Shown here: in pieces, positions 1 through 64,000 of the stretch | Position numbering within the stretch: position 1 is the stretch's first letter | Layout: each line of letters opens with the position of its first letter | DNA from: Salinibacter altiplanensis | Lineage (GTDB): Bacteria; Bacteroidota; Rhodothermia; Rhodothermales; Salinibacteraceae | Reading direction: 5' to 3' | NCBI RefSeq assembly: GCF_002894645.1 | Contig: NZ_NCQY01000023.1 | Coordinates: forward strand, 142,789-206,788 | Length of the DNA: 64,000 nt | Program-made: the position numbers and the translations under genes | The notes under the pieces: generated by a model | The model's database searches: none | What the model saw: the letters and a program-made list of their open reading frames with translations, nothing else | Told to the model about the DNA's origin: nothing

Positions 1-1
1 C

Positions 2-94
2 ACCGATGAGGACTGGACCGAGGTCCCAAACGGCTCCGTCTTCTCCACGTCCATCGACGCCGCTCGTCACCTCGAGCCGCTCACGACCGGCTGA
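2..94 (+). CDS. C-terminal end of an unidentified protein (cut by window edge)
   Basis: The second reading frame is open from the window edge to a TGA at 92-94 and encodes about 30 residues ending in HLEPLTTG. The next gene starts 60 bp downstream on the same strand, so this is plausibly the tail of the upstream gene. Too little is present to assign a family. The alternative frame that starts with ATG at 6 has the proline/serine-rich, arginine-rich look of a shadow frame and was not preferred. Confidence 0.45.
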   Translation, partial: TDEDWTEVPNGSVFSTSIDAARHLEPLTTG

Positions 95-154
95 CCGTCC
101 GCCCCTCCTGCCTCTCTCCTCTTCAACATTCAACGCTCCAACCGTCCTCCCCCC

Positions 155-913
155 ATGTCCCTCAACGAAAAACAGCAGGCCCTCTGCGACGCCTCCGACA
201 CCGACTTTTCCGACCTCAGCGCCCTCTTCCTAAACTGCACGCTGAAGCCGTCTCCCCAGGACTCCCATACCCGAACCCTCATGGACACGTCCGCCGCCAT
301 CATGCGGGAAAACGACGTGTCCGTCGACATCATGCGGCCCGTCGACCTCGACCTCGCCGCCGGGGTCTACGGCGACATGACCGAGCACGGCGCCGACGCC
401 GACGACTGGCCTGAGCTCTACCAGACGGTGCTCGACGCCAACATTCTCGTCCTCGGCTCGCCCATTTGGCTCGGGGAGAAGTCGTCCGTCTGCCAGCGCG
501 TGATCGAGCGGCTGTACGGCAACAGTGGCGACCTGAACGACGAGGGCCAGTACGCCTACTACGGCCGCGCCGCGGGCTGCCTCATCACCGGCAACGAAGA
601 CGGCATCAAACAGTGTGCAATGGGCATCCTTTACGCCCTGCAGCATCTCGGCTACACAATCCCACCACAGGCCGACGCCGGCTGGATCGGCCCCGCGGGC
701 CCGGGCCCCAGCTACGGCGACGAGCGGGACGACGGCTCCCGCGTGGGCGTCGAAAATGACTTTACCCAGCGCAACACCACGTTCATGACGTGGAACCTGA
801 TGCACACGGCCCTCCAGCTCCACGAGGCCGACGGGGTGCCCGCCCATGGCAACCAGCGCTCCAAGTGGGAGGCCGGCTGCCGGTTCGACCACCCGAATCC
901 GGAGCACCGGTAG
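155..913 (+). CDS. Flavodoxin-fold NAD(P)H-dependent FMN reductase family protein
   Basis: The 252-residue protein has the pattern of the FMN_red/flavodoxin-like oxidoreductases. An N-terminal beta strand (SALFLNCTLKPSP) is followed by a loop that would cradle the FMN phosphate. A central strand ends in VLGSPIWLGEKSS, the family's usual 'SP-x-W/Y-x-G' loop that contacts the isoalloxazine ring, and it is followed by a helix (CQRVIERLYG). A third strand (GCLITGNEDG) precedes the C-terminal half. No signal peptide is seen, so a cytoplasmic flavoprotein is expected. The substrate cannot be read from sequence; quinone, azo or flavin reduction are all possible. Translation probably starts at 155, preceded by a C-rich leader with no Shine-Dalgarno, as is usual for Bacteroidota-type genomes. 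Confidence 0.75.
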   Translation: MSLNEKQQALCDASDTDFSDLSALFLNCTLKPSPQDSHTRTLMDTSAAIMRENDVSVDIMRPVDLDLAAGVYGDMTEHGADADDWPELYQTVLDANILVLGSPIWLGEKSSVCQRVIERLYGNSGDLNDEGQYAYYGRAAGCLITGNEDGIKQCAMGILYALQHLGYTIPPQADAGWIGPAGPGPSYGDERDDGSRVGVENDFTQRNTTFMTWNLMHTALQLHEADGVPAHGNQRSKWEAGCRFDHPNPEHR

Positions 914-1039
914 CGCCCCCCGCAGTCCTTCTCTTCGGGGAAAAACGATGGGGCGGCCTTGCCTCCACGCCGACTGTGGCCTGCTCTTTGCGCCAATAGG
1001 AAGAGAACAGGCGCTTTCACGGTTGTGCCCATCGCACAC

Positions 1040-1732
1040 ATGAACGACGAAACGAGGAGAGGAGGGTCCGGGCTGTATCTCGTCGTCGCGCTTCTCGCCA
1101 CACTTGGCGCGGCCCCGTGCTCGCTCTTCGGACAAGAGGCGCCCGGCTATCTCTCTCCCCCCATCCACGATCCCTTCAACACCTACGCCCAGCAGCCCCC
1201 CGATCGTGCATTTGCACTGGGCCGGGGCGGGTGGGGCACTGCTCACGGGCAGCCCTCCCTGCAAACGGCCCGAGACATCGCTCTCGCCAACTGCCGTGAG
1301 CACGTGGACCAGTGCGTCGTGATCGCGGAAAACGAGACGATTGTGCGCCGCAAGGCTCCGTTCCCCGATCCGGCCGCCCGTCCGACACTCGTCGCGCCGA
1401 TGGACGCCTGGTCCGCCGAGACCGCGCTTCTGCTCGCCCTGAGTGGCCTCCTGGTGCTCGTCCTCGGCACCGTCGTCGCCGCGCAGTTCCCTCTGTATCT
1501 CTTCGACACAGGCCTCTCGGACGTCCTGAAGATTCGGATGAACTATACCCTCTTTCCCTTCGGGGCGCTCTACTTCTTCTGCATGCTCCCCACGTTTTTC
1601 CGGGCGGCCCAGAGAGACTTCTCGACCCCCTTCACCTGGGTCCTCTTCGCGGCCCCTATGCTGCCCTATCTTCTCGTCGTCTGGTACCTTTACGAACGCG
1701 GAGCGCTCTTCGAACGGTTCGAGCTCGACTGA
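1040..1732 (+). CDS. Exported/membrane protein of unknown function with three C-terminal TM helices
   Basis: The 230-residue product begins with a short charged segment and a hydrophobic stretch (LYLVVALLATLGAAPCSLFG) that looks like a signal peptide, possibly lipoprotein-like because of the Cys. A soluble stretch of about 100 residues containing two Cys (NCREHVDQC) follows. Three hydrophobic segments then run from about residue 112 to the end (ALLLALSGLLVLVLGTVVAA, FPFGALYFFCMLPTFF, VLFAAPMLPYLLVVWYLY). I do not recognise a family. The ATG at 1040 was chosen over an upstream ATG at 959 because the hydrophobic leader then sits at the N-terminus. The gene stands alone between the flavoprotein and a tetR gene. 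Confidence 0.55.
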   Translation: MNDETRRGGSGLYLVVALLATLGAAPCSLFGQEAPGYLSPPIHDPFNTYAQQPPDRAFALGRGGWGTAHGQPSLQTARDIALANCREHVDQCVVIAENETIVRRKAPFPDPAARPTLVAPMDAWSAETALLLALSGLLVLVLGTVVAAQFPLYLFDTGLSDVLKIRMNYTLFPFGALYFFCMLPTFFRAAQRDFSTPFTWVLFAAPMLPYLLVVWYLYERGALFERFELD

Positions 1733-1812
1733 GTACCCACCCCTTTGGGAACTGCACAGGGCATCACTTGGCGGAACCCTGCTCCCCCCCGAACGTGTCT
1801 CCGGACTGCTTC

Positions 1813-1828
1813 CTTACTGATTGGTAAG
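1813..1828. promoter_or_regulatory. Probable TetR operator upstream of its own gene
   Basis: CTTAC-N6-GTAAG is a perfect 5-bp inverted repeat ending 12 bp before the tetR start at 1841. The same half-site, GTAAG, recurs in the 20-bp palindrome at 2496-2515 in front of the adjacent AhpD-like gene. This fits autoregulation plus control of the neighbour by the encoded TetR protein. Binding is inferred. Confidence 0.55.
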
Positions 1829-1840
1829 TGCAATCGCGCG

Positions 1841-2434
1841 ATGCACACCCCGAACGCTTCGTCCACAGAACACACCGACACCGCCACCCGCATTCTCGAT
1901 GCGGCGCAGGACCTGGTGCAGCAGTGCGGGTACAATGCCGTCAGCTACGGGGACCTCGCCGACGTGCTGGGCCTCACAACGGCGGCAATTCACTACCACT
2001 TTTCCACGAAGGCCGATCTGGGACAGGCCCTCGTGGCGCGCTACCGCAAACGAAACGCTGCTGCCCGGTCTACCATCTGGGCGGAAGAAGATGGCGCACG
2101 CGGACGATTGGAGCAGTACGTGAACGGCTACGTCGGGATCTTGGAGCACGGGGGACTGTGCCTCTGCGGTGTGCTCGCGGCCGATGATGAGACGCTTCCC
2201 GAACCAGTCCGGCGGGAGGTGCGCCACTTCTTTGCCGAGCAAGAGGACTGGCTCACGACGGTGATTGCCGAGGCACACGCCGAGGGGGCCGGACTGGCGG
2301 GGTACGACTCGCCCCGAGGGGTGGCGGAACTGCTCCTCGCCACCATCGAGGGCGCGATGCTCACGACGCGCGACCGGGGGCCCGACGCCTACCGGGCCCG
2401 GCTCCACCGCCTCATCGACACCATCGTCTCGTAA
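1841..2434 (+). CDS. TetR/AcrR family transcriptional regulator
   Basis: This is a 197-residue protein. Residues about 10-60 form the TetR helix-turn-helix: ATRILDAAQDLVQQCGYNAV leads into SYGDLADVLGLTTAAIHYHF, with the typical 'IHYHFxTKxDL' end of the recognition helix. The remainder is the variable ligand-binding and dimerisation domain, which has a GGLCLCGVLAADD segment with two Cys. The ATG at 1841 places the HTH at the normal distance from the N-terminus. The gene lies 161 bp upstream of a peroxidase-like gene and both have GTAAG inverted repeats in front of them. The regulator therefore probably represses both genes and responds to an oxidant or small hydrophobic ligand; the inducer is unknown. 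Confidence 0.85.
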   Translation: MHTPNASSTEHTDTATRILDAAQDLVQQCGYNAVSYGDLADVLGLTTAAIHYHFSTKADLGQALVARYRKRNAAARSTIWAEEDGARGRLEQYVNGYVGILEHGGLCLCGVLAADDETLPEPVRREVRHFFAEQEDWLTTVIAEAHAEGAGLAGYDSPRGVAELLLATIEGAMLTTRDRGPDAYRARLHRLIDTIVS

Positions 2435-2495
2435 CGGTTCGCGACTTGTCCCCACAAACCAATCGCCACAGGAACCTGCAGGATATCCCCCTGTA

Positions 2496-2515
2496 CTTAC
2501 TTACTGGTAAGTAAG
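2496..2515. promoter_or_regulatory. Perfect 20-bp operator-like palindrome (TetR target)
   Basis: The sequence CTTACTTACTGGTAAGTAAG has two perfect 9-bp arms around a TG centre. It lies 80 bp upstream of the AhpD-like start at 2596 and shares its half-site with the inverted repeat before tetR. Size and symmetry are typical of TetR operators. Confidence 0.65.
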
Positions 2516-2595
2516 AAAAGACAGCCTTTGCCGCTTCTTCGGTGGAGGTTGTTGTCCACAGACGCTGTACGTACCAACCCAACCTCAATCCTTTT

Positions 2596-3123
2596 ATGGC
2601 TACGACCACCGCTGAACAGACCGACCACGAGCAGCAGGTGCACGAAAAGGCCGAACAGGCCCTCGGCTTCGTGCCGAATCTGGTGCAAGAGATTGCGGGC
2701 GAGAACCCGGCCGCCGCGGACGTCTACCTCTCCGCCAACGGCATCATCGAGGAGGACGGCGTGCTCTCCCCGGCCGAGCAGCAGGCCGTCATTCTCGCCG
2801 TCTCCAGCTACAACGACTGCCACTACTGCACGAAGGCCCACGCCGTAGCCGGGCAGCAGGCCGGCCTCGACACGGAGACCGTCGAGACGATCAACGAGGG
2901 CGGCCTCCCGTCCGACGACCGGCTGAAGAGCCTCGTGCGGGCCACGCGCCGCATCCTCGGCAAGCGGGGCTGGCTCTCCGACGTCGACGAGGCGGAGTTC
3001 GCCGACCTCGGACTGGAGCGCCCGGCACTCTACGAGATTGTCACCCTCGCCGGCATCAAGACGATCAGCAACTACGTAAATCACATTGCTGATACAGAAA
3101 TCGATGAGCCATTCCAGGGGTAG
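2596..3123 (+). CDS. AhpD-like alkylhydroperoxidase / carboxymuconolactone decarboxylase family protein
   Basis: This 175-residue protein belongs to the CMD/AhpD superfamily. The redox motif is C75-HY-C78 followed by H82 (DCHYCTKAH), matching the AhpD-type CxxC-x3-H active site in which the cysteines reduce peroxides and the His takes part in proton relay. Residues 20-70 form the preceding helices (GFVPNLVQEI, LSPAEQQAVILAVSSYNDC) and the C-terminal half is helical. It should be cytoplasmic. The ATG at 2596 is preferred to an upstream alternative at 2542 because it lies downstream of the operator palindrome and gives the usual family N-terminus. Regulation by the upstream TetR protein is likely. 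The physiological reductant is unknown. Confidence 0.8.
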   Translation: MATTTAEQTDHEQQVHEKAEQALGFVPNLVQEIAGENPAAADVYLSANGIIEEDGVLSPAEQQAVILAVSSYNDCHYCTKAHAVAGQQAGLDTETVETINEGGLPSDDRLKSLVRATRRILGKRGWLSDVDEAEFADLGLERPALYEIVTLAGIKTISNYVNHIADTEIDEPFQG

Positions 3124-3195
3124 GCTCCGAAACGTCGCACCGACGACCGTTTGCCCCCACCAAGACGGCGGTGATGGATCGCCGCCGGCCGAGCG

Positions 3196-3240
3196 CGCCG
3201 GCCTCTCCCTCTGGGAGGGGCCGGCGTTTTTTGTTGTTTT
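3196..3240 (+). terminator. Rho-independent terminator after the AhpD-like gene
   Basis: A GC-rich inverted repeat (GCCGGCCTCTCCC / GGGAGGGGCCGGC, short CT loop) is followed directly by a T-rich tract (GTTTTTTGTTGTTTTG). It lies about 75 bp after the stop codon. Confidence 0.8.
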
Positions 3241-3371
3241 GTTGGGGGACGGCCACGGCTCCGCCGTCATGATTGCCCCCCGTCCCATCGCCCTCCATCC
3301 CAGCCACATCACACTCGCCATCCCTGCGTTTAGAGGGCCGTCTGCTCCCTACAACACCACGCCTCCGTTCG

Positions 3372-4058
3372 ATGAAGCCGCCCCCGATGGACCGGACGGT
3401 CCCTGCAACCACCGAGACGACCGTCGTGGCCCTTGGATGTTTCTGGGGGGTAGAGGCGGCCTTCGGCGCGCTGGACGGCGTGGCCCGCACCACGGTCGGC
3501 TTTGCCGGCGGACAGGTCTCCGATCCGACATACGCTACAATCGGGGACCATGCCGAGGCGGTACGGATCGAGTACGCCCCGGCGCGGCTCCGCTACGCCG
3601 GGCTCCTGGACCGCTTCTGGACCGTGTTTGATCCCGCCCTGACGCCCGCCAAGCGCCGGTACCAGCCCCTGCTCGCTCCCCAGAACGAACGTCAGGCGCA
3701 GCGAGCACGGGCCTCACGGGCCGACGCCATTGGGCGGGACGAACAGGCTGGGCGCGTTGAGATCATCGACGGCGGCGAGTTCTCGGCCGCCGCGCTCCGG
3801 CATCAAAAGCACACGCTCCGCCGCTACGAGGACGTGACGGGCGCCCTTCGGGCCCGACTTCCGAGCGAACGAGCGTTTGCACGGTCGCCCGCGGCCGCGC
3901 TCGCCGCCGGATACGTCGGCGGCTACCGCAGTCCGGCCCGCCTCGCCGACGACCAGGCCCGTCTCGGACTCCCCAACGACGCCACCGCAACCCTGCGCAC
4001 AGCGACTTGCCGGCACAGCCGCTGGAACGCCTTCGTACAGGCGGAGCGGGCCGCCTGA
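3372..4058 (+). CDS. msrA: Divergent peptide methionine sulfoxide reductase A (paralogue 1)
   Basis: The 228-residue protein carries the MsrA active-site motif GCFWG with catalytic C24. It is followed by VGFAGG, DPTYATIGDHAEAVRIEY and a late YHQKHTLRR-like element (ALRHQKHTLRR). MsrA reduces methionine-S-sulfoxide in free or protein-bound form. The segment that in ordinary MsrA reads 'HDPT...NRQGND-GTQYRS' is replaced here by FDPALTPAKRRYQPLL, so this belongs to a divergent subgroup. The end, YVGGYRSPARLADDQARLGL, is shared with the next gene. Possible starts are 3372 or 3387; both precede the MDRTVP segment. It lies 92 bp upstream of its paralogue on the same strand. Function as a repair reductase is likely but not assured. 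Confidence 0.75.
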   Translation: MKPPPMDRTVPATTETTVVALGCFWGVEAAFGALDGVARTTVGFAGGQVSDPTYATIGDHAEAVRIEYAPARLRYAGLLDRFWTVFDPALTPAKRRYQPLLAPQNERQAQRARASRADAIGRDEQAGRVEIIDGGEFSAAALRHQKHTLRRYEDVTGALRARLPSERAFARSPAAALAAGYVGGYRSPARLADDQARLGLPNDATATLRTATCRHSRWNAFVQAERAA

Positions 4059-4150
4059 CAAACAGCCACTCCGGCTCCATCAGAAATGCCGCACGCACAG
4101 GCCGCCGCGATTCTTCTCGCATCGTTCGCTCCAGACGTCTCTTTCCCTCA

Positions 4151-4843
4151 ATGCCATCGCCCGACCCATCCTCCGCCGACGCCTCGATGGACGTGCCCCC
4201 GATGGATCGCCAGGCCCCAACCGACCTCGCCCACGCGGCCTTCGCGCTGGGATGCTTCTGGGGCCCCGACGCGCTCTTTGGGGCCCAGGGGGGCGTAGTA
4301 CGCACCACAGTGGGGTACGCCGGCGGCGGGTCCTCCACTCCCACCTACGAGGACATTGGCGACCACATCGAGGCCGTCCGCGTGGCGTACGACCCGGCCC
4401 ACATTTCCTACCCCGATCTCCTCGACCTCTTCTGGAGCGCCCACGATCCCACGCGGGCACCATTGAAGCGACAGTATCAGTCCGCCCTCTTTCCCGCCAC
4501 GCCCGAGCAACTTGAGCAGGCCCGTGCGTCGAGGGCCGACGTTGCCGACGGGCACGACGGCGCCCTCAGCACCGAGATCATCGAGGACGCGGCCTTCACC
4601 CGCGCCGAGCCGTACCACCAGAAGCACACGCTCCGCCGTCACGCCGCGGTCTTCGACCCGTTTCGGGCCGTGTATCCGGAGGCGCAGGCCCTTGCCGACT
4701 CCCCCGCCGTGGCCCTCGCAAACGGCTACGTGGGCGGCCACCGCTCCCCGATGCGGCTCGACGACGATGCCCCCCGCCTCGGCCTGCCCGCGAACGCGAC
4801 CGACGCCCTCCGCACGATTGCCGAAGGCCGTCATCGGGCATGA
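4151..4843 (+). CDS. msrA: Divergent peptide methionine sulfoxide reductase A (paralogue 2)
   Basis: A second MsrA-like protein of 230 residues, in tandem with the first. It has GCFWG with C35, VGYAGGG, TPTYEDIGDHIEAVRVAYDP, FWSAHDPTRAPLKRQYQSAL and the C-terminal YVGGHRSPMRLDDDAPRLGL. It retains HDPT, which paralogue 1 has partly lost (FDPA), but also lacks the usual RQGND-GTQYRS element. Shared N-terminal (PPMDR) and C-terminal sequences indicate a local duplication. The ATG at 4151 follows a leader without Shine-Dalgarno. The stop at 4843 is 18 bp from the end of the convergent antiporter gene. Confidence 0.78.
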   Translation: MPSPDPSSADASMDVPPMDRQAPTDLAHAAFALGCFWGPDALFGAQGGVVRTTVGYAGGGSSTPTYEDIGDHIEAVRVAYDPAHISYPDLLDLFWSAHDPTRAPLKRQYQSALFPATPEQLEQARASRADVADGHDGALSTEIIEDAAFTRAEPYHQKHTLRRHAAVFDPFRAVYPEAQALADSPAVALANGYVGGHRSPMRLDDDAPRLGLPANATDALRTIAEGRHRA

Positions 4844-4861
4844 ACGGCCCTGCGTCCCCGG

Positions 4862-6295
4862 TTATCCGGTGAGCAGGCCCGCCGCGACGAACGCGGCGGC
4901 CGCCAGCCCGGCCTGCACCAGCGCGTAGGGCATCTGCGTGTTGACGTGGTCCACGTGGTCGGACGCCGCCGCCATCGACGAGATGATGGACGTGTCGGAG
5001 AGAGGCGAGGTGTGATCGCCAAAGATGCCGCCGGACAGCACGGCCCCCAGCATGAGCGACGATGGCAGTGCAATCTCGACGGCCAGCGGCATCACTACCG
5101 GAATGAGGATGGCGAAGGCGGTCCACGAGGACCCGAGCGTAAACGCGACGAAGCTCGACACCCCGAACACAAGCACCGGCATCCACCAGGCCGGGCCCTG
5201 CGCGCCCACCAGTTGTACCACGTAGTCGCCCATCTCGAGCGCCTGGGAGACCTGCCCAATTGCAAACGCAAGCACCAGCAGCAGCGTGACGGGCACGAGG
5301 CCGGACGCCCCCTTCACCACCCAGTCCATCGACGCGCCCAGCGTGAGGGTGGAGCGTCCGCTCCAGAGGGGACGCGGGACCGCGTAGAGCAGCAGCGCCG
5401 CCCCGAGGGCCGCCCCCACGGCCCACAGCACGGCCGTCGAGCCACTGCCCTCCATCAAATTGCCCCCCCCGGTGACGTACAGCCCAGCAAAAATCATCGC
5501 AACCATGACGGCGACGGGAAGCAGCAGGTTGCGTGCCCGGGGCGTCACGTCCTCGGGCGGCTCGATGCGGGCCACGTCCTCTTCGATCATCGGCTGGGCG
5601 TCGGGGCGCAGGACCTGTCCCGTCGTCTCCGCCCGTTCCTCGGCCCGTCGCATGGCCCCGAAGCGCCAGCCCGTCAGCGCCAGCACGAGCGAGAAGCCGA
5701 TCGCGAAGAGGGCAAAGAAGTTAAAAAGCACTGCCTCGGCCAGCACGGCCACGGCGTTTTGGGACAGCTCTTGCGCCCCGACCAGGCCCAGCACGAAGGC
5801 GCCCCACCCGTTGAGCGGAATCGACATGCAGACCGGCGCGCAGGTGGCGTCGCAGTAGTAGGCCAGCTTCTCGCGGGGCAGGTTGAGACGGTCGAACAGC
5901 GGGCGGCTCACCGCCCCGACGGTGAGGGACGAAATGTTCGACTCGACGAAGAGCACCACGCCGATGCCCCACGCCAACAGCTCGGCCCCGCGCCGGCTCT
6001 CGCCCCAGCCGCGGGCCCGCGCCCACTTGATGAAGCCCCGCACGCCCCCGGAGGCCTGCACCAGCGCCACGAGGCTGCCCACCAGCAGGCAAAAGATGAG
6101 GATACGGGCGTTGCTCTCGGTCGTGAAGACCGTCACCACCTGGTCGGCCAGCTCGCGAAGCCCGAGGAGCGGATTCCCCCCGGCGAGGATGGTGGTGCCC
6201 AGCCAGAGCCCGGCAAACAGCGACAGGTAGATCTGCCGGGTCCACATCGCAAGTCCAATCGCCACGACGGGCGGCAGCAAAACGATCCAGTCCAT
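4862..6295 (-). CDS. nhaC: NhaC-family Na+/H+ antiporter
   Basis: This 477-residue polytopic membrane protein has about 11-12 hydrophobic segments spread along its length and a charged cytoplasmic loop around residues 210-255 (RRAEERAETTGQ, MIEEDVARIEPPEDV). It is an NhaC/ion-transporter superfamily member. The C-terminal GGIFGDHTSPLSDTSIISS motif and the adjacent SDHVDHVNTQMPYAL segment are characteristic of the family and lie near the transport path. The expected role is sodium extrusion in exchange for protons across the cytoplasmic membrane, which suits a halophile. The gene is convergent with msrA paralogue 2. Amino-acid/Na+ antiport is a possible alternative because related families carry organic substrates. 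Confidence 0.85.
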   Translation of the reverse strand: MDWIVLLPPVVAIGLAMWTRQIYLSLFAGLWLGTTILAGGNPLLGLRELADQVVTVFTTESNARILIFCLLVGSLVALVQASGGVRGFIKWARARGWGESRRGAELLAWGIGVVLFVESNISSLTVGAVSRPLFDRLNLPREKLAYYCDATCAPVCMSIPLNGWGAFVLGLVGAQELSQNAVAVLAEAVLFNFFALFAIGFSLVLALTGWRFGAMRRAEERAETTGQVLRPDAQPMIEEDVARIEPPEDVTPRARNLLLPVAVMVAMIFAGLYVTGGGNLMEGSGSTAVLWAVGAALGAALLLYAVPRPLWSGRSTLTLGASMDWVVKGASGLVPVTLLLVLAFAIGQVSQALEMGDYVVQLVGAQGPAWWMPVLVFGVSSFVAFTLGSSWTAFAILIPVVMPLAVEIALPSSLMLGAVLSGGIFGDHTSPLSDTSIISSMAAASDHVDHVNTQMPYALVQAGLAAAAFVAAGLLTG

Positions 6296-6383
6296 TCAAA
6301 CACCACGTCCCTGAGAAAGTCTCGCCGACGAGGCCGGCGGTGCCGGGATGGCCGAACAGTGAGGGCGACCACCACGGGATGCG

Positions 6384-7070
6384 TTACGGCGTCGCGTGCA
6401 CCTTCAGCTCCGGCACGTGGCCCCGGGGACTGCGGGTGGCCGCGTGGAGCATCGTATCGGCCAGCTGGCGCGGCGCCACCCAGCCCGAAGGGTCCGCGTC
6501 CGGCATCGCCTCGCGGTTGTCCGGCGTGTCGACCACGCCCATCGGGTAGAGGACGGTCGTGCGCAGGCCCGCCGTCTGCTCCTCCAGCCCGAGGGACTTG
6601 AGGTAGGACGCCACCGCGGCCTTCGAGGCCCCGTAGAGGCCGGCTTCCGCTTGTCCCTCCAAGGCCGCCGGGGCGGACACGCCGAGCAGAACGCTACTCT
6701 CTGCCCGCGTGAGAAAGGGCACCGCGGCCCGAGCCGTATGGAAGAGGGTGCGGAAGTTCAGGTCCATCATGTGCGCGTAGTCGTCGGTCGTCGACTCGAC
6801 GGCCTGCTGCATCGCGAAGCCCCCGGCGATGGCCAGCACGGCGTCGAGGGACGCCTGCTCCGCCCAGAGATCCGCGAACGTCTCCATCGTGGCCTCCTCG
6901 TCGGTCAGGTCCGTGTCGAACACCTGGGCATCGGGGAAGGCGGCCTCCAGCGTGGCGCGGTTCTCGTCGCCGACGTCAATGAGGGCGAGGTCCCAGCCCG
7001 CGTCGGCGAACACCTCGGCGGTGACGGAGCCGATGGTGCCGGCGGCGCCGGTGATGGCAGCGGTGGGCAT
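6384..7070 (-). CDS. Short-chain dehydrogenase/reductase family oxidoreductase
   Basis: The 228-residue classical SDR has the N-terminal dinucleotide-binding motif TGAAGTIG (about residues 7-14) and an acidic residue at the end of beta-2 (LALIDVGDE) that suggests a preference for NAD(H). It also has the YGASK catalytic Tyr-x3-Lys, preceded by a Ser-containing strand (SSVLLGVSAP). The usual NNAG element is replaced by AIAGG. The substrate is unknown. The gene lies about 90 bp upstream of the nhaC start on the same strand, so the two could share a transcript. Confidence 0.8.
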   Translation of the reverse strand: MPTAAITGAAGTIGSVTAEVFADAGWDLALIDVGDENRATLEAAFPDAQVFDTDLTDEEATMETFADLWAEQASLDAVLAIAGGFAMQQAVESTTDDYAHMMDLNFRTLFHTARAAVPFLTRAESSVLLGVSAPAALEGQAEAGLYGASKAAVASYLKSLGLEEQTAGLRTTVLYPMGVVDTPDNREAMPDADPSGWVAPRQLADTMLHAATRSPRGHVPELKVHATP

Positions 7071-7283
7071 GGCGGTCGAAGCGTTGATGCGAAGTGCAAC
7101 GGACGCGTGCCCCCAACGTATCGACTGGACGCGTTCTGGTCAATAACATCCTGGCTGCCCTCCCCCCCTCCCGGACGAGGAGAGACTCGTGCAACGGGCC
7201 GCCACACCATACGGGCGTTGACGGTTCCATGACCCATCTCTTTTCTTTCCAAAAGCGCCCACGGAGACCCGCCGAGCGATCAG

Positions 7284-7745
7284 TTACGGCAGGCTCGCCC
7301 CTCGGGCCTCCTCGGTCGTCTGGGCTCGTTCTCTCTCATTCCCTTGAAGCTGGCGTCGGTAGCAGTACCGCTGGATCAGCATGTAGGCCGCCGGGAGCAC
7401 CACCATCAGCCAGGTGGCCCCCACAATGCAAAGCGGGAGAAAGCCCAGCAAGAGCGCCGACTTGTAGGCGCTCTTGAGGTGCAGGAAGAGCAGCAAAAAG
7501 ATGATCGCGAGCGTAATGGGCACCAGAACCTGGAGCCGCTTGTTGGCCCGCTCCACGTACTCGTACTGCCCGCTCCAGGTGAGGGAGTCCCCCGTCGGAA
7601 GATCCACCTCGTCCCGCCCCCCGAGCGGGGTGTGCCTCTCGACGGGGACCCTCCCGCTCGACGAAGCGTGACGAGAAGCCGCGTGCCTTCGCCCTCTATG
7701 AGTCGCTCCCGGGCACTTGCGACTTTCCAGCCACGCCGCATCCAC
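7284..7745 (-). pseudogene. Decayed fragment of a CusA/CzcA-type heavy-metal RND efflux pump
   Basis: One frame reads DLPTGDSLTWSGQYEYVERA followed by LQVLVPITLAIIFLLLFLHL. This matches the region of CusA/CzcA inner-membrane pumps just before and at a transmembrane helix (consensus LPxGxxxxWSGQYEYxxRA). The next residues jump directly to a segment ending VVLPAAYMLIQRY, which resembles the extreme C-terminal helix of these roughly 1,000-residue pumps, so several hundred residues are missing internally. Upstream, pump-like sequence (ERLIEGEGTRLLVTLRRA) is found in another frame near 7640-7741, implying a frameshift. No CusB or CusC partner is present. It is a relic and should not encode a working pump. 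Confidence 0.65.
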
Positions 7746-8515
7746 GTCGCTACGGCCGGGTGCTCGGCGATCGCCTCCGGAGGGCGGTATGGCGCACGAA
7801 GAAGGAGGGCCTCTCAGGAAGGAGCCGGCTCGCTGGCCAACAGGCGGGCAGCTTGCAGTGGGGACTGCGGACTAGGGGACGGAGGAAGAAATGGAACTAC
7901 GCCGCACCACAGGAGCGGAGGACATCGGCATGGTTGGGCTGCGTCTGATTGTAGGAAAGATTGATGAGCGACCGGTTTCGGAAGCCCTTCCAAAAACGCT
8001 GTCTCTGTTGGTGCAGCCGGAACGGTGCCGTTGCCAGGGGCCCACCTGGCACGACGGGTCCTATGCCTCGTCGGCCCTGTGCGTGCGTGGCTAAATTGGG
8101 GATCTGTTTTGACGTTTGGCCGATCCGATTCGGTGCAATGCCCAGCACCACGAGGCGCACCATTGTCTCGCTAATGTCTCACCAACATCGGTCCGTCGCG
8201 GGTGGCCTCCGGGTCTGCACTGTATAGAACCGGAAGAAGCTCACCGGGCCGGTGCAGCGAAGGGAGACATTCCTGCGACAAGACGCAGCCCAGACGTGTG
8301 CTCCCCAATCTCCCATCTTGTATTCAGACCTGCGTGAAGGTCTGTAATAAAGGGGGCACATCGAACGAAGCGGTGGCGACTCGTCGAAAGGACCCATACG
8401 TTATGGCTTGATTTTGCGAAAGCAAAAGCACTACTGGTTTCTCCAAATCGTGTGTCATTTTCCTGAGCCCTTTTGCACACGGCGCAGACTTCCCAACTAG
8501 ACTTCTTTCCGGCGG
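7746..8515. other. 770-bp intergenic region without a convincing gene
   Basis: Both strands carry only short open frames with no recognisable domain or consistent codon use. Following the efflux-pump relic, the region may be further decayed coding sequence. Its last 30 bp are the leader of the symporter gene and contain CTTCCCAACTA, also found in the leader of the SDR gene at 10383. Confidence 0.5.
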
Positions 8516-10135
8516 ATGAGCGAACTGGCGATCTACTGGATCTTTGCGGGTGCATTTTTGGCGGGCATGGTTGCCATCGGCGCGTACCAATTCATCGGAC
8601 TGCGCACGGTCGACGACCGGGGCGAGCGGGCGTTTGACTTCTGGATCGGGGAGGGGACCGTGCCGGGCTGGTGGACCGCGGCCTCCCTGGCGGCGGGGTG
8701 GCTCCTACTCGGCTGGATGACGTGGCAAATGTATCTCTGGTACGCCTATGGACTGGGGGCCATCTGGATCTTTACGATCCCCTGGATTCTCTGTACCGTT
8801 GGGCTCCTGTTCGTGCCGAAGCTGTTTCGGCGGTTTCCGGGCGTCTCGATTCCTGAGATTCTGCGGTTCCGCTTCGATCGCATGACACAGACGCTGCTCG
8901 GGCCGGTGCAGAGCTTCGCGTACCTCACATGGCTGGCGGCGGAGATCTACGTGCTAAGCGCCGTCCTGTCGAAGCCGCTGGAGGTGGGCATCGTCACGAT
9001 GGCCGTCATCGTGAGCATCACGTTCGGGATTTACGTGACGCTGGGCGGCTTCCGCTCTGTGTTGCGCACGGACCTGATCCAGTTCATCTGTGCGGCCATC
9101 ATGCTGGTGGCACTCTCAGTGTATGGCATGATGGAGGCGGCGTCCATCTCGGGCGGGGTCGGCCAAATCGTCTCGCAGATCAACGAGACGCCACCGATCT
9201 ACGCCGATCACTTGTGGGACTGGGACTCGCCGGGCTACTCCTACATGTTCGCCGCGGTGCTCATTTACACACCCGGGTTCATCACCCTCCAGGGGGCGTG
9301 GCAGCGCGTGATGGCCACCTCCAGCGAGACGGAGGCTCAGAAGGGGATGTGGTGGAACGTGACGTTCAACGTTCTCATCGTCGTTCTGATGCCCACCCTG
9401 ATCGCGATCTCCGCCCTGGTTATCTTCCCCCCCGTCGGCGGTGAAATTCCGAGCGAGGTCGGCAACTTCGGCTACTTCATCTTCTCGTCGATGATTACGG
9501 AGCTCTTCAGCAACCCCATCGTCGCCGGGGCACTCATCGTGGCGCTCATGGGCATGGCGCTCTCGTCGGTCGACACCTACGTGAACGTGTGCGCCATGAA
9601 CCTGACGAAGGACGTGCTGGAGCCCCTCGTCTTTGAGCGGTACGACGTGAGCGGTACCGCCCGCCTCAACACGGGCCGGGCCGTGACGGCCGGCTTCATT
9701 GGACTCGCGCTCTTGTGGGCGTTCGAATTCCCGGGCCTGTTCGACATGTACTTCCTGTCGAGTGCCCTTATCTCGGCGACGACGGCCGTCGCCACGTTCA
9801 GCGCATTTTCCAAGAAGCCGACGACGCTCTCGGCCTATCTGGCCATCATCTTCGGCACCGTCGGGATCTTCCTGTTCTTCTTTCTTGGCAAGTACGAAAT
9901 GCTGGGCTGGCTGCCGGCATGGCTCACCAACTCGGGCCTGGCCTACGGCGTCATCGGGCTTGCCCTCTCCATTGTGGGCATCTTCGTCGGGATCGCCTTC
10001 GGGACGTCCCCAAGCGAGCGGGTGCTGGCGCGCTACGACGGGGACTACTACTCGGGCCGTCGCGAGATGTACGAGCTGAACCAGCAGCTGAAGCAGGAGG
10101 AGAAGGAAGAGCGGGAGGAGCCGGTCGGGGCGTAG
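8516..10135 (+). CDS. Sodium:solute symporter (SSS) family transporter
   Basis: This is a 539-residue integral membrane protein with about 13 hydrophobic segments, the length and topology of SSS (SLC5-like) transporters. Family features include the GGFRSVLRTDLIQF segment after a transmembrane helix, the VSIPEILRFRFD loop, and a long helix pair in the middle (LIALMG-like VALMGMALSSVDTYVNVCAMN, the usual SSVDT/SSxDS sodium-site region). The C-terminal tail is soluble and strongly charged (LKQEEKEEREEPVGA). It should import a small organic solute using the sodium gradient; the substrate could be a sugar, an amino acid or an osmolyte. The gene is followed by an SDR gene on the same strand, 247 bp away. 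Confidence 0.85.
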   Translation: MSELAIYWIFAGAFLAGMVAIGAYQFIGLRTVDDRGERAFDFWIGEGTVPGWWTAASLAAGWLLLGWMTWQMYLWYAYGLGAIWIFTIPWILCTVGLLFVPKLFRRFPGVSIPEILRFRFDRMTQTLLGPVQSFAYLTWLAAEIYVLSAVLSKPLEVGIVTMAVIVSITFGIYVTLGGFRSVLRTDLIQFICAAIMLVALSVYGMMEAASISGGVGQIVSQINETPPIYADHLWDWDSPGYSYMFAAVLIYTPGFITLQGAWQRVMATSSETEAQKGMWWNVTFNVLIVVLMPTLIAISALVIFPPVGGEIPSEVGNFGYFIFSSMITELFSNPIVAGALIVALMGMALSSVDTYVNVCAMNLTKDVLEPLVFERYDVSGTARLNTGRAVTAGFIGLALLWAFEFPGLFDMYFLSSALISATTAVATFSAFSKKPTTLSAYLAIIFGTVGIFLFFFLGKYEMLGWLPAWLTNSGLAYGVIGLALSIVGIFVGIAFGTSPSERVLARYDGDYYSGRREMYELNQQLKQEEKEEREEPVGA

Positions 10136-10382
10136 CTCCCCCGCACGTTCTTGCCGACGGAGCTGTGGCGGACCGGACCGGCGTCGGTGCACGCAGGCTT
10201 CCCCTCTCTGACCACGACGGGTGCCTCGGCGGTGGAACGACGCGGCGCACCGGTTTGGGGGAAATCTGCGACAGGCGATGGGCCTCCGCCCGGATCCTTC
10301 CGGAGGAGCTCGCCTTCCACGGAGCAGTGTGGTTCAAGAACCAGCACTTCACCTTAGTCTTCCCAACTACTCTTCTGTCTCC

Positions 10383-11132
10383 ATGACCGACCTCACCGAC
10401 ACCGCGGCCATCGTCACGGGTGCCTCCAGCGGCATCGGCGAAGCGACCGCGCACCAACTTGCTCAAGACGGAGCCTCCGTCGCCCTCGCCGCCCGCCGCG
10501 AGGAGCGCCTCGAATCGCTCCGCGACGACATCAACGCCAACGGGGGCACCGCGATCGTCTGCCCCACCGACGTCACCGATCGGGACCAGGTACAGGCCCT
10601 CGCCGACGCCACCCTCGACGCGTTTGGGCGCATCGACGTCCTGGTCAACAACGCTGGCATCATGCCGCTCTCCCTCATGGAGAACCTCCACGAGGACGAG
10701 TGGGAGCAGATGGTGGACGTGAACGTGAAGGGGGTGCTCCACGCCGTGGGCGCCGTGCTGCCCGCCATGCTGGAGCAGGAGCGCGGGCACATCGTCAACA
10801 TCTCCTCCGTGGCGGGCCGCCGCACCTTCCCCGGAAGCGCCGTGTACTCGGGCACCAAGTTCTTCGTGCGGGCGCTGTCGGAACGCATGCGCAATGAGCT
10901 GGCGCCGTCGCACAACATCCGCGTCACGTCCATCGAGCCCGGTGCCGTAGACACGGAGCTGACCCACACCATTACCGATGAGGACGTCCTCGGGATGCTG
11001 GAGGGCGGCCACGAGGAGATGAGAATGATGGACTCTGAGGACATCGCCGACACCATCCACTACGCCCTGACGGCCCCCGAGCACGTGGACGTGGAGGAGC
11101 TGCTCGTGATGCCGACCGACCAGCAGGGATAG
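10383..11132 (+). CDS. SDR family NAD(P)-dependent oxidoreductase
   Basis: The 249-residue classical SDR shows TGASSGIG near the N-terminus (cofactor phosphate binding), [10 protein letters not shown] after beta-2 (basic residues favour NADP(H)), NNAGIM, a catalytic Ser in NISSVAG and Y-x3-K in YSGTK. The C-terminal half ([34 protein letters not shown]) resembles the clavaldehyde/YdfG-like group that reduces small hydroxy-acid or aldehyde substrates. The start at 10383 follows a leader, CTTCCCAACTA plus a pyrimidine-rich tract, that is nearly identical to the leader of the upstream symporter gene. Substrate unknown. Confidence 0.85.
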
Positions 11133-11175
11133 TGGATAGGCGAGTGGAGCGCTCTGGACCGAGCGCCCCAGCCCC

Positions 11176-11547
11176 TTATCCCCCGAGTCGCAGACCGAGT
11201 GCCCAGCAGCCCCAGGCAATCAGGACAAACTGGAGCGGCAGGCGCAGACAGGGCGCCCACGTCGGAATCCGGCCGAAGTCGGACGGGTGGAGCGCCATCT
11301 GCACGTTGGCGGGGAAGACGGCCAGCAGGAGCAGAATGAGTCCCCATCCGGCGTACCCGCACAGGCCTGGCACCAGCCCCCCGGCGGCCCCGAGCGGTTC
11401 GGCGGCCCCGCTCACGTAGACCAGCGTGCGGGGCGCGGGCAGGGACGACGGCACGATGCGGACAAAAGCCGCGGGCCATAGTCGAGGAGCGTTGCTGGTG
11501 TGCTCGATCATTTCGTAATGAAGCAATCCGGAGTTCCCTGTGTTCAT
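11176..11547 (-). CDS. DoxX-like membrane protein, apparently missing its first helix
   Basis: The 123-residue frame contains the core of small DoxX-family proteins: FVRIVPSSLPAPRTLVYVSG, AAEPLGAAGGLVPGLCGYAG, WGLILLLLAVFPANVQMALH and RLPLQFVLIAWGCWALGL, giving three hydrophobic helices. In intact relatives the FxRIVPPxLPxP motif is preceded by an N-terminal transmembrane helix ending in a His-Phe pair. Here it is preceded by a hydrophilic MNTGNSGLLHYEMIEH stretch instead, so the gene looks 5'-truncated or recombined. It may be a pseudogene. It is divergent from the 5'-nucleotidase gene, with starts 61 bp apart. Confidence 0.55.
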   Translation of the reverse strand: MNTGNSGLLHYEMIEHTSNAPRLWPAAFVRIVPSSLPAPRTLVYVSGAAEPLGAAGGLVPGLCGYAGWGLILLLLAVFPANVQMALHPSDFGRIPTWAPCLRLPLQFVLIAWGCWALGLRLGG

Positions 11548-11608
11548 GGGCGATCCGGAGGTTTCTTCGACCTCTCCACCACGCTTCCCTCCCGACTTGC
11601 TTCATTTC

Positions 11609-13102
11609 ATGGACGCCACTGATTCCGCCCGGGGCCTCTTCTGCAACCGCACCCTCAATCTGCGGGGCATCCAGGCCATCGGGTACGACATGGACTACAC
11701 GCTCATCCACTACCACATGCGGGAGTGGGAAAAACGGGCCTACACCTTCATCCGAGAGGGCCTCCAGAAGAACGGGTGGCCGGTGGACGACCTGCGGTTC
11801 GACCCGGAGCTCGCCATCCGCGGCCTCGTGATCGACGTCGAGCGGGGCAACGTGGTGAAGGCCAACCGCTTCGGGTACGTGAAGCGGGCCTTCCACGGCA
11901 CCGAGCCGCTCGGCTACGAGCAGCAGCGCGGCGTGTACCAGCGCACGCTCGTCGACCTGGGGGAGGACCGCTGGCACTTCCTGAATACCCTCTTCTCCAT
12001 CTCCTCGGCCTGCATGTACATGCAGCTCGTGGACCTGCTCGACGCCGGCGCGCTGGAAGGCTCGATGGGCTACACCGACCTGTGGGAGCGCGTGCAGCGG
12101 ACGCTCGACGAGGCCCACATGGAGGGGCGCCTCAAGGAGGCCATCGTCCAGAACCCGGAGCGCTTCGTGAATCTGGACCCGGAAATGCCCCTTACCCTTC
12201 TCGACCAGAAGCGCGCCGGGAAGAAGCTGCTCCTGATTACCAACTCCGAGTGGAGCTACGCCCAGCCCATGCTGACGTACGCCTTCGACGACTTCCTCCC
12301 CGACGACATGACGTGGCGGGACCTGTTCGACCTGTCCATCGTGGGCGCACGAAAGCCGGACTTCTTCTCGGTGGACATGCCGGCCTTCCGCATCGAGCGC
12401 GAGGACGGCCTGCTGCGCGAGCATCAAAACGGGCCCCTGGAGGAGGACCGCGTATACGTGGGCGGCAACGCCCCGCTCGTGGAACAGACCCTCGGGCTGC
12501 GGGGGGAGGAAATTCTCTACGTGGGCGACCACCTGTTCGTGGACGTCAACGTGTCGAAGAAGGTGCTTCGATGGCGCACAGCCCTCGTGGTGCGCGAGCT
12601 GGAGCAGGAGATCGAGGCCTTCCAGTCGTTTGCCGACACGCAGGCCCGCCTCTCGCAACTGATGGAGCAGAAGGAGCAGCTCGAAGCCCAGCTCTCAGCG
12701 AAGCGCCTGGACCGTCAGCGCCTCCACAGAAACTATGGCGAGACGGACGGCCCGGACGTGGAGGCCCTCGAGCAGGAAATGTCGGCCCTCCGTACGCGCC
12801 TGAGATCGCTTGATGAGGACATCGCCCCCCTGGCCAAGGCCTCCAGCCAGCTCGCAAACGAAAACTGGGGCCCCCTCATGCGCACCGGCAAGGACAAGAG
12901 CCTCTTCGCGCGACAGGTGGAGCGCTACGCCGACGTCTACACCGGACGCGTCTCCAACTTCCTCCACCACACCCCCTTTACCTACCTGCGCTCCCACCGT
13001 GGCAGCCTCCCCCACGACGAGGCCGCCGAGCGGGACCCGCAGTACGAGTCGCTCACCTCCGGCTACGAGTGGGACGAGACGACCGCCTCCGAGCACGGGT
13101 AG
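11609..13102 (+). CDS. HAD-IG family 5'-nucleotidase (cN-II-like)
   Basis: This 497-residue HAD-superfamily hydrolase has motif I as IGYDMDYTLIHY, with the DxDxT nucleophile and acid/base aspartates. Motif II is LLLITNSEWSYA. A lysine follows in GARKPDFF, and the acidic motif IV is ILYVGDHLFVDV. This arrangement and length fit the HAD-IG 5'-nucleotidases related to eukaryotic cytosolic purine 5'-nucleotidase II, which dephosphorylate IMP/GMP-type nucleotides. The C-terminal third contains a heptad-rich region (MEQKEQLEAQLSAKRLDRQR, LEQEMSALRTRLRSLDEDIA) likely to form a coiled coil. The ATG at 11609 was chosen; an in-frame GTG at 11540 and ATG at 11546 would overlap the divergent DoxX start. 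Confidence 0.85.
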   Translation: MDATDSARGLFCNRTLNLRGIQAIGYDMDYTLIHYHMREWEKRAYTFIREGLQKNGWPVDDLRFDPELAIRGLVIDVERGNVVKANRFGYVKRAFHGTEPLGYEQQRGVYQRTLVDLGEDRWHFLNTLFSISSACMYMQLVDLLDAGALEGSMGYTDLWERVQRTLDEAHMEGRLKEAIVQNPERFVNLDPEMPLTLLDQKRAGKKLLLITNSEWSYAQPMLTYAFDDFLPDDMTWRDLFDLSIVGARKPDFFSVDMPAFRIEREDGLLREHQNGPLEEDRVYVGGNAPLVEQTLGLRGEEILYVGDHLFVDVNVSKKVLRWRTALVVRELEQEIEAFQSFADTQARLSQLMEQKEQLEAQLSAKRLDRQRLHRNYGETDGPDVEALEQEMSALRTRLRSLDEDIAPLAKASSQLANENWGPLMRTGKDKSLFARQVERYADVYTGRVSNFLHHTPFTYLRSHRGSLPHDEAAERDPQYESLTSGYEWDETTASEHG

Positions 13103-13221
13103 CGTTCGGGCTTGGAGGCACGGGAGAGAGGACGGGATCCGGACCCGCTGCTGTCTCTCAAATCTCCAATCCTCCAACACAAAATCCTCAACGCAACAGC
13201 GTCAAGTTGTTGGATCCGAAA

Positions 13222-13348
13222 GACTTACGCAGTTGAAATCGGCAAATGATCTTCAGAGATTGCAAATGCCGTTTTACGCGAGCAGAGCGGCATCGACTGT
13301 CGCTGGGTCTAACCCGTAGGCGGTGATTTTGGCTCAAGTACGTAAGTC
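13222..13348. repeat. Possible MITE or insertion-sequence remnant (127 bp)
   Basis: The left end reads GACTTACGCAGTTGA and the right end, read on the minus strand, GACTTACGTACTTGA: 13 of 15 positions match. Ends of this type are common on insertion sequences. No transposase frame lies between them and no clear target duplication is visible, so a non-autonomous element or a solo remnant is more likely. Confidence 0.35.
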
Positions 13349-13505
13349 CTACCGGTTCTCAGTGCTTCCGGCAGAAAATGGCCGTCCGGACACCCGGGCG
13401 CGCGAAGCGACCGAAATTTCTCATGCCCGAGCGACAGCGAGTTTGAGAAATGTCAGTGGAGCGCGGGCAGGGCTGAGGCCATTTTCTGACCGCCAAGGCC
13501 GTTTC

Positions 13506-13530
13506 GTCCATTTTGGGTCCGCCAAAATGG
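13506..13530. terminator. Hairpin between convergent nucleotidase and nuoH genes
   Basis: GTCCATTTTGG and CCAAAATGGAC form a perfect 11-bp stem with a short GTCCG loop. It is about 140 bp beyond the nuoH stop and 400 bp beyond the nucleotidase stop. There is no long T-tract, so its termination role is tentative. Confidence 0.35.
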
Positions 13531-13667
13531 ACACTCTTTACCGGAGGAGGTGTCTACAGGGGCACGTTGGCCTGCCAGGTCGGCCAAGCAAGGACAAACT
13601 CGCAGGTTGAGAACGACTGGTCCCCTTTGCGTACACAACTTCAGACCATTGCCCTCCACGCAAAACC

Positions 13668-14705
13668 CTACAGCCCGACCGCCCCGAAGAGCACGACGCC
13701 GAGGGCGATCAGGATCGCGTTCGCCAGGGAGATGGGCAACAGGTACTTCCAGCCGACCTTCATGAGCTGGTTGTACTTGAAGCGGGGGAACGTCCACCGC
13801 ACCCAGATGAAGAGAAAGGCGAAGAAGCCCACCTTCAGCATCAGGCTTCCAAACTGGAGCAGCGCCAGCAGGGTCGAGCCCTCCAGTGCCGGAAACAGGG
13901 CGATGAGCTGCGGCTCGAACGGCACCAGGTAGCCCCCGAAGAAGAGCGTGACGATAAAGAAGGAGGCGATAAACCAGTTGACGTACTCGGCGAGGAAGAA
14001 CATGCCGAACTTCATGCCGCTGTACTCGGTGTGGTAGCCCGCCACCAACTCCTCCTCCGCTTCCGGCAGGTCGAAGGGGGCGCGATTGGTCTCTGCGAAG
14101 GCCGTAACGATGAAGATGAGACAGCCAATCGGGTTGCGCACCGCGTTCCAGCCCAGCAGGGCGCCGCCCGAGTTTTGGTGCTCCACAATCTCCATGAAGT
14201 TGAGCGACCCGGCGATGAGCACAACGGAAATGACCGCCAGGCCCATCGACAGCTCGTAGGAGACCATCTGCGCCGCCGAGCGCAGCCCCCCGAGCAGCGA
14301 AAACTTGCTGTTGGAGCTCCAGCCCGCCAGTGTCACCCCGTAGACGCTGATGGAGGTGAGCGCCAGGAGCATGATAACGCCGACGTTGAGGTCGGCCACC
14401 ACCACACCCTCGGCAAACGGAATGAGCGCCGCGGTGGTCATGGCGATGACAACCATAACCACCGGCGCCATCGAGTGGATGAACTTGTTCGACTGCGCGG
14501 GCTGGACGTCCTCCTTCAGCACAAACTTGAGCACGTCGGCAAACGGCTGTAGGAGCCCGAGCGGTCCCACCCGGTTCGGGCCTGGGCGGTTCTGAATGAA
14601 GGCCGAGACGCGCCGCTCCGCAAATACCAGCAGCGACGCCGAGAGCAGCATCGCATTGATGACGAGGAAAGCGCCTAGGGCCGTCCAAACCATTGAAGGG
14701 ATCAT
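13668..14705 (-). CDS. nuoH: NADH-quinone oxidoreductase subunit H
   Basis: This 345-residue membrane protein is the complex I subunit that helps form the quinone channel at the junction between the peripheral and membrane arms. Diagnostic segments are LLVFAERRVSAFIQNRPGPN, the glutamate-rich AETNRAPFDLPEAEEELVAG loop, YSGMKFGMFFLAEYVN, and the C-terminal WVRWTFPRFKYNQLMKVGWK. Eight transmembrane helices are expected. An ATG 14 codons upstream (14747) is also possible, but MIPSMVWTALG starts directly at the first helix. No other nuo gene lies within several kilobases on either side, whereas nuoH is usually flanked by nuoG and nuoI. The complex must therefore be assembled from dispersed genes. 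Confidence 0.95.
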   Translation of the reverse strand: MIPSMVWTALGAFLVINAMLLSASLLVFAERRVSAFIQNRPGPNRVGPLGLLQPFADVLKFVLKEDVQPAQSNKFIHSMAPVVMVVIAMTTAALIPFAEGVVVADLNVGVIMLLALTSISVYGVTLAGWSSNSKFSLLGGLRSAAQMVSYELSMGLAVISVVLIAGSLNFMEIVEHQNSGGALLGWNAVRNPIGCLIFIVTAFAETNRAPFDLPEAEEELVAGYHTEYSGMKFGMFFLAEYVNWFIASFFIVTLFFGGYLVPFEPQLIALFPALEGSTLLALLQFGSLMLKVGFFAFLFIWVRWTFPRFKYNQLMKVGWKYLLPISLANAILIALGVVLFGAVGL

Positions 14706-15832
14706 GTCCGCACCGTTGAGTTCGAGGGACGTGGGCGAGAGAAGCAAAGGCTCAAGGATTTGAATCTACCCGTTGCTGGCGACGGGCGCAACCAATCTGG
14801 CACTGTGTGGTCCCGGAAAATTGCGGGGGCATCGCCCTTTTTGGGGAGAGTTCACGGCCCGCATGACGGAGTGCTCCGCTCGTTCCTCAACTCCGCACTC
14901 TTCCGTTTCTCTCCACGTTGGGCCCCTCACTTCTCCCGCGACGACCGTAGAATGTATCGGGCCCTGGCGGGGCCGTCGACTTGCTCGCTCAATCGACCTG
15001 CTCGCTCAACGGGCCCCGGACCGCGTAGAGGCCAAGGGGACGGGGGCCTTCTTTGTCCAATGCCCAAACGGCCCACAGGCCGTAGCGCTTCGGGCGTTGG
15101 CCCGGCGTCACGGAGAGGTCCGCCTGAACCGCCGCTCAGGGCCGCCCTTCTGCCCTCGACAAGGCCTCGTCACCGTCGCATGTTTCCGAAGGGAGACACA
15201 AAGGCACATCCCAAGACAACGGGCGCGACGTGGCCGGCAGGGCGCTCAGGACGGATGTGTATCCGGAACGGATCTTCGAGTGCAGCGGGAACGAATGCCC
15301 GGAGTGTACTCCCGAGGCCCAACCCCACGACGGCATCCTTAACTACGTGCTGAAGGTGAAAGGGCGGGAGCGAAATCCGCCACGGCCAGCTACGTCGCAT
15401 TCGACGAGACGCCGGGGGGCACACCGCAACGCACACTGATCTGTTCTGCGTAGAGCGCGCACGGAAGTCGTGCTGCATGAAGAGCGCGAGCTGTGCCGAG
15501 GAGCCCATGTTCGTCTGGACCACACGGTTCTAAAATACAGGCCACACGCCCTCAGCCCGTATAACACTTTGTCACCCAAACGTACCCCGTCCCATTTCCC
15601 TCATTGACACAGCAAAGGGACCCCTTCTTCCGCCCGGAACACGAGACGGATCGAGCCCCCCTCCATGCACTTTGCCATTCCTTGTTGACGTCGTGTCAAA
15701 TTTCGACTCCACGAACTCGCCTTGAAGTCTCTTCCTCGTCGTCTCCGAGCCTACCAAGCTACAGAGAACCCACTTTTTGACATATCGACAACAAAGTGGG
15801 TTTTTGGTAGAAAGTGCAGTTTTGATAGTTTG
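14706..15832. other. 1.1-kb region with no supported gene
   Basis: All open frames are short and inconsistent in codon use. Short direct repeats of the type CTGCTCGCTCAA occur near 14980-15005. A plus-strand stretch around 15230-15440 has a somewhat protein-like composition (RIFECSGNECPECTPEAQ) but no family resemblance and no continuing frame, so it could be a relic. The last 60 bp before the tetR stop are AT-rich for this genome. Confidence 0.5.
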
Positions 15833-16489
15833 TCATTCCAGATCTTTGGCGGGCAGGTCGGCAAGGGCTCGTCCGAGGAAGTCCAGCCCGGTGTCGACGA
15901 GGGAACCGGGATCCAGGCCGTATTGCTTCTCGAGCCCCCCGCCCTTGGTGGCGGCAAGCTGAATCAGGCCATGCGTAGAGCCCCAGAGCGTGAGGGCCGC
16001 CTGCCGGGGGTTGAGGGTCGAGCGAATCGAGCCGTCGTCGATGCCCCTCCGAATGGCCGTGCTCATAACCTGGAGGCCCCGGTCCGCCTCCACGAGGCAA
16101 TGGCGTACCCGTTCAGGAGAGTCTTCCGGATCGGCGACGCGAGACTCAAACTGGGCGACCAGTCGGAAACGGGTCGGCTCTTCCTGGGAAAACTGGAGGT
16201 ACGCATCGCCAATCGCTCGGATCTGAGCACGTCCCGTCTCGTGTTGCCGTGCAGCTGCCTCAAACCGTTCCCGCATTGACCGAAACCCCCGGTGCGTGAC
16301 CGCGAGTACGATGTCGTCCATGTCCTCAAAGTAGACGTAAAGGAGGCTTCGGCTCAGTTCTGCCGCGTCGGCGATATCGGCCATTGTCATCGCGTCACGG
16401 CCCTTCTCCTTGAGGACGGTGTCCGCGGCGTCGACGATGGTCTGGCGGCGCTGTCTCTTCTTCTCACGCTGGGGGTTGTCGACTGGCAT
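15833..16489 (-). CDS. TetR/AcrR family transcriptional regulator
   Basis: The 218-residue regulator has a basic start (REKKRQRRQTIVDAADTVLK) and a TetR helix-turn-helix, MTMADIADAAELSRSLLYVYFEDMDDIVLA, split by the usual turn and ending in the LYVYFxxxDD pattern. The ligand-binding part contains QIRAIGDAYLQFSQEEPTRF and an extended C-terminal helix, ALTLWGSTHGLIQLAATKGG, typical of the TetR_C group that acts on acyl-CoA, lipid or drug-related genes. The ATG at 16489 is preferred to one three codons upstream. The flanking 1-kb regions are empty, so the target genes are not obvious. TTGAC repeats upstream at 16796-16881 are candidate control elements. Confidence 0.85.
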   Translation of the reverse strand: MPVDNPQREKKRQRRQTIVDAADTVLKEKGRDAMTMADIADAAELSRSLLYVYFEDMDDIVLAVTHRGFRSMRERFEAAARQHETGRAQIRAIGDAYLQFSQEEPTRFRLVAQFESRVADPEDSPERVRHCLVEADRGLQVMSTAIRRGIDDGSIRSTLNPRQAALTLWGSTHGLIQLAATKGGGLEKQYGLDPGSLVDTGLDFLGRALADLPAKDLE

Positions 16490-17432
16490 GGGAAGCAAGT
16501 TTGTCTCGTTGAGTGCAGTGTGGCGAGATTCGAGAACACAACGTCAAGGCACATACGTTCTGATGTCGTATTTGTCCCGATAGGCGTTCTTCTCACGTCT
16601 TGACACGTCGACACGCATTTCCAAACTGCTTCCACCGAGCGACCCGAGAGGCCCTCCGGACATGCCTCGCATGACGAATCATAAGCCAAACTCAATCCTG
16701 ATCCACGAGTCGTAGTTGTCCGCGCCTCCCAGACGGCAAGCAGTCTCTCGGGGCCGGATAAGGCCACATCGACATGTGCGGGGACTCTGCGTGACTTGAC
16801 ATACCGTCATGGCAAACCTCACCGTTCCGGGTCAAAGGTGTTGACATCTTGACAAAAAAATTGACCCACAAGAAGATTGACTGCTCAGGGGGGCGGGGCA
16901 CGGGCTCTTGCCCGAAACACGACCGCCCGGAAGCATCGGCGTGGCAGGACCTGATGGTGCCGCGGCCCCGTGGGCTCGCGTCACCCCGCCCGCAGAAGCC
17001 GGCCAGTCCTTTTGACTCTTCATCTGACTCTTCGTCAAAGAGACACGATCCACCTCGCGCTCTCAGCTGTGCGGCGGCTTCTAGACCCCGCGGTTTCGCA
17101 GTGTCTTTTGCCTTCAGCCTGCCCCGCAAGAGAACACATTGTCAAAGTGGCGCTCTCATTTTCGATTCGAGGGCGCGTGGCCGCCCCTGCCCCTGCCGAG
17201 GTCCCACACGATCTGTGCGGGGGAGCGCCGTCCAGCCCCCGGCTGTGGCACGGACGTTTCTAGAAATAGCCTGCAGCCGACTGGACCCAATTCCAAGATG
17301 CATGCCCCCATCGTGCGCTGTGGCATTCCGGACGAACGCTGCCCGAATTCGACGCCATTCCCGAACACAAAGGAGACCGGCCGGTCCAATTTGCAGCGTT
17401 TCTTCGCTTTCCTGCTCATCCCCTGTGCCTCC
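16490..17432. other. 943-bp intergenic region with clustered TTGAC motifs
   Basis: No credible gene is visible between the divergent tetR and cysteine synthase-like genes. The notable content is a cluster of TTGAC pentamers at 16796, 16841, 16849, 16861 and 16877 plus one GTCAA at 16831. Downstream, TGACTCTTC is repeated near 17013-17033. Confidence 0.5.
16831..16881. promoter_or_regulatory. Cluster of TTGAC direct repeats, possible regulator or promoter region
   Basis: Within 51 bp there are four TTGAC copies (16841, 16849, 16861, 16877) and one inverted copy (16831), with an A7 tract between the second and third. Some are TTGACA, which resembles a sigma-70 -35 box. No matching -10 could be fixed with confidence. 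Confidence 0.35.
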
Positions 17433-18416
17433 ATGCCGACCGACGCGACCCTTCGTTCCGCACAGCCCGACACCCTCCCCTCCTCCCCGTTTCCCACCGA
17501 CGATCCCGTTCTAGACCGGATCGGGGGCACTCCCATGCTCCCGTATCCCGGAGCGGAGGACGGGCGATTGCTCTGTAAGATGGAGTCGGCGAACCCCACG
17601 CGCTCGATGAAAGATCGGATCGCCATGGGCATCCTCACGGAGGCCCTTCAGGAGGGCGACTTCGACCGGGTTGTGGAGGCCAGTTCCGGCAACACAGCGG
17701 GCGCCGTGGCCCTCGTCACCAACCGATTGGGGGTCCCGTGCACACTGACGTGTCCGGAGGGGACGAGCCCCTACAAGATCGGCTACATGAAGGCGTTTGG
17801 GGCAGAGGTGCGAACGTGCCCCGACGTGGACTCGGACCACCCCGACCACTACCGGGCAGTGGCTCAGCGCATCGCCGAGGACACGGGCGCATTTCTGGTC
17901 GACCAGTATCACAACCAGTCCAATCCGGGCGTTCACTACCGGTGGACGGGGCCGGAGATTTGGGCGCAGGCCGGGGCGGACATCACCCATCTCGTTAGCG
18001 CAATGGGGACGGGGGGGCTCCTCAGCGGAAGTGCCCGGCACATCAAAGAGCAGGCCGAGGAGGCGGGGCGGGACGTGACCGTCGTGGGCGTGGACGCCGA
18101 GGACTCCAACATCTCCACCTCGTTCTACGGCGCGGACCCGGTTCCCTATAACACCTGCGTAGAGGGGCTGGGCAAGGGCGGCGAACTTCCCACCATGTGG
18201 TTCGACCACGTTGACGAGATGCGCGATGTGGCCGACGAAGAAGCCTTCCGACAGGCCCGTGAGGCCGCACAGACCCACGGCCTCCCCGTCGGGCCGAGCG
18301 CCGGGGCCGCCCTCTCCGTCGCCCGCGACATTCACGCGGAGCAGCCGGATGCGACGGTCGTGATGATCGTCTGCGACGGCGGCGAGCAGTACTTTGACAC
18401 ACTGTTCGATGTGTAA
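17433..18416 (+). CDS. PLP-dependent cysteine synthase family protein
   Basis: The 327-residue fold-type II PLP enzyme has the lysine that binds pyridoxal phosphate in TRSMKDR (K60), the substrate-binding loop ASSGNTAG (83-90) and the phosphate-binding GTGGLLSG glycine loop. CDGGEQYF near the C-terminus supplies the usual pyridine-nitrogen contact region. The organisation matches O-acetylserine sulfhydrylase (CysK/CysM) and cystathionine beta-synthase-like enzymes. These make cysteine from O-acetylserine or O-phosphoserine and sulfide; the exact donor cannot be decided here. The ATG at 17433 was chosen because the 98 upstream codons of the same frame have shadow-like composition. The gene is monocistronic, with a terminator downstream. 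Confidence 0.85.
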   Translation: MPTDATLRSAQPDTLPSSPFPTDDPVLDRIGGTPMLPYPGAEDGRLLCKMESANPTRSMKDRIAMGILTEALQEGDFDRVVEASSGNTAGAVALVTNRLGVPCTLTCPEGTSPYKIGYMKAFGAEVRTCPDVDSDHPDHYRAVAQRIAEDTGAFLVDQYHNQSNPGVHYRWTGPEIWAQAGADITHLVSAMGTGGLLSGSARHIKEQAEEAGRDVTVVGVDAEDSNISTSFYGADPVPYNTCVEGLGKGGELPTMWFDHVDEMRDVADEEAFRQAREAAQTHGLPVGPSAGAALSVARDIHAEQPDATVVMIVCDGGEQYFDTLFDV

Positions 18417-18491
18417 CGCCCTACTCGGGCCGCATCATCAACACGGCGGGGACCTCATCTTGGCACCGGGTCTTCTGGACTTCAGAGAGTC

Positions 18492-18520
18492 GGGGCTGTT
18501 GAGGGCCCCCTTCTTTGTTT
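18492..18520 (+). terminator. Probable terminator after the cysteine synthase-like gene
   Basis: GGGGC and GCCCC arms around a short loop are followed by TTCTTTGTTT. It lies 75 bp after the stop codon. Confidence 0.5.
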
Positions 18521-18625
18521 CTCGATCACCGTAGGGGGTTCGTGGACGAGGGACCCGCCGAGGAGGGCTGTAGCCCCTGTCCCCGCCTGTCCCCGAAAGC
18601 AAATGGGCAGGGGAGGCCCCGGAGG

Positions 18626-19315
18626 CTATTCCGAGCCCGTCTGCTCGCGCGTTCCCCGCTCGGCCCATTGCACAGCGTGCCGCAGCAAGTCCTCCACGGT
18701 CTCGTGACCAAGCTTCTCCTTCGCGCGCCGCCGGTACGTTTCGATCGTCTTCCGGTTTAGGTCGAGCTGATCAGCAATCTGGCGTACGCTGTGCCCCTCC
18801 CCTATTTTTCGGAAGACGGTGAGCTCACGGTCGGTGAGCTTTTCGAGGGGAGAGGTCTCCGCGTCCCCGCTGCCGCGGACCAGCCGACTCAGAATGCGGG
18901 ACGAGACGTGTCGACTCAGAAACACCTGCCCCTCGCTGACGAGCTCGATGGCCTGCATCACCTCTTCGGTCGGTTTCGTCTTCATGACGTACCCCGATGC
19001 CCCCGCCTCGATGGCCCGCTCCGCGTACAGATCTTCGTTGTACTTCGAGAAGACAAGGATCCGAACCTCCGGCATCTGGGAGCGGATCTCCTGGATGAGC
19101 GTCAGCCCATCGGCGTCCCCCAGCGAAATTTCTACCACCACCACGTCGGGGTCATGCCGCTCGGCGAGGGCAAGGGCCTCCTCCGAATTCGCAGACTCCG
19201 CCTCCAGCTGCATCTCCGGATGCTCCGCAATCCTGGACTGAAGGACCTCCCGGATGGCAGGGTGCTTGTCAACGACGATGATTTGGGTCTTTTCGCGAAC
19301 CGCTTCGGAAGTCAT
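18626..19315 (-). CDS. LuxR-type response regulator with degenerate receiver (no phospho-acceptor Asp)
   Basis: The 229-residue protein has an N-terminal receiver domain (about 10-128) and a C-terminal LuxR/GerE helix-turn-helix (LTDRELTVFRKIGEGHSVRQ, then QLDLNRKTIETYRRRAKEKL). The acidic pocket is altered: the usual DD pair is D16-K17 (VVDKHPAI) and the phosphorylated Asp is replaced by E62 (VVVVEISLGDADG). The switch Ser90 and Lys112 remain. Such a receiver cannot be phosphorylated normally, and Glu may mimic the phosphorylated state, so the protein may be constitutively active or use another signal. A canonical paralogue lies upstream (19952-20707). The ATG at 19315 was chosen; the longer frame to 19429 adds no domain. 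Confidence 0.85.
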   Translation of the reverse strand: MTSEAVREKTQIIVVDKHPAIREVLQSRIAEHPEMQLEAESANSEEALALAERHDPDVVVVEISLGDADGLTLIQEIRSQMPEVRILVFSKYNEDLYAERAIEAGASGYVMKTKPTEEVMQAIELVSEGQVFLSRHVSSRILSRLVRGSGDAETSPLEKLTDRELTVFRKIGEGHSVRQIADQLDLNRKTIETYRRRAKEKLGHETVEDLLRHAVQWAERGTREQTGSE

Positions 19316-19951
19316 CCGCCTAGAGTTGGGATGTCTGGTGGCACAACGATCGTAGGGGAGGCCGGATGCCCAGTGGTTTCTTTCTCCAGAACGCCGCCGA
19401 GAACGAGTAGAGCCGGGGCAGTTGCCCACAAAGCCCTCGTCTCCCAGCGTCCGTCCGAGTGGTGAGCACCTGCGTGCGTGCGGCGCATGTTCGTCGCATA
19501 GATTCTGTCCCTTTGCCCAAGCTGACCTGCATGAGCGTTGTGTAGAGGGACAATGAACCTCTGGTGGGATGCTTCGCAGATGCCCTGCTTAACATTTACA
19601 AAACACGGCGGTCCGTCTCGTGGGAACCACCCTGCATCCGATGGTACGGTCTCTCGACGAAACGTCGTACCAAGGCCTGCCTGCTCGGGACCCTCGCAAA
19701 GAGGTGAACCAAGTACATCTTTCAGTAAGAAGGACGCGAGCCCCAGTGACCTACCACATCAGCGCAGATTTATGTTGAGGAAACGGATTGTGTATTTGTA
19801 ATCTGACGGAGCATTTTACGCCAATAAATGGCTCCGATTACTTCGCCTCTTGGCGGGGTAGAGGGACCCAGAGGCGTGCCACGGAGAGCTGTGGTCCCGG
19901 CCGAAAATCGCGGGCGACTTCCCCTTTCTCGGCAGGAGCGGGGCCGCGTCC
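19316..19951. other. 636-bp spacer between the two response regulators
   Basis: No gene is evident. Around 19643-19671 GGTACG...TCGACGAAACGTCG...TACC forms a nested hairpin. The 120 bp nearest the upstream regulator's stop are AT-richer than average. The spacing suggests separate promoters for the two regulators. Confidence 0.45.
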
Positions 19952-20707
19952 CTACTCCTCACTTCCCTTGTCCTCACTTCCATCGGGGGCGTTTCCATCG
20001 GCGGACCCGTCTCCGTCGGGCATCCCCGATACCTTCTTCCCGGCCCCCGGGGCGGATGCCCACTGGACCGCGAACTGAAGCAGCTTCGACACGGAATCAA
20101 ACCCCAGCTTCTCTTTTGCCCGTCGCCGGTACGTCTCTACCGTCTTCCGCGCTAGGTTCAGCCGATCCTGAATCTCTTCAATGCTGCACCCCTCTCCGAG
20201 CATCTGAAAGACGGCCAGTTCACGGTCGGTAAACTCCTCGATCGGGAAGCTCGGCTCGGAGGACTCGCCCCGGGCGACCTTATTCAGAATCTGTGAGGCC
20301 ATCTTTCGGCTCAAAAACACCTCTCCCCCATTCACCACTCGGATCGCCTCGATGAGGTCCTCGGTGGGCTGGTCTTTCATCAGATAGCCGGAGGCCCCCG
20401 CCTGGACGGCCCGCTCCGCGTAGACCATCTCATCGTACATTGAGTACACGACGACCTGCACCTCTGGACATTGCGACTGAAGATTTTGGACGAGGTCCAG
20501 CCCATGGGCATCTTCCAGGGAGATGTCAACGACGGCCGTATCCGGCTCCATCTCCTCGATCTTTCGGAACGCCTCGTCCGAGGAGGTCGCCATTCCGCAG
20601 ACCTCCACGTCCAGGGTGTCGTCGATGCGATTGCGAATCGCCTCCAGAATCGCCGGATGGTCGTCGACGAGAAAGGTCCGAATGTGGTTTGTAGACTGAT
20701 CCGACAT
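19952..20707 (-). CDS. LuxR-type (NarL/FixJ) response regulator
   Basis: The 251-residue protein has a complete receiver domain with the acidic pair D15-D16 (FLVDDHPAI), phospho-acceptor D61 (AVVDISLEDAHG), a Ser in the switch position (VVVYSMYDE) and the conserved Lys in GYLMKDQPTE. A LuxR HTH follows (FTDRELAVFQMLGEGCSIEE, LNLARKTVETYRRRAKEKLG). A low-complexity acidic tail, GMPDGDGSADGNAPDGSEDK, ends the protein. It is a DNA-binding response regulator probably phosphorylated by a partner kinase; the obvious candidate immediately upstream (20880-21581) has a nonsense codon. It is a close paralogue of the degenerate regulator at 18626. Confidence 0.9.
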   Translation of the reverse strand: MSDQSTNHIRTFLVDDHPAILEAIRNRIDDTLDVEVCGMATSSDEAFRKIEEMEPDTAVVDISLEDAHGLDLVQNLQSQCPEVQVVVYSMYDEMVYAERAVQAGASGYLMKDQPTEDLIEAIRVVNGGEVFLSRKMASQILNKVARGESSEPSFPIEEFTDRELAVFQMLGEGCSIEEIQDRLNLARKTVETYRRRAKEKLGFDSVSKLLQFAVQWASAPGAGKKVSGMPDGDGSADGNAPDGSEDKGSEE

Positions 20708-20879
20708 GGAGATCGGGACAACAATGAGAAAGAGGACACGGACAAAATGCGAACGCCCCGCTGTCGAGACAGGGGCCGAGAAGTGTGGAGAATCTTGATT
20801 GGAGTGCAGGTGCGAACGTGCATGGGCATGCCTGCACTCCGACGTCGACGGTCGGGCCGTGTGCCAGACCGGGCAATTC

Positions 20880-21581
20880 CTACGGGTGCTTCGCGGACAC
20901 AGAGGCCGTCGGAAGAACGAGCGTGAAGGTGCTTCCCTCCCCCTTCGTCGTTTCGACGTCCACCTCGCCGTCGTGGCGACTGATGATTTCGTTCACGAGG
21001 TAGAGCCCCAGCCCCAGCGATACCTCTCCGTCTGTGGGCTGCTGGGCGAGACGCTGAAACGGCTTAAACAGGCGGTCGAGGTCGTCCTCGTTGAGTCCCG
21101 GCCCGCTGTCGGAGACGGAAAATCGAACCTCCGCCTCGGCCTTCTGCACTCGCACGTCCACCGTTTCGCCACGGGGCGAGTACTTCAGGGCATTGTTTAC
21201 AATGTTCTTCATTGCCTCCAGGAGCCGCACCTCGTCTCCAATTACCACGGCCTCTTCGGCAAATTCGGCCCGTCGCAGCGCCTGGTCCTTGTACTCGGCA
21301 TGTGGCTGGAAGCTTTCGACCACCTGCTCGGCCAGGGCCGAAACGTCAACCGGCGCGAAAGAAAAGTCGTCGGCAAGGACCGGCGGGGAGGAGAAGTTTA
21401 GGTCTTCAAGGTAACCGGAGGCCTCCTTGGCCGACGTGTAAATCAGCTCGATTTTGCGCTTGGTATCACTCGAAAACTGCTGGTCATTCTCAAGCAGAAT
21501 GTCAGACAGACGCTCGATGGCCAGAATGGGATTCTTCAGCTCGTGCAGTACGGCGGAGATCTATCTCGAATCGTTGCTCAT
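20880..21581 (-). pseudogene. Histidine kinase (HisKA-HATPase) interrupted by TAG at codon 7
   Basis: The frame read from ATG at 21581 is MSNDSR-stop-ISAVLHELKNPILAIERL and then continues open to 20880. HELKNP is the phospho-acceptor H-box. N-box (NNALKYSP), G1 (DSGPGL) and G2 (LGLGLYLVNEI) of the ATPase domain are intact. The only lesion seen is TAG at 21561-21563; a single C-to-T change from CAG would produce it. Without readthrough, the only common start codon downstream is a GTG at 21323, which would drop the H-box. The intact gene would be a soluble kinase of 233 codons with no sensor domain, upstream of the response regulators. A sequencing error should be excluded before calling it dead. 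Confidence 0.75.
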
Positions 21582-22076
21582 CGCACTCTTCAAGATTGAA
21601 AATCGCCAACGGCTACGGCCTGTGCGAGTCCATCGCTGCTCCCGGTGCCCTACGCCCTTCGGGAATCGGGAGACAGCACTGACCTTGCCTCGCACTCAGC
21701 GGAGGGTGCCTGCCCACAACGATGCCTGAAAACAACGTGCCACAGATGCGTGCACAGGCCGATGTGACGGGCGTCTGTGCGCTTCCGTCGAGTGAAGTCG
21801 CCTTCAGCCCCCCGCTCGACTCACAAACGCCAAGGAAGCGATGCGCACCGCCCCCTTGTTGGCACTCAGACGCTTTGGGACAAGAGATTGCACACGAACT
21901 CAGCGTAAAGTACCGTGTAAACTTTCCGATTTCAAGGTACAAGTTTTCGGATAACGACTCTTTAATCGACCCTAGACTAGAACTTGCCTCGCATGCGAGC
22001 GCCTTTTTGACGAGGCCGGACGGTCGCTGGGTGAAATCTTCTGTTTTTTCGGGACGAGGACGAAAATTGGAAACCC
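21582..22076. other. 495-bp intergenic region upstream of the kinase gene
   Basis: No gene is supported. An AT-rich stretch at about 21895-21965 contains a pair of similar elements on the minus strand (CGAAAACTTGTAC and CGGAAAGTTTACAC, about 21 bp apart). It could hold the kinase promoter. Confidence 0.4.
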
Positions 22077-22676
22077 CTACCGATCATCCACGACGGCCCA
22101 GTATAGCTTTGCGCTCTTTTGGCGCAGATCGTCGAGGCTTCCATCGTTCTCAATCACGTGGTCGGCCCGCCTGCGGAGCTCGCTCTGAGAGAGTTGGTGT
22201 TGCATGCGCGCCCGCACCTGCTCCGGGGACGCGTCGTCTCGGGCCGTCACCCACGCAACGCGGTCGGTCTCCGGGGCCACCGTGGCGGCGGTAACATCGA
22301 CATGCGCGTCGCCGCCCGCCTCAAAGAGAAGTGCGGCCTCGTGGACAAGCAGGGACACCTCCTCGTCCACCGCGCGCTCTTTCGCTTCTTCGAACGCCTC
22401 GAAGACATGTGGATGAACGATGGCGTTCAGACGCTTCACCCGCTCAGCGTCGCCAAAGACGCGCTCGGCGAGGTACTCCCGGTGCAGGGTGTCGTCTTCG
22501 TGGTAGGCCTCGGGGCCAAACTCGTCGACAATGGCAGCCCGCACCGCGGGGGCCTCCTGCATGAGCCGCTTCGCCTCAATGTCGGCGTAGAAGACCCGAG
22601 CTCCTTTTTCTTCGAGGAACCCGCAGACGGTTGTTTTTCCACTCCCAATGCCCCCTGTCACGCCCAATGTGATCAC
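22077..22676 (-). CDS. coaE: Dephospho-CoA kinase
   Basis: This 199-residue P-loop kinase catalyses the last step of coenzyme A synthesis, ATP-dependent 3'-phosphorylation of dephospho-CoA. The Walker A is GVTGGIGSGKTT right at the N-terminus. The DADxxAK-like element is YADIEAKRLM, followed by LNAIVHPHV (LxxIxHPxV family motif) and LLVHEAALLFEAG (the family's PLLFE region). The C-terminal SEQ/Q-x2-R region is QLSQSELRRRADHVIENDGS. Translation appears to start at GTG (22674-22676), giving MITLGVTGG; no ATG is available close to the P-loop. It lies about 100 bp downstream of the HIT gene on the same strand. Confidence 0.92.
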   Translation of the reverse strand: MITLGVTGGIGSGKTTVCGFLEEKGARVFYADIEAKRLMQEAPAVRAAIVDEFGPEAYHEDDTLHREYLAERVFGDAERVKRLNAIVHPHVFEAFEEAKERAVDEEVSLLVHEAALLFEAGGDAHVDVTAATVAPETDRVAWVTARDDASPEQVRARMQHQLSQSELRRRADHVIENDGSLDDLRQKSAKLYWAVVDDR

Positions 22677-22776
22677 GGTGGCGCAGTGCAAATGTGAAGT
22701 ACAAACGTCAAACTCGAAGGGACAGGCCGCGAGTGCTCTGCGCACAGCGCGGCACTCGCGACGTGCCGGGGCCCGA

Positions 22777-23121
22777 TCATCCTGGAGGCCAGCTCATGCG
22801 ACGCCCTCCAAGGAGATGCAGATGAAGGTGCCACACCGACTGCCCGCCGTCGTCTCCACAGTTGATGACGGTGCGGTAGCCGTCGCGCAGCCCTTCTTCC
22901 TGGGCCAGTTCGCGGGCCACCACAAACAGGTGCCCAATCAGGTCCCCGTCTTCCGCGTCCAGGTCATCGAGCGACGGGATGGGCTTGCGGGGAACGACGA
23001 GGAGGTGTGTGGGGGCCTCCGGATTGATGTCCCGGAAGGCCACGCATCGGTCGTCCTCGTGGACGATATCGGCGTCCTCCTCCCCGTCGATGATGCGTTG
23101 GAAGATGGTTTTCTCGGACAT
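22777..23121 (-). CDS. Histidine triad (HIT) family protein
   Basis: The 114-residue protein shows the HIT fold in full: the N-terminal IFQRIIDGEEDADIVHEDD, DINPEAPTHLLVVPRKPIPS in the middle and the catalytic histidine triad in SVWHLHLHLLGG. It is of the HinT/PKCI type, which hydrolyses phosphoramidates of adenosine such as AMP-lysine. Its length is normal for the family. The ATG at 23121 gives the standard MSEKTIFQRI start. It is followed by coaE on the same strand. Confidence 0.92.
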   Translation of the reverse strand: MSEKTIFQRIIDGEEDADIVHEDDRCVAFRDINPEAPTHLLVVPRKPIPSLDDLDAEDGDLIGHLFVVARELAQEEGLRDGYRTVINCGDDGGQSVWHLHLHLLGGRRMSWPPG

Positions 23122-23563
23122 GGATCGATCCACGGTCCGTGAGCAAAATTGAGCGGGCCCTCCTTTGGGTGAGGGCTGTGTTTTCACAATCACAATATAC
23201 ATGCAGCGGACAAATCACAAGGACCCAGGCAATCGCATCTTAGCGACGGGAGCTGCTTGCACGGTCCGGGGGAGGCGGAAATTTGGTTCCCCCACGCTCC
23301 CCCCATTCTCCCCTGCATTCCTGGCTTCCCCTCTACGATCAGCGGCAGCGGAGTCTCCCTCACTCGACGAATCCTTCAACATGCAATTGTCCTGTCATAG
23401 GGACCGATTTGTCTCGGAGGGCCCCTTCCACGACGCCCCCGACACATATGCGAACAGAGTGACAACTATGTGCCCGTTTGCCCCCAGGAAACAACACCAC
23501 TTCCAGTGGTCAGTACCGTTCGGTGTCTCGATTCCCTTTCGTTCCTTCATCCGTTGTTCTGCC
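23122..23563. other. Intergenic region with a dispersed repeat element
   Basis: This divergent region between the HIT and QueD-like genes contains the repeat copy at 23226-23394 and otherwise no gene. Confidence 0.5.
23226..23394. repeat. Dispersed MITE-like repeat, copy A
   Basis: The left part (CAGGCAATCGCATC onward to 23286) and right part (TCACTCGACGAATCCTTCAA to CAATTGTCCTG) match the contiguous element at 46822-46922 closely, with about 70 bp of unrelated sequence inserted between them. The ends are inverted repeats of one another (CAGGCAATCGCAT and, from the other strand, CAGGACAATTGCAT). Confidence 0.6.
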
Positions 23564-23977
23564 ATGTCCACCGTCTACATCACCCGCAAGGTTCACTTCA
23601 ACGCAGCGCACCGGCTTCACAACCCTGAGAAGTCGGACGCGTGGAACGAGGACACCTACGGGAAGGACAACAACCCGAAGTGGCACGGCCACAACTACGA
23701 GTTGGAGGTGACGGTGGCCGGCGTCCCCGACCCCGAGACCGGATACGTGGTCGACCTGGGCATCTTGAAGGACATTCTCCACGACCGGGTGCTCGACAAG
23801 GTGGACCACAAGAACCTGAACCTGGAGGTCGATTTCATGGACGGGGTGATCCCGTCGAGCGAGAACTTTGCGATTGCCATCTGGAACGAGATTGACGACG
23901 CACTTCCCACCGGGGAGCTCCACTGCGTACGGCTGTACGAAACCCCTCGCAACTTCGTGGAGTACCGGGGCGAGTAG
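23564..23977 (+). CDS. 6-pyruvoyl-tetrahydropterin synthase / QueD family protein
   Basis: The 137-residue protein has the zinc site of the PTPS/QueD family: His in FNAAHRL and the HGH pair in WHGHNYELEV. It also has the catalytic VDLGILKDIL region, VDHKNLN and the substrate-binding glutamate in RLYETPRNFVEY. The reaction starts from dihydroneopterin triphosphate and gives either 6-pyruvoyl-tetrahydropterin (biopterin route) or 6-carboxy-tetrahydropterin (queuosine route). The catalytic Cys common in both families is not evident where expected between the His motifs. Its neighbours are folE, 51 bp downstream, and then a sepiapterin reductase-like SDR, which favours the tetrahydrobiopterin route. 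The ATG at 23564 was chosen to give the standard MSTVYITRKVHF start. Confidence 0.88.
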   Translation: MSTVYITRKVHFNAAHRLHNPEKSDAWNEDTYGKDNNPKWHGHNYELEVTVAGVPDPETGYVVDLGILKDILHDRVLDKVDHKNLNLEVDFMDGVIPSSENFAIAIWNEIDDALPTGELHCVRLYETPRNFVEYRGE

Positions 23978-24028
23978 CCGTCCCGGTGGCCCCTCCGCAC
24001 GTTTTCTCACCGCCCCCACTTTTCCACA

Positions 24029-24688
24029 ATGGCTGAGAAAAAGATTCAATCAAGCGGGCTGCGCACCAACGGCTCCGCCGACGGCATGCCGCCGAAGCTC
24101 TACGAGCGGCGCGACATCTACGACGAGGAGACCACCGAGGCCCTCAGCGAGCACATCGAGGGCATCCTCGACATCCTGGGCGAGGACACCGGCCGGGAGG
24201 GCCTCGCCGACACGCCCGAACGGGTCGCCCGGGCCTACCAGTTTCTGATGCACGGGTATGCCCTCAACCCGAAAGACATCCTTCGCCAGGCCCTCTTCGA
24301 GGAGGCCTACGACGAGATGATCCTCGTCAAAGACATTGAGGTGTACTCGATGTGCGAGCATCACATGCTGCCGTTCTACGGCAAGGCGCACGTGGCCTAC
24401 ATCCCAGACGGCAACATCGTGGGGCTCAGCAAGATCCCGCGAACGGTCGAGGTCTTTGCCCGGCGCCTCCAGGTACAGGAGCGGCTGACCCTTCAGATCC
24501 GAAATGCCATCGACGAGGTGGTCGATCCGCTGGGCACGGCCGTCGTCATCGAGGCAAAGCACCTCTGCATGATGATGCGTGGGGCCGAGAAGCAAAACTC
24601 GGCGACCACCACCAGCTCGGTCAGTGGCGAGTTTGACAACCACGCCACCCGCGCCGAGTTCATGCGCCTCATCGGCGCTACCGACTAG
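24029..24688 (+). CDS. folE: GTP cyclohydrolase I
   Basis: This 219-residue enzyme converts GTP to 7,8-dihydroneopterin triphosphate, the precursor of folate and of biopterin. It carries the conserved [20 protein letters not shown] segment (zinc ligands Cys and His), [28 protein letters not shown] and the second zinc Cys in [10 protein letters not shown]. The N-terminus holds a short variable extension before the [20 protein letters not shown] helix. Length and motifs are canonical for type I. Its position between the PTPS-like and SDR genes suggests the three form one pathway operon. Confidence 0.95.
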
Positions 24689-24791
24689 TCCTGCGGGAGC
24701 GAGCGGGGGCCGCTGGGGGAGACGACGCGTCCCACGCCCGAAATGAGCACTCCTGTTGATGCAACCATCACACATCGACTCTCCAAACAAG

Positions 24792-25490
24792 ATGATCGCT
24801 GTCGTTACGGGCGCAAGTCAGGGCATCGGGCAGGCCATCGCGGAGGCTGTCGCCGAACGCGACGGTGCACGGGTGGCCCTGGTGGCGCGAACGCGGGCAA
24901 AACTGGAGCAAACCGCCGATGCCTGTCGGGCACGAGGGGGCACCCCACTGGTGCTTCCCACCGACGTGACCGACGACGCGGCGGTGTCCGAGATGGCGGC
25001 GGCGGTGCACGACGAGTGGGGCCCCCCGGACGTACTCGTGAACAATGCCGGGGCGTTCACCTATGCGCCCCTCGACGCACTGACCCTGGAGGGCTTCCGC
25101 GACCAGATCGACGTTAACCTCACGAGCGCCTTCGCCGTCACAAAGGCGTTTCTGCCCGCACTGCGTGAACGGGGCGAGGGCCACCTCTTCTTCATGGGCT
25201 CGGTGGCGTCCGTGATGGCCTACCCAGGCAACGCCGGCTACTGCGCCGCCAAGCACGGCCTCCGCGGGCTCGCCCGCACTGTGCGCCAGGAGACGAAGGC
25301 CGAGGGGCTCCGCGTAACGACGGTGCTGCCCGGCGCTACCGATACGCCCACCTGGGAGGGGACTGACGTTCCGAAGGATCGGCTCATGGCGCCCGAGGAC
25401 ATCGCCCAGTCCGTGGTGGATGCCTACCACCTCTCCGACCGCACGGTGCTCGAGGAGTTGCTCCTCCGCCCACAGGCGGGAGACGTATGA
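24792..25490 (+). CDS. SDR family oxidoreductase, probable sepiapterin reductase
   Basis: The 232-residue SDR has TGASQGIG, ALVARTRAKL after beta-2 (NADPH type), NNAGAF, a Ser in FFMGSVASV and YCAAKHGLRG as the YxxxK site. The C-terminal part, PGATDTPTWEG...LMAPEDIAQSVVDAY...RTVLEELLLRPQAGD, resembles what I remember of the Chlorobium-type sepiapterin reductases, which complete tetrahydrobiopterin synthesis by reducing 6-pyruvoyl-tetrahydropterin. Its place directly after a PTPS-like gene and folE supports that role. The alternative is 3-ketoacyl-ACP-type or another carbonyl reduction. The start at 24792 gives the usual MIAVVTGAS N-terminus. Confidence 0.75.
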   Translation: MIAVVTGASQGIGQAIAEAVAERDGARVALVARTRAKLEQTADACRARGGTPLVLPTDVTDDAAVSEMAAAVHDEWGPPDVLVNNAGAFTYAPLDALTLEGFRDQIDVNLTSAFAVTKAFLPALRERGEGHLFFMGSVASVMAYPGNAGYCAAKHGLRGLARTVRQETKAEGLRVTTVLPGATDTPTWEGTDVPKDRLMAPEDIAQSVVDAYHLSDRTVLEELLLRPQAGDV

Positions 25491-25694
25491 TCCCTTGAGA
25501 AGCTGTTGGGCGAGACGTCTGCGCCCCTCCCAGCAAGTGCTCGGTCGGACTCTGGACGCATTCGGTCGCTCACCAGGGGCATGACTGCGCTCTTGCTCAA
25601 CCCCCGCTACAGAGACTCATCTGGGCATCCTGTTGCCGCTTCGCCCGCCGTGTCTCCGCTTCCCATCAACCCGCAAAACAGGGTCTGATTCCCA

Positions 25695-26210
25695 TCACTC
25701 CTTTTCTTCGTTCGCGAGCCGCTCCTCCGGCATCCACGCCCACGTCAGCGCACCGGTGACGAGCGTCGTGTCGTCGTTGGGGGCCGTGAGCGTCACGTCT
25801 ACGCTGATCTGCCCGACGGGGCGAGACCGGACCTGACTCGCCTCGTCGCCGGTGAGGGTGGCGTCCGCCTGCACGGCGTCCTGGGCGAAGGCCTCGAACG
25901 ACACATCCATCGTGCGCAGCAGGGGCGCGGAGCCGTCCGGCACGTTGAGGGCCACGACGAGCCCGGACGCAGTTTCGGCCAAGAGGGCCAGGGCCGCGGC
26001 GTGGAGTCCCCCGAGGTGATTCCGGAGGCGTGTCTCGTTGTCGAGGCGGACGGCAACGTGGCGCGAGGTGTAGGCCTCCACAAAGCACCCGGCGGTGCCC
26101 ACGAATGGGATCACGTCCCCCACGGCTCGTGTGACGAGGGGCGCTCGCAGGCGCGGCGGCACTCCGTCGTATTGATCGGCGATGCGGACGAAGGGGTTGC
26201 GGGAGGCCAT
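25695..26210 (-). CDS. DUF4442-like hotdog-fold thioesterase family protein
   Basis: The 171-residue protein resembles the DUF4442 branch of hotdog acyl-CoA thioesterases. It has an N-terminal helix (FVRIADQYDGVPPRLRAPLV), a strand with CFVEAYTSRHVAVRL, then RNHLGGLHAAALALLAETAS, which corresponds to the central hotdog helix with the N-H-x-G-x-x-H pattern. Strands follow to the C-terminus. The likely activity is hydrolysis of acyl-CoA; the substrate is unknown. It is divergently arranged, 265 bp from another hotdog protein gene at 26476, and the two may share the palindromic element between them. Confidence 0.7.
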   Translation of the reverse strand: MASRNPFVRIADQYDGVPPRLRAPLVTRAVGDVIPFVGTAGCFVEAYTSRHVAVRLDNETRLRNHLGGLHAAALALLAETASGLVVALNVPDGSAPLLRTMDVSFEAFAQDAVQADATLTGDEASQVRSRPVGQISVDVTLTAPNDDTTLVTGALTWAWMPEERLANEEKE

Positions 26211-26352
26211 CGGAAGAGACGGTGCGTGGGCAAATTGGTGGGGACTCCCTGCGGCGGAAAAGCCGTCGGGAGACGGGCGATTTGTGTGCAAAAGACGGAC
26301 GGGTCGTTTCTTGCTTTGGTAACGTATCGCCTCACCGTCCCTTCATCCGCCA

Positions 26353-26368
26353 AAACCCCGCGGGGTTT
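26353..26368. promoter_or_regulatory. 16-bp perfect palindrome between two thioesterase genes
   Basis: AAACCCCG directly followed by its complement CGGGGTTT forms a spacer-less palindrome. It is flanked by two near-identical direct repeats, AACGTATCGCC (26321) and AACGTATCCGCC (26393). The arrangement suggests a shared regulator site for the divergent genes. Confidence 0.4.
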
Positions 26369-26475
26369 CCGAATGGATCCGATGCGACGGAGAACGTATC
26401 CGCCCTCGGCTCGTACGGAGATTCCGTTTACTTTGGTTTTCCTTTCGGATCCTCGCCACGCAGGTTGTTCGCGCC

Positions 26476-27027
26476 ATGCCCAGCCCGTCGCTCAAGGACA
26501 CCGCTCTCGACGAACTGGAGCGTCTCATCACCGAGAAGATGCCCATCACCGAGCACCTTGAGTTTGAACTCGCTGCGGACGAACAGGGCCGTCTACGTGC
26601 CTCTGCCCCCTTGCAGCCAAACGCCAATCACATGGGCAGTGCGTTCGGGGGCAGTCTCAGCATGCTTGCCACGGTCACTGGCTGGGCAATGATGCACCAG
26701 CTCGTGCAAGAAGCGATGCACGACGCGATGGAGGACATGCGAGAGCGGGTGGAAGTTATGATCCAGGAAAGCGATATTGAGTACCTTCGGCCCGTCTACG
26801 AAAACATCTCGGTCGTTTGCGAACCCCCAGACGAGGACACCCAGGAGCAATTTCAGGAGACACTGGACCGTTGGGGGCGGGCGCGAATCGAGCTTGAGTG
26901 CAAGATCAACGAGGCGGGCGAGCGGGCCGTTACCTTCATCGGCCAGTATGTGGCCCTCGCCCAGGGCGAGGAGCAAGGCGATGGGGCCCCGTTTCACATG
27001 GAGAGCTGCGATCCCCTAGATAGGTAG
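26476..27027 (+). CDS. YiiD C-terminal-type putative thioesterase
   Basis: This 183-residue hotdog-fold protein has the arrangement of the YiiD_C/TIGR02447-type putative thioesterases: an N-terminal helix, then LQPNANHMGSAFGGSLSMLA, which is the hotdog central helix with the N-x3-N-H-x-G-S-x-F-G-G-S signature. VMIQESDIEYLRPVYENISV and a C-terminal strand set follow (ARIELECKINEAGERAVTFI). It probably hydrolyses an acyl thioester, but its substrate is not known. A TACTTTG element 40 bp upstream of the ATG could be part of a Bacteroidota-like -7 box. Confidence 0.75.
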   Translation: MPSPSLKDTALDELERLITEKMPITEHLEFELAADEQGRLRASAPLQPNANHMGSAFGGSLSMLATVTGWAMMHQLVQEAMHDAMEDMRERVEVMIQESDIEYLRPVYENISVVCEPPDEDTQEQFQETLDRWGRARIELECKINEAGERAVTFIGQYVALAQGEEQGDGAPFHMESCDPLDR

Positions 27028-27030
27028 CAT

Positions 27031-27489
27031 CTACAGCATCTCCTCGTACATCCGGTACGGGGGCTCGCTCATCCCCACCGCCTCGTATGCCGCCCGGGCC
27101 GCCGCGTTGTCCTGCTCCACGTAGAGGCGGAGCCCGCACACATCGTCGGCCTCGCGGGCTCGCCGCCGCACCTCGCCGTGGAGGGCGGCATAGATGCCTG
27201 TTTGCCGTGCGGGAGGGCGCACGTACACGCTCTGGATCCACCAGAAGTCCGCGTTGCGCCAGTCGCTCCACTCGGTCGTAATCATCAGGCTTCCCACGAC
27301 CGTCTCGTCCCGCTCCGCAACGAGATAGAACGCCTGTTTCGGCCTGTCGAACACCCCCCGCACGCCGGCCCGCACGGCCTCCGGGTCAAGCGTCTTGCCC
27401 TCCGTCTCTTCGGCCATCGCTTCGTTGAAGTGAGCGAGCGTCTCGACATCGTCGGGGGTGGCGCGGCGAAGGGTGGGGCCGTCTGACAT
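27031..27489 (-). CDS. GNAT family N-acetyltransferase
   Basis: The 152-residue protein has GNAT folds in order: PTLRRATPDDVETLAHFNEA (beta-1/alpha-1), FYLVAERDETVVGSLMITTE (beta-2/3) and WWIQSVYVRPPARQTGIYAA, which is motif A with RxxxxGI/A acetyl-CoA contacts (here RPPARQTG). Motif B follows, LRLYVEQDNAAARAAYEAVG. It would acetylate an amine, with unknown substrate. Its stop lies 3 bp from the end of the convergent thioesterase gene. The longer frame to 27729 was rejected because MSDGPTLRRA is the family-like start. Confidence 0.85.
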   Translation of the reverse strand: MSDGPTLRRATPDDVETLAHFNEAMAEETEGKTLDPEAVRAGVRGVFDRPKQAFYLVAERDETVVGSLMITTEWSDWRNADFWWIQSVYVRPPARQTGIYAALHGEVRRRAREADDVCGLRLYVEQDNAAARAAYEAVGMSEPPYRMYEEML

Positions 27490-27762
27490 GGCGGTGTGGC
27501 TGCATGGAGGGCGCAACGCTGGGCATTGGAAAAGCGGACCGGCGATAATCTTTCCGTGGCCGTGAAGACATGCTCCCCCCTCGTCGGCCCGGGCACTAAG
27601 CGATCGCCCGCACAGTCCGCGACGAAAGGGCTCATTGACCGGTCGTTGCGGAGGTCTTTCGAGAGCCCGGCACATTGCTGTCCGAGAACGTCCTCGTTGC
27701 CGCGGGGGCCCTGAAGGGATGGGGCACACGCCCCACCGCTGTCCCCCCGGACGCCGAGGCCC

Positions 27763-28431
27763 TTACTCCTCCGTCCGACTCAGCTTGTGGGCCTGGCGCG
27801 TGGGCTCGGGAATCTTGTAGCGAGGGCTACAGTCCAGCATCAGGTCCGCGGCGGCGTCGAGCGTGCACTGGTGCCCCACGCTCACGTAGACCGGATTCAC
27901 GTCCGTCCGCGTCCGAAGCACCGTTCCGACCGTTTCTCCATCGTCAACCAACGGCACGCGGTGGCCCTTCTGGGCCCCGAGCTCTCCCTGCGGTGCGCCG
28001 ACGAGGATCGACTTCGCAACACCGATCGCGGGCACGTCGCACAACACCCCGAGGTGACAGGCCAGTCCGAAGCGACGCGGGTGGGCCACCCCGTGGCTGT
28101 CGGTCACGAAGACGTCCGGCGCCGTGTCGAGCTGTTGGAGCGCGGGGAGCACGGCGGGCATCTCCCGAAAGCTGAGCAGGCCCGGCACGTAGGGAAACGG
28201 CACCTCGCAGCGGTGCACCGCCTCGTCGGTCACGCCCATCTCTGGCATCCGAAGCACGGAGACGGCCGCCTGAGCCCGGTCATCGCGCACACTTACGTCG
28301 ACCCCGGCGACGGTCTCAACATCGTTCGGCAGGGCCGTCTCAGCCACCTCCGAGGCCAGTCGGCGCTGAATGCGCTTGGCCTCGTCGGTCGAGACGTTCC
28401 AGTCGTGGGACCGTGCGGGAACATCCTGCAT
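27763..28431 (-). CDS. nfi: Endonuclease V (deoxyinosine-specific)
   Basis: This 222-residue enzyme nicks DNA near deoxyinosine and other deaminated bases. Signatures are present in order: TVAGVDVSVRDD with the first catalytic Asp, the wedge motif VPFPYVPGLLSFREMPAVLP (PYIPGxLxFRE family), VTDSHGVAHPRRFGLACHLG (DGxGxxHPRxxGxAxHLG; here DSHG rather than DGHG/DGQG) and the Lys in GVAKSILVG. The C-terminal part retains YVSVGHQCTL with its His. The substitution G to S in DSHG is mild. The ATG at 28431 was selected. The gene is separated from the GNAT gene by 270 bp and stands alone. Confidence 0.93.
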   Translation of the reverse strand: MQDVPARSHDWNVSTDEAKRIQRRLASEVAETALPNDVETVAGVDVSVRDDRAQAAVSVLRMPEMGVTDEAVHRCEVPFPYVPGLLSFREMPAVLPALQQLDTAPDVFVTDSHGVAHPRRFGLACHLGVLCDVPAIGVAKSILVGAPQGELGAQKGHRVPLVDDGETVGTVLRTRTDVNPVYVSVGHQCTLDAAADLMLDCSPRYKIPEPTRQAHKLSRTEE

Positions 28432-28703
28432 GCAGGAAAGCGGGGCATTGGGGAGAAGAGACCGTCCCCCTCGGACAGAATGCGTGCGGAGGAAGGGTCT
28501 GGGCCGACAAGAAAACCACGCCCGCACTCCAGTACAACCTTACCGCTCGAAAATCGGGGCCCCTGTGCGGCCCCCTCCACCGCTCCTTTTTTCTCTGCCG
28601 GGGAACCAAGGGTCAAAGTTTCGGTGAATTGAGGCGAAAAGGAATCCTGAGCGCGACGTAGGCATTGGTACGAAGCCCAAAATGACACCGACAGGTTTGG
28701 TTT

Positions 28704-28777
28704 GGGTCCATAGCTCAGCTGGTTAGAGCGCTACGTTGACATCGTAGAGGTCAGTGGTTCGAGTCCACTTGGACCCA
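28704..28777 (+). tRNA. tRNA-Val (anticodon GAC)
   Basis: The 74-nt cloverleaf has a 7-bp acceptor stem, GGGTCCA paired with TGGACCC, a D-arm GCTC...GAGC, and an anticodon stem CTACG/CGTAG around loop TTGACAT with anticodon GAC at 28758-28760 in the loop. The T-arm is AGTGG-TTCGAGT-CCACT and A is the discriminator. The 3' CCA is not encoded. It lies 98 bp upstream of thrS. Confidence 0.97.
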
Positions 28778-28782
28778 CTGCT

Positions 28783-28827
28783 GCCGCTCTCAGTCCCGAA
28801 CGCGTTTGGGACGAGGCGGCTTTTTTG
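28783..28827 (+). terminator. Terminator after tRNA-Val
   Basis: Nested arms GCCGC...GTCCCGAACG / CGTTTGGGAC...GCGGC are followed by TTTTTTG. It starts 6 nt after the tRNA, so it probably ends the tRNA transcript before thrS. Confidence 0.8.
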
Positions 28828-28874
28828 TTGGCGGTGCCCCGCCCGCACACTGATCACCGAGGACGCTTCTGCCC

Positions 28875-30845
28875 ATGGCCGAAACCGACGAGACAACCAT
28901 CGAGATCACCCTTCCGGATGGCTCCACGCTCACTCATCCGGCGGGCACGACGGGGATGGAGGTTGCCGAGAGCATCGGCGCCGGCCTCGCCCGCGACGCA
29001 CTGGCCATCAAGGCGAACGGCGAGGTGCGCGATCTGAGCCGGCCCCTCACGGAGGACGCCGAGGTCGCAATCCTGACCTGGGACGACGAGGAGGGCAAGC
29101 AAACCTTCTGGCACTCCTCCGCCCACCTCATGGCCGAGGCGCTGCAGGCGCTCTACCCGGACGTCACGTTCACCATCGGCCCGCCCATCGACCCGGGCTT
29201 TTACTACGACGTGGACCTGGGGGACCAGACCTTATCCGCCGACGAGCTGGACGCCATCGAGGACAAGATGGCCGAGCTCGCCCGCCGCGACGCCACGTAC
29301 GAGCGGCACGAGGTGTCGAAGGCGAATGCGATCGAGCACTACGAGGCGGAGGGCAACGAGTACAAGCTGGAGCTGATTGAGGGCCTGGAGGAGGGAGAGA
29401 TCTCCTTCTACGAGCAGGGCGACTTCATCGACCTCTGCCGCGGCCCCCACATTCCGTCGACCGGCGCCATCAAGGCGCCGAAGCTGCTCTCTGTGGCCGG
29501 GGCGTATTGGCGCGGGGACGAGTCGAACCCGCAGCTCACGCGCATCTACGGCATCAGCTTCCCCAAGGAAAAGCTCCTGGAGGACTTCTTGGAGCGGCGG
29601 CGCAAGGCGAAGGAGCGGGACCACCGCAAGCTCGGCCAGGAGCTGAACCTCTTCACGTTCGACACCGAACAGGTGGGCCCCGGCCTGCCGATGTGGCTGC
29701 CCAAAGGAACCACGCTCCGACAGACGCTGCGCGGGGTGCTGCAGCAGGAGCAGGTGAAGCAGGGCTACAAGCCGGTCTGCACCCCCCACATTGGGCGGCT
29801 CGACCTCTACCGCACCAGCGGGCACTATCCGCACTACGAGGCGGATCAGTTTCCGCCCATGGTGACCGGACAAGGAGACGACGGCGAGGAGGAGGGCTAC
29901 CTCCTCAAGCCGATGAACTGTCCGCATCACGTCAAGATCTACCAGAACGACCACCATTCGTACCGCGACCTCCCGGTGCGGCTGGCCGAGTTCGGGACCG
30001 TCTACCGCCAGGAGCAAACCGGCGAGCTCGGCGGACTCACCCGCGTACGAGGCTTCACGCAGGACGACGCCCACATCTTCTGCACCCCTGGACAGGTCAA
30101 GGCCGAGTTCAAGTCCGTCATCGACCTGACCCTGAAGGTCCTCGACGCCCTCGACTTCGAAGAGTTCGAGGCACAGATCTCGCTTCGCGACCCGGACGAC
30201 ACTGCGAAGTACACGGGCCGCGACGAACTCTGGACCCGCGCCGAGCAGGACATCCGCGAGGCCGTGGCCGAAACCGACCTCGACGCCTACGAGGAGCCGG
30301 GCGAGGCCGCCTTCTACGGGCCGAAGCTCGACTTTATGGTCGAGGACGCGCTCGGGCGCGCCTGGCAGCTCGGCACCATCCAGGTGGATTACAACCTGCC
30401 GGAGCGCTTCGAGCTCACCTACGTCGACGAGCACGACGCACGGAAGCGACCAGTGATGATCCACCGTGCCCCGTTCGGCTCGCTGGAGCGCTTCATCGGC
30501 GTGCTGATTGAACACTGCGGGGGCACCTTCCCTGCCTGGCTCGCCCCGACGCAGGTGCAGATCATTCCCGTGGGGGACGACTTCGTCGACTACGCCAAAA
30601 CAGTGGCGACTCAGCTTCGGACCGACGACATTCGCGTCGAGATCGACACGTCCGACGAGACGGTGGGCTACAAGATCCGGGAGGCCGAGACCCAAAAGGT
30701 CCCGTACATGCTCGTCGTAGGGGGGGACGAGGCGGACGACGGCACGGTCTCGGTCCGCTCCCACGCCGACGGCCCCCAGGGCACTGTGCCCATTCAGGAC
30801 TTTCTTGACCGCGTCGGCCCGGAATTTGAACCGACCCTCGACTAG
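28875..30845 (+). CDS. thrS: Threonyl-tRNA synthetase
   Basis: The 656-residue class II synthetase is complete. An N-terminal TGS domain occupies residues 5-68. The editing domain follows with zinc-like HSSAHLMAEAL (H-x3-H) and CRGPHIPSTGAIKAPKLL. The catalytic core has zinc ligand Cys in KPMNCPHHVKIY, motif 2 in TVYRQEQTGELGGLTRVRGF and motif 3 in HRAPFGSLERFIGVLIEHCG. The C-terminal anticodon-binding domain begins near residue 560 (VQIIPVGDDFVDYAKTVATQ). It charges tRNA-Thr and removes mis-attached Ser. Its place ahead of infC-rpmI-rplT is the common bacterial order. Confidence 0.98.
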   Translation: MAETDETTIEITLPDGSTLTHPAGTTGMEVAESIGAGLARDALAIKANGEVRDLSRPLTEDAEVAILTWDDEEGKQTFWHSSAHLMAEALQALYPDVTFTIGPPIDPGFYYDVDLGDQTLSADELDAIEDKMAELARRDATYERHEVSKANAIEHYEAEGNEYKLELIEGLEEGEISFYEQGDFIDLCRGPHIPSTGAIKAPKLLSVAGAYWRGDESNPQLTRIYGISFPKEKLLEDFLERRRKAKERDHRKLGQELNLFTFDTEQVGPGLPMWLPKGTTLRQTLRGVLQQEQVKQGYKPVCTPHIGRLDLYRTSGHYPHYEADQFPPMVTGQGDDGEEEGYLLKPMNCPHHVKIYQNDHHSYRDLPVRLAEFGTVYRQEQTGELGGLTRVRGFTQDDAHIFCTPGQVKAEFKSVIDLTLKVLDALDFEEFEAQISLRDPDDTAKYTGRDELWTRAEQDIREAVAETDLDAYEEPGEAAFYGPKLDFMVEDALGRAWQLGTIQVDYNLPERFELTYVDEHDARKRPVMIHRAPFGSLERFIGVLIEHCGGTFPAWLAPTQVQIIPVGDDFVDYAKTVATQLRTDDIRVEIDTSDETVGYKIREAETQKVPYMLVVGGDEADDGTVSVRSHADGPQGTVPIQDFLDRVGPEFEPTLD

Positions 30846-31019
30846 CCCTCTCGCCCCTGCGCGGCTCGCCCCACTTCAGGTGACCTTCACTGAAACCTCA
30901 AAAGGGCAATCGCGTGTACAAGAATTCCCGACTTGCTCTTTTGTGCCGGAGCGCCATCCCACTTCGCACAGGCCGGGATTTCTTCCGAGCTCTTTCCTCA
31001 AAAAACGACCCATCCTGCC

Positions 31020-31538
31020 ATCGCTGACGTCGACAAACTTCGCGTAAATCAAGAAATTCGTGCCAACGAGGTTCGCGTGGTTGAACCCGACGGCGATCAC
31101 GACGTGGTCCCGACCGGGAAAGCCCTCGACCGTGCCCGAGACCACGAACTCGACCTCGTGGAAGTTGCGCCGGACGCCGATCCGCCCGTCTGCAAAATCC
31201 TCGACTACGGCAAGTACCGCTACGAGAAGCAGAAGGAGGAGCAGCGGCGCCGGAAGAAGTCGAAGTCCATGGAGATGAAGGAGCTTCGCTTCCGGCCCCG
31301 CACTGAGGAGCACGACTTCAACTTCAAGGTCGATCACGCCCGCGAGTTTCTAGAGGACGGCAACAAGGTCAAGGCATACATTCAGTTCAAGGGGCGCGAC
31401 ATCGTCTACAAGGACCAGGGCATGGACCTGCTGCGCCGAATGATTGAGGAGCTTCAAGAGATTGCCCGCATTGACCAGCAGCCCGAAATGGAAGGGCGGC
31501 GAATGGTGATGATCCTCGCTCCCCACAAGAACAAGTAG
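31020..31538 (+). CDS. infC: Translation initiation factor IF-3 (probable non-AUG start)
   Basis: This protein of about 172 residues has both IF-3 domains. The N-domain is VDKLRVNQEIRANEVRVVEP...ALDRARDHELDLVEVAPDAD...PVCKILDYGKYRYEKQK. After a basic linker, the C-domain is KELRFRPRTEEHDFNFKVDH...GNKVKAYIQFKGRD. There is no ATG, GTG or CTG at a sensible N-terminus. The first in-frame rare start is ATC at 31020 (ATC GCT GAC GTC), which gives IADVDKLRVN. IF-3 genes are known for AUU/AUC/AUA starts that IF-3 itself discriminates against, giving autoregulation, and that is the likely situation here. A TTG at 30933 is the alternative. rpmI and rplT follow. Confidence 0.93.
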   Translation: MADVDKLRVNQEIRANEVRVVEPDGDHDVVPTGKALDRARDHELDLVEVAPDADPPVCKILDYGKYRYEKQKEEQRRRKKSKSMEMKELRFRPRTEEHDFNFKVDHAREFLEDGNKVKAYIQFKGRDIVYKDQGMDLLRRMIEELQEIARIDQQPEMEGRRMVMILAPHKNK

Positions 31539-31705
31539 GACGGTTCCCTTCCCTGTGTAGGAAGGCCCCCCGACCGTGGCGAGCACAGGGTCTTTTTGTG
31601 GACTCTGTGCGGACAGGAACGCGCGGACGCCTCCCTCATACGGTGTCTAGCTCCTGACTTTTGACTGCTTTGCGAACGAAAGCCCCTCGGGGTGTTGTTG
31701 CTGCC

Positions 31706-31903
31706 ATGCCTAAGATGAAATCCCACAGCGGTGCCAAGAAGCGCTTCAAAACGACCGGCAACGGCAAGATCAAGCGCAAAAAGGCCAACAGGGGGCACCT
31801 GCTGACCAAAAAGAACGCGAAGCGCAAGCGCCAGTTGCGCAAGAGCGTCGTCGTTGACGACAAGGCGAACCGCGATCGGGTCAAGCGCATGCTGTCGACC
31901 TAG
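31706..31903 (+). CDS. rpmI: 50S ribosomal protein L35
   Basis: The 65-residue basic protein has the L35 pattern: [40 protein letters not shown] and a C-terminal segment [14 protein letters not shown]. It binds 23S rRNA in the large subunit. It lies 167 bp after infC and 154 bp before rplT, in the canonical infC-rpmI-rplT order. The ATG at 31706 is fixed by the conserved MPKMKSH start. Confidence 0.97.
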
Positions 31904-32057
31904 TCGTGCTGCGGGCCTGGGGGACCTGTTGACAGAGGGCTGTGCTCAGCCCCCGTCTGTCGTTTGTAGAGCTTTTCTCAGACGGGCATCGGCCTCGTGC
32001 TGGTGCTCGTCAATGTTGTACCTTCGACTGTATTGTCACACGGACGCTTTACCTTAC

Positions 32058-32405
32058 ATGCCGCGCGCAACGAACAAGCCGGCGACCCGTCGGCGACGAA
32101 AGAAAATTCTGAACAAGGCCAAGGGCTACTGGGGCCGCCGAAGCAAGGTGTACAAGGTGGCCAAGCACGCGGTCGAGAAGGGCCTGCAGTACGCCTACCG
32201 GGACCGCCGTCAGAAGAAGCGACGGTTCCGACGGCTGTGGATCACCCGGATCAACGCCGCAACTCGTCAACACGACGTGAGCTACTCTCAGTTCATGGGC
32301 CAGTACCGGAAGTCGGGCCTGGAGATGAACCGGAAGGTGCTTGCCGACCTGGCCGTCCACGACCCGGATGCCTTCGAGCAGATCGTGGATCACGTGATGG
32401 GGTAG
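32058..32405 (+). CDS. rplT: 50S ribosomal protein L20
   Basis: The 115-residue basic protein matches L20 along its length: [76 protein letters not shown] and the C-terminal [17 protein letters not shown]. It is an early assembly protein for the 50S subunit and in many bacteria represses the operon through the leader RNA. No leader structure could be assigned here by eye. The start at 32058 is the conserved MPR. Confidence 0.98.
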
Positions 32406-32740
32406 GCGATGCGTGACTCGTGATGCGTGATGCACAACACGTGGTGGGGAATCTCCCCTTCGCGCCTTGCGCACCGCTTCCCGCGGTCCGTACCTCACGG
32501 CTTCCTCCTCGTCGACCGCCTTGCTGCGATGCCACTGGAGCCCTCGACGTTTCGGGGGGTCCTTGCGTTTTCCACCTCAGGGAGTGCGCAGGGACGCTGA
32601 ACGTTGACCACCAGCACTGCCGGTGACCTCGTCCCGCCCCTGCCCTCGCAGGCTCGGCGGGATTTTCTATTGCCCCTCGCCTCTTGGGCCCGCCCTCGGC
32701 GGCGCGCTGCTCTCTGTGACCCTCGACTCGCCCCCGCTTC
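32406..32740. other. 335-bp leader between rplT and pheS
   Basis: No gene is visible. The first 30 bp contain short GTGATGC-type direct repeats. A terminator-like hairpin lies at 32632-32666, about 75 bp before the pheS start; it may end the rplT transcript or act as an attenuator of pheST. Confidence 0.55.
32632..32666 (+). terminator. Terminator-like hairpin upstream of pheS (possible attenuator)
   Basis: TCCCGCC-CCTGC-CCTC-GCAGG-CTC-GGCGGGA forms a two-part stem and is followed by TTTTCTATTG. No T-box anti-terminator sequence or Phe-rich leader peptide was found, so simple termination of the rplT transcript is equally plausible. Confidence 0.65.
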
Positions 32741-33751
32741 ATGCCCGACACAATCGATCAGCTCCGCGAACAGATTGAGGCCGAATCGATCGAAAGTGCG
32801 GAAGAGGCCGAAGCCTTCCGCATCAAATACCTCGGCCGCAACCAGGGCGAAATTCCGGACCTGTTCAATCAGATCGGCGACCTTCCGCCGGAGGAGCGCC
32901 CCGAGTTCGGAAGACGTCTCAACGCCCTGAAGGACCGCGCTCAGGAGCGCATCGACGAGGCGAAGGCGCGCCTTGAGCGACAGACGCAGGCGGGCGGTCC
33001 CGACATTGACCTCACCCTGCCGGGCCGACGCGGCTTCACGGGGTCGACGCATCCCCTTACGCAGACGCTCGACGAAATTCTACGCATCCTGCGCGGCCTT
33101 GGCTTCTCGACCCACGAAGGGCCGGAGGTCGAAACGGACTGGCACAACTTCACGGCCCTCAACTTCCCGCCCGACCATCCGGCGCGGGACATGCAAGACA
33201 CCTTCTTTCTGAAGGATGCCCCGGAGGACGAAGACCCGCGCGTGCTGCGCACCCACACCTCGCCGGGCCAGATCCGGATCATGGAGGCCCACGCGCCGCC
33301 GATACGGGTGGCGGTGCCGGGACGCGTGTACCGCAACGAGGCGATCTCGTACAAGTCGTTTTGCCTCTTCCACCAGGTGGAGCTACTGTACGTGGACGAG
33401 AACGTGACGATGGCCCAGCTGAAGCAGGTGCTCTACAGCCTCGCCCGCGCGCTCTTCGGGGAGGACGTGACGCTCCGCTTCCGCCCCAGCTACTTCCCCT
33501 TCACCGAGCCGAGCGCCGAGGTGGACGTCTGGTGGGCCGACGAAGACGCCGACGACGGCGGGCAGTGGATGGAAATCCTGGGCTGCGGCATGGTGCATCC
33601 CAACGTGTTCGAGGCCGTCAATGTGGACCCCGAGCAGTACACCGGCTACGCGGTGGGGATGGGCGTGGAACGAATGGCCATGCTCCGCCACGGCATCGAC
33701 GACATCCGAATCTTCTACGAGAACGACGCCCGCTTCCTCGACCAATTCTAA
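32741..33751 (+). CDS. pheS: Phenylalanyl-tRNA synthetase alpha subunit
   Basis: The 336-residue subunit has an N-terminal coiled-coil that contacts tRNA (about 1-90) and a class II catalytic core. Conserved elements are [84 protein letters not shown] (motif 2) and the motif 3 end [20 protein letters not shown]. It joins PheT in an alpha2-beta2 enzyme that charges tRNA-Phe. The gene precedes pheT by 87 bp. Confidence 0.98.
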
Positions 33752-33838
33752 ACGGCGTTGGAAGGTTGAAAACCTGTTTGAAGCAGCTTCTGAGACGTTC
33801 AACGGTGAACGTTCCAACGTGTAACCCTTCTCCGCAAC

Positions 33839-36337
33839 ATGGACCTCAGTTTTCGCTGGCTAAGCACTTACGTAGATCACCATTGGACGCCGGACGAGCT
33901 GGCCGAGCGCCTCACGATGGCCGGGCTGGAGGTCGAAACGGTCGAGCCCATCGGCCAGTCGCTTGACGGCGTGGTGGTGGGCGAGATCAAGGCGGTCCGC
34001 AACCATCCGAACGCCGACCGCCTCGTGCTCTGTGACGTGGACCTCGGAAACGGCGAGCCCTCGCAGATCGCGTGCGGCGCGCCCAACGTGGCCGAGGGCC
34101 AGCACGTCCCGGTCGCCACCGTGGGCACCACCCTGTCGCTCCCCGATCCAGACGGCTCGGGGGGGCGGCAAGAGCGAATCGTCGAGGCACGCGAGCTGCG
34201 GGGCGAGGCCTCGAACGGCATGATCTGCGCGGAAGACGAGCTGGGCCTCTCCGACGACCACTCCGGCATCATGGTCCTCGACGAGGAGGTGCCCGTCGGC
34301 ACTCCATTTCCCGACTACCTGGCGGAGCACAACCTGCCGGCCACCGACGCGGTGCTCGACATTGAGCTCACCCCCAACCGCCCCGATGCCGCTAGCCACC
34401 TCGGCGTGGCCCGCGACGTATCGGCCCTTGCGGACAGCGAGCTCCAGGTGCCAGCGGTCGACACGCCCGCGCCGGGCGGCACCGCGGCCGAGGAAATCAC
34501 CGTCGACATTCGGGACGAGGCCGGCTGTCCCCGGTACGTGGCCCTCGTGGTGCGAGACGTAGACGTGGGGCCGTCGCCCCTCTGGCTGCGCCGCCGCCTC
34601 ACGGCCATCGGCCTGCAGCCGCGCAACCACGTGGTGGACGTGACCAACTTTGTGCTCCACGAGTGCGGCCAGCCCCTCCACGCCTTCGACCTCGACACGA
34701 TTGCCGACGACACGATTGTCGTTCGTCGCCCCGACGACGAAACGTCCTTCACGACGCTCGACGACCAGGAACGAGACCTGCCGGAGGACACGCTCCTCAT
34801 CTGCGACGCCGAGGCACCGGTGGCCGTGGCCGGCGTGATGGGCGGTGCCAACTCCGAGGTCTCCGCCGACACGACGGACGTGCTCATCGAGAGCGCGTAC
34901 TTCGACCCGTCCACGATCCGTCGCACCGCCAAGGCGCTCGACCTCCAAACTGACTCGTCATATCGCTTCGAGCGAGGCGTGGACCGCGACGGACAGGCGT
35001 GGGCCGCCGCCCGCGCCGCCCGCTTGATCGCCAAACTGGGCGCCGGCACCGTCGTCCCCGGCATGGTGGACGAGCATCCCACCCCGCCCCCGACCAAGAC
35101 GATCGCCCTCCGCCCCGATCGGCTGACGCAGGTGCTGGGAACCGACGTGCCGACCCCCGAGGCAACTCGTCTGCTCGACGCCATCGGCGTCGACGTGGAG
35201 GCGGGCGCGGATGCACTGCACTGCACCGTGCCAACCTGGCGCCCCGACGTGTCGATCGAAGAGGATCTGATTGAGGAGGTCGCCCGCCTGCACGGCTACG
35301 ACCAGATTCCGGAGCCGGAGCGGGTGCCCGTCCCGAGCCGCACTCCGCGGCAGCCGCCCGAGGAAACGCTGGAGCGGCAGGCGCGCAGTCTCTTGAAGGG
35401 CCTCGGCTACCGCGAGACCTACACCAACAGCATGCTGCGCGAGGACCGCGCCGAGCGCTTCAGCGTGCCCCCGACGGGCGACGACCGAGCACGCGTCGTG
35501 GAGACGAAAAACCCGATCTCGGAAGAGATGGCCGCCCTGCGTCCGCGACTGCTACCGGGCGCGCTGGAGGTCATGCAGCACAACCGGAACCACGGCCAGG
35601 AGGCGCTCCGCGTGTTCGAGTTTGGACGCGTCTTCCGCCGAGCAACGGAGGACGAGGCCCCGATCGTCCCCGGCTACAGCGAACATCCTGCGCTGCTGAT
35701 TGCCCTCAGCGGTCCCCACGCCCCCACCGGGTGGGACACCGAGCCCCGCACGGCGGATCTTTTTGACCTGAAGGGCCCCGTCGAGGCACTGCTGGAAGAC
35801 CTGCGCGTACCGGACCTCCGGCTGTCCCCCCGCAACGGGGCGGCGGCCACGACGAACGAGCCCCCGCCGGTCACGCAGCACCATATCGACATCACTACGG
35901 GCGATACTGCCCTCGGCACGATAGCACGTGTCCACAGCGACGTGGCCGCCGACTTTGACCTCGACACGCCCGTCTTCGTGGCCGAGTTCAACTGGGCCAC
36001 ACTCGTCGCGGCCGCCCGGGCAGGACGACACCGCGACTACGAGCCGGTGAGCCGGGTCCCGGTCGTGGACCGCGACCTTGCCGTGCTCGTCCCCGCCAAT
36101 CAGCCAGTGGGCCCGCTCCAGAACACGATCCGTGAGGCCGGCGCCCCCCTGTTGCACCGGGTGGATGTGTTCGACGTGTACGCGGGGGAGGGCATCGACG
36201 AGGACGCCAAAAGCGTGGCGTTTACCCTCCGCTTCGGGGCCGACCGTACGCTGACCGACGAGGAGGTGGACGCCCAGGTTGACACCATCGTCGAGCGCCT
36301 CAAAGAGGACCATGGCGCCCGCCTGCGACAGCAGTAG
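33839..36337 (+). CDS. pheT: Phenylalanyl-tRNA synthetase beta subunit
   Basis: This 832-residue subunit has the usual domain order. The N-terminal part is followed by an EMAP/tRNA-binding domain (GVVVGEIKAVRNHPNADRLV to CGAPNVAEGQHVPVATVGTT, residues 40-155). The B3/B4 editing domain is about 215-390 (VTNFVLHECGQPLHAFDLDT, VMGGANSEVSADTTDVLIES). B5 is about 405-475, the catalytic-like core about 480-690 and the FDX-ACB anticodon-binding domain about 735-832 (EPVSRVPVVDRDLAVLVPAN...VAFTLRFGADRTLTDEEVDA). It starts at 33839, right after the pheS intergenic hairpin. It is strongly acidic, as expected of a halophile. Confidence 0.98.
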   Translation: MDLSFRWLSTYVDHHWTPDELAERLTMAGLEVETVEPIGQSLDGVVVGEIKAVRNHPNADRLVLCDVDLGNGEPSQIACGAPNVAEGQHVPVATVGTTLSLPDPDGSGGRQERIVEARELRGEASNGMICAEDELGLSDDHSGIMVLDEEVPVGTPFPDYLAEHNLPATDAVLDIELTPNRPDAASHLGVARDVSALADSELQVPAVDTPAPGGTAAEEITVDIRDEAGCPRYVALVVRDVDVGPSPLWLRRRLTAIGLQPRNHVVDVTNFVLHECGQPLHAFDLDTIADDTIVVRRPDDETSFTTLDDQERDLPEDTLLICDAEAPVAVAGVMGGANSEVSADTTDVLIESAYFDPSTIRRTAKALDLQTDSSYRFERGVDRDGQAWAAARAARLIAKLGAGTVVPGMVDEHPTPPPTKTIALRPDRLTQVLGTDVPTPEATRLLDAIGVDVEAGADALHCTVPTWRPDVSIEEDLIEEVARLHGYDQIPEPERVPVPSRTPRQPPEETLERQARSLLKGLGYRETYTNSMLREDRAERFSVPPTGDDRARVVETKNPISEEMAALRPRLLPGALEVMQHNRNHGQEALRVFEFGRVFRRATEDEAPIVPGYSEHPALLIALSGPHAPTGWDTEPRTADLFDLKGPVEALLEDLRVPDLRLSPRNGAAATTNEPPPVTQHHIDITTGDTALGTIARVHSDVAADFDLDTPVFVAEFNWATLVAAARAGRHRDYEPVSRVPVVDRDLAVLVPANQPVGPLQNTIREAGAPLLHRVDVFDVYAGEGIDEDAKSVAFTLRFGADRTLTDEEVDAQVDTIVERLKEDHGARLRQQ

Positions 36338-36354
36338 TCCCTTTCCCTCGCCCC

Positions 36355-36426
36355 ATGAGCCGCCGCCTGCTGTACCCGTACCTGGTGATGTTCATTCTCG
36401 CGGTGGTTCTCCTGATCTTCGGATAG
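36355..36426 (+). CDS. 23-residue predicted single-helix membrane peptide
   Basis: The frame MSRRLLYPYLVMFILAVVLL followed by IFG and TAG starts 17 bp after the pheT stop. It encodes a positively charged N-terminus and one transmembrane helix, the pattern of a genuine small membrane peptide rather than random sequence. No family could be named and conservation cannot be judged here. Confidence 0.45.
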   Translation: MSRRLLYPYLVMFILAVVLLIFG

Positions 36427-36607
36427 TGGCCCCGGCGGCTCCGACGTAAGGCCCTCGCGGGCGGGGGCCGAAGACGAAACCGTCTCGAATCGCCGGCTGT
36501 TGCATTTTTCTGCGTTTTCGCGTCCGAAATTCGCCCCCGAACGCCCTGGACGGAACGGCCGTCGTCCAGAACCGACGGTTCTGCGTTTCATCTGTGCGGT
36601 GCTCACT

Positions 36608-36997
36608 ATGGATGACCCGACACGCGCATCGTTGCCCGACTCCGACCCCGCCCCGCCCGTGCCGGAGTCCATCAAGCCGGACGACGCGCTGCCGGACGAG
36701 GACCTGAGCCCCCTGCCGCCCGAGTACCAGGCCGTGGTGAGGCGTCTCCGGACCGAAGTGGATCGGGCCACTACTGCCCTCGATCGCCTGGAGGCCGAGA
36801 ACGAGCGCCTCCGGCGTCGTGTCGCGAAACTGAAGCAACGTCCCGCGGTGCACCCGGACACCACCCCCCTCGTGCTCGACGACGACCCGGCGGCCCTCCG
36901 GGATCGCATCTCGGCCTTCATCGAGGCCATCGACACGTGCCTCGAAAACGGAGCCGACGTGTCCACGAATACGCCCTCGTCTCCCGACTCGTCCTGA
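36608..36997 (+). CDS. Small coiled-coil protein upstream of zapA
   Basis: The 129-residue protein begins with a proline- and acid-rich tail, then has a clear heptad helix (PEYQAVVRRLRTEVDRATTA...LDRLEAENERLRRRVAKLKQ), and finishes with LRDRISAFIEAIDTCLEN. The organisation pheT-coiled coil-zapA is seen in Bacteroidota, and the small coiled-coil protein is a candidate division-associated partner of ZapA; this is inferred from position. The start at 36608 is the first in-frame ATG that does not add shadow-like sequence. The zapA start follows 27 bp after the stop. Confidence 0.7.
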   Translation: MDDPTRASLPDSDPAPPVPESIKPDDALPDEDLSPLPPEYQAVVRRLRTEVDRATTALDRLEAENERLRRRVAKLKQRPAVHPDTTPLVLDDDPAALRDRISAFIEAIDTCLENGADVSTNTPSSPDSS

Positions 36998-37024
36998 CGA
37001 CGTTTTCCTGCTGCCTCCGCCCCC

Positions 37025-37354
37025 ATGGCCGCCCCCGAGCCAACCAAATCCATTCGCGTGCGCATCCTGGGCCGGGAGTACGCCCTCCGCGTGCGGGAGG
37101 ACGACGAGGCCCACACCCGGCGCATCGCGTCGTCCGTGGACGCTCGCATGAAGCAATTCAAGGCCAACCACCCCGACCAGGCCGAGCTCACGACCGCCGT
37201 CATGACCGCCCTTACCCTCGCCGAGGAGCTGTATCTCCAGCGCGAGGAGCACGAGGACGGCACCACGGCCCTCAACAAGGAGCTGGCCCGCCTGTCGAAG
37301 CGGTTGGAGGAGGCAACGCCCGTGCCCGATGATGCCCTGGACGCAGATGCGTAG
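37025..37354 (+). CDS. zapA: Cell division protein ZapA family
   Basis: The 109-residue protein has the ZapA fold: an N-terminal beta segment (SIRVRILGREYALRVREDDE), a helix with THTRRIASSVDARMKQFKAN-like sequence, then AELTTAVMTALTLAEELYLQ, and a long C-terminal coiled-coil (REEHEDGTTALNKELARLSK). ZapA binds FtsZ and promotes Z-ring bundling at midcell. The gene follows a coiled-coil gene by 27 bp. The start gives a short MAAPEPTKSIRV N-terminus. Confidence 0.88.
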   Translation: MAAPEPTKSIRVRILGREYALRVREDDEAHTRRIASSVDARMKQFKANHPDQAELTTAVMTALTLAEELYLQREEHEDGTTALNKELARLSKRLEEATPVPDDALDADA

Positions 37355-37446
37355 GGCCCAGGCAGTCGTCCCCGCGCCCCGCACACCGCCCTCCGCTCAG
37401 CAAAGGCACACCGGACGGGCACTCACCGCAGAGCGACTATCCCTAC

Positions 37447-39456
37447 ATGATCAAACTCGAAGACCTCACCATTGAGTTCGGGGAGGACCCACTCTTCCAC
37501 AACCTGTCGTGGACGATCACGCCCGAGCCGCACCGCGTCGGGCTCGTGGGGCCCAACGGCGCCGGAAAAACGACCCTCCTCAAGGCAATTGCCGGCGACC
37601 AGCGGGTGGACTCCGGCACCATCACGCGGGAGGGCGTCTCCATCGGCTACCTGGAGCAGGACGTGCAGGAATTGCCCGAGGACCGAACGGTGCGGGACGA
37701 GGCCCTCCGCGCCTTCGAAGAGGTGCTGGCCCTGGAAGAGCAGGAGCAGGACATTAGCCGCGAGTTGGAGGCGATCGACCACGAGCGCGACCGCCACGAA
37801 AAGCTTCTCAACCGGCTGCATCGGGTGCAGGAGCGACTCGACGCCCAGGACGCCCACCGCATCCGGCCCCGCACCGAGGCCACCCTCACCGGACTTGGCT
37901 TTGCCCCGGACGAGCTCGACCGCCCCCTTCGCACCTTTTCCGGCGGCTGGCGCATGCGGGCGGCCCTGGCCCGCCTCCTGCTCAAGCAGCCCGACGTGCT
38001 GCTGCTGGACGAGCCGACGAACCACCTCGACATCGAGAGCATCGACTGGCTCGAAGACACGCTGGAGACGTATCCCGGCGCCGTCATCCTGGTGAGCCAC
38101 GACCGCTCGGTGCTCGACCGCATGGTGACCTCCACCGCCGAGCTTGTGCGGGGCCGCCTCCTGCACTACGACGGCAACTATTCGCACTACCTGGAGGCCC
38201 GGGAGGCACGCTACAAGCGCTGGCGCCGCAAGTACGAGAACCAGCAAAAGCGGATCGAGGAGATCGAGGAGTTTATCTCCAAGTTTCGCTACAATGCCGC
38301 CCGCGCCAGTCAGGTCCAGAGCCGGATCAAGAAGCTAGAGAAGATGGACCGGATCCCACCGCCCCCCGATCCGGCCCCGGCCATGTCGTTCGAGTTTCCC
38401 GAGCCCCCCCGCTCCGGCGTCGTCGTGCTGGAGCTCCCTGAGTTCAGCAAGACCTACGACACGGAGCACGGCTCCGAGACCGTCTTTACCGACGCCGGTC
38501 CCCTCACCATCGAACGGGGCGACAAGGTCGCGCTCGTGGGCCCCAACGGCGCGGGCAAGTCCACCCTCGCCCGCATCATCGGCGGGATGGAAGACTTTGC
38601 AGGCACCCGCACGGAGGGGCACAACGTCGAGATGGCCTTCCACGCCCAGCACCAGGCCGAGACGATGGACCCGGACCAGACGGTGTTCGACACCGTCCGC
38701 GAAGCGGCCCCCAATCGGCCCAAGACCGAACTGCGCAGCCTGCTTGGGCGCTTCCTCTTTACCGGCAAGGACGCGTTTAAGGACGTGCGGGTCCTCTCCG
38801 GCGGCGAGAAGAGCCGCCTCTCGCTCGCCCGCACGCTGCTGTCACCGGCCAACCTGCTCCTTCTCGACGAGCCGACGAACCACCTCGACATCCAATCGCG
38901 CGAGGTGCTGATCGAGGCCCTACAGAAGTACGAGGGGACCTTTGTGCTCGTGAGCCACGACCGCCACGTGCTCGACGCCGTGGCCGAGAAGACCTGGCGC
39001 GTGGGGGGGGGCACCGTGCGCACGTTCCTCGGCAACTATTCCGACTTTCGCTGGCAGGTGGAGGAGGGCTCGGCCCGCCCGCTGCGGGACGTCCACGCAA
39101 CAGGGACACCGGCCGGCGGCACGTCGGCCAACGGACACGCCTCCGTCGACGACGCGGAGACGGCCCCCGAAGAGGCCGACACATCCAGCCCCGAGGGCCG
39201 TCGGGACGGCCCGTTCGCCGACCTCAACTCGTACCAGCTCAAGCAGAAGCTGGAGGAGACAGAGGCCCGGATTCTGGAAATCGAGGAGAAACAAGAGGAA
39301 CTCGAAGCGGCCATGGCCGACCCGGACGCGTACGAGGGCGACGGCGTAGCGGCCCGAGAGTTGTCCGACGAGTACAACGCGCTCAAGAAGGAGCTCTCGG
39401 GGCTCTACGAAGAGTGGGAAGTGCTCACCGAACACGTCATGGCACTGGAAGACTAG
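37447..39456 (+). CDS. ABC-F family ATP-binding protein
   Basis: The 669-residue protein has two ABC ATPase cassettes without transmembrane segments. Cassette 1 has Walker A GLVGPNGAGKTT, signature FSGGWRMRAALARLLL and Walker B VLLLDEPTNHLDIES. The inter-domain linker contains the charged helical arm region of ABC-F factors (KYENQQKRIEEIEEFISKFR). Cassette 2 has GPNGAGKSTLARII, LSGGEKSRLSLARTLL and LLLLDEPTNHLD. A C-terminal coiled coil follows (YQLKQKLEETEARILEIEEK). ABC-F proteins act on the ribosome, for example on stalled translation or antibiotic protection; a Uup/Ettd-like housekeeping role is most likely. Confidence 0.93.
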   Translation: MIKLEDLTIEFGEDPLFHNLSWTITPEPHRVGLVGPNGAGKTTLLKAIAGDQRVDSGTITREGVSIGYLEQDVQELPEDRTVRDEALRAFEEVLALEEQEQDISRELEAIDHERDRHEKLLNRLHRVQERLDAQDAHRIRPRTEATLTGLGFAPDELDRPLRTFSGGWRMRAALARLLLKQPDVLLLDEPTNHLDIESIDWLEDTLETYPGAVILVSHDRSVLDRMVTSTAELVRGRLLHYDGNYSHYLEAREARYKRWRRKYENQQKRIEEIEEFISKFRYNAARASQVQSRIKKLEKMDRIPPPPDPAPAMSFEFPEPPRSGVVVLELPEFSKTYDTEHGSETVFTDAGPLTIERGDKVALVGPNGAGKSTLARIIGGMEDFAGTRTEGHNVEMAFHAQHQAETMDPDQTVFDTVREAAPNRPKTELRSLLGRFLFTGKDAFKDVRVLSGGEKSRLSLARTLLSPANLLLLDEPTNHLDIQSREVLIEALQKYEGTFVLVSHDRHVLDAVAEKTWRVGGGTVRTFLGNYSDFRWQVEEGSARPLRDVHATGTPAGGTSANGHASVDDAETAPEEADTSSPEGRRDGPFADLNSYQLKQKLEETEARILEIEEKQEELEAAMADPDAYEGDGVAARELSDEYNALKKELSGLYEEWEVLTEHVMALED

Positions 39457-39615
39457 CGCGTGTCGGTGAAACGCGTCCGGCGTGCAACACCACTTCTTTC
39501 TCGAGGGCCCGTCCCAGTTTATCCCCCGAGCGTTTCATTGAAGTCCCGAGCGTCCCGGACCGGCCTCCCCGGCCGCCCGTTCACGTTCCACACTCTCCTT
39601 GGAACCAGTGTCCGC

Positions 39616-40824
39616 ATGCTCCGCCCCCGCCTCCTCTTGTGTCTCGGTCTTCTTTTCGGGCTCGTTCCAACGGAGGGGCACGCCCAAATCGAAGCCCTGC
39701 CCCGCCCCGATACGCTACAGTCCGCCTCCTTCGGCGTGTCCGTTGCCATCGACGATTCGATCGCCGTGATCGGTGCCAGCGGGGCGTCCGTGTGCGGGGA
39801 AGACGCCGGGGCCGTGTTTGTCTACGAGCGGCAGCCGGGCCCGCCGGTCACCTCGTGGGCGCTCACGGCACGCCTCGTTCCGACGCCCTGTCGCGCAGAC
39901 GCCTTCTTCGGGGCCGACGTCGCCCTCAGCGGCTCGCGGGTCCTCGTGAGCGCCTCCAGCGAACACTTCGGCGGAGAGGGCGAAAACGCAGCGTACATGT
40001 TCAAACGGTCGGCGGACAGCACCTGGCAGCAGACGGCCCGCCTGACCGGCGCTCCCGACCGACGCGAGGGGCTCTTCGCAGCGGGCGTGGCGCTCGACGG
40101 CGACCGGGCGGCCGTGAGCACCTCCGGCAACCCCAACCGGAACGATCCGGAGAGGAGGTACGGCGGGGCCGTGTACGTCTTCGAGCACGACGCCGACCCC
40201 GATGGCTGGACCCGCACGGCGCGGCTTCGGTCCGACGATCGCCTGGATTCGGGGTTGATTGGGGGCGACGTGGTCCTCGACGGCCCTCACCTGGCCGTGG
40301 CGGCCTCGACGTTTTTTGAACGCGAGCCGGGCTCTGTCTACGTCTTCCGTCACGACCCGTCGAGCAAGCGCTGGCGAGAAGATGCGCACCTGCGCGACAT
40401 CGACGCCTTCTTCATTTCCCTCGATCTGCACGGCTCCATCCTGCTCGTGGGGGAGGGACGAGCCCGCGACGACAACTCCGGCGCCGCCACCGTCTACACC
40501 CGCGACGACACGTCCTGGCGACAAACGACGACCCTCCGCCCCTCCATCCCCTACGAGTCCGGCTCCTTCGGCGCCACCGTGGCCCTCCACGACCGGCGCG
40601 CACTCATCACCGGGTACGACGAGCAGCTCGGCAACGAGATCAACATCGACCGCGTCGTGTACGTCTTTCGCCGGCGGCCCGAGGGCTCGTGGCGCGAGCG
40701 CACGGTCCTCGACATCGGCTCCGTCGACTTTGGTGCCTCCCTTGACCTGGACGGGCCGATCACTCTCGTGGGGACCGTTGCCGGGGACGAATCGGGCACC
40801 GCACACATCGCACGGATTCCGTAG
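39616..40824 (+). CDS. Exported FG-GAP-type beta-propeller protein
   Basis: The 402-residue protein has a signal peptide (LRPRLLLCLGLLFGLVPTEG, cleavage after AHAQ-like GHAQ) and about seven repeats of an FG-GAP/integrin-like pattern. Repeats show a Gly-x-Ser/Ala-Val-Ala-(I/L)-x-(D/E/G) turn (SFGVSVAIDDSIAVIGASGA, FFGADVALSGSRVLVSASS, LIGGDVVLDGPHLAVAASTF, SFGATVALHDRRALITG) each followed by a strand with VYVFEHD-like repeats (AVFVYER, AAYMFKR, SVYVFRHD, AATVYTRD, VVYVFRR). It should form a secreted or surface beta-propeller. The function is unknown. The ATG at 39616 gives the signal peptide start. Confidence 0.75.
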   Translation: MLRPRLLLCLGLLFGLVPTEGHAQIEALPRPDTLQSASFGVSVAIDDSIAVIGASGASVCGEDAGAVFVYERQPGPPVTSWALTARLVPTPCRADAFFGADVALSGSRVLVSASSEHFGGEGENAAYMFKRSADSTWQQTARLTGAPDRREGLFAAGVALDGDRAAVSTSGNPNRNDPERRYGGAVYVFEHDADPDGWTRTARLRSDDRLDSGLIGGDVVLDGPHLAVAASTFFEREPGSVYVFRHDPSSKRWREDAHLRDIDAFFISLDLHGSILLVGEGRARDDNSGAATVYTRDDTSWRQTTTLRPSIPYESGSFGATVALHDRRALITGYDEQLGNEINIDRVVYVFRRRPEGSWRERTVLDIGSVDFGASLDLDGPITLVGTVAGDESGTAHIARIP

Positions 40825-41195
40825 CGGACCGGGACTCCGCGTCGACGGCTTAGAACCTGGTGTGTTGATTTTGGATCGGATGGGGGAAAGCGAGCATCGA
40901 TGAACCGAAAATCGGCGCATGGTCGAGGGCTGTCGTGGTGCGCCCTGAGCGCCAGCGAAGAGGTCTTCTCAGAGTGCGACCGCCTGAGACCGGAGTCGGT
41001 GTGCAGGCCCTCACTGCCGCTCGGAGCCGGATTGCTTCGCCACGTGATTCGCGAGCGTATCGTAGGAGTAGCTGCCCCGCGACGCCTCGTGGGGCTGACA
41101 GAGCCCATCCATCTCCGGCTCCACGCCGGACGCATACCAGAAGACGAGGTGTCACGGGGGAGCGTCCACGCGGAGCGCGGTGTCCGAGGTGGGGC
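40825..41195. other. 371-bp intergenic region, possible coding remnant on minus strand
   Basis: No full gene is visible. On the minus strand between about 41151 and 41014 a 46-codon open segment reads FWYASGVEPEMDGL and SYSYDTLANHVAKQSGSE before a stop. It looks protein-like but no start or continuing frame is present; it could be the last part of a degraded gene. Confidence 0.35.
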
Positions 41196-42365
41196 TTACG
41201 CCCCTGCGGTGGCCTCCGCGAAGGTGGTCCACAGCGCGTCGTTCATGCTGCCGGCCGCGAAGAGGGCAATGCCACTGGCATCTCCTTCGTGGGCCTTGTC
41301 GATGAGCCGCTCCAGGCCGCCCGGGGCCACAGCGCCCACGTTGAGGCCGCTGTACAGGCGGGTGGACCGGTCCTGCCCGCGCAGCCGCTCGATGCCGGCC
41401 CGCGTCTCATCGCGCACCCAGTTGGCCCCGGCGTGGTAGAAGTTGTGGTAGAGCATCGGGTGCACGGCGTCGAGGTCCCAGTGGTGCCACCGCTGGCGCA
41501 CAGCCTCCCAGTTCGGAAAGGTAGCCGCCGAGACCGCCTTGTCGTTCTGGCGGGCGATGGGAACGAGGCGGTCGTTCACCAGACTCGTGATGCTGTCGTA
41601 CCGGAAGAGGCGCCACGCCGTGCTCGTGGTCGGATCCTCAAGGTCGTAGGGATCGGCCCCGTGCTTCTGCTCGAATTTCGACCGGCAGACGTCGCAGTAG
41701 CAGTAGTCGTACGGGGCCTCTTCTTCCTCCTGGTCGATGCCGTACTTCGGCTGCAGGGCCTCGGCGATGACGACATCAGGAAAGCGAATGTAGTCGAGGT
41801 GGATGCCGTCCAGCCCGGCGATGGACGTGATTTCCTCAACCCGCCGCTCGATGAAGTCTTGGGCGCCGGGCCGATTGGGACACGTAAACTTGTAGTAGTC
41901 GACGTACGCCGGATTGTCGACCGCCGATGCTCCGTTTCGGTTTACGACGAACCACTCTTTGTGCTGCTCCACGATCTCGGGGATGGTGCAGGGCATCGAC
42001 ACCATCCACCCGTGCACCTCTAGGCCCACCTCTTTGGCGAGGGGCAGAATGGTTTCGAGCCACTCGCCCTCGACCGGCAGGAAGGCACTCCCGTAGTAGG
42101 CCGCCCGGTTGCCGTAGACCTTCGGCAGAATTGCGTCGATGTTGTGCGTTCGCAGGCGCTCGAAGCGTCGTTTCCACACGTCGTCGGAGACGTCGAGCTC
42201 CGGAGCCATCCACACCCAGTTTGTCGGGGCCGCGTCGGGCGAGGCCGGGACGTTCACATCTGCGGCATCGGAAGGGAAGCGCTCGGATGGGGCCGAAAAT
42301 CCGGAAGCGGCCGCGCTCAGGGCGCCTGCCCCGAGGGCTTTCAGGAACGTGCGTCGCTCTGGCAT
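41196..42365 (-). CDS. Exported glycoside hydrolase-like (GHL10/DUF4015-type) protein
   Basis: The 389-residue product has a twin-arginine-like leader (PERRTFLKALGAGALSAAAS). It then has a TIM-barrel-like series of GHL10-type elements: WVWMAPELDVSDDVWKRRFE, TILPLAKEVGLEVHGWMVSM and AGLDGIHLDYIRFPDVVIAE, which is the family's catalytic-strand region. A downstream stretch contains a CYCDVCRSKF Cys pair and KAVSAATFPNWEAVRQRWHH, and the C-terminal part is GLNVGAVAPGGLERLIDKAH. It is likely exported folded and to act on a glycan, with unknown substrate. It lies 180 bp from an exported amidohydrolase on the same strand. Confidence 0.78.
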   Translation of the reverse strand: MPERRTFLKALGAGALSAAASGFSAPSERFPSDAADVNVPASPDAAPTNWVWMAPELDVSDDVWKRRFERLRTHNIDAILPKVYGNRAAYYGSAFLPVEGEWLETILPLAKEVGLEVHGWMVSMPCTIPEIVEQHKEWFVVNRNGASAVDNPAYVDYYKFTCPNRPGAQDFIERRVEEITSIAGLDGIHLDYIRFPDVVIAEALQPKYGIDQEEEEAPYDYCYCDVCRSKFEQKHGADPYDLEDPTTSTAWRLFRYDSITSLVNDRLVPIARQNDKAVSAATFPNWEAVRQRWHHWDLDAVHPMLYHNFYHAGANWVRDETRAGIERLRGQDRSTRLYSGLNVGAVAPGGLERLIDKAHEGDASGIALFAAGSMNDALWTTFAEATAGA

Positions 42366-42545
42366 GGGAAAACGCGTGGGGGCCGAGGTGATGCCGCCCC
42401 AGACGATGACCGGTGTACGATGGCCGATGTACAGGGCGGCTGCGTGCAAAGATGGATGGGCAACCTATGACCTGATGCCCGGACCGTACACGCTGGACGG
42501 CTCCGGAACCGCTTCCAAACTTCTCCTCGGCCCCCAGTCCTTCGT

Positions 42546-44279
42546 CTACTCTTCCTGCACCAGCCACACGCGGTCGATCGCCCCCTCCGTCACCCGGTAG
42601 AGGACAATCTGCTCAAGGGGCTCCGTCTCCGGCATGCCCCGAATGGTCTCGTGGAGGGCCACGGTGGTGCCGATGGGGGCCGTGTGATGCACCTCTACGC
42701 GGAGCTGGTTGGCCGTCTGGAAGGTCGATGCGTACTGCTCGCGCAGGGCCGATCGCCCCTCCATGATCAGCGAGTCGGGATGCGCGTACACCTCCAGGTC
42801 GGGCGCGAAGGCGTCCAGGAAGCCACCGAGATCGTGGGCGTTGAACGCGTTGGCCCCCTGCTGCACGACGGCCGTCGGCGTTCGGGGAATCAGTTGCGTC
42901 GGGGGGTATACACGGCCCTCTTTGACGATGCGGTGGATCGACGACACATTCGTGATGTCCGCGAAGGGATTTTCGTCCAGCACCACGAGGTCGGCCTGCA
43001 TGCCGGATTCGAGCCGCCCGAGGTCGTCGCGCCCCAGAAGCCGAGCACCCCCCGCGGTGGCGGTCGCAAGAATCTCCTGCGGCGCGAGGCCCGCCGTCCG
43101 CATGAGCTCGAACTCTCGAAAGAGCGCCGGGCCGTGGGGCGTGCCAATGTTGCCCGCGTCGGTGCCCGCCGCAATGGAGACGCCGGCGTCGTGGAGCCGC
43201 ATCAGGTTGCGCATGGCGGTGGTGTCGGACGCGACGGTCGGCGCCTGCTCGATGCGCTGCCGAAGGCCTGCGGGGACCAGGGAATCGGGGAGCGTGCGCA
43301 GGTCAAAGAGCGACCCCGTGACGTCCGGGTGCCCGATGTGGTGCTCGGCCGTCGTTAGGTCGAGCTGCTGGGCAAACGTCTCGCGGTAGCGCTCACTCAC
43401 CATGAGCGTCGGCGTGTAGAGCACACCATTCTCTTGGAGGAGACGCACGAAGGCGTCGTCGACGGGCTGATCGGACACGCTGTGGACCAGGATGTCGGCC
43501 CCGGCCTCTACGGCGGCGCGGGCGGTCTCCAGCTCCGTCGCGTGGACGGCCACCCGCGTGCCGGCGTTGTGGGCCTCATCGACGGTCGCCTCGACGACCG
43601 GACGGTAGTCGGCCGGCGTCTCATCGCCGCCCACGATGTACCAGATCTTGATGAGGTCGACCCCGGCCATAATCTGGTCGCGAACCTCTTTCCGGGCTGC
43701 CTCGGGCGTCGTGATTTGTAGAATCGGGGGATCGCCCTCGTCGAGCGACGGACGCTCGACGCTGGAGATGAGCGGGCCCGCCGTCGCGACGGTGGGCGCC
43801 CTCGCCGCGGTGTCGGCCCGGGCGCGCACGTCCAGGGTCCACATCGGACCACCGACGTCCACCACGCTCGTAACCCCGCTGCGCAGGTAGCGGCGGAAGG
43901 TATCGGGGAGCCGCTTCTTGATGCGGCGCAGCTCCTCCGCGTACGGCCGTTCGGCCCGCAGGTCGATCACGTCGGGGCGCGTGTAGAGGCCGCCGCTCTG
44001 GAAGAAGTGGACGTGCCCGTCGACGAGGCCCGGCATCACGTACCGGTCCGGCATCTCGTGGACCGTCGCATCCACCGGCACCTCCACCTCGCCCGACGGC
44101 CCCACCGCGGCGATGCGGTTGCCGTCCAGCAGAACCGTCGCGTTCTCGATCACCGTCGAGTCGGCGGGATTCAGGGCCGTGGGGCCGACGAGGGCCGTGG
44201 GTTGGGCCGCGACCGGTCCGGTCCCGAGCAGGAAAATAAGGGGAACGAGCATCCAGTGCCGAACGGGACGTTGGGCCAT
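42546..44279 (-). CDS. Exported amidohydrolase with C-terminal SnoaL/NTF2-like domain
   Basis: This 577-residue protein starts with a signal peptide (WMLVPLIFLLGTGPVAAQ). The amidohydrolase domain (about 28-450) has the HxH metal motif DGHVHFFQSGG, the IKIWYIVGG strand with the bridging-Lys position, VAVHATELETARAAVEAGAD and a downstream Asp in AAGTDAGNIG. LGRLESGMQADLVVLDENPF is the usual end of the beta-sandwich. From about 465 (AVVQQGANAFNAHDLGGFLD) to the end a SnoaL/NTF2-like domain is fused. Substrates of exported imidazolonepropionase-like relatives vary; peptide- or lactone-cleaving activity is possible. The fusion is worth noting. Confidence 0.83.
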   Translation of the reverse strand: MAQRPVRHWMLVPLIFLLGTGPVAAQPTALVGPTALNPADSTVIENATVLLDGNRIAAVGPSGEVEVPVDATVHEMPDRYVMPGLVDGHVHFFQSGGLYTRPDVIDLRAERPYAEELRRIKKRLPDTFRRYLRSGVTSVVDVGGPMWTLDVRARADTAARAPTVATAGPLISSVERPSLDEGDPPILQITTPEAARKEVRDQIMAGVDLIKIWYIVGGDETPADYRPVVEATVDEAHNAGTRVAVHATELETARAAVEAGADILVHSVSDQPVDDAFVRLLQENGVLYTPTLMVSERYRETFAQQLDLTTAEHHIGHPDVTGSLFDLRTLPDSLVPAGLRQRIEQAPTVASDTTAMRNLMRLHDAGVSIAAGTDAGNIGTPHGPALFREFELMRTAGLAPQEILATATAGGARLLGRDDLGRLESGMQADLVVLDENPFADITNVSSIHRIVKEGRVYPPTQLIPRTPTAVVQQGANAFNAHDLGGFLDAFAPDLEVYAHPDSLIMEGRSALREQYASTFQTANQLRVEVHHTAPIGTTVALHETIRGMPETEPLEQIVLYRVTEGAIDRVWLVQEE

Positions 44280-44285
44280 CGATGT

Positions 44286-44687
44286 CTATTGAGGCTCGGA
44301 ATGTTGTTCGATCCAATGAGCGAGTTCGTCTTCACTCGTCGTCCCCGCCGCTACTCGTTCCACAATCTGTACCATTTCCACCTCGTCGGGATTGAGCCGA
44401 TATCCGTTCCGAAACAAAAACGCCCGGATCGCAAGAAGACCCGTCCGCTTGTTCCCATCGACGAACGGATGATTCCGCACGATGCCGTGACCGTACGCCG
44501 CAGCGAGCTCAAAGAGCGATGGATCCGCAAACGCGTGCCGGTTTCGCGGTCGATCAAGGGCGCTTTCGAGCCGACCCTCATCGCGTAGGCCCGCCGTTCC
44601 CCCAAACTGATGGAGCGTCTCGGCGTGCATCGCCAGCACGAGCTTCTTCTGGAGCCACGTCGGCTCGTTGCGCTGGGACTCTTCCAT
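44286..44687 (-). CDS. doc: Doc-type Fic-family toxin
   Basis: The 133-residue Fic-domain protein carries HPFVDGNKR (H73 to R81), the HxFx(D/E)GNKR catalytic loop that transfers phosphate to EF-Tu in Doc. Doc-like lead-in elements are also present (GGTAGLRDEGRLESALDRPR). It is the toxin half of a two-gene module: the upstream gene on the same strand is an AbrB-like antitoxin, ending 6 bp before this start. Doc phosphorylates EF-Tu and halts translation unless bound by the antitoxin. Length is normal for Doc. Confidence 0.9.
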   Translation of the reverse strand: MEESQRNEPTWLQKKLVLAMHAETLHQFGGTAGLRDEGRLESALDRPRNRHAFADPSLFELAAAYGHGIVRNHPFVDGNKRTGLLAIRAFLFRNGYRLNPDEVEMVQIVERVAAGTTSEDELAHWIEQHSEPQ

Positions 44688-44693
44688 GACTCA

Positions 44694-44918
44694 TCAGGCA
44701 AGCTCACGGAAGGCATTTCGGTGCGTACGCATGAACTCGCGCGCGTCCTCCATTGCCTCCACGAACTCCGGATTGTACGGCGTGAGCTGCACGCCATCCG
44801 GGGTCTGGATGGCAAAAAGCTCATCTCCCTTCTCTACGTTAAGGTCTTTCAGGGTTGAGCTGGGGAGAACCACCCCGAGTGAGTTCCCTATTTCGCGGAC
44901 CTTCAGTGCGTCGGACAT
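44694..44918 (-). CDS. AbrB/MazE-family antitoxin paired with Doc
   Basis: The 74-residue protein has the SpoVT-AbrB swapped-hairpin pattern: VREIGNSLGVVLPSSTLKDL, VEKGDELFAIQTPDGVQLTP, then a helical tail (FVEAMEDAREFMRTHRNAFR) that likely binds the toxin. It should bind DNA as a dimer and autoregulate the operon. Doc is classically paired with Phd, so the AbrB-type partner is a less common but known arrangement. It precedes doc by 6 bp and starts the operon. Confidence 0.87.
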   Translation of the reverse strand: MSDALKVREIGNSLGVVLPSSTLKDLNVEKGDELFAIQTPDGVQLTPYNPEFVEAMEDAREFMRTHRNAFRELA

Positions 44919-45072
44919 GTCGAAGCTACCGATGATGAAAGAAGCGCCTCAACAAAAGTGGTAACGTCCTCGTCCAGCCGCAGATCCTAGCAAGGACCAT
45001 CCGGACTTTTACTACAGAGCCCTCTTTTTCCCCAATCCGGTAGACTCGGCCCCCCGTTCACGATTCGTTGAC

Positions 45073-45651
45073 CTACGTTTTCCCCCTCTCCGGTGCCGGC
45101 TCGTCCACCAGCCGCTCCAGCGCATCGTCGAGTGCCCACTTGAGGATTATGCCGCTGTGCTCGTACCGGATGCGCCCTCGCTTGTCGATGAGGTACGTGC
45201 GGGGCACCGCCTCGCCCGGAAAGTGGCGCGCCGCGACCGCAGGATTGGCAATCTGTGGAAAGTTGACGCCCTGTTTTTCCACGAAGGGACGCACCGCATC
45301 CGCCCCGTCCCGATCCACCGCGATTCCCACGAACTGCACCCCGTCGTCCGCAAACTCGCGCTGCAGGTCCACAAAGCCGGGCATCTCCACGCGGCACGGG
45401 GGGCACCAGGTGGCCCACACGTTCACCACTACCACCTCTCCGCGGTGGTCGGCGAGCCGGAAGCGATCCCCCGCCAGCGCCTCGGCCTCGACGCTCGGCG
45501 CCGGGCGCCCCTCTTCGGCGAGATCAATGCTCGGCATGTACTGCTGATAGACGTACACGCCCATCACCAGGAGCACGGGCCAGTGCCAGTAGGCCGTAGC
45601 GTAGGCCCAGACGATGCGCCACAGGGAGCGATCGCGATTCGACTCAGGCAT
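45073..45651 (-). CDS. TlpA-like membrane-anchored thioredoxin (second of pair)
   Basis: The 192-residue protein has an N-terminal signal-anchor (ATAYWHWPVLLVMGVYVYQQ) and a periplasmic thioredoxin-like domain with WCPPC (C83, C86), WATW preceding and the late cis-Pro strand AVPRTYLIDKRGRI. TlpA/ResA-type proteins reduce disulfides for cytochrome c maturation or other envelope proteins. It follows a similar gene at 45709 by 57 bp in the same direction, and both likely come from one transcript with the exported protein at 46363. Confidence 0.87.
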   Translation of the reverse strand: MPESNRDRSLWRIVWAYATAYWHWPVLLVMGVYVYQQYMPSIDLAEEGRPAPSVEAEALAGDRFRLADHRGEVVVVNVWATWCPPCRVEMPGFVDLQREFADDGVQFVGIAVDRDGADAVRPFVEKQGVNFPQIANPAVAARHFPGEAVPRTYLIDKRGRIRYEHSGIILKWALDDALERLVDEPAPERGKT

Positions 45652-45708
45652 ACGGGACGATGCGGGATCGGTCGGTGCACAAGCATCGAGCGGCCGGCGG
45701 AGACGTAG

Positions 45709-46263
45709 CTATGAGGTTTCCCGTAGGAGTGCCTCCAACAGGGGACGGATCCGGTCCTCGGTGGTCATGCCCGGAATGTGCTTGCGGATCTGCCCGTCGG
45801 GACCGATTACGAACGTCATGGGCAGCCCCCGCACGCCGCCGTATTTCTTCGCGATGGCGCCGTCGCCCAGCCCGATTGGGTAGTTGATGTTCATCTCGTC
45901 GGCGAAGGCCCGCACCTCGTCGGGGCCGGCGCTCCGCTCAAGGGCCACCCCCACGAACTGCAGGCCCCGGTCGCCGAGGTCCTTCTGCAGCGACACGAAG
46001 TCCGGAATCTCACGGCGGCACGGCGGGCACCACGTGGCCCAGAAGTTGAGCACCACGACGTCCCCACGGTGGTCAGCGAGGCGAAAGGTCCCATCGTCCA
46101 GGGTATTGAGGGCAAAATTGGGGGCTTCGTCCGTCGGACCCTGCGGGTTGTCCGCGGCGGGGGAGGCCGGCTGCTCGGCCAGCACGAGGGTAACGAGGCC
46201 GCCTACGACGAGCAGGCCCGCGACGAACGATCCCGTCCAGCTGGGAAGAGAGAAGTTGCGCAT
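45709..46263 (-). CDS. TlpA-like thioredoxin (first of pair)
   Basis: The 184-residue protein has a signal-anchor (GSFVAGLLVVGGLVTLVLAE), then an acidic linker and a thioredoxin-like domain with WCPPC (C79, C82) and a cis-Pro strand in GLPMTFVIGPDGQI. It is similar in plan to the downstream TlpA-like gene, with the same RLADHRG lead-in to the core. A role in envelope thiol-disulfide exchange is expected. It lies between an exported small protein upstream and its partner downstream. Confidence 0.87.
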   Translation of the reverse strand: MRNFSLPSWTGSFVAGLLVVGGLVTLVLAEQPASPAADNPQGPTDEAPNFALNTLDDGTFRLADHRGDVVVLNFWATWCPPCRREIPDFVSLQKDLGDRGLQFVGVALERSAGPDEVRAFADEMNINYPIGLGDGAIAKKYGGVRGLPMTFVIGPDGQIRKHIPGMTTEDRIRPLLEALLRETS

Positions 46264-46362
46264 AGAGATACAGGGGGCGTCTCCAAAGAATCGAACAGAG
46301 GGGAAGATGCCGGACGACCGGCGAATGACCCTCAGGCGCCACCTGAGGGCAGATGGAGACGA

Positions 46363-46743
46363 CTAAATTTGGAGGACGACCGGGCGGAGGATGTGCACCG
46401 TCGGCGAGACGGGCGGCGGAGACAGGAGCCGCTGCGCATTCAGAGAAACGGATGGGGACTCGGCAAACGCGGGCCCAACCGACCCGCCTCCCGACGGGCC
46501 GTCGAGCGAGAACGTGGACCGCTCCGACGGCACCGCACGAACCGTCGCCACGGTGCCCTTCTCCGAGCAGGTCCACTGGGCCTCGGACGCGACGGCGGCC
46601 ACAACGGCGGCCGACGCCGCATCGTCCGGTGCCGCGGCCCCACGGCACGGCGTGACGGACTGCAGCAGGGGCCCTACGACCAAAAGGAAGCCAAGGGCAA
46701 CGGCCCAGCGGCCCACGGTATCGGACGACCGAAGGTGATGCAT
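46363..46743 (-). CDS. Small exported protein of unknown function upstream of the TlpA pair
   Basis: The 126-residue frame begins with a signal peptide or anchor (TVGRWAVALGFLLVVGPLLQ), then a low-complexity segment rich in Ala, Ser, Val and Pro containing a Cys (AQWTCSEKG). The C-terminal part (SLNAQRLLSPPPVSPTVHIL) is unlike any family I know. It is 99 bp upstream of the first TlpA-like gene on the same strand. The ATG at 46743 was chosen to give the hydrophobic leader. Confidence is limited because the high GC content yields many open frames. Confidence 0.55.
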   Translation of the reverse strand: MHHLRSSDTVGRWAVALGFLLVVGPLLQSVTPCRGAAAPDDAASAAVVAAVASEAQWTCSEKGTVATVRAVPSERSTFSLDGPSGGGSVGPAFAESPSVSLNAQRLLSPPPVSPTVHILRPVVLQI

Positions 46744-46821
46744 GCAGAGGGGAGGCGCTTGATTTGTAGCTCTGTGCAAACCTTCTGCGCACAAACCAAG
46801 TTCCTCTGTCGCGTCCCCGGT

Positions 46822-46922
46822 CAGGGCAATCGCATCGTAGCGACAGGGGCTGTTTGCACGGGTCGGTAGAGGCGGACATTCGGTTCCGTCACTCGACGAA
46901 GCTTCCAACATGCAATTGCCCT
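46822..46922. repeat. Dispersed MITE-like repeat, copy B
   Basis: This contiguous element of about 101 bp begins CAGGGCAATCGCATCGTAGC and ends ATGCAATTGCCCT; the ends are inverted repeats over about 13 bp with one mismatch (AGGGCAAT-C/T-GCAT). It matches the left and right parts of copy A at 23226-23394. It contains no frame for a transposase and sits just upstream of the RNA methyltransferase gene. Confidence 0.6.
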
Positions 46923-47010
46923 ACGTCTCCGGTCCCCCTCGAACTCCCCCTGTCCGGCCCGGTAGGACCGCGCCCAGCCGGTGTTGCCAATCGCTCCGTC
47001 CCTCTTCTCT

Positions 47011-48120
47011 ATGCCATCGTCTCCCTCGATCACCTCTTTCCGTGCCCGCGGTCGCACCCCTCTCCTGTTCACCGTCAACATGGGGCTGGAGGACGTGGTC
47101 GTGGACGAGTTTCGGGCGCGGGCCGCGGGCGCAGGCCTCGACGTGACCGACACCGACGACGCCCCCTTCGACCTGCAGAGCTACGCCCTCGTGGAGGTCG
47201 ACGCGGGGCCCAGTGATGCGCTCGCCGTGGCCCGCCAGATGGGCTCGGTCCACCACGTCCTGGCGCCCCTCTACACCTTCACGCTGTCCGCGGATGGCGA
47301 GGCGGCCCTCCGCACCATCCGCGACACGATGAAAGGCCTCGACGTGGCGGCGATGGAGGCGGCGGAGACCTTCCGCGCCTCCTCGGTCCGGCAGGGGACC
47401 CACGACTTCACGAGCGTCGACGTGCAGACGTGGGCCGGTGGGACCCTCGACGCCCGCTACGAGGCGTCCGTCGACCTGGAGGACTACGACGTGGAGGTGC
47501 GGGTAGACGTGCGCGACGACCGGTGCCTCGTGAGCGTACAGCACACCCGCGAGGCCCTGAGCCGGCGCCAGCTCGAGGGCTACCAGCCGCGGGCCGCACT
47601 CAAGGCAAACGTGGCCCACGCCCTCCTCCGCCTTGCCCACCTCGACGCGCCCCCGGACACCCTGCTCGACCCCTTCTGCGGCTCCGGCACCATTCTGTTG
47701 GAGGCCGCTCCCCTGTGGCCCGGCACGCAGTGCTACGGCAACGACTGGAACGAAGACGCCGTCGCGGGGGCCCGAAAAAACGTCGAGGCCGCGGGGCTCT
47801 CTGACCAAATTACGATTCGGAAGGGCGACGCGTGGCAGCTCGCCGAACGATTCGAGGACGTGACGGCGGACCTGATCGTCACCAACCCGCCGTTCGGCGT
47901 GCGCATGGCCAGCAGCATGGACTTCTACCCCTTCTACCGGCGCGTCCTGGGACAGATGGCCGAGGTGCTGCGGCCCGGCGGCCTCGTGGTAATGCTGGTG
48001 CTGCGGCAGGGCCCCTTCAACACGGTCCTCGACGAGTCCGACCAGTTCGCCAGTCGTCACGTGCGGGCCATCGAGATCGGCGGGCTTTATCCATATGTCT
48101 TCGTGCTTGAACGCCGGTAG
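47011..48120 (+). CDS. THUMP-domain class I RNA methyltransferase
   Basis: The 369-residue protein has an N-terminal THUMP-like half (FTVNMGLEDVVVDEFRARAA to REALSRRQLEGYQPRAALKA) and a Rossmann SAM-dependent methyltransferase half. The SAM motif is TLLDPFCGSGTILLEAAPLW and the catalytic motif IV is DLIVTNPPFGVRMASS (NPPF), placing it with the RlmL/Trm14-type guanine/adenine N-methyltransferases. The target is probably rRNA or tRNA, not resolvable from sequence. The ATG at 47011 gives the short MPSSPSITSFRARG N-terminus. Confidence 0.87.
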   Translation: MPSSPSITSFRARGRTPLLFTVNMGLEDVVVDEFRARAAGAGLDVTDTDDAPFDLQSYALVEVDAGPSDALAVARQMGSVHHVLAPLYTFTLSADGEAALRTIRDTMKGLDVAAMEAAETFRASSVRQGTHDFTSVDVQTWAGGTLDARYEASVDLEDYDVEVRVDVRDDRCLVSVQHTREALSRRQLEGYQPRAALKANVAHALLRLAHLDAPPDTLLDPFCGSGTILLEAAPLWPGTQCYGNDWNEDAVAGARKNVEAAGLSDQITIRKGDAWQLAERFEDVTADLIVTNPPFGVRMASSMDFYPFYRRVLGQMAEVLRPGGLVVMLVLRQGPFNTVLDESDQFASRHVRAIEIGGLYPYVFVLERR

Positions 48121-48236
48121 GCCCGGGGGACGGTCCTCCACATTGCGATCCACCGCGGTCGGCCCTTCCTTGGCCCCCAGCCTCACCGGACACACCTCCC
48201 AACATTCATCAGCATACGCAGCGCCTATCTTCGTTC

Positions 48237-50072
48237 ATGCACCCACCTCTCTGCCCCTCGTCTCCTCCTGTCTCGTCTCGCCACCGGACGCCGGCCCGTC
48301 CTTCTGGCTTCCACACCGCCCTCCTGGCCGTCGGACTGCTCCTCATGTCGGGCCTGATGGTCCCGCGGTCCTCCTCGGCACAGCCTGCCTCGCCCCCGGC
48401 GGTAGACGCCCTCCTCCAGAGCGACTCCAGCGCAATGATCCCGGTCGTGGAGCGCTTCGCGGAAGACCGGGATGCGCTGCGCCGCCGCTACGACGCCGCG
48501 GGGCCGACGCAATGGGCACGGATGCGCACGTTCTACAACCAGTGGCTCGACGAGCTGAACGCCGTTCGCTTTGATCCCCTCGGCGTGGAGGGACGCATCG
48601 ACCACCTGCTCCTGCGGAACGACATTCAGACGTCGCTGCAACGGCTGGACCGGACGGAGCGGCGCCACGCCGAGATGGAGCCGTACCTTCCCTTCGCCTC
48701 GACGGTCACCTCCCTCTACTACCGGTGGCGGGACGACCCATCGCTCGAGCCCCGCACCGTGGCCGACACGCTGGCTGCCCTCCGAGACACCATCAGGGCG
48801 ACCCAGAAACACCTGTCGGAGCAGTCCCGGGAGACGGAGTCGGACCGCGTCGTGGCCCACCGGGCGGCCAACAAGATTGCGGACCTCCGCGGGCATCTGG
48901 AGGAGTGGTACGCATTCTACGACGGGTACCACCCGGACTTTGCCTGGTGGGTGGAGGCGCCGTACACGGACGTCCAGGAGCAGCTGAAGGACTACCGGAC
49001 GTTTCTCCGGCGAGACATTGTGGGCGTGCCGGAGGGGGAGGAACGTCCCCTGATCGGGGACCCGATCGGGACGGAGGCGCTCGAGGCGGACCTACGGCAC
49101 GCCATGATTCCGTACACGCCCGACGCGCTGATTGAGGTGGCCGAACAAGAACTGGCGTGGGGGAAAGCGCAAATGCGACGGGCCGCCCGTGACATGGGCC
49201 ACGGGGACGATTGGCGCACGGCCCTGGAAGCGGTCAAAGCCCGTCACGTAGACCCGGGCCAACAGCCTTCCCTCGCACAAAATCTGGCGGAAGAGGCCGT
49301 GTCGTTCCTTCGGGAGCGAGACCTGGTGACGATTCCCCCGAGGGCCGAAGAGGTCTGGCGGATGCAGATGCTATCGCCCGACCGGCAAGAGGTGGCCCCC
49401 TACTTTCTGGGCGGCGAGGTCGTCCGGGTGGCCTTCCCGGCCCGAGAGATGTCGCACGAGAACAAGCTGATGAGCATTCGGGGCAACAACCGGCACTTCT
49501 CTCGGGCGGTGGTCCACCACGAGCTCATCCCGGGGCACCACCTGCAGGGCTTCATGACGGACCGGTACAACGCCCACCGCGACCTATTCTCCACGCCGTT
49601 TTGGGGCGAGGGGTGGGCCCTCTACTGGGAAATGTACCTCTGGGACCTTGACTTTCCCGAGTCGCCGGCGGACCGGATGGGCATGCTCTTCTGGCGCAAT
49701 CACCGGGCGGCACGCATCATCTTCTCGCTCCGATACCACATGGGCGAGATGTCGGCGCAGGAGGCCGTCGACTTTCTGGTGCGGGAGGTTGGGCACGAGC
49801 GGGCCAACGCAGAGGCGGAGGTGCGGCGCTCCATCATCGGCACCTATCCTCCACTGTACCAGGCCGCCTACATGCTCGGCGGCCTTCAATTCCGCGCCCT
49901 CCACGAGGAGCTCGTCACGAACGGCGACCTGTCCGACCGCGAATTCCACGACCGGATTCTTCGGGGCGGGCGCATGCCGGTCGAGATGGTACGCGCCCGG
50001 CTTCGGGGACGGCGCCTCCCGAAGGACTACGAGCCGCAGTGGCACTTCGTCGGCGCCCCAAGCAGAAAGTAG
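48237..50072 (+). CDS. Exported DUF885 (M2-like peptidase) family protein
   Basis: The 611-residue protein has an N-terminal leader (AVGLLLMSGLMVPRSSSAQP, cleavage after SSAQ-like) and matches DUF885: a helical N-half, then VVHHELIPGHHLQGFMTDRY with the HExxxxH-type zinc motif (HELIPGH) and the third ligand region FWGEGWALYWEMYLW, as in gluzincin carboxypeptidase-like members. It ends LPKDYEPQWHF. A periplasmic or outer-membrane location is likely. It probably cleaves peptides or related amides. It follows the RNA methyltransferase on the same strand with a 116 bp spacer. Confidence 0.85.
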   Translation: MHPPLCPSSPPVSSRHRTPARPSGFHTALLAVGLLLMSGLMVPRSSSAQPASPPAVDALLQSDSSAMIPVVERFAEDRDALRRRYDAAGPTQWARMRTFYNQWLDELNAVRFDPLGVEGRIDHLLLRNDIQTSLQRLDRTERRHAEMEPYLPFASTVTSLYYRWRDDPSLEPRTVADTLAALRDTIRATQKHLSEQSRETESDRVVAHRAANKIADLRGHLEEWYAFYDGYHPDFAWWVEAPYTDVQEQLKDYRTFLRRDIVGVPEGEERPLIGDPIGTEALEADLRHAMIPYTPDALIEVAEQELAWGKAQMRRAARDMGHGDDWRTALEAVKARHVDPGQQPSLAQNLAEEAVSFLRERDLVTIPPRAEEVWRMQMLSPDRQEVAPYFLGGEVVRVAFPAREMSHENKLMSIRGNNRHFSRAVVHHELIPGHHLQGFMTDRYNAHRDLFSTPFWGEGWALYWEMYLWDLDFPESPADRMGMLFWRNHRAARIIFSLRYHMGEMSAQEAVDFLVREVGHERANAEAEVRRSIIGTYPPLYQAAYMLGGLQFRALHEELVTNGDLSDREFHDRILRGGRMPVEMVRARLRGRRLPKDYEPQWHFVGAPSRK

Positions 50073-50142
50073 CACGGTGCAGGCACCACGGCCCTCGTTT
50101 TGCCAACAATCCCCTTCGTCGTTCTACAACCAAATCGGAACC

Positions 50143-50174
50143 GCCCCGCCGGGTTGATTGACCCGACGGGGCGA
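50143..50174. terminator. Bidirectional terminator between convergent genes
   Basis: CGCCCCGCCGGGTT and the near-complementary AACCCG/CGGGGCG arms (CCCGACGGGGCG) form a stem with a short loop. It lies between the DUF885 gene (stop 50072) and the beta-barrel gene (end 50202). T-tracts are weak. Confidence 0.5.
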
Positions 50175-50201
50175 AATTCCACTACAGCTCAAAAAGGCCC
50201 C

Positions 50202-50708
50202 CTACAGTGCAAAGAGCAATCCCCCAGTGATTCCGATGCGGTCCGGATTGCCAATCGTAACCTGCCCTTGAACGAAGGGCTGGAAGGAGCCGGTGTCAAA
50301 CTCAACGCCCCCGACAAGGTTGAGTCCAGTGTCGGTATCAGAGATGCCCCCCACCTCTGAGCTCGTTATTCCGAGTCCCCCTCCCGCGTACGGAGAAAAC
50401 GTCTCCTCCGTGGGAAAGATGTAGTGTGCATTCAAGTCGATCGTGTAGATTGTCACGTCCGCCCCTCCTTGGTCGTCAGCAAAGTAGTAATCGAAAGCCC
50501 CGGCTAGCTGCACCGGTTCCTCCACATCTTGAGAAAGATCGTATCGGACGTTGCCCCCGAGGGCAAATTCTTCAATGTCACCGACATCGATTGTGACACG
50601 AGGGCCGATCTCAAACCCAGAATTTGACTCTGTCTGGGCCTGTGCAGTGTACGGAAATGCAATAGTGAGAGCGAAAGCGACGGCAGCGAGAGATGCGAAG
50701 CGTTTCAT
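50202..50708 (-). CDS. Outer-membrane beta-barrel protein
   Basis: The 168-residue protein has a clear signal peptide (KRFASLAAVAFALTIAFPYT, cut after AQAQ). The mature part shows alternating hydrophobic strands ending in a hydrophobic residue (GFEIGPRVTIDVGDI, ALGGNVRYDL, QLAGAFDYYF, VTIYTIDLNAHYIF, SPYAGGGLGIT, GLNLVGGVEFDT, FQPFVQGQVTIG, RIGITGGLLFAL). The terminal Phe-Ala-Leu is typical of barrels for the BAM complex. It is small, like OmpW/OmpA-type barrels. The ATG at 50708 is preferred over an upstream one that would disrupt the leader. Function unknown. Confidence 0.82.
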   Translation of the reverse strand: MKRFASLAAVAFALTIAFPYTAQAQTESNSGFEIGPRVTIDVGDIEEFALGGNVRYDLSQDVEEPVQLAGAFDYYFADDQGGADVTIYTIDLNAHYIFPTEETFSPYAGGGLGITSSEVGGISDTDTGLNLVGGVEFDTGSFQPFVQGQVTIGNPDRIGITGGLLFAL

Positions 50709-51382
50709 CAATTTTCGTCTACGGTTATTGATGTGGTTGGCGAAGCGAAAAAACACCAATCTTTACTCCGACTGGCTGAGAAATACGAGGAGCACAAATC
50801 TCATGCTCGTCCATTTTGATCCAGCGTCCAAGGGCCCCTGCAGACAAAGCCCCCTGCTGTAGCCTCCTACGACGGGACCGAAGAGGCCCTGCCAAGAGAC
50901 TCGTCAATTCTTCTCGCCGTATCTCCCCCCGCTCGCAGGGATTTCCTTTCCGCACTCTTTCTGTCCAGGGCCGACGGAATGCCTTCTCCTGCGCTCCCAT
51001 CTGGAGCACAGAGGCTGTTTGGGAGATTGATGTTCAGCCGCGACTCAGTGGGCGAGGCTGCATAATGGCGCTCAAATGAGGCGCTGTAGTGGAACTGCCG
51101 GGCCCAATGCCGAAGCCACTTTCCGCGAGACTCACGACGGCACAGTGCCGGGAGCAAAGCGACCGAATGCTTTCAGAGTGCGACCCAGTACTCATCGGGG
51201 GGGCCACAGAACGTCCGCCAAACAGCTTCACAGCGGTTAACACTTCGGGGTCCGCGTTCGATGACCATTACGACTCCCCCGTTGCGTTTATCGATGCTCC
51301 TCGAGGCGCGTCTCCACCGATGTCTGATCGGCCGGCCTCGGGGGCTGGGGAGTGCTCTCCCCCGAACCGACCCCGCGGTAAC
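50709..51382. other. Intergenic region upstream of the first chemoreceptor
   Basis: No gene is supported, apart from the uncertain 5' end of the chemoreceptor. In-frame starts at 51089 and 51320 exist, but the extra residues they would add look unlike protein. Confidence 0.45.
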
Positions 51383-53224
51383 ATGATGACTGCACTGGTC
51401 AACTTTTTTCTACCGGACTCCCTCCCTCAGAATTCTGCCCAACGACGAAAGGCACGCCTGACGCTGGCGATCACATTTCTCATCATCGGGGCGTGCCTGG
51501 CCTACACCGGCGCCCACTACCGATGGGAGTTCTGGAGCGGGATCCCCGTGCTTCTGGGCTCGGCAGCCCTCTTGACCGGAGTGCCGATTGCCCTACGGCA
51601 GGGGGCCGCCCCGTCCCTCATGGCAAAGGCAACCGCCGTGGTGATGCTGGGCCTCATCACGCTGCTTACGATCCGGTCCGGAGGGACCGCGTCGACCTCG
51701 GCCCCCTGGTTCATGGTCGCACCACTGATTGGGCTGCTGCTGGCCGAGCAGTGGTTTGCCATTCTCCTCACGGCGGTGAGCATCGCCGAGCTGTCCATCA
51801 TCTACGCCCTCGAACTGAGCGGCCACGCCTTTCCGACGCCCATGCCCGACTCCATGGCCGGCGAGTCGCTCTTCTTCTCCTACGTCGGCCTGATCACCGT
51901 CGTCCTTCTCACCGCGCGGGTGTTCAAACAGGAACAGAGCCAGGCATTGCGGAAGGCCGAGTCCGCCGCGGAAGACGCCAAGGCCCAAAAGCAAGAGACC
52001 GAGGAAATGGCCCGCCAGCTTGAAACGCAAAAGGCGTCCGTCGAGCGGCGGGTGGAGGAGGCCACCCACGAGCTACAGGAGCAAAAGGACGCCCTCGCAC
52101 GCCACGCCACCGAGATGCTCGACGCGATGACCCGGTTTGCCGACGGGGACCTCAGTGTTCGCGTTGACACGGACCGCGACGATGAGATTGGCGATCTCTT
52201 CGATGGGTTCAACCGGGCGGTCGAGAGCGTCCGACAGACCCTTCTCTCTGTGCGCGACGCGGCCGCGGAGACCGCCCGGACAACCGAGGAGATCAGTGCC
52301 TCGTCCGAGCAGATGGCGACCGCCGCCGAGGAGCAGTCCGCCCAGGCCGAGGAGGTGGCCGCGGCCGTCGAGCAGATGAACCAGACGATTAGCGAAAACG
52401 CGCGCAGTGTCCAGCGGGCCGCCGAGGCCACCCGGGACGCCGCCCAGCAGGCCGAGCGCAGTGGCGAGATCGTCACGGAGGCGACGCAGCAGATCCATCA
52501 AATCGCCGAGGTCGCCCAGACCACGGCCGAGACCATCCAGGGCGTGGGCGACTCAAGCGCAGAGATTATCCAGATCGTCGATGCGATCGACGAGATTGCG
52601 GGGCAAACAAACCTCCTCGCCCTGAACGCGGCGATTGAGGCGGCCCGTGCCGGGGACGAGGGCGGTGGGCAGACCGGACAGGGATTTGCAGTGGTGGCCG
52701 AAGAGGTGCGGGCCCTGGCGGAGGACGCCGACGCGGCCACGACCAAAATCGAGCACAGGGTACAGGGCGCTACCGAGGACATCGAAGACGCGGTCGGCGC
52801 CGCCCGCCAAAGCAGCCAGCGGGCCCAGACGGGCCTGGAGCTCGCCGGCGAGGCCGACGACGCCCTGGACGAGGTCACCGCCGCCATCGACCGCGCCCAG
52901 CGGAAGGCTGACGAGATCGCAGCGGCCTCCGAGGAGCAGTCCACCACCAGCGACGAGATCGCCCGGAGTGTGCAGTCGATTTCAACGGCGGCCCGCGAGT
53001 CGGCGGCGGGCGTTGTGCAGGTTTCCAGCTCGGCGACGGACCTCGAAAAAACCGTCCAGCGGCTGCGGGAGAGCGTCGCGGAGTTTGAACTTGAGCAGGA
53101 CCCCCAGTCAGAATCCTCTCCTTCTGCCCCTCCCTCTCACTCCGCAACAAATCGGGACCATCCCCCCTCGCCGGACACACACGCCGACTTGCCGCCCCCT
53201 GCGATGCGCCCAGGGACCGATTGA
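51383..53224 (+). CDS. Methyl-accepting chemotaxis protein with multi-TM sensory domain
   Basis: The 613-residue receptor has about six hydrophobic segments in its N-terminal 190 residues ([98 protein letters not shown]) and no large periplasmic domain. A coiled coil, a HAMP-like segment ([20 protein letters not shown]) and the signalling hairpin follow. The hairpin tip reads [20 protein letters not shown], then [20 protein letters not shown] where most receptors have GE-x-G-x-GFAVVAxEVR, so four or five extra residues occur near the tip. It ends in a low-complexity tail. A second receptor gene follows. Confidence 0.88.
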
Positions 53225-53758
53225 GAACGGCAGCGTGACCGGACCGGCCGGTGAGCCTCTCGACTACGCGCCTCTTATCCCCCTCACCAGAGCACCTCCA
53301 CACGTCCCCACATAGAAAACGCCCGGTCCCCCCACCAGAGGGCCGGGCGTCGACGCTTCAAGGCGCCGCTCAGAGAAATGAGTTGCAATACGAGTCCCAC
53401 CAGGAACTCGGAATGCATCTCGAAGACACGCGTGGCCCCGCTACTCTAACGTCGGCCCCTCCCCATTCAGGCGTTCTTCACTTTTCGGCCGTCACAGGAC
53501 TGTCTCCTTGGTGTTGTGCCCCTTTACGGAATTGCAGGTTGTCTCTCGATTGGGACATCAGGCCGCAGACGCCTCCTGATGGGGGGAGCTACCTCACGCT
53601 GTCAATTGCCTCCGGATCCCCCCTTGCTGCCTCAGAGTGCAGAACATGGGGACTGTTGTGAACGATGTCGTCACAGTGCCCCGTCCGCGCTTAATATACA
53701 CGCCTCGGGTGACGATCACGTAACCAAGTCTGTACTTTGTAACAAAGACGTTTTTTGC
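53225..53758. other. 534-bp intergenic region between chemoreceptors
   Basis: No gene is visible apart from a terminator-like hairpin at 53320-53350. A TACTTTG element lies 20 bp before the next start. Confidence 0.45.
53320..53350. terminator. GC-rich terminator-like hairpin
   Basis: ACGCCCGGTCCC and GGGCCGGGCGT form a strong stem with CCCACCAGA-type loop. The T-tract is on the minus strand side, so function after the plus-strand chemoreceptor gene is uncertain. Confidence 0.45.
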
Positions 53759-55735
53759 ATGTGCCCGTTCGCCGATGGCGTCTCTCACGCCGACCGGTCC
53801 ACGCCAACCTCGTCCCCACAGCAATCCCCGAGCGCCCAGCCGTCCGCTCCCACCCGACGCCTGTCCGTGGCCTTCGGGACAGTCATTCTAACCGCTGGGG
53901 CCGGGACGGCAGGGGCGTTCGTAATATCGTCAGTCTGGATTAGCACCCTCGTTCTCGTCGGCTGCGGACTGCTCGCAGCCGGACTCGCAGCCCGCGTGGC
54001 GTGCCGGATCGGCGGGTCTATTCGTCGGGTCCGGCACACCCTGGAGGGCCATCAGACCGGCAACCACGACGCGCCACGACCCGGCCGTTCGAGCGACCTG
54101 CTCGGAGACGTGCACACCCGGCTCCACACCTTGGCTGATGAGGTGGAGCGGCGAGGCAAGCACATGGACGCCCTCGGCCAGATGATGACGCGCACGAGCA
54201 CGGAGGAGGACCTGCACGCGGCATTTCGGACGTTTCTGGAAGAGGTGCGTGACGTGACACGGGCCGAGTACGCAGCCCTCAGCATCTTCGACGAGGACGG
54301 CGAGATCGTGGAGTTCTTTACGCTCGGGCTCACGGACGAGCAGGAGGCGGCCATCGACCATCCCCCGGAGGGAAAGGGCCTGCTCGGACACATTCCCGAG
54401 CAACAGGTGACGCTGCGGCTCGACGACATGACCACGCATAGCGAATCGGTGGGCTTCCCCGATGGTCATCCGCCCATGCAGTCGCTACTGGCGGCGCCGA
54501 TCACGTATAAGGACCGGGCGCTCGGAAACCTTTACCTCTCGGACAAGGAGGAGGTCACAACCTTCGACGCGGCCGACGAGCGATTCGTCGAGACGGCGGC
54601 AGAGGCGGCGGCCGTCCTCATCAACGAGCGACAGTCGCGGCAGCGCAACGAGCGCACCCGACGGACGCTCCGCCGTGAGACGAGGGCGCTGGCCGACGTG
54701 CTGGGCCGGCTGGCCGAGGGAAACCTGTCGGTCGACGTTTCCCAAAACAGCGACGACGAGGACCTGGCCCGCGTGTGGACCCGACTGGACGAGACGGTCG
54801 ACAGCCTCCGGACGCTCATCGGACGCATTACCGGAGCGACCCGGGAGCTCTCCGCCACGTCCGACCAGCTGTCCGGCACGGCGGACGACATGTCGGCCGG
54901 AGCGGAGGAGCAGTCGACCCAGCTCGAGGACGTCGCCGCGGCGATGGAGGAAATGTCTCGGACCATCAGCGAGAACGCCGAAACCGTCGACCGAACGTCC
55001 CAGCGCGCCGAGGCCGCCCGGGCGGCCGCCCAGGAGAACGGCGACATCGTGTACCGGGCCATCGAGAAGATGGAGCAGGTCGGCGAGGTCGTCGAGCACT
55101 CCGCCGAGACGATCAACGAGCTGGGCTCATCCAGCGAGGAGATCGGAGACATTGTGGCGACGATCGACGACATCGCGGACCAGACGAACCTGCTCGCCCT
55201 CAACGCGGCCATCGAGGCGGCCCGGGCGGGTGAGCACGGGGCCGGCTTCGCAGTGGTGGCCGAGGAGGTGCAGGCCCTTGCCGAGCGGACGGCCCAGGCC
55301 ACCGACCGCATCGAGCAAATGATCACGTCCGTTCAGCGGGAGGCCAAGCAGGCCGTGGCCGTCATGGACGACGGCACGGAGGAGGCCCGACGGGGCATCG
55401 AGCTCGCCAACGAGGCCGGCGCCGCGCTCGACGAGATGATTGAGGACATTCGGGCCGTGGCCGGCGACATCGACGACATCGCCGCCGCTACAGAGCAGCA
55501 GTCCGCGACGAGCGAGCGGGTCTCCCAAAACATCAACGAGATTTCGACGGTGACCGCGCAAACCGCCCGGGACGTAACGGAGATCGCCCAGTCCGCCGCC
55601 GACCTGAGCGCCCTGTCCGGCCGGCTCGTCGACACGACCGACCAGTTCACCTTGGAGGCCCCGGCTCAGAAGGCATCTGCGGCCCCGTCCCCCGCCGGCG
55701 ATGGCACTGCTTCTGCCTCGATACCCACACCATAG
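53759..55735 (+). CDS. Methyl-accepting chemotaxis protein with GAF domain
   Basis: The 658-residue receptor starts [12 protein letters not shown] and has two adjacent hydrophobic segments ([20 protein letters not shown] and [20 protein letters not shown]). A cytoplasmic GAF domain lies around residues 130-295 ([56 protein letters not shown]). A HAMP-like segment follows ([20 protein letters not shown]) and then the signalling hairpin with tip [20 protein letters not shown] and [14 protein letters not shown]. This tip is canonical, unlike that of the preceding receptor. The GAF domain suggests sensing of an internal or redox signal. The tail is Pro/Ala-rich with no CheR-binding pentapeptide. 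Confidence 0.92.
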
Positions 55736-55998
55736 TATAGTGTGGATGGAATTATCCCCGTGATGGAAGACGGTGGCATTCTATTACGCTCTCCAGGGTT
55801 AGTGAATTTGATTGGCCCCTACCTCTCCGAGAATCTCATATATACGACCCACAGTACACGAACGCTGAGAACGCTTCCTCAAGCCTATTTTTTGATTATA
55901 CTTATTGATTTTAAAGGTCCTAACTTCTACAATCGGAATCCAGCTTGCTTCCACTCTTTCGGTTTTTCAGTTCTGAACTTGTACTCTCATCATCGAGC
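55736..55998. promoter_or_regulatory. AT-rich leader of the SMC-like gene pair
   Basis: This 263-bp stretch is markedly more AT-rich than the flanks (for example TATTTTTTGATTATACTTAT near 55888) and separates the receptor gene from the low-GC pair. It probably contains the promoter; no box could be fixed. It may mark one boundary of an inserted segment. Confidence 0.4.
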
Positions 55999-56181
55999 AT
56001 GATCGACAACGATTTGCTAAGAGAATTCGCCGAGACCCACCCCGACGGTCTCGAATCGAAACTCGCCCAGGCTTTCAACGAGAAACTCGACGCTTCTCGA
56101 AGTGACGCCGTGAAGCATCTCCGCGATCAACTTGAGAGCCTGCTCGAAGATCGTCTCGAATCAGAACACCCCTCTGAATAA
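55999..56181 (+). CDS. 60-residue acidic helical protein, partner of the SMC-like ATPase
   Basis: The small protein (MIDNDLLREFAETHPDGLES to LESLLEDRLESEHPSE) is strongly charged and predicted all-helical. Its stop is 2 bp before the start of the 822-residue ATPase, so the two are translated as a pair. I recognise no family. Given its size and position it could be an antitoxin-like or regulatory partner of the ATPase, but that is only inference. Base composition is lower in GC than neighbouring genes. Confidence 0.65.
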   Translation: MIDNDLLREFAETHPDGLESKLAQAFNEKLDASRSDAVKHLRDQLESLLEDRLESEHPSE

Positions 56182-56183
56182 CC

Positions 56184-58652
56184 ATGCGTCTGCTCCGCCT
56201 CCGTCCTTACTACTTCCGATGCTACGGAGAATCAGATTGGATCGAACTTGATGCCGATCTCGTCATCCTCTACGGTTCGAACGGCTTCGGTAAAACCAGC
56301 CTGGTAGAATCGATCGAGTGGCTCTTCCACGGTCGCGCGAAACGTCGTAAGCGCGGTGTCGAAGTGTATAGCAAACGCGACTATCGAAACTACTATAGGA
56401 ACGTCCACGCCCCTGAAGACGCGCCGACTTTCGTAGAAGCTGAGGTTGAAACCGCGGATGAAAACAGACACAAGATCCGTCGTGAACTCGATAACCCGAA
56501 TAAAAATGACACGAGTAACACCACCGTCATCGACGGGTCGGAGAAACCTTTCTCTACAATTGGCCTCAATGAGGATCCTGCTTTTGACCCAGTAATTCCA
56601 CAGCACTCGCTGCAGGACTTCATCTTATCCCGTCCAATCGATCGAAGAGACAAGATCAGTGCGGCATTGGGCCTGGATCCACTGATCGAGTTTGATAGAA
56701 CCTTGGATAGCACGAACCGGCGCCTGCAGCGAACACCCCCGAATAGGGTTGAACAGGCAAGAGAAGGCCTTCAGTCTGCTATCCGCAAAATGGATGAATC
56801 TGAGGATGACAAGGTTATTGCTTTACTAAAGAAATGGCGCGAGCAAGAGTTTGACCTCTCAGAGGACGAGGAAAAGCTTTTACAGGCAGCCCAAGATCTT
56901 CTCGGTACACAGGAGACTAACCGAATCACGTTGAGTGAAGAATTGACAACACACCGAGAAAAGGTTGCTGACAGGGTGTTCGATCCGACTCCAATTCGGC
57001 CTCCCTCGAACAGGGAGAATCTGCGAGAGGCCATTCAGGAATCGAAGCAGGAAATATTAGAGTCCGAGTTGAAGCAGTGTGAGGACGCACTCTCATCGTA
57101 CTTGGGAGTGGCAGCAGCAGAGTACGCGAGCGAATGCCTCTCATTCTGGAAAACTGGCCTGCAGCTCCGAGACGAAGATACCGACACTTGCCCGATGTGT
57201 GAGGCACCGACTCTTGACAAGGAGAAGCGGGAAGAAATTCGGGAACGTCTGGAAAAGACTTCAGAATTTACATCAGCGAAAAAAACGCTTCAAGATTCCG
57301 TCTCCGATTTCTCACAACGCTTGCGACGAATCTCCAGACGCATTGACGGTTTATTCCCAGGATTTCTGACTTCTCCCAACAGAGAATCGCTTGCCGATCT
57401 CATCGATGACAGAGGACTCCTGCAACCGTTTCTAACGTGTCATGACGCTTCAGAGCTCTCGATCATAAAAACAAGGGACGCACTGAGCGATCTCGCCGAC
57501 TCGATAGACGAGATTCCCGAACTGGCCAGTGATCCCGAATCAGTTCGAGAGGCAAAGGAGAGACTACTCAAGTCGGAAAAGAGAATTGAGCATGCTATTG
57601 GATCTATTTGTTCAACAGCAGAATCCTACGCGGAGGCCTATGAGAATTTGGAGGAGAAGTTAGAAGAGGTCATCGCAAGTGATGATGCCGTCAAGCAGAT
57701 AGACGCTCTGATGGAACCGCTTGATAAATGGGAGTCAGCAGAGGTCTTGGCCGAATACCACGGCTTGATGGATGAGGTCCGTGAGGCTGGACAGCGCCTC
57801 AGTGATCACCTTCAAGACAAGCAGGAAGAAAAGTTAGAAGATCGGGGAAAGGAGATCAAAGATTGGTACGGCGTGATGAATCCTGCATCCAATGTCGTCC
57901 CCAGTCGGCTTGATGCTGGAGCGGAAAGCTTGAGAATATATGCGGAGGCTTTCGACTCGGAGCTTAATGTAGCCACCGGTTTGAGTCAGTGCCAGGCAAA
58001 CACGCTTGGTCTCAGTATCCATTTTATGAGGACTTTGTCTCCCGGCAGTCCGTACAGATTTATCGTTCTGGATGACCCGGTCCAGTCGATGGATGACAAG
58101 CATTTTGAGGCTCTTTCACGCGACGTAATTGAAAGACTGCTGGACCAGGAGAACCTACAAGTCATCGTCGGTACGCACACACGCGCTCTCTCAGATAAGC
58201 TATGGAGTCTACATATCGACCAGAGGTCTAAATACCTCAGAATCTCCGACATCAGCAGGGAAGGACCGACCATCTCGAAGGAAAAAACCTTCGAAGATGA
58301 ACTCGAGAGGATAGAACACTTAGCGAAAGGGAATGAAGAAGACCGAGAAATTGCGCTTGATAGAATCAGGAATTCTACAGAGCACCTGATCGGGTTAATA
58401 TGTCGAGTGGAGGGCCACCCACTTCTAGATCCCAATGAGCACCGAACGGCAAAGCAGAAACTCTACCACTTGAGTGAGTGCCCATCTGTAAAGGCCAAAT
58501 ACATAAGCACACTGAAGGATACCATAGAATTTAGCAACTCGGCCCACCACGAATCGGAAGGTGAAAGCGTCCCCGAAGAGGGCAAAATCCAGACGCATTT
58601 GTCGACCCTTCACAGTTACGGAGACATGTTTGAGGTTCTTGAGAAAAGATAG
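56184..58652 (+). CDS. Rad50/SMC-like ATPase with zinc hook and RloC/PrrC-like C-terminus (candidate defence nuclease)
   Basis: The 822-residue protein has Walker A GSNGFGKTSL (31-40), a long coiled-coil with a CPMC zinc hook (C336, C339), an ABC-type signature LSQCQANTLGLSIHF (from 600) and Walker B FIVLDDPVQSMDD (D630, D631). It thus folds like a Rad50/SMC dimer. The last 100 residues contain R729-NST-E733 and then N785-SA-H788, an R-x3-E...N-x2-H pattern as in the C-terminal ribonuclease domains of PrrC and RloC anticodon nucleases. RNA cleavage on ATP-dependent activation would therefore fit, although the spacing to the His is longer than in PrrC. A 60-residue gene precedes it by 2 bp. 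The pair is lower in GC than its surroundings. Confidence 0.8.
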   Translation: MRLLRLRPYYFRCYGESDWIELDADLVILYGSNGFGKTSLVESIEWLFHGRAKRRKRGVEVYSKRDYRNYYRNVHAPEDAPTFVEAEVETADENRHKIRRELDNPNKNDTSNTTVIDGSEKPFSTIGLNEDPAFDPVIPQHSLQDFILSRPIDRRDKISAALGLDPLIEFDRTLDSTNRRLQRTPPNRVEQAREGLQSAIRKMDESEDDKVIALLKKWREQEFDLSEDEEKLLQAAQDLLGTQETNRITLSEELTTHREKVADRVFDPTPIRPPSNRENLREAIQESKQEILESELKQCEDALSSYLGVAAAEYASECLSFWKTGLQLRDEDTDTCPMCEAPTLDKEKREEIRERLEKTSEFTSAKKTLQDSVSDFSQRLRRISRRIDGLFPGFLTSPNRESLADLIDDRGLLQPFLTCHDASELSIIKTRDALSDLADSIDEIPELASDPESVREAKERLLKSEKRIEHAIGSICSTAESYAEAYENLEEKLEEVIASDDAVKQIDALMEPLDKWESAEVLAEYHGLMDEVREAGQRLSDHLQDKQEEKLEDRGKEIKDWYGVMNPASNVVPSRLDAGAESLRIYAEAFDSELNVATGLSQCQANTLGLSIHFMRTLSPGSPYRFIVLDDPVQSMDDKHFEALSRDVIERLLDQENLQVIVGTHTRALSDKLWSLHIDQRSKYLRISDISREGPTISKEKTFEDELERIEHLAKGNEEDREIALDRIRNSTEHLIGLICRVEGHPLLDPNEHRTAKQKLYHLSECPSVKAKYISTLKDTIEFSNSAHHESEGESVPEEGKIQTHLSTLHSYGDMFEVLEKR

Positions 58653-58731
58653 GCTTCATTCACAAACGCCGCCGCCCCCCGATCTCTCGGAAGACGACGG
58701 CGCATTTCTCCTTCGAAATTATGGCCGAACG

Positions 58732-61422
58732 TTAAGCATCAACCGTCGCGGCGCCGTCCCCGCCCGCCCCCGCGGCGTCGGCGGCCGACTCGGTGCCCGC
58801 CGGTTGCACCGCCTCGAACGTCAGGCCCTCCCCGTCGTCGCCCAGCTCGATGCGGACGGTGTCGCCGTCCGTGATCGTGCCGTCGAGCAGCGCCTGCGAG
58901 AGGCCGTTCGACACGTGCCGCTTCATGACACGCTTCAGGGGGCGGGCGCCGAAGGCGGGGTCGTAGCCACGGTCGGCGAGCCAGTCCTTGGCGCCGCCCG
59001 AAAGCGTGAGCGTCAGGTCGTGGTTCTTCGCGGCGAGCCGCTGGACGCGCCCGAACTGGATCTCGACGATCTCGCGGATGTGCTCGCGGCTGAGCGAGCG
59101 GAACATCACGATGTCGTCGATCCGGTTTAGGAATTCGGGCTTCACCTGGCGGCGCAGCATCTTGAGCACCTCTTCCTCGAGCTCCTGATGCTCGCGCTCC
59201 GAGAGGTACCCGCCCTCGACCGCGTCCATCCGCTCCGAGATTACGTCGGAGCCCATGTTCGAGGTCATGATGATGATCGTGTTCGTGAAGTCGACCGTGC
59301 GGCCCTGGTTGTCGGTGAGGCGCCCGTCGTCGAGCACCTGCAGGAGGACGTTGAAGATCTCAGGGTGCGCCTTCTCGATCTCGTCGAGCAGCACCACGGA
59401 GTAGGGCGTTCGGCGGACCGCCTCGGTCAGCTGGCCGCCCTCCTCGTAGCCGACGTAGCCGGGCGCCGCGCCGATGAGGCGGCTGGCTGTGTGACGCTCC
59501 TGGTACTCGCTCATGTCGATGCGCACCATCGCGTTCTCGTCGTCGAAGAGAAACTCGGCAAGCGTCTTCGCGAGCTCCGTCTTGCCGACGCCGGTGGTGC
59601 CGAGGAAGATGAACGAGCCGATCGGCTGGTCGCCCTCCTGCATGCCGGTGCGGCCGCGGCGGACGGCGTTGGAGACCACCTCGATGGCCTCGTCCTGCCC
59701 CACCACGCGCTCCGACAGCTCGTCCTCCATGCGAAGGAGCTTCTCGCGCTCGCTTTCCAACATCTTCGACACCGGGATGCCAGTCCAGTTGGAGACGATC
59801 TCGGCGATGTCCTCCCCGTCGACCTCCTCCTTCAGCAGCGCGCCGTCCTCCTGGATCTCTTCGAGCTTCTGGTTGGCCGCCTCGGCCTCTTCCTTCAGGT
59901 CCGGAATCTCGCCGTACTGGATTTCGGCGACCGCGTCGTACTTGCCCTCCCGCTCCAGGTTTTCGGCCTTCACGCGGAGCTCGTCGATGCGCTCTTTCGC
60001 GGAGCGGACCGTCTGGATGAGGTCCTTCTCCTCCGTCCAGCGGGCCTTCAGGGCGTCGCGCTCGTCCTCCAGGTCGGCGATCTGCCGGTCGATCTCATCG
60101 AGCTTGTCGGCCAGGTCGCCCTCGTCACGCGTTACGGCCTCGCGCTCGATTTCGAGCTGACGGATCTCGCGGTCCAACTGGTCGAGGTCGGCGGGCTTCG
60201 AGTCGATCTCCATGCGCAGGCGGGCGGCCGACTCGTCGATCAGGTCGATCGCCTTGTCCGGCAGCTGGCGGTCGGTGATGTAGCGCTCGCTGAGGTCGGC
60301 GGCGTTGATGAGGGCACTGTCGTGGATGCGCACGCCATGGTGCACCTCGTAGCGCTCCTTCAGGCCGCGCAGGATCGAGATCGTGTCCTCCACGCTCGGC
60401 TCCTCCACGAGCACCTTCTGGAAGCGGCGCTCCAGGGCGCGATCGTCCTCGATGTGCTTGCGGAATTCGTCGAGCGTCGTCGCGCCGATGGCGCGCAGCT
60501 CGCCGCGGGCGAGGGCCGGCTTGAGGATGTTGGCCGCGTCCATGGCGCCCTCCGAGGCCCCGGCCCCCACGAGCGTGTGCAGCTCGTCGATGAAGAGGAC
60601 GATCTCGCCGTCGGACTCGGACACCTCGTTGACGACCGCCTTGAGCCGGTCTTCGAACTCCCCCCGGTACTTGGAGCCGGCCAGGAGCGCCCCCATGTCG
60701 AGCGCCACGATGCGCTTCGACTGCATCGACTCCGGCACGTCGCCCTGGACGATGCGCGTGGCAATGCCCTCGGCGATGGCCGTCTTGCCGACGCCGGCCT
60801 CGCCCACGAGCACCGGGTTGTTCTTCGTGCGGCGGCTCAGAATCTGGAGCACGCGCCGAATCTCCTGCTCGCGCCCGATCACCGGGTCGATGGTGCCCTC
60901 ACGGGCCATCTCGTTCAGGTCCTGCGCAAACCGGTCGAGCGCCTCGTACCGGCTCTCGGCGTGGGGGTCGTCGGCCCCCTGCCCGCCGCGCACGTCGTCG
61001 AGCGCCTCCATGACGTGCTCCTTCGAGCCGCCCTGGTCACGCAGGGATTGGCCGATCTCGTTCTGGCCCTCCACGAGGCCGATGAGGAGGTGCTCGGTCG
61101 ACACGTACTCGTCGTCCATCACGTCTGCCTCGGCGCGGGCACGGTCGAACACCTTCTTCAGCTCCTCGCCGACGTACTGGTCACCGGCACTCGCGCCCGT
61201 CACCGTGGGCAGCGACGCCAGGGCCGCCTCGACCTCGCTGCGCAGGCGATCAACGCTCACTCCCACGCGCCGCAGGATCGACACGGCCACACTGTCGGGG
61301 GTGCTCAAGAACGCCTCCAGCAGGTGCGGGGGCTCGATGCCCTGGTGATTTTTGGACGCCGCCAGTTCCATCGCCTTTTGGACGGCCTCCTGGGCCTTGA
61401 CGGTAAATTTTTGCAGGTTCAT
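58732..61422 (-). CDS. clpB: ATP-dependent chaperone ClpB
   Basis: This 896-residue disaggregase has the full architecture: a Clp N domain (to about 145), NBD1 with Walker [10 protein letters not shown] and Walker [15 protein letters not shown], and the coiled-coil M domain (about 400-530) characteristic of ClpB. NBD2 has [18 protein letters not shown], the arginine-finger region and the C-terminal [20 protein letters not shown]. The tail is a low-complexity Ala/Gly/Asp segment ([20 protein letters not shown]), which is longer than usual and acidic, suiting a halophile. ClpB works with DnaK to resolve aggregates after stress. It is convergent with the SMC-like gene. Confidence 0.97.
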
Positions 61423-61773
61423 AGGTCAAAGTTTCGGTTGGACAAACGGCAATGGGAGTGCAGCCCCCCGCCCTAGATGGGCGTCTCTGGAGGGAATGCC
61501 ACACCGCTCACCCACCTCTGCGAACGAAAAGTGTACCAGTCGGCCACAATCTGACAGGATGGCAGAACAACGGATCATGCGTGACGGCGCGATGCGCGAA
61601 GACCGGCGGCCCTCACGAATCGCGTGTCGCGCCTCCCTCGCCTGCATTCGCGACACGATCGGTCAATTTCCGGAACCAATGACGCACTGCGTTATTACCA
61701 AGCCTGCAGTGCCCTTCGCACTGCGGCTGTGCACTCTTCGGAGGCCCATTTATCACCAATTTGACGGACTGTC
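61423..61773. other. 351-bp divergent region between clpB and phasin-like gene
   Basis: No gene. It contains a perfect 7-bp hairpin GCAGTGC-CCTTC-GCACTGC at 61706-61724. No CIRCE-like heat-shock element was seen upstream of clpB. Confidence 0.45.
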
Positions 61774-62433
61774 ATGACGGCCACGAACGACGAGACGCCG
61801 ACGGACGACCGGAACAGCTTTTCCCTCAAGACCCTGCCCGACGAGGTATCGGGGCGGGCGCGTGAGATTTGGCTCGCCGGGCTCGGGGCCCTGGAACGGC
61901 TTGAACAAGAAGGCGACAAGGTGTTCGAAACGCTCGTTGAGCGCGGCCGGCACTACGAAGACGCACGCCGTGACCAGATCGAAGAGGCCACCGAGACCCT
62001 CCGCGACCAGCAGGCGACGCTCGCCGAGGACGTGACTCAGCGGCTCGACGACGCGACGCAGTCGGTGGAGGAGGCCGTCTCGGACACCCTCAGCGGCACG
62101 CTCGGCCAGCTCGGGGTGGCCAGTCGCAGCGAGGTGCGCGACCTGTCCCGGCGCGTAGGGGAGCTGTCGAAGAAGCTGGACGCCCTCTCGGAGATGCTCA
62201 CCGCTCAACAGACGGCCGCAGAGGCCGGCGTCTTTCACGTCGCGCCCACCGACGATGGCTGGCACGTCACGGTCGAGGGGACGGACGACCCTGTGGGGAC
62301 ATACGGCACGAAGAAGGAAGCCGTGAGTACCGCCCGCACCACAGCCAAGGAGCAGGCCCCCAGCCAACTCGTCGTCCACAAGCAGGATCGCTCGGTCCAG
62401 GAGAGCTTCTCGTACGACACGGCCGACGCGTAG
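61774..62433 (+). CDS. Phasin-like protein fused to a DUF2188 domain
   Basis: The 219-residue protein has two parts. Residues about 24-135 resemble polyhydroxyalkanoate granule-associated phasins: REIWLAGLGALERLEQEGDK, VFETLVERGRHYEDARRDQI, then a heptad helix with LSRRVGELSKKLDALSEML. Residues about 150-215 match DUF2188: VFHVAPTDDGWHVTVEGTDD, TKKEAVSTARTTAKEQAPSQ, LVVHKQDRSVQESFSYD. I have not seen the two joined often. A phasin would coat storage granules and stabilise the synthase; the role of DUF2188 is unknown. No polyhydroxyalkanoate synthase gene lies nearby in the window. Confidence 0.7.
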   Translation: MTATNDETPTDDRNSFSLKTLPDEVSGRAREIWLAGLGALERLEQEGDKVFETLVERGRHYEDARRDQIEEATETLRDQQATLAEDVTQRLDDATQSVEEAVSDTLSGTLGQLGVASRSEVRDLSRRVGELSKKLDALSEMLTAQQTAAEAGVFHVAPTDDGWHVTVEGTDDPVGTYGTKKEAVSTARTTAKEQAPSQLVVHKQDRSVQESFSYDTADA

Positions 62434-62476
62434 TCCTCGGCCTGCCGATCCCACCGGCCCGTCCCGACCGTTCCTC

Positions 62477-62842
62477 ATGCACGCCGGAACCCTCCGCGAC
62501 AAGCTGGAGCAGTTCGACGAACAGTGGGCCCCCCGCATCATCGCGGCGGTGAACGACCAGCACGTCAAGCTCGCCAAGCTGGCGGGCCCGTTCGACTGGC
62601 ACCACCACGACGGTGCGGACGAGTTTTTTCTCGTGCTCCGTGGACGGCTCGTCATCGAGTTCCGGGACGCGGACGATCGTCGGCTCGACGAGGGCGACTT
62701 CTGCGTCGTCCCGAGCGGCACCGACCACCGCCCGGTCGCCCCCGAGGGGGAGGCCCACGTCCTGCTCGTCGAGCCCGCCGGGACCCGCAACACCGGACCG
62801 CGCGATACCGACCGCACGGTTGAGGATCCCGAATGGATTTGA
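62477..62842 (+). CDS. Cupin-domain protein
   Basis: The 121-residue single-domain cupin has the two conserved motifs: FDWHHHDGADEFFLVLRG (His cluster and Glu of motif 1) and LDEGDFCVVPSGTDHRPVAP (motif 2 with its His). It should bind a divalent metal and a small ligand. Function is not resolvable; such proteins can be isomerases, oxygenases or binding proteins. It lies 43 bp after the phasin-like gene and 98 bp before the next gene, likely in one operon. Confidence 0.85.
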   Translation: MHAGTLRDKLEQFDEQWAPRIIAAVNDQHVKLAKLAGPFDWHHHDGADEFFLVLRGRLVIEFRDADDRRLDEGDFCVVPSGTDHRPVAPEGEAHVLLVEPAGTRNTGPRDTDRTVEDPEWI

Positions 62843-62940
62843 GCCAGCGGCCCGGATTGGCGCGGACTCACGAGACGCACGCCGTCGCGCTTCCGAATCG
62901 ACGGCCACATGTTTTTCTTTTCCAGAGTGCCCGCCTCGCC

Positions 62941-63414
62941 ATGATCCAACAGGACGTGCTAATGCGGCAGATCCGCCAGTTCACGAAGGCCATCGCCACG
63001 CTGCTGGGACAGTCGTCCCGCGAGCAGCCCGACGACCTGTTGCGGGGCATCGACGAGGCCTGCCGCACGCACCTCGACGGGCGGGCCGAGGACCTGCGCA
63101 CGCTTCCGCCGGACGCGCTGCTGGAGCTGTGCCACGACAACGACCGGTTCGTGCCGGACGTGGCCCAGACCCTTGCCCGGGCCCTCCACCGGATGGGGGA
63201 AACCTACGCGTACCGGGACGCCGACGAGAAGGCCGGGGCGAGCTTTGCACGGTCGCTCCTCCTCTACCGCCACCTCCTTCAGGATCCGGACGCACCGGTG
63301 TCGTGGCAGGTGGGCACGACGGTCGCGGCCCTTTCGGAGCGGGTGGAGGCGCTTCCCGTCGACGATGCGACGACGGAGGCACTGAAGGCGTTGCGCAACA
63401 ACGGGACCCCCTAG
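62941..63414 (+). CDS. DUF6483-like small helical protein
   Basis: The 157-residue protein starts [20 protein letters not shown], which matches the beginning I associate with DUF6483, and is all-helical with tetratricopeptide-like spacing in the middle ([20 protein letters not shown]...[13 protein letters not shown]). It has no known function. The start at 62941 was chosen over 62833, which would overlap the cupin stop. Its TAG stop (63412-63414) overlaps the stop of the convergent ABC gene. Confidence 0.65.
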
Positions 63415-64000
63415 CCAATCAGCTCTTCGTCTGCCCCACTCGGCTCGCGAAACTGATACGACGCCAGCCGGCGGTACAGCCCGCCCTCCTGCATCAACTC
63501 CGCGTGCGTGCCGCGCTGCACGATGCGGCCGTCGTCGAGCACGAAGAGGCGGTCGGCGGTCTGGACCGTGGAGAACCGGTGCGCGATGATGAAGGTGGTG
63601 CGCCCCTCCATGAGCCGCTCCAGGGCCTCCTGCACGAGGGCCTCCGAGGCGGAGTCGAGCGACGAGGTGGCCTCATCGAGCAGCAGCAGGCGCGCGTCGC
63701 GCAGCAGGGCCCGGGCGATGGCGACGCGCTGGCGCTGCCCGCCACTCAGCTTCACGCCCCGCTCGCCCACCTCGGCGTCGTACCCCTCGGGCAGGTCCAC
63801 GATGAAGTCGTGCGCGTTGGCGGCGCGGGCCGCCTCGGCCACCGCTTCGTCGGACGCGTCGAGCCGCCCGTAGCGGATGTTCTCCCCAATCGTGGCGTTG
63901 AAGAGGTGCACCTCCTGCGACACGGACGCGATCTGTGCCCGGAGGGACCGCCGCGTGACGCGGCGCAGGTCGTGGTCATCGACGAGGACACGCCCCTCCT
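63411..64000 (-). CDS. ABC exporter ATP-binding part (C-terminal end; cut by window edge)
   Basis: The last 190 residues or so of an ABC exporter (MsbA/BmrA-like) are visible. They comprise the Q-loop ([20 protein letters not shown]), the signature [20 protein letters not shown], Walker [17 protein letters not shown], the H-loop [15 protein letters not shown] and a C-terminal [11 protein letters not shown]-type end. The Walker A and the transmembrane part lie beyond position 64000. It is fused to membrane domains in this family and would export a lipid, peptide or drug. The visible part is intact. Its stop overlaps the upstream convergent gene by 3 bp. Confidence 0.9.

Follow-up and report, generated by a model that had tools for sequence, protein, structure and literature searches.

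The window, i.e., the whole 64-kb stretch of DNA that was analyzed, carries a low-GC insert flanked by an MCP-type gene and by clpB (identified by eye, from the translations), and only two genes occupy this interval. The first encodes a small protein of 60 residues and ends 2 nt before the start of the second, which encodes an 822-residue ABC ATPase (Table 1), just as an earlier note on this DNA had read the ORF pair. The same note had set the locus apart by its lower GC and AT-rich leader, and the composition bears this out: the GC content of 55736-58652 is 0.495, against a mean of 0.649 (sd 0.025, minimum 0.587) for 582 overlapping 2.9-kb windows from the remainder of the 64 kb, and the GC3 is 0.54 as opposed to 0.81 and 0.93 in the two neighboring genes. 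In blastn comparisons of positions 50000-59200 with the clpB-adjacent region of relatives, the site was empty in all three relatives keeping both neighbors, with gaps of 200 bp (L065), 115 bp (L066) and 150 bp (L067) compared to about 3 kb in the window. The last aligning base on the left was 55690 (against L067) and the first on the right was 58664 (against L066). Repeats at the edges were not convincing (direct, at most 8 bases; inverted, at most 7). The gene pair is a small bacterial unit acquired horizontally.

The leader contains one weak sigma-70-like match (55905-55933). The promoter search over 55500-58800 returned 3 promoter-like sites with 2.1 expected and therefore provided no evidence of a promoter, and Rfam gave no match at the gathering threshold within 53000-61500. 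No restriction gene adjoins the locus, as had been remarked before, and the interval holds no LmuA gene.

Table 1. Features of the two-gene locus, in positions of the window.
Feature	Positions	Strand	Basis or remark
Inserted segment, approximate extent	55691..58663		Alignment edges against empty-site relatives
AT-rich leader, between MCP-type gene and small gene	55736..55998	+	GC 0.43
Small gene (probable partner), 60 aa, ATG	55999..56181	+	ORF; relatives' small upstream ORFs; profile tests
ABC ATPase with zinc hook and predicted C-terminal HEPN-type domain, 822 aa	56184..58652	+	
Walker A, residues 31-38 (GSNGFGKT)	56274..56297	+	
Zinc-hook CPMC, residues 336-339	57189..57200	+	C336, P337, C339 invariant in 7-row alignment
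ABC signature-like LSQCQ, residues 600-604	57981..57995	+	L600, S601, Q604 invariant in 7-row alignment
Walker B ending D630-D631, continues DDPVQSMDD	58059..58076	+	
C-terminal domain, predicted HEPN-type, residues 690-822	58251..58649	+	Tail model; Foldseek and VIA-align matches
R729	58368..58370	+	Invariant in 7-row alignment
E733	58380..58382	+	Invariant in 7-row alignment
H789, candidate catalytic histidine	58548..58550	+	Invariant in 7-row alignment

The Walker A, hook, signature and Walker B motifs of the ATPase are present as previously read. We aligned the window protein with six relatives, including one from a viral contig, which are 25-34% identical to it, five of them across its full length (the 7-row alignment of Table 1). 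The full-length model shows long helices around the hook, and its Foldseek matches include Rad50, SMC and Lamassu LmuACB chains (9hqu, 9uxh). When solved structures were searched by sequence, none of the matches listed had its best stretch in the C-terminal tail.

The tail was characterized by conservation and by modeling. Invariant across the seven rows are R721, R729, E733, L738, D779, T780, F783, H789 and H805, and the tail of a split Bradyrhizobium copy, which stands outside this alignment (the copy forms two separate rows in another one, and its tail entered the comparison with RloC-type tails), likewise carries R, E and H at the corresponding positions. The earlier note had singled out R729-x3-E733 and N785-x2-H788 as a possible catalytic set. 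The first pair is invariant; N785 and H788 are present in the window protein, but the viral copy has a leucine at the position of H788. The invariant histidine of the set is instead H789, so that the motif reads N/D/A-x3-H.

Modeled alone, the tail (last 133 residues; pLDDT 83.1, pTM 0.78, from an alignment of six rows only) adopts a HEPN-type bundle. Eight Foldseek matches reached a probability of at least 0.99, seven of them MntA-HepT-type toxin-antitoxin or HEPN chains and one with an uninformative title, at a best E of 0.03. The top VIA-align match was AF_0298, a HEPN protein (Z 11.5, rmsd 3.2, 118 aligned residues), a score to be read knowing that helical bundles reach middling Z by chance, and in the viral structure library BFVD the best E was 0.25 with no row named HEPN. 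The canonical Rx4-6H motif, described as common in HEPN domains though not required (PMC3710099), is not formed with H789, as no arginine lies 4-6 residues before it in the aligned copies; the R-x3-E...H set of RloC/PrrC is found instead. The tail is probably a HEPN-type helical bundle as judged from the model, and we infer a ribonuclease activity for it. The modeled fold resembles HepT of the HEPN-MNT toxin-antitoxin system HepT-MntA. However, HepT is free-standing with a nucleotidyltransferase partner, whereas the domain here is fused to an ATPase and the small partner belongs to no recognized family. A similar layout is described for APECO1_4465 and ERFG_01251, in which an ABC ATPase is followed by a C-terminal HEPN domain and some of which occur in prophages (PMC3710099); the likeness is drawn from that description, and the window protein may belong with them.

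The earlier note had also proposed a two-gene system with a small regulatory partner, and the neighborhoods of the relatives support the arrangement. Each of the eight copies that retain the start of the ATPase has a small ORF immediately before it, and five of these ORFs are clear homologs. The small protein of the window ranks first among 384 ORFs by profile, at an E of 0.072 that is not significant alone; that of the viral copy was not recognized by profile (E 1.3, third in its locus) and was assigned by position. The partners span 54-66 aa across the family; a TTG start at 55945 would extend the window protein to 78 aa. Between the members of the two most closely related pairs, the small gene shows purifying selection; with the identities among the ATPases, this marks the locus as more than a chance find. 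NCBIfam returned just 3 weak single-member matches for the small proteins. The upstream protein is probably a dedicated partner of the ATPase, with a role that we can only infer.

Seven relatives were found, on plasmids, in MAGs and on one viral contig, together with one decayed copy; one of the seven is split, one is without its 5' part, and the five complete ones have 811-817 aa. A full match occurs in 1 of 13 genomes of the genus and 1 of 244 of the class, and nothing was found at E 1e-10 in a further 393 genomes from the phylum. Two copies reside on plasmids, one adjoining AbiE-type genes, and a further one on the contig classed as viral. Neither a single-protein query of viral contigs nor tblastn of phages with two queries (P0001 and P0004) found anything, and further viral scans added no new full relative. 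Weak partial plasmid matches (1 of 3 records in one search, 5 of 7 in another) were not counted as relatives, nor were L005, L007, L008 and the 20 loci L013-L032, whose matches were short or partial, counted as family members. The lineage is rare, accessory and mobile.

The build of the protein is that of RloC: a Rad50-like ABC head, a coiled coil with a CX2C hook whose C336 and C339 are invariant, and a C-terminal R-x3-E...H, the replacement of any of which residues is reported to abolish RloC activity (PMC2610378). Its 822 aa fall within the published 658-897 aa of RloC, for which the motif was given as R-X3-E-X36-52-H (PMC2610378; Davidov and Kaufmann 2008), and both are rarely tied to restriction genes. 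RloC and PrrC nuclease domains have been classed as HEPN (PMC3710099). The suggestion of an RloC/PrrC-like enzyme stands on the layout, the invariant R729 and E733 and the tail model; H788 and the argument from spacing fell away. A long E-to-H distance had been taken as a mark of distinctness, and the X55-57 of six rows, with R-X3-E invariant, indeed lies just outside the range printed for RloC in 2008. We dropped this argument once seven RloC-type controls proved to span X51-59, a range that includes these values. In profile alignment with the seven control tails, R falls on R, E on E and H on H, with 1 of 200 column shuffles scoring as high in each direction and an hhalign probability of just 3-7%.

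The lineage is set apart by the clade of its heads and by its partner gene. In a tree of the heads, the family forms its own clade (support 96/99), apart from the RloC-type clade (97/94) and from six LmuB heads (99/98). The tree took 24 of 25 rows, ABC_L086 being left out with a misfit to the Walker B pattern; Walker A was located by pattern in 6 rows, and the first 58 residues were used in the others. The window head reached 28.7 bits against Pfam AAA_13 (PF13166), below the cut-off of 36, as opposed to 154.5 bits for an RloC-type control from the same genus (P0017). The leading PADLOC family was LmuB for all seven members and PDC-S06 for all seven RloC-type controls (best E 1.7e-163), and none of the controls has a small ORF that overlaps the start of its ATPase. 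These observations argue against a diverged true RloC, which would leave a single known family with the small ORF as an accessory that happens to precede one subgroup. We consider this reading unlikely but worth weighing, given the common layout, the tails aligning in register with a spacing inside the control range, the order of the two clades, which the tree leaves open, and one of six rescanned relatives that passes the AAA_13 cut-off (42.2 bits).

PrrC, the anticodon nuclease of EcoprrI, likewise joins an ABC head to a C-terminal R-x3-E...H nuclease classed as HEPN (PMC3710099). In the account of PMC2610378, however, PrrC has 341-416 aa, is without a hook and is invariably linked to a type Ic restriction-modification system, whereas the window protein has 822 aa, contains CPMC and neighbors no restriction-modification gene. 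PrrC gave a weak head match to the window ATPase (24.4 bits, residues 625-675). The protein does not fit this description of PrrC.

LmuB was also the best PADLOC family of the window ATPase itself (2.4e-31). Lamassu (ABC-3C) resembles the locus in its Rad50-like LmuB, often with a hook (PMC10586767), and in a small gene immediately upstream, at the position of LmuC; it differs from the locus, where the effector-type domain stands in cis. The match is not specific because RloC-type controls hit the same profile (P0017, 7.6e-21), and the window ATPase scores about 107 bits on it, compared with 376-488 bits for seven LmuB proteins from the same class; these scores and the tree led us to reject membership in Lamassu. 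We also considered a reduced Lamassu, in which the middle component is miniaturized and an LmuB-like ATPase bears the effector itself in place of a separate LmuA. The LmuACB chains among the Foldseek matches would suit it, but Walker B reads DD in all seven rows as opposed to DQ in six LmuB examined, the ORF upstream of those six has 156-165 aa and a 4-nt overlap, and their heads group separately. We regard such a derivation as improbable.

Still less probable is a DNA-repair ATPase of the SbcC/Rad50 type with a non-catalytic, protein- or RNA-binding HEPN bundle. Some HEPN domains are thought to be non-catalytic (PMC3710099), Rad50 and SMC are among the matches, and phrog_77 (SbcC-like) matches at 3.7e-23. 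Downstream of copy L012 come ORFs that look SbcD- and SbcC-like by eye, with which a repair role would fit. In contrast, no SbcD/Mre11-like gene lies beside the window copy, the counterparts of the RloC triad do not vary in the 7-row alignment, and the genes are rare, of low GC and found in mobile contexts.

In our best reading, the locus encodes an ABC-HEPN ribonuclease that resembles RloC but belongs to a separate, rare and mobile lineage and has a dedicated partner. We put the probability that the locus is a mobile two-gene immune module working like RloC at about 0.7; it would probably serve as an anti-phage suicide switch of RloC-like build and own lineage, with the partner as the new element. 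The ATPase would dimerize through its heads and the CPxC zinc hook and carry its own effector, a metal-independent HEPN-type ribonuclease, which head and hook may keep silent at rest. By analogy with RloC, for which DNA breaks are named as a class of trigger (PMC3874168), the ATPase could respond to broken DNA or DNA ends, for instance those arising in phage infection, upon which an ATP-driven rearrangement would free the nuclease. R729, E733 and H789 would then cut RNA, most likely the anticodon loop of host tRNA, and translation and phage growth would stop. The small protein, which would be translated first from a shared message, probably binds the ATPase as an inhibitor or as a trigger adaptor.

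A bolder version, which we hold tentatively and at somewhat less than even odds, makes this a third lineage of immune ribonucleases of the ABC-HEPN type that is independent of both RloC/PrrC and Lamassu. A Rad50-like sensor with a ribonuclease in cis would here have an obligate, translationally coupled subunit of 54-66 aa, from a family unnamed in the libraries searched, amounting to a toxin-antitoxin pair with a DNA-sensing toxin. Our searches of openly licensed PMC papers turned up no description of an ABC-HEPN protein that has a small partner of this kind. In the literature consulted, RloC is described as silencing its nuclease through its own head and hook; an enzyme of this design with a dedicated external subunit would make silencing and triggering genetically separable. 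If the lineage is independent, Rad50-like sensors have acquired ribonucleases on more occasions than one would gather from the named families, and it is worth searching for small ORFs in front of these ATPases. CxC ABC systems (Pbe) are described as also including a rapidly evolving small protein (PMC10853773); no other Pbe gene adjoins the window copy, and PbeC profiles match members of the ATPase family weakly, with a best E of 5e-10.

The two plus-strand ORFs, 2 nt apart, that the earlier note had read from the sequence were found exactly where it had placed them, and its claim of a lower GC content was borne out: the segment has a GC of 0.495, while 582 overlapping windows of similar size average 0.649 (sd 0.025, lowest value 0.587). 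The GC3 of the ATPase gene is 0.54, and that of two neighbouring genes 0.81 and 0.93. The locus is flanked by an MCP-type gene and clpB, both named by eye. It is absent between them in all three same-genus relatives keeping both neighbours (L065, L066 and L067), in which the aligned parts of the two genes lie 200, 115 and 150 bp apart; this count leaves out L068-L072 (n = 5), which have clpB in common but no MCP-type gene within the stretch taken and are therefore uninformative on the insertion site. The two-gene locus is accessory and was probably gained recently. The insert directly follows the second of two tandem MCP-type ORFs (window 51089-53224 and 53516-55735; by eye), the second of which has a GAF-like part.

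Positions of the two-gene locus, a decayed relative and an RloC-type protein
Feature	Location	Strand	Remarks
Small gene	55999-56181	+	60-aa ORF
ATPase gene	56184-58652	+	822-aa ORF, 2 nt after the small gene
Decayed two-gene copy (L041)	G572:C456:1468-2094		small-gene frame apparently disturbed (by eye); ATPase frame stops after ~200 aligned residues
RloC-type AAA_13 protein P0017	L045:601-2940 (G010, same genus)		780 aa, CPFC, R-x3-E...H

A protein search found a full match to the ATPase in one of 13 genomes of the genus, the window's own, and a second, weak match (24% identity) in G001. Only the window's own genome was matched among 394 genomes of the phylum sample (protein search, E 1e-10) and 244 of the class (profile search, E 1e-40). 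Related ATPases, here called window-type, also occur on two plasmids, one from Nitrosospira and a conjugative one from Bradyrhizobium, as well as on one IMG/VR contig (L006) and four MAG contigs. The MAG copies L009, L010 and L011 are complete, and L012, near a contig end, lacks the 5' part, with an in-frame stop before the match. The MAG contigs were scanned with two short patterns only, so the true copy number may be larger. The Bradyrhizobium ATPase is spread over two ORFs that do not share a frame (L004:8001-10432, NZ_CP147713.1) and is thus probably inactive, unless the split is a sequencing error. Profile searches at E 1e-60 gave no further whole copy in the family of genome G403 (2 of 299 genomes matched, G403 itself and G572, whose copy is decayed) or the order of genome G402 (1 of 347, G402 itself).

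We then aligned the window ATPase with the Nitrosospira copy, L006 and L009-L012 (seven rows, 25-34% identity to the window ATPase). R729 and E733 of the R729/E733/H788 set proposed in the earlier note are invariant, whereas H788 is a leucine in the viral copy L006. The other invariant tail residues are R721, L738, D779, T780, F783, H789 and H805; those outside the tail include C336, P337, C339, L600, S601, Q604, D630, D631 and H665. The window-type motif reads R-x3-E-x55-57-H, with F six residues and N/D/A/S four residues before the histidine. We regard H789, not H788, as the candidate catalytic histidine, because the histidine of SH in the RloC-type control L051 aligned to the second H of HH and a serine is often found before the catalytic histidine of RloC, according to an excerpt of PMC2610378.

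Residues 690-822, folded alone from six alignment rows, gave a model of six helices (pLDDT 83.1, pTM 0.78); the second helix bears R729 and E733, and the short fifth bears H789. Foldseek returned no PDB match below E 0.001 and eight at a probability of 0.99-1.00: five chains of 6m6w and 6m6u (both titled MntA-HpeT) and 7bxo (titled toxin-antitoxin), together with SO_3166 (5yep), termed a HEPN toxin (extract of PMC4621449), the HEPN protein AF_0298 (2hsb) and 1wwp, whose title is uninformative. AF_0298 was also the best VIA-align match (rmsd 3.2, 118 aligned), albeit at Z 11.5, and helical bundles below about Z 13 may share arrangement only. The top 15 VIA-align rows comprised nine HEPN-, toxin-antitoxin- or nucleotidyltransferase-related entries, five with uninformative titles and LinB. 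No convincing match was found in BFVD. The weaker full-length model (pLDDT 72.2, pTM 0.42) matched Rad50, SMC and Lamassu LmuB.

Both RloC and PrrC carry nuclease domains that are classed as HEPN (in part of PMC3710099), and replacing any one of R692, E696 and H737 abolished RloC activity (PMC2610378, in part). Pfam AAA_13 identified a single RloC-type protein in the genus, P0017, whose gene adjoins a 594-aa coiled-coil, SbcC-like ORF (by eye). With P0017 as query, six plasmid controls were fetched out of 134 matching plasmid records; the controls are named RloC-type by layout and family, and no RloC studied by experiment is among them. Each of the seven has CPFC and R-x3-E, with 51-59 residues between that E and a histidine that comes directly after H or S. 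When the profile of eight window-type tails (Bradyrhizobium included) was aligned with that of the seven controls, R, E and H fell in register; the hhalign probability was only 3-7% (P 0.016 and 0.005), but when the columns of the control profile were shuffled 200 times, no more than one shuffle reached that score in each direction. In none of the seven controls does a small ORF overlap the start of the ATPase gene; in three plasmid controls, other ORFs end 50-78 nt upstream.

For the ATPase head, the best PADLOC match was LmuB. This identity was rejected, since the window ATPase scored about 107 bits on the LmuB model as opposed to 376-488 for seven LmuB of the same class, Walker B is DD in the window-type family but DQ in the six LmuB examined (said to be general in LmuB in a portion of PMC10586767), and the upstream ORF has 54-66 aa rather than the 156-165 aa, with a 4-nt overlap, of those six. 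A 24-row tree of head segments likewise placed window-type (96/99), RloC-type (97/94) and LmuB (99/98) proteins in separate clades, so there is good support for setting the window-type family apart from LmuB. The tree gives no order among the window-type clade, the RloC-type clade and four tail-less DD-type ATPases; the window-type family may thus be independent of RloC or may not. Two other hook ATPases without a HEPN tail were seen: one of 720 aa in the same genus (L002/L082, G001:C10:40883-43009), which, together with the 193-aa ORF that precedes it with a 4-nt overlap, resembles an ABC-three-component (Lamassu-like) operon, and a DD-type one of 786 aa (L080, G711) preceded by a 239-aa ORF (14-nt overlap).

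The finding is real and concerns more than an ordinary repair ATPase. We put the probability that the window-type protein is an ABC-HEPN immune ribonuclease at roughly 0.7. By analogy, it would work most like RloC, which is activated by DNA-break inducers and has an internal switch that couples an ATPase to a putative sensor of DNA breaks (PMC3874168, in part). The same switch logic may apply to the window-type ATPase, with RNA cleavage as the presumed output, probably of tRNA, although we give that substrate about even odds. We liken the protein to RloC without filing it there, because the window head passes the Pfam cut-offs of AAA_23 and AAA_15 but falls below that of AAA_13 (passed by one of six relatives rescanned, the Nitrosospira copy) and the head tree gives no order for its clade and the RloC-type one.

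A small ORF lies directly 5' of the ATPase in L003, L004, L006, L009, L010 and L011, overlapping it by 20-29 nt where the window has a 2-nt gap. With leave-one-out profiles, the small ORFs of L003, L004, L009, L010 and L011 were the best of their own loci (E 2e-7 to 6e-21, the strongest values leaning on the close pairs L004/L009 and L010/L011); that of the window was the best of 384 ORFs, but at E 0.072, and that of L006 had E 1.3, behind two other ORFs of its locus. The small gene was also recognised in the decayed G572 copy (E 2.7e-8, five-row profile). The two-gene arrangement suggested earlier therefore holds in 8/8 copies whose ATPase start is present: six are supported by homology, the window copy by its rank and position, and L006 by position only. 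The small genes of L010 and L011 (dN 0.27, dS 0.94) and those of L004 and L009 (pN 0.19, pS 0.75) differ more at synonymous than at non-synonymous sites, indicating that the gene is translated and selected at least in these pairs. Family libraries gave the small protein no convincing name, the matches being weak (e.g. PDGLE and phrog_4494, each E 0.009). It is very likely a functional partner and might act as an inhibitor or adaptor.

Accessory or mobile contexts were observed for the window-type locus. The Nitrosospira and Bradyrhizobium copies are plasmid-borne, the latter adjoining AbiEi/AbiEii-type genes and lying near a recombinase gene, and L006 is classed as viral by IMG/VR. By eye, a 195-aa recombinase-like ORF lies just 5' in L011, and SbcD- and SbcC-like ORFs follow the L012 copy. 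Downstream of the L006 ATPase lies a 475-aa ORF (L006:10746-12173) whose start resembles restriction-endonuclease-like proteins by eye.
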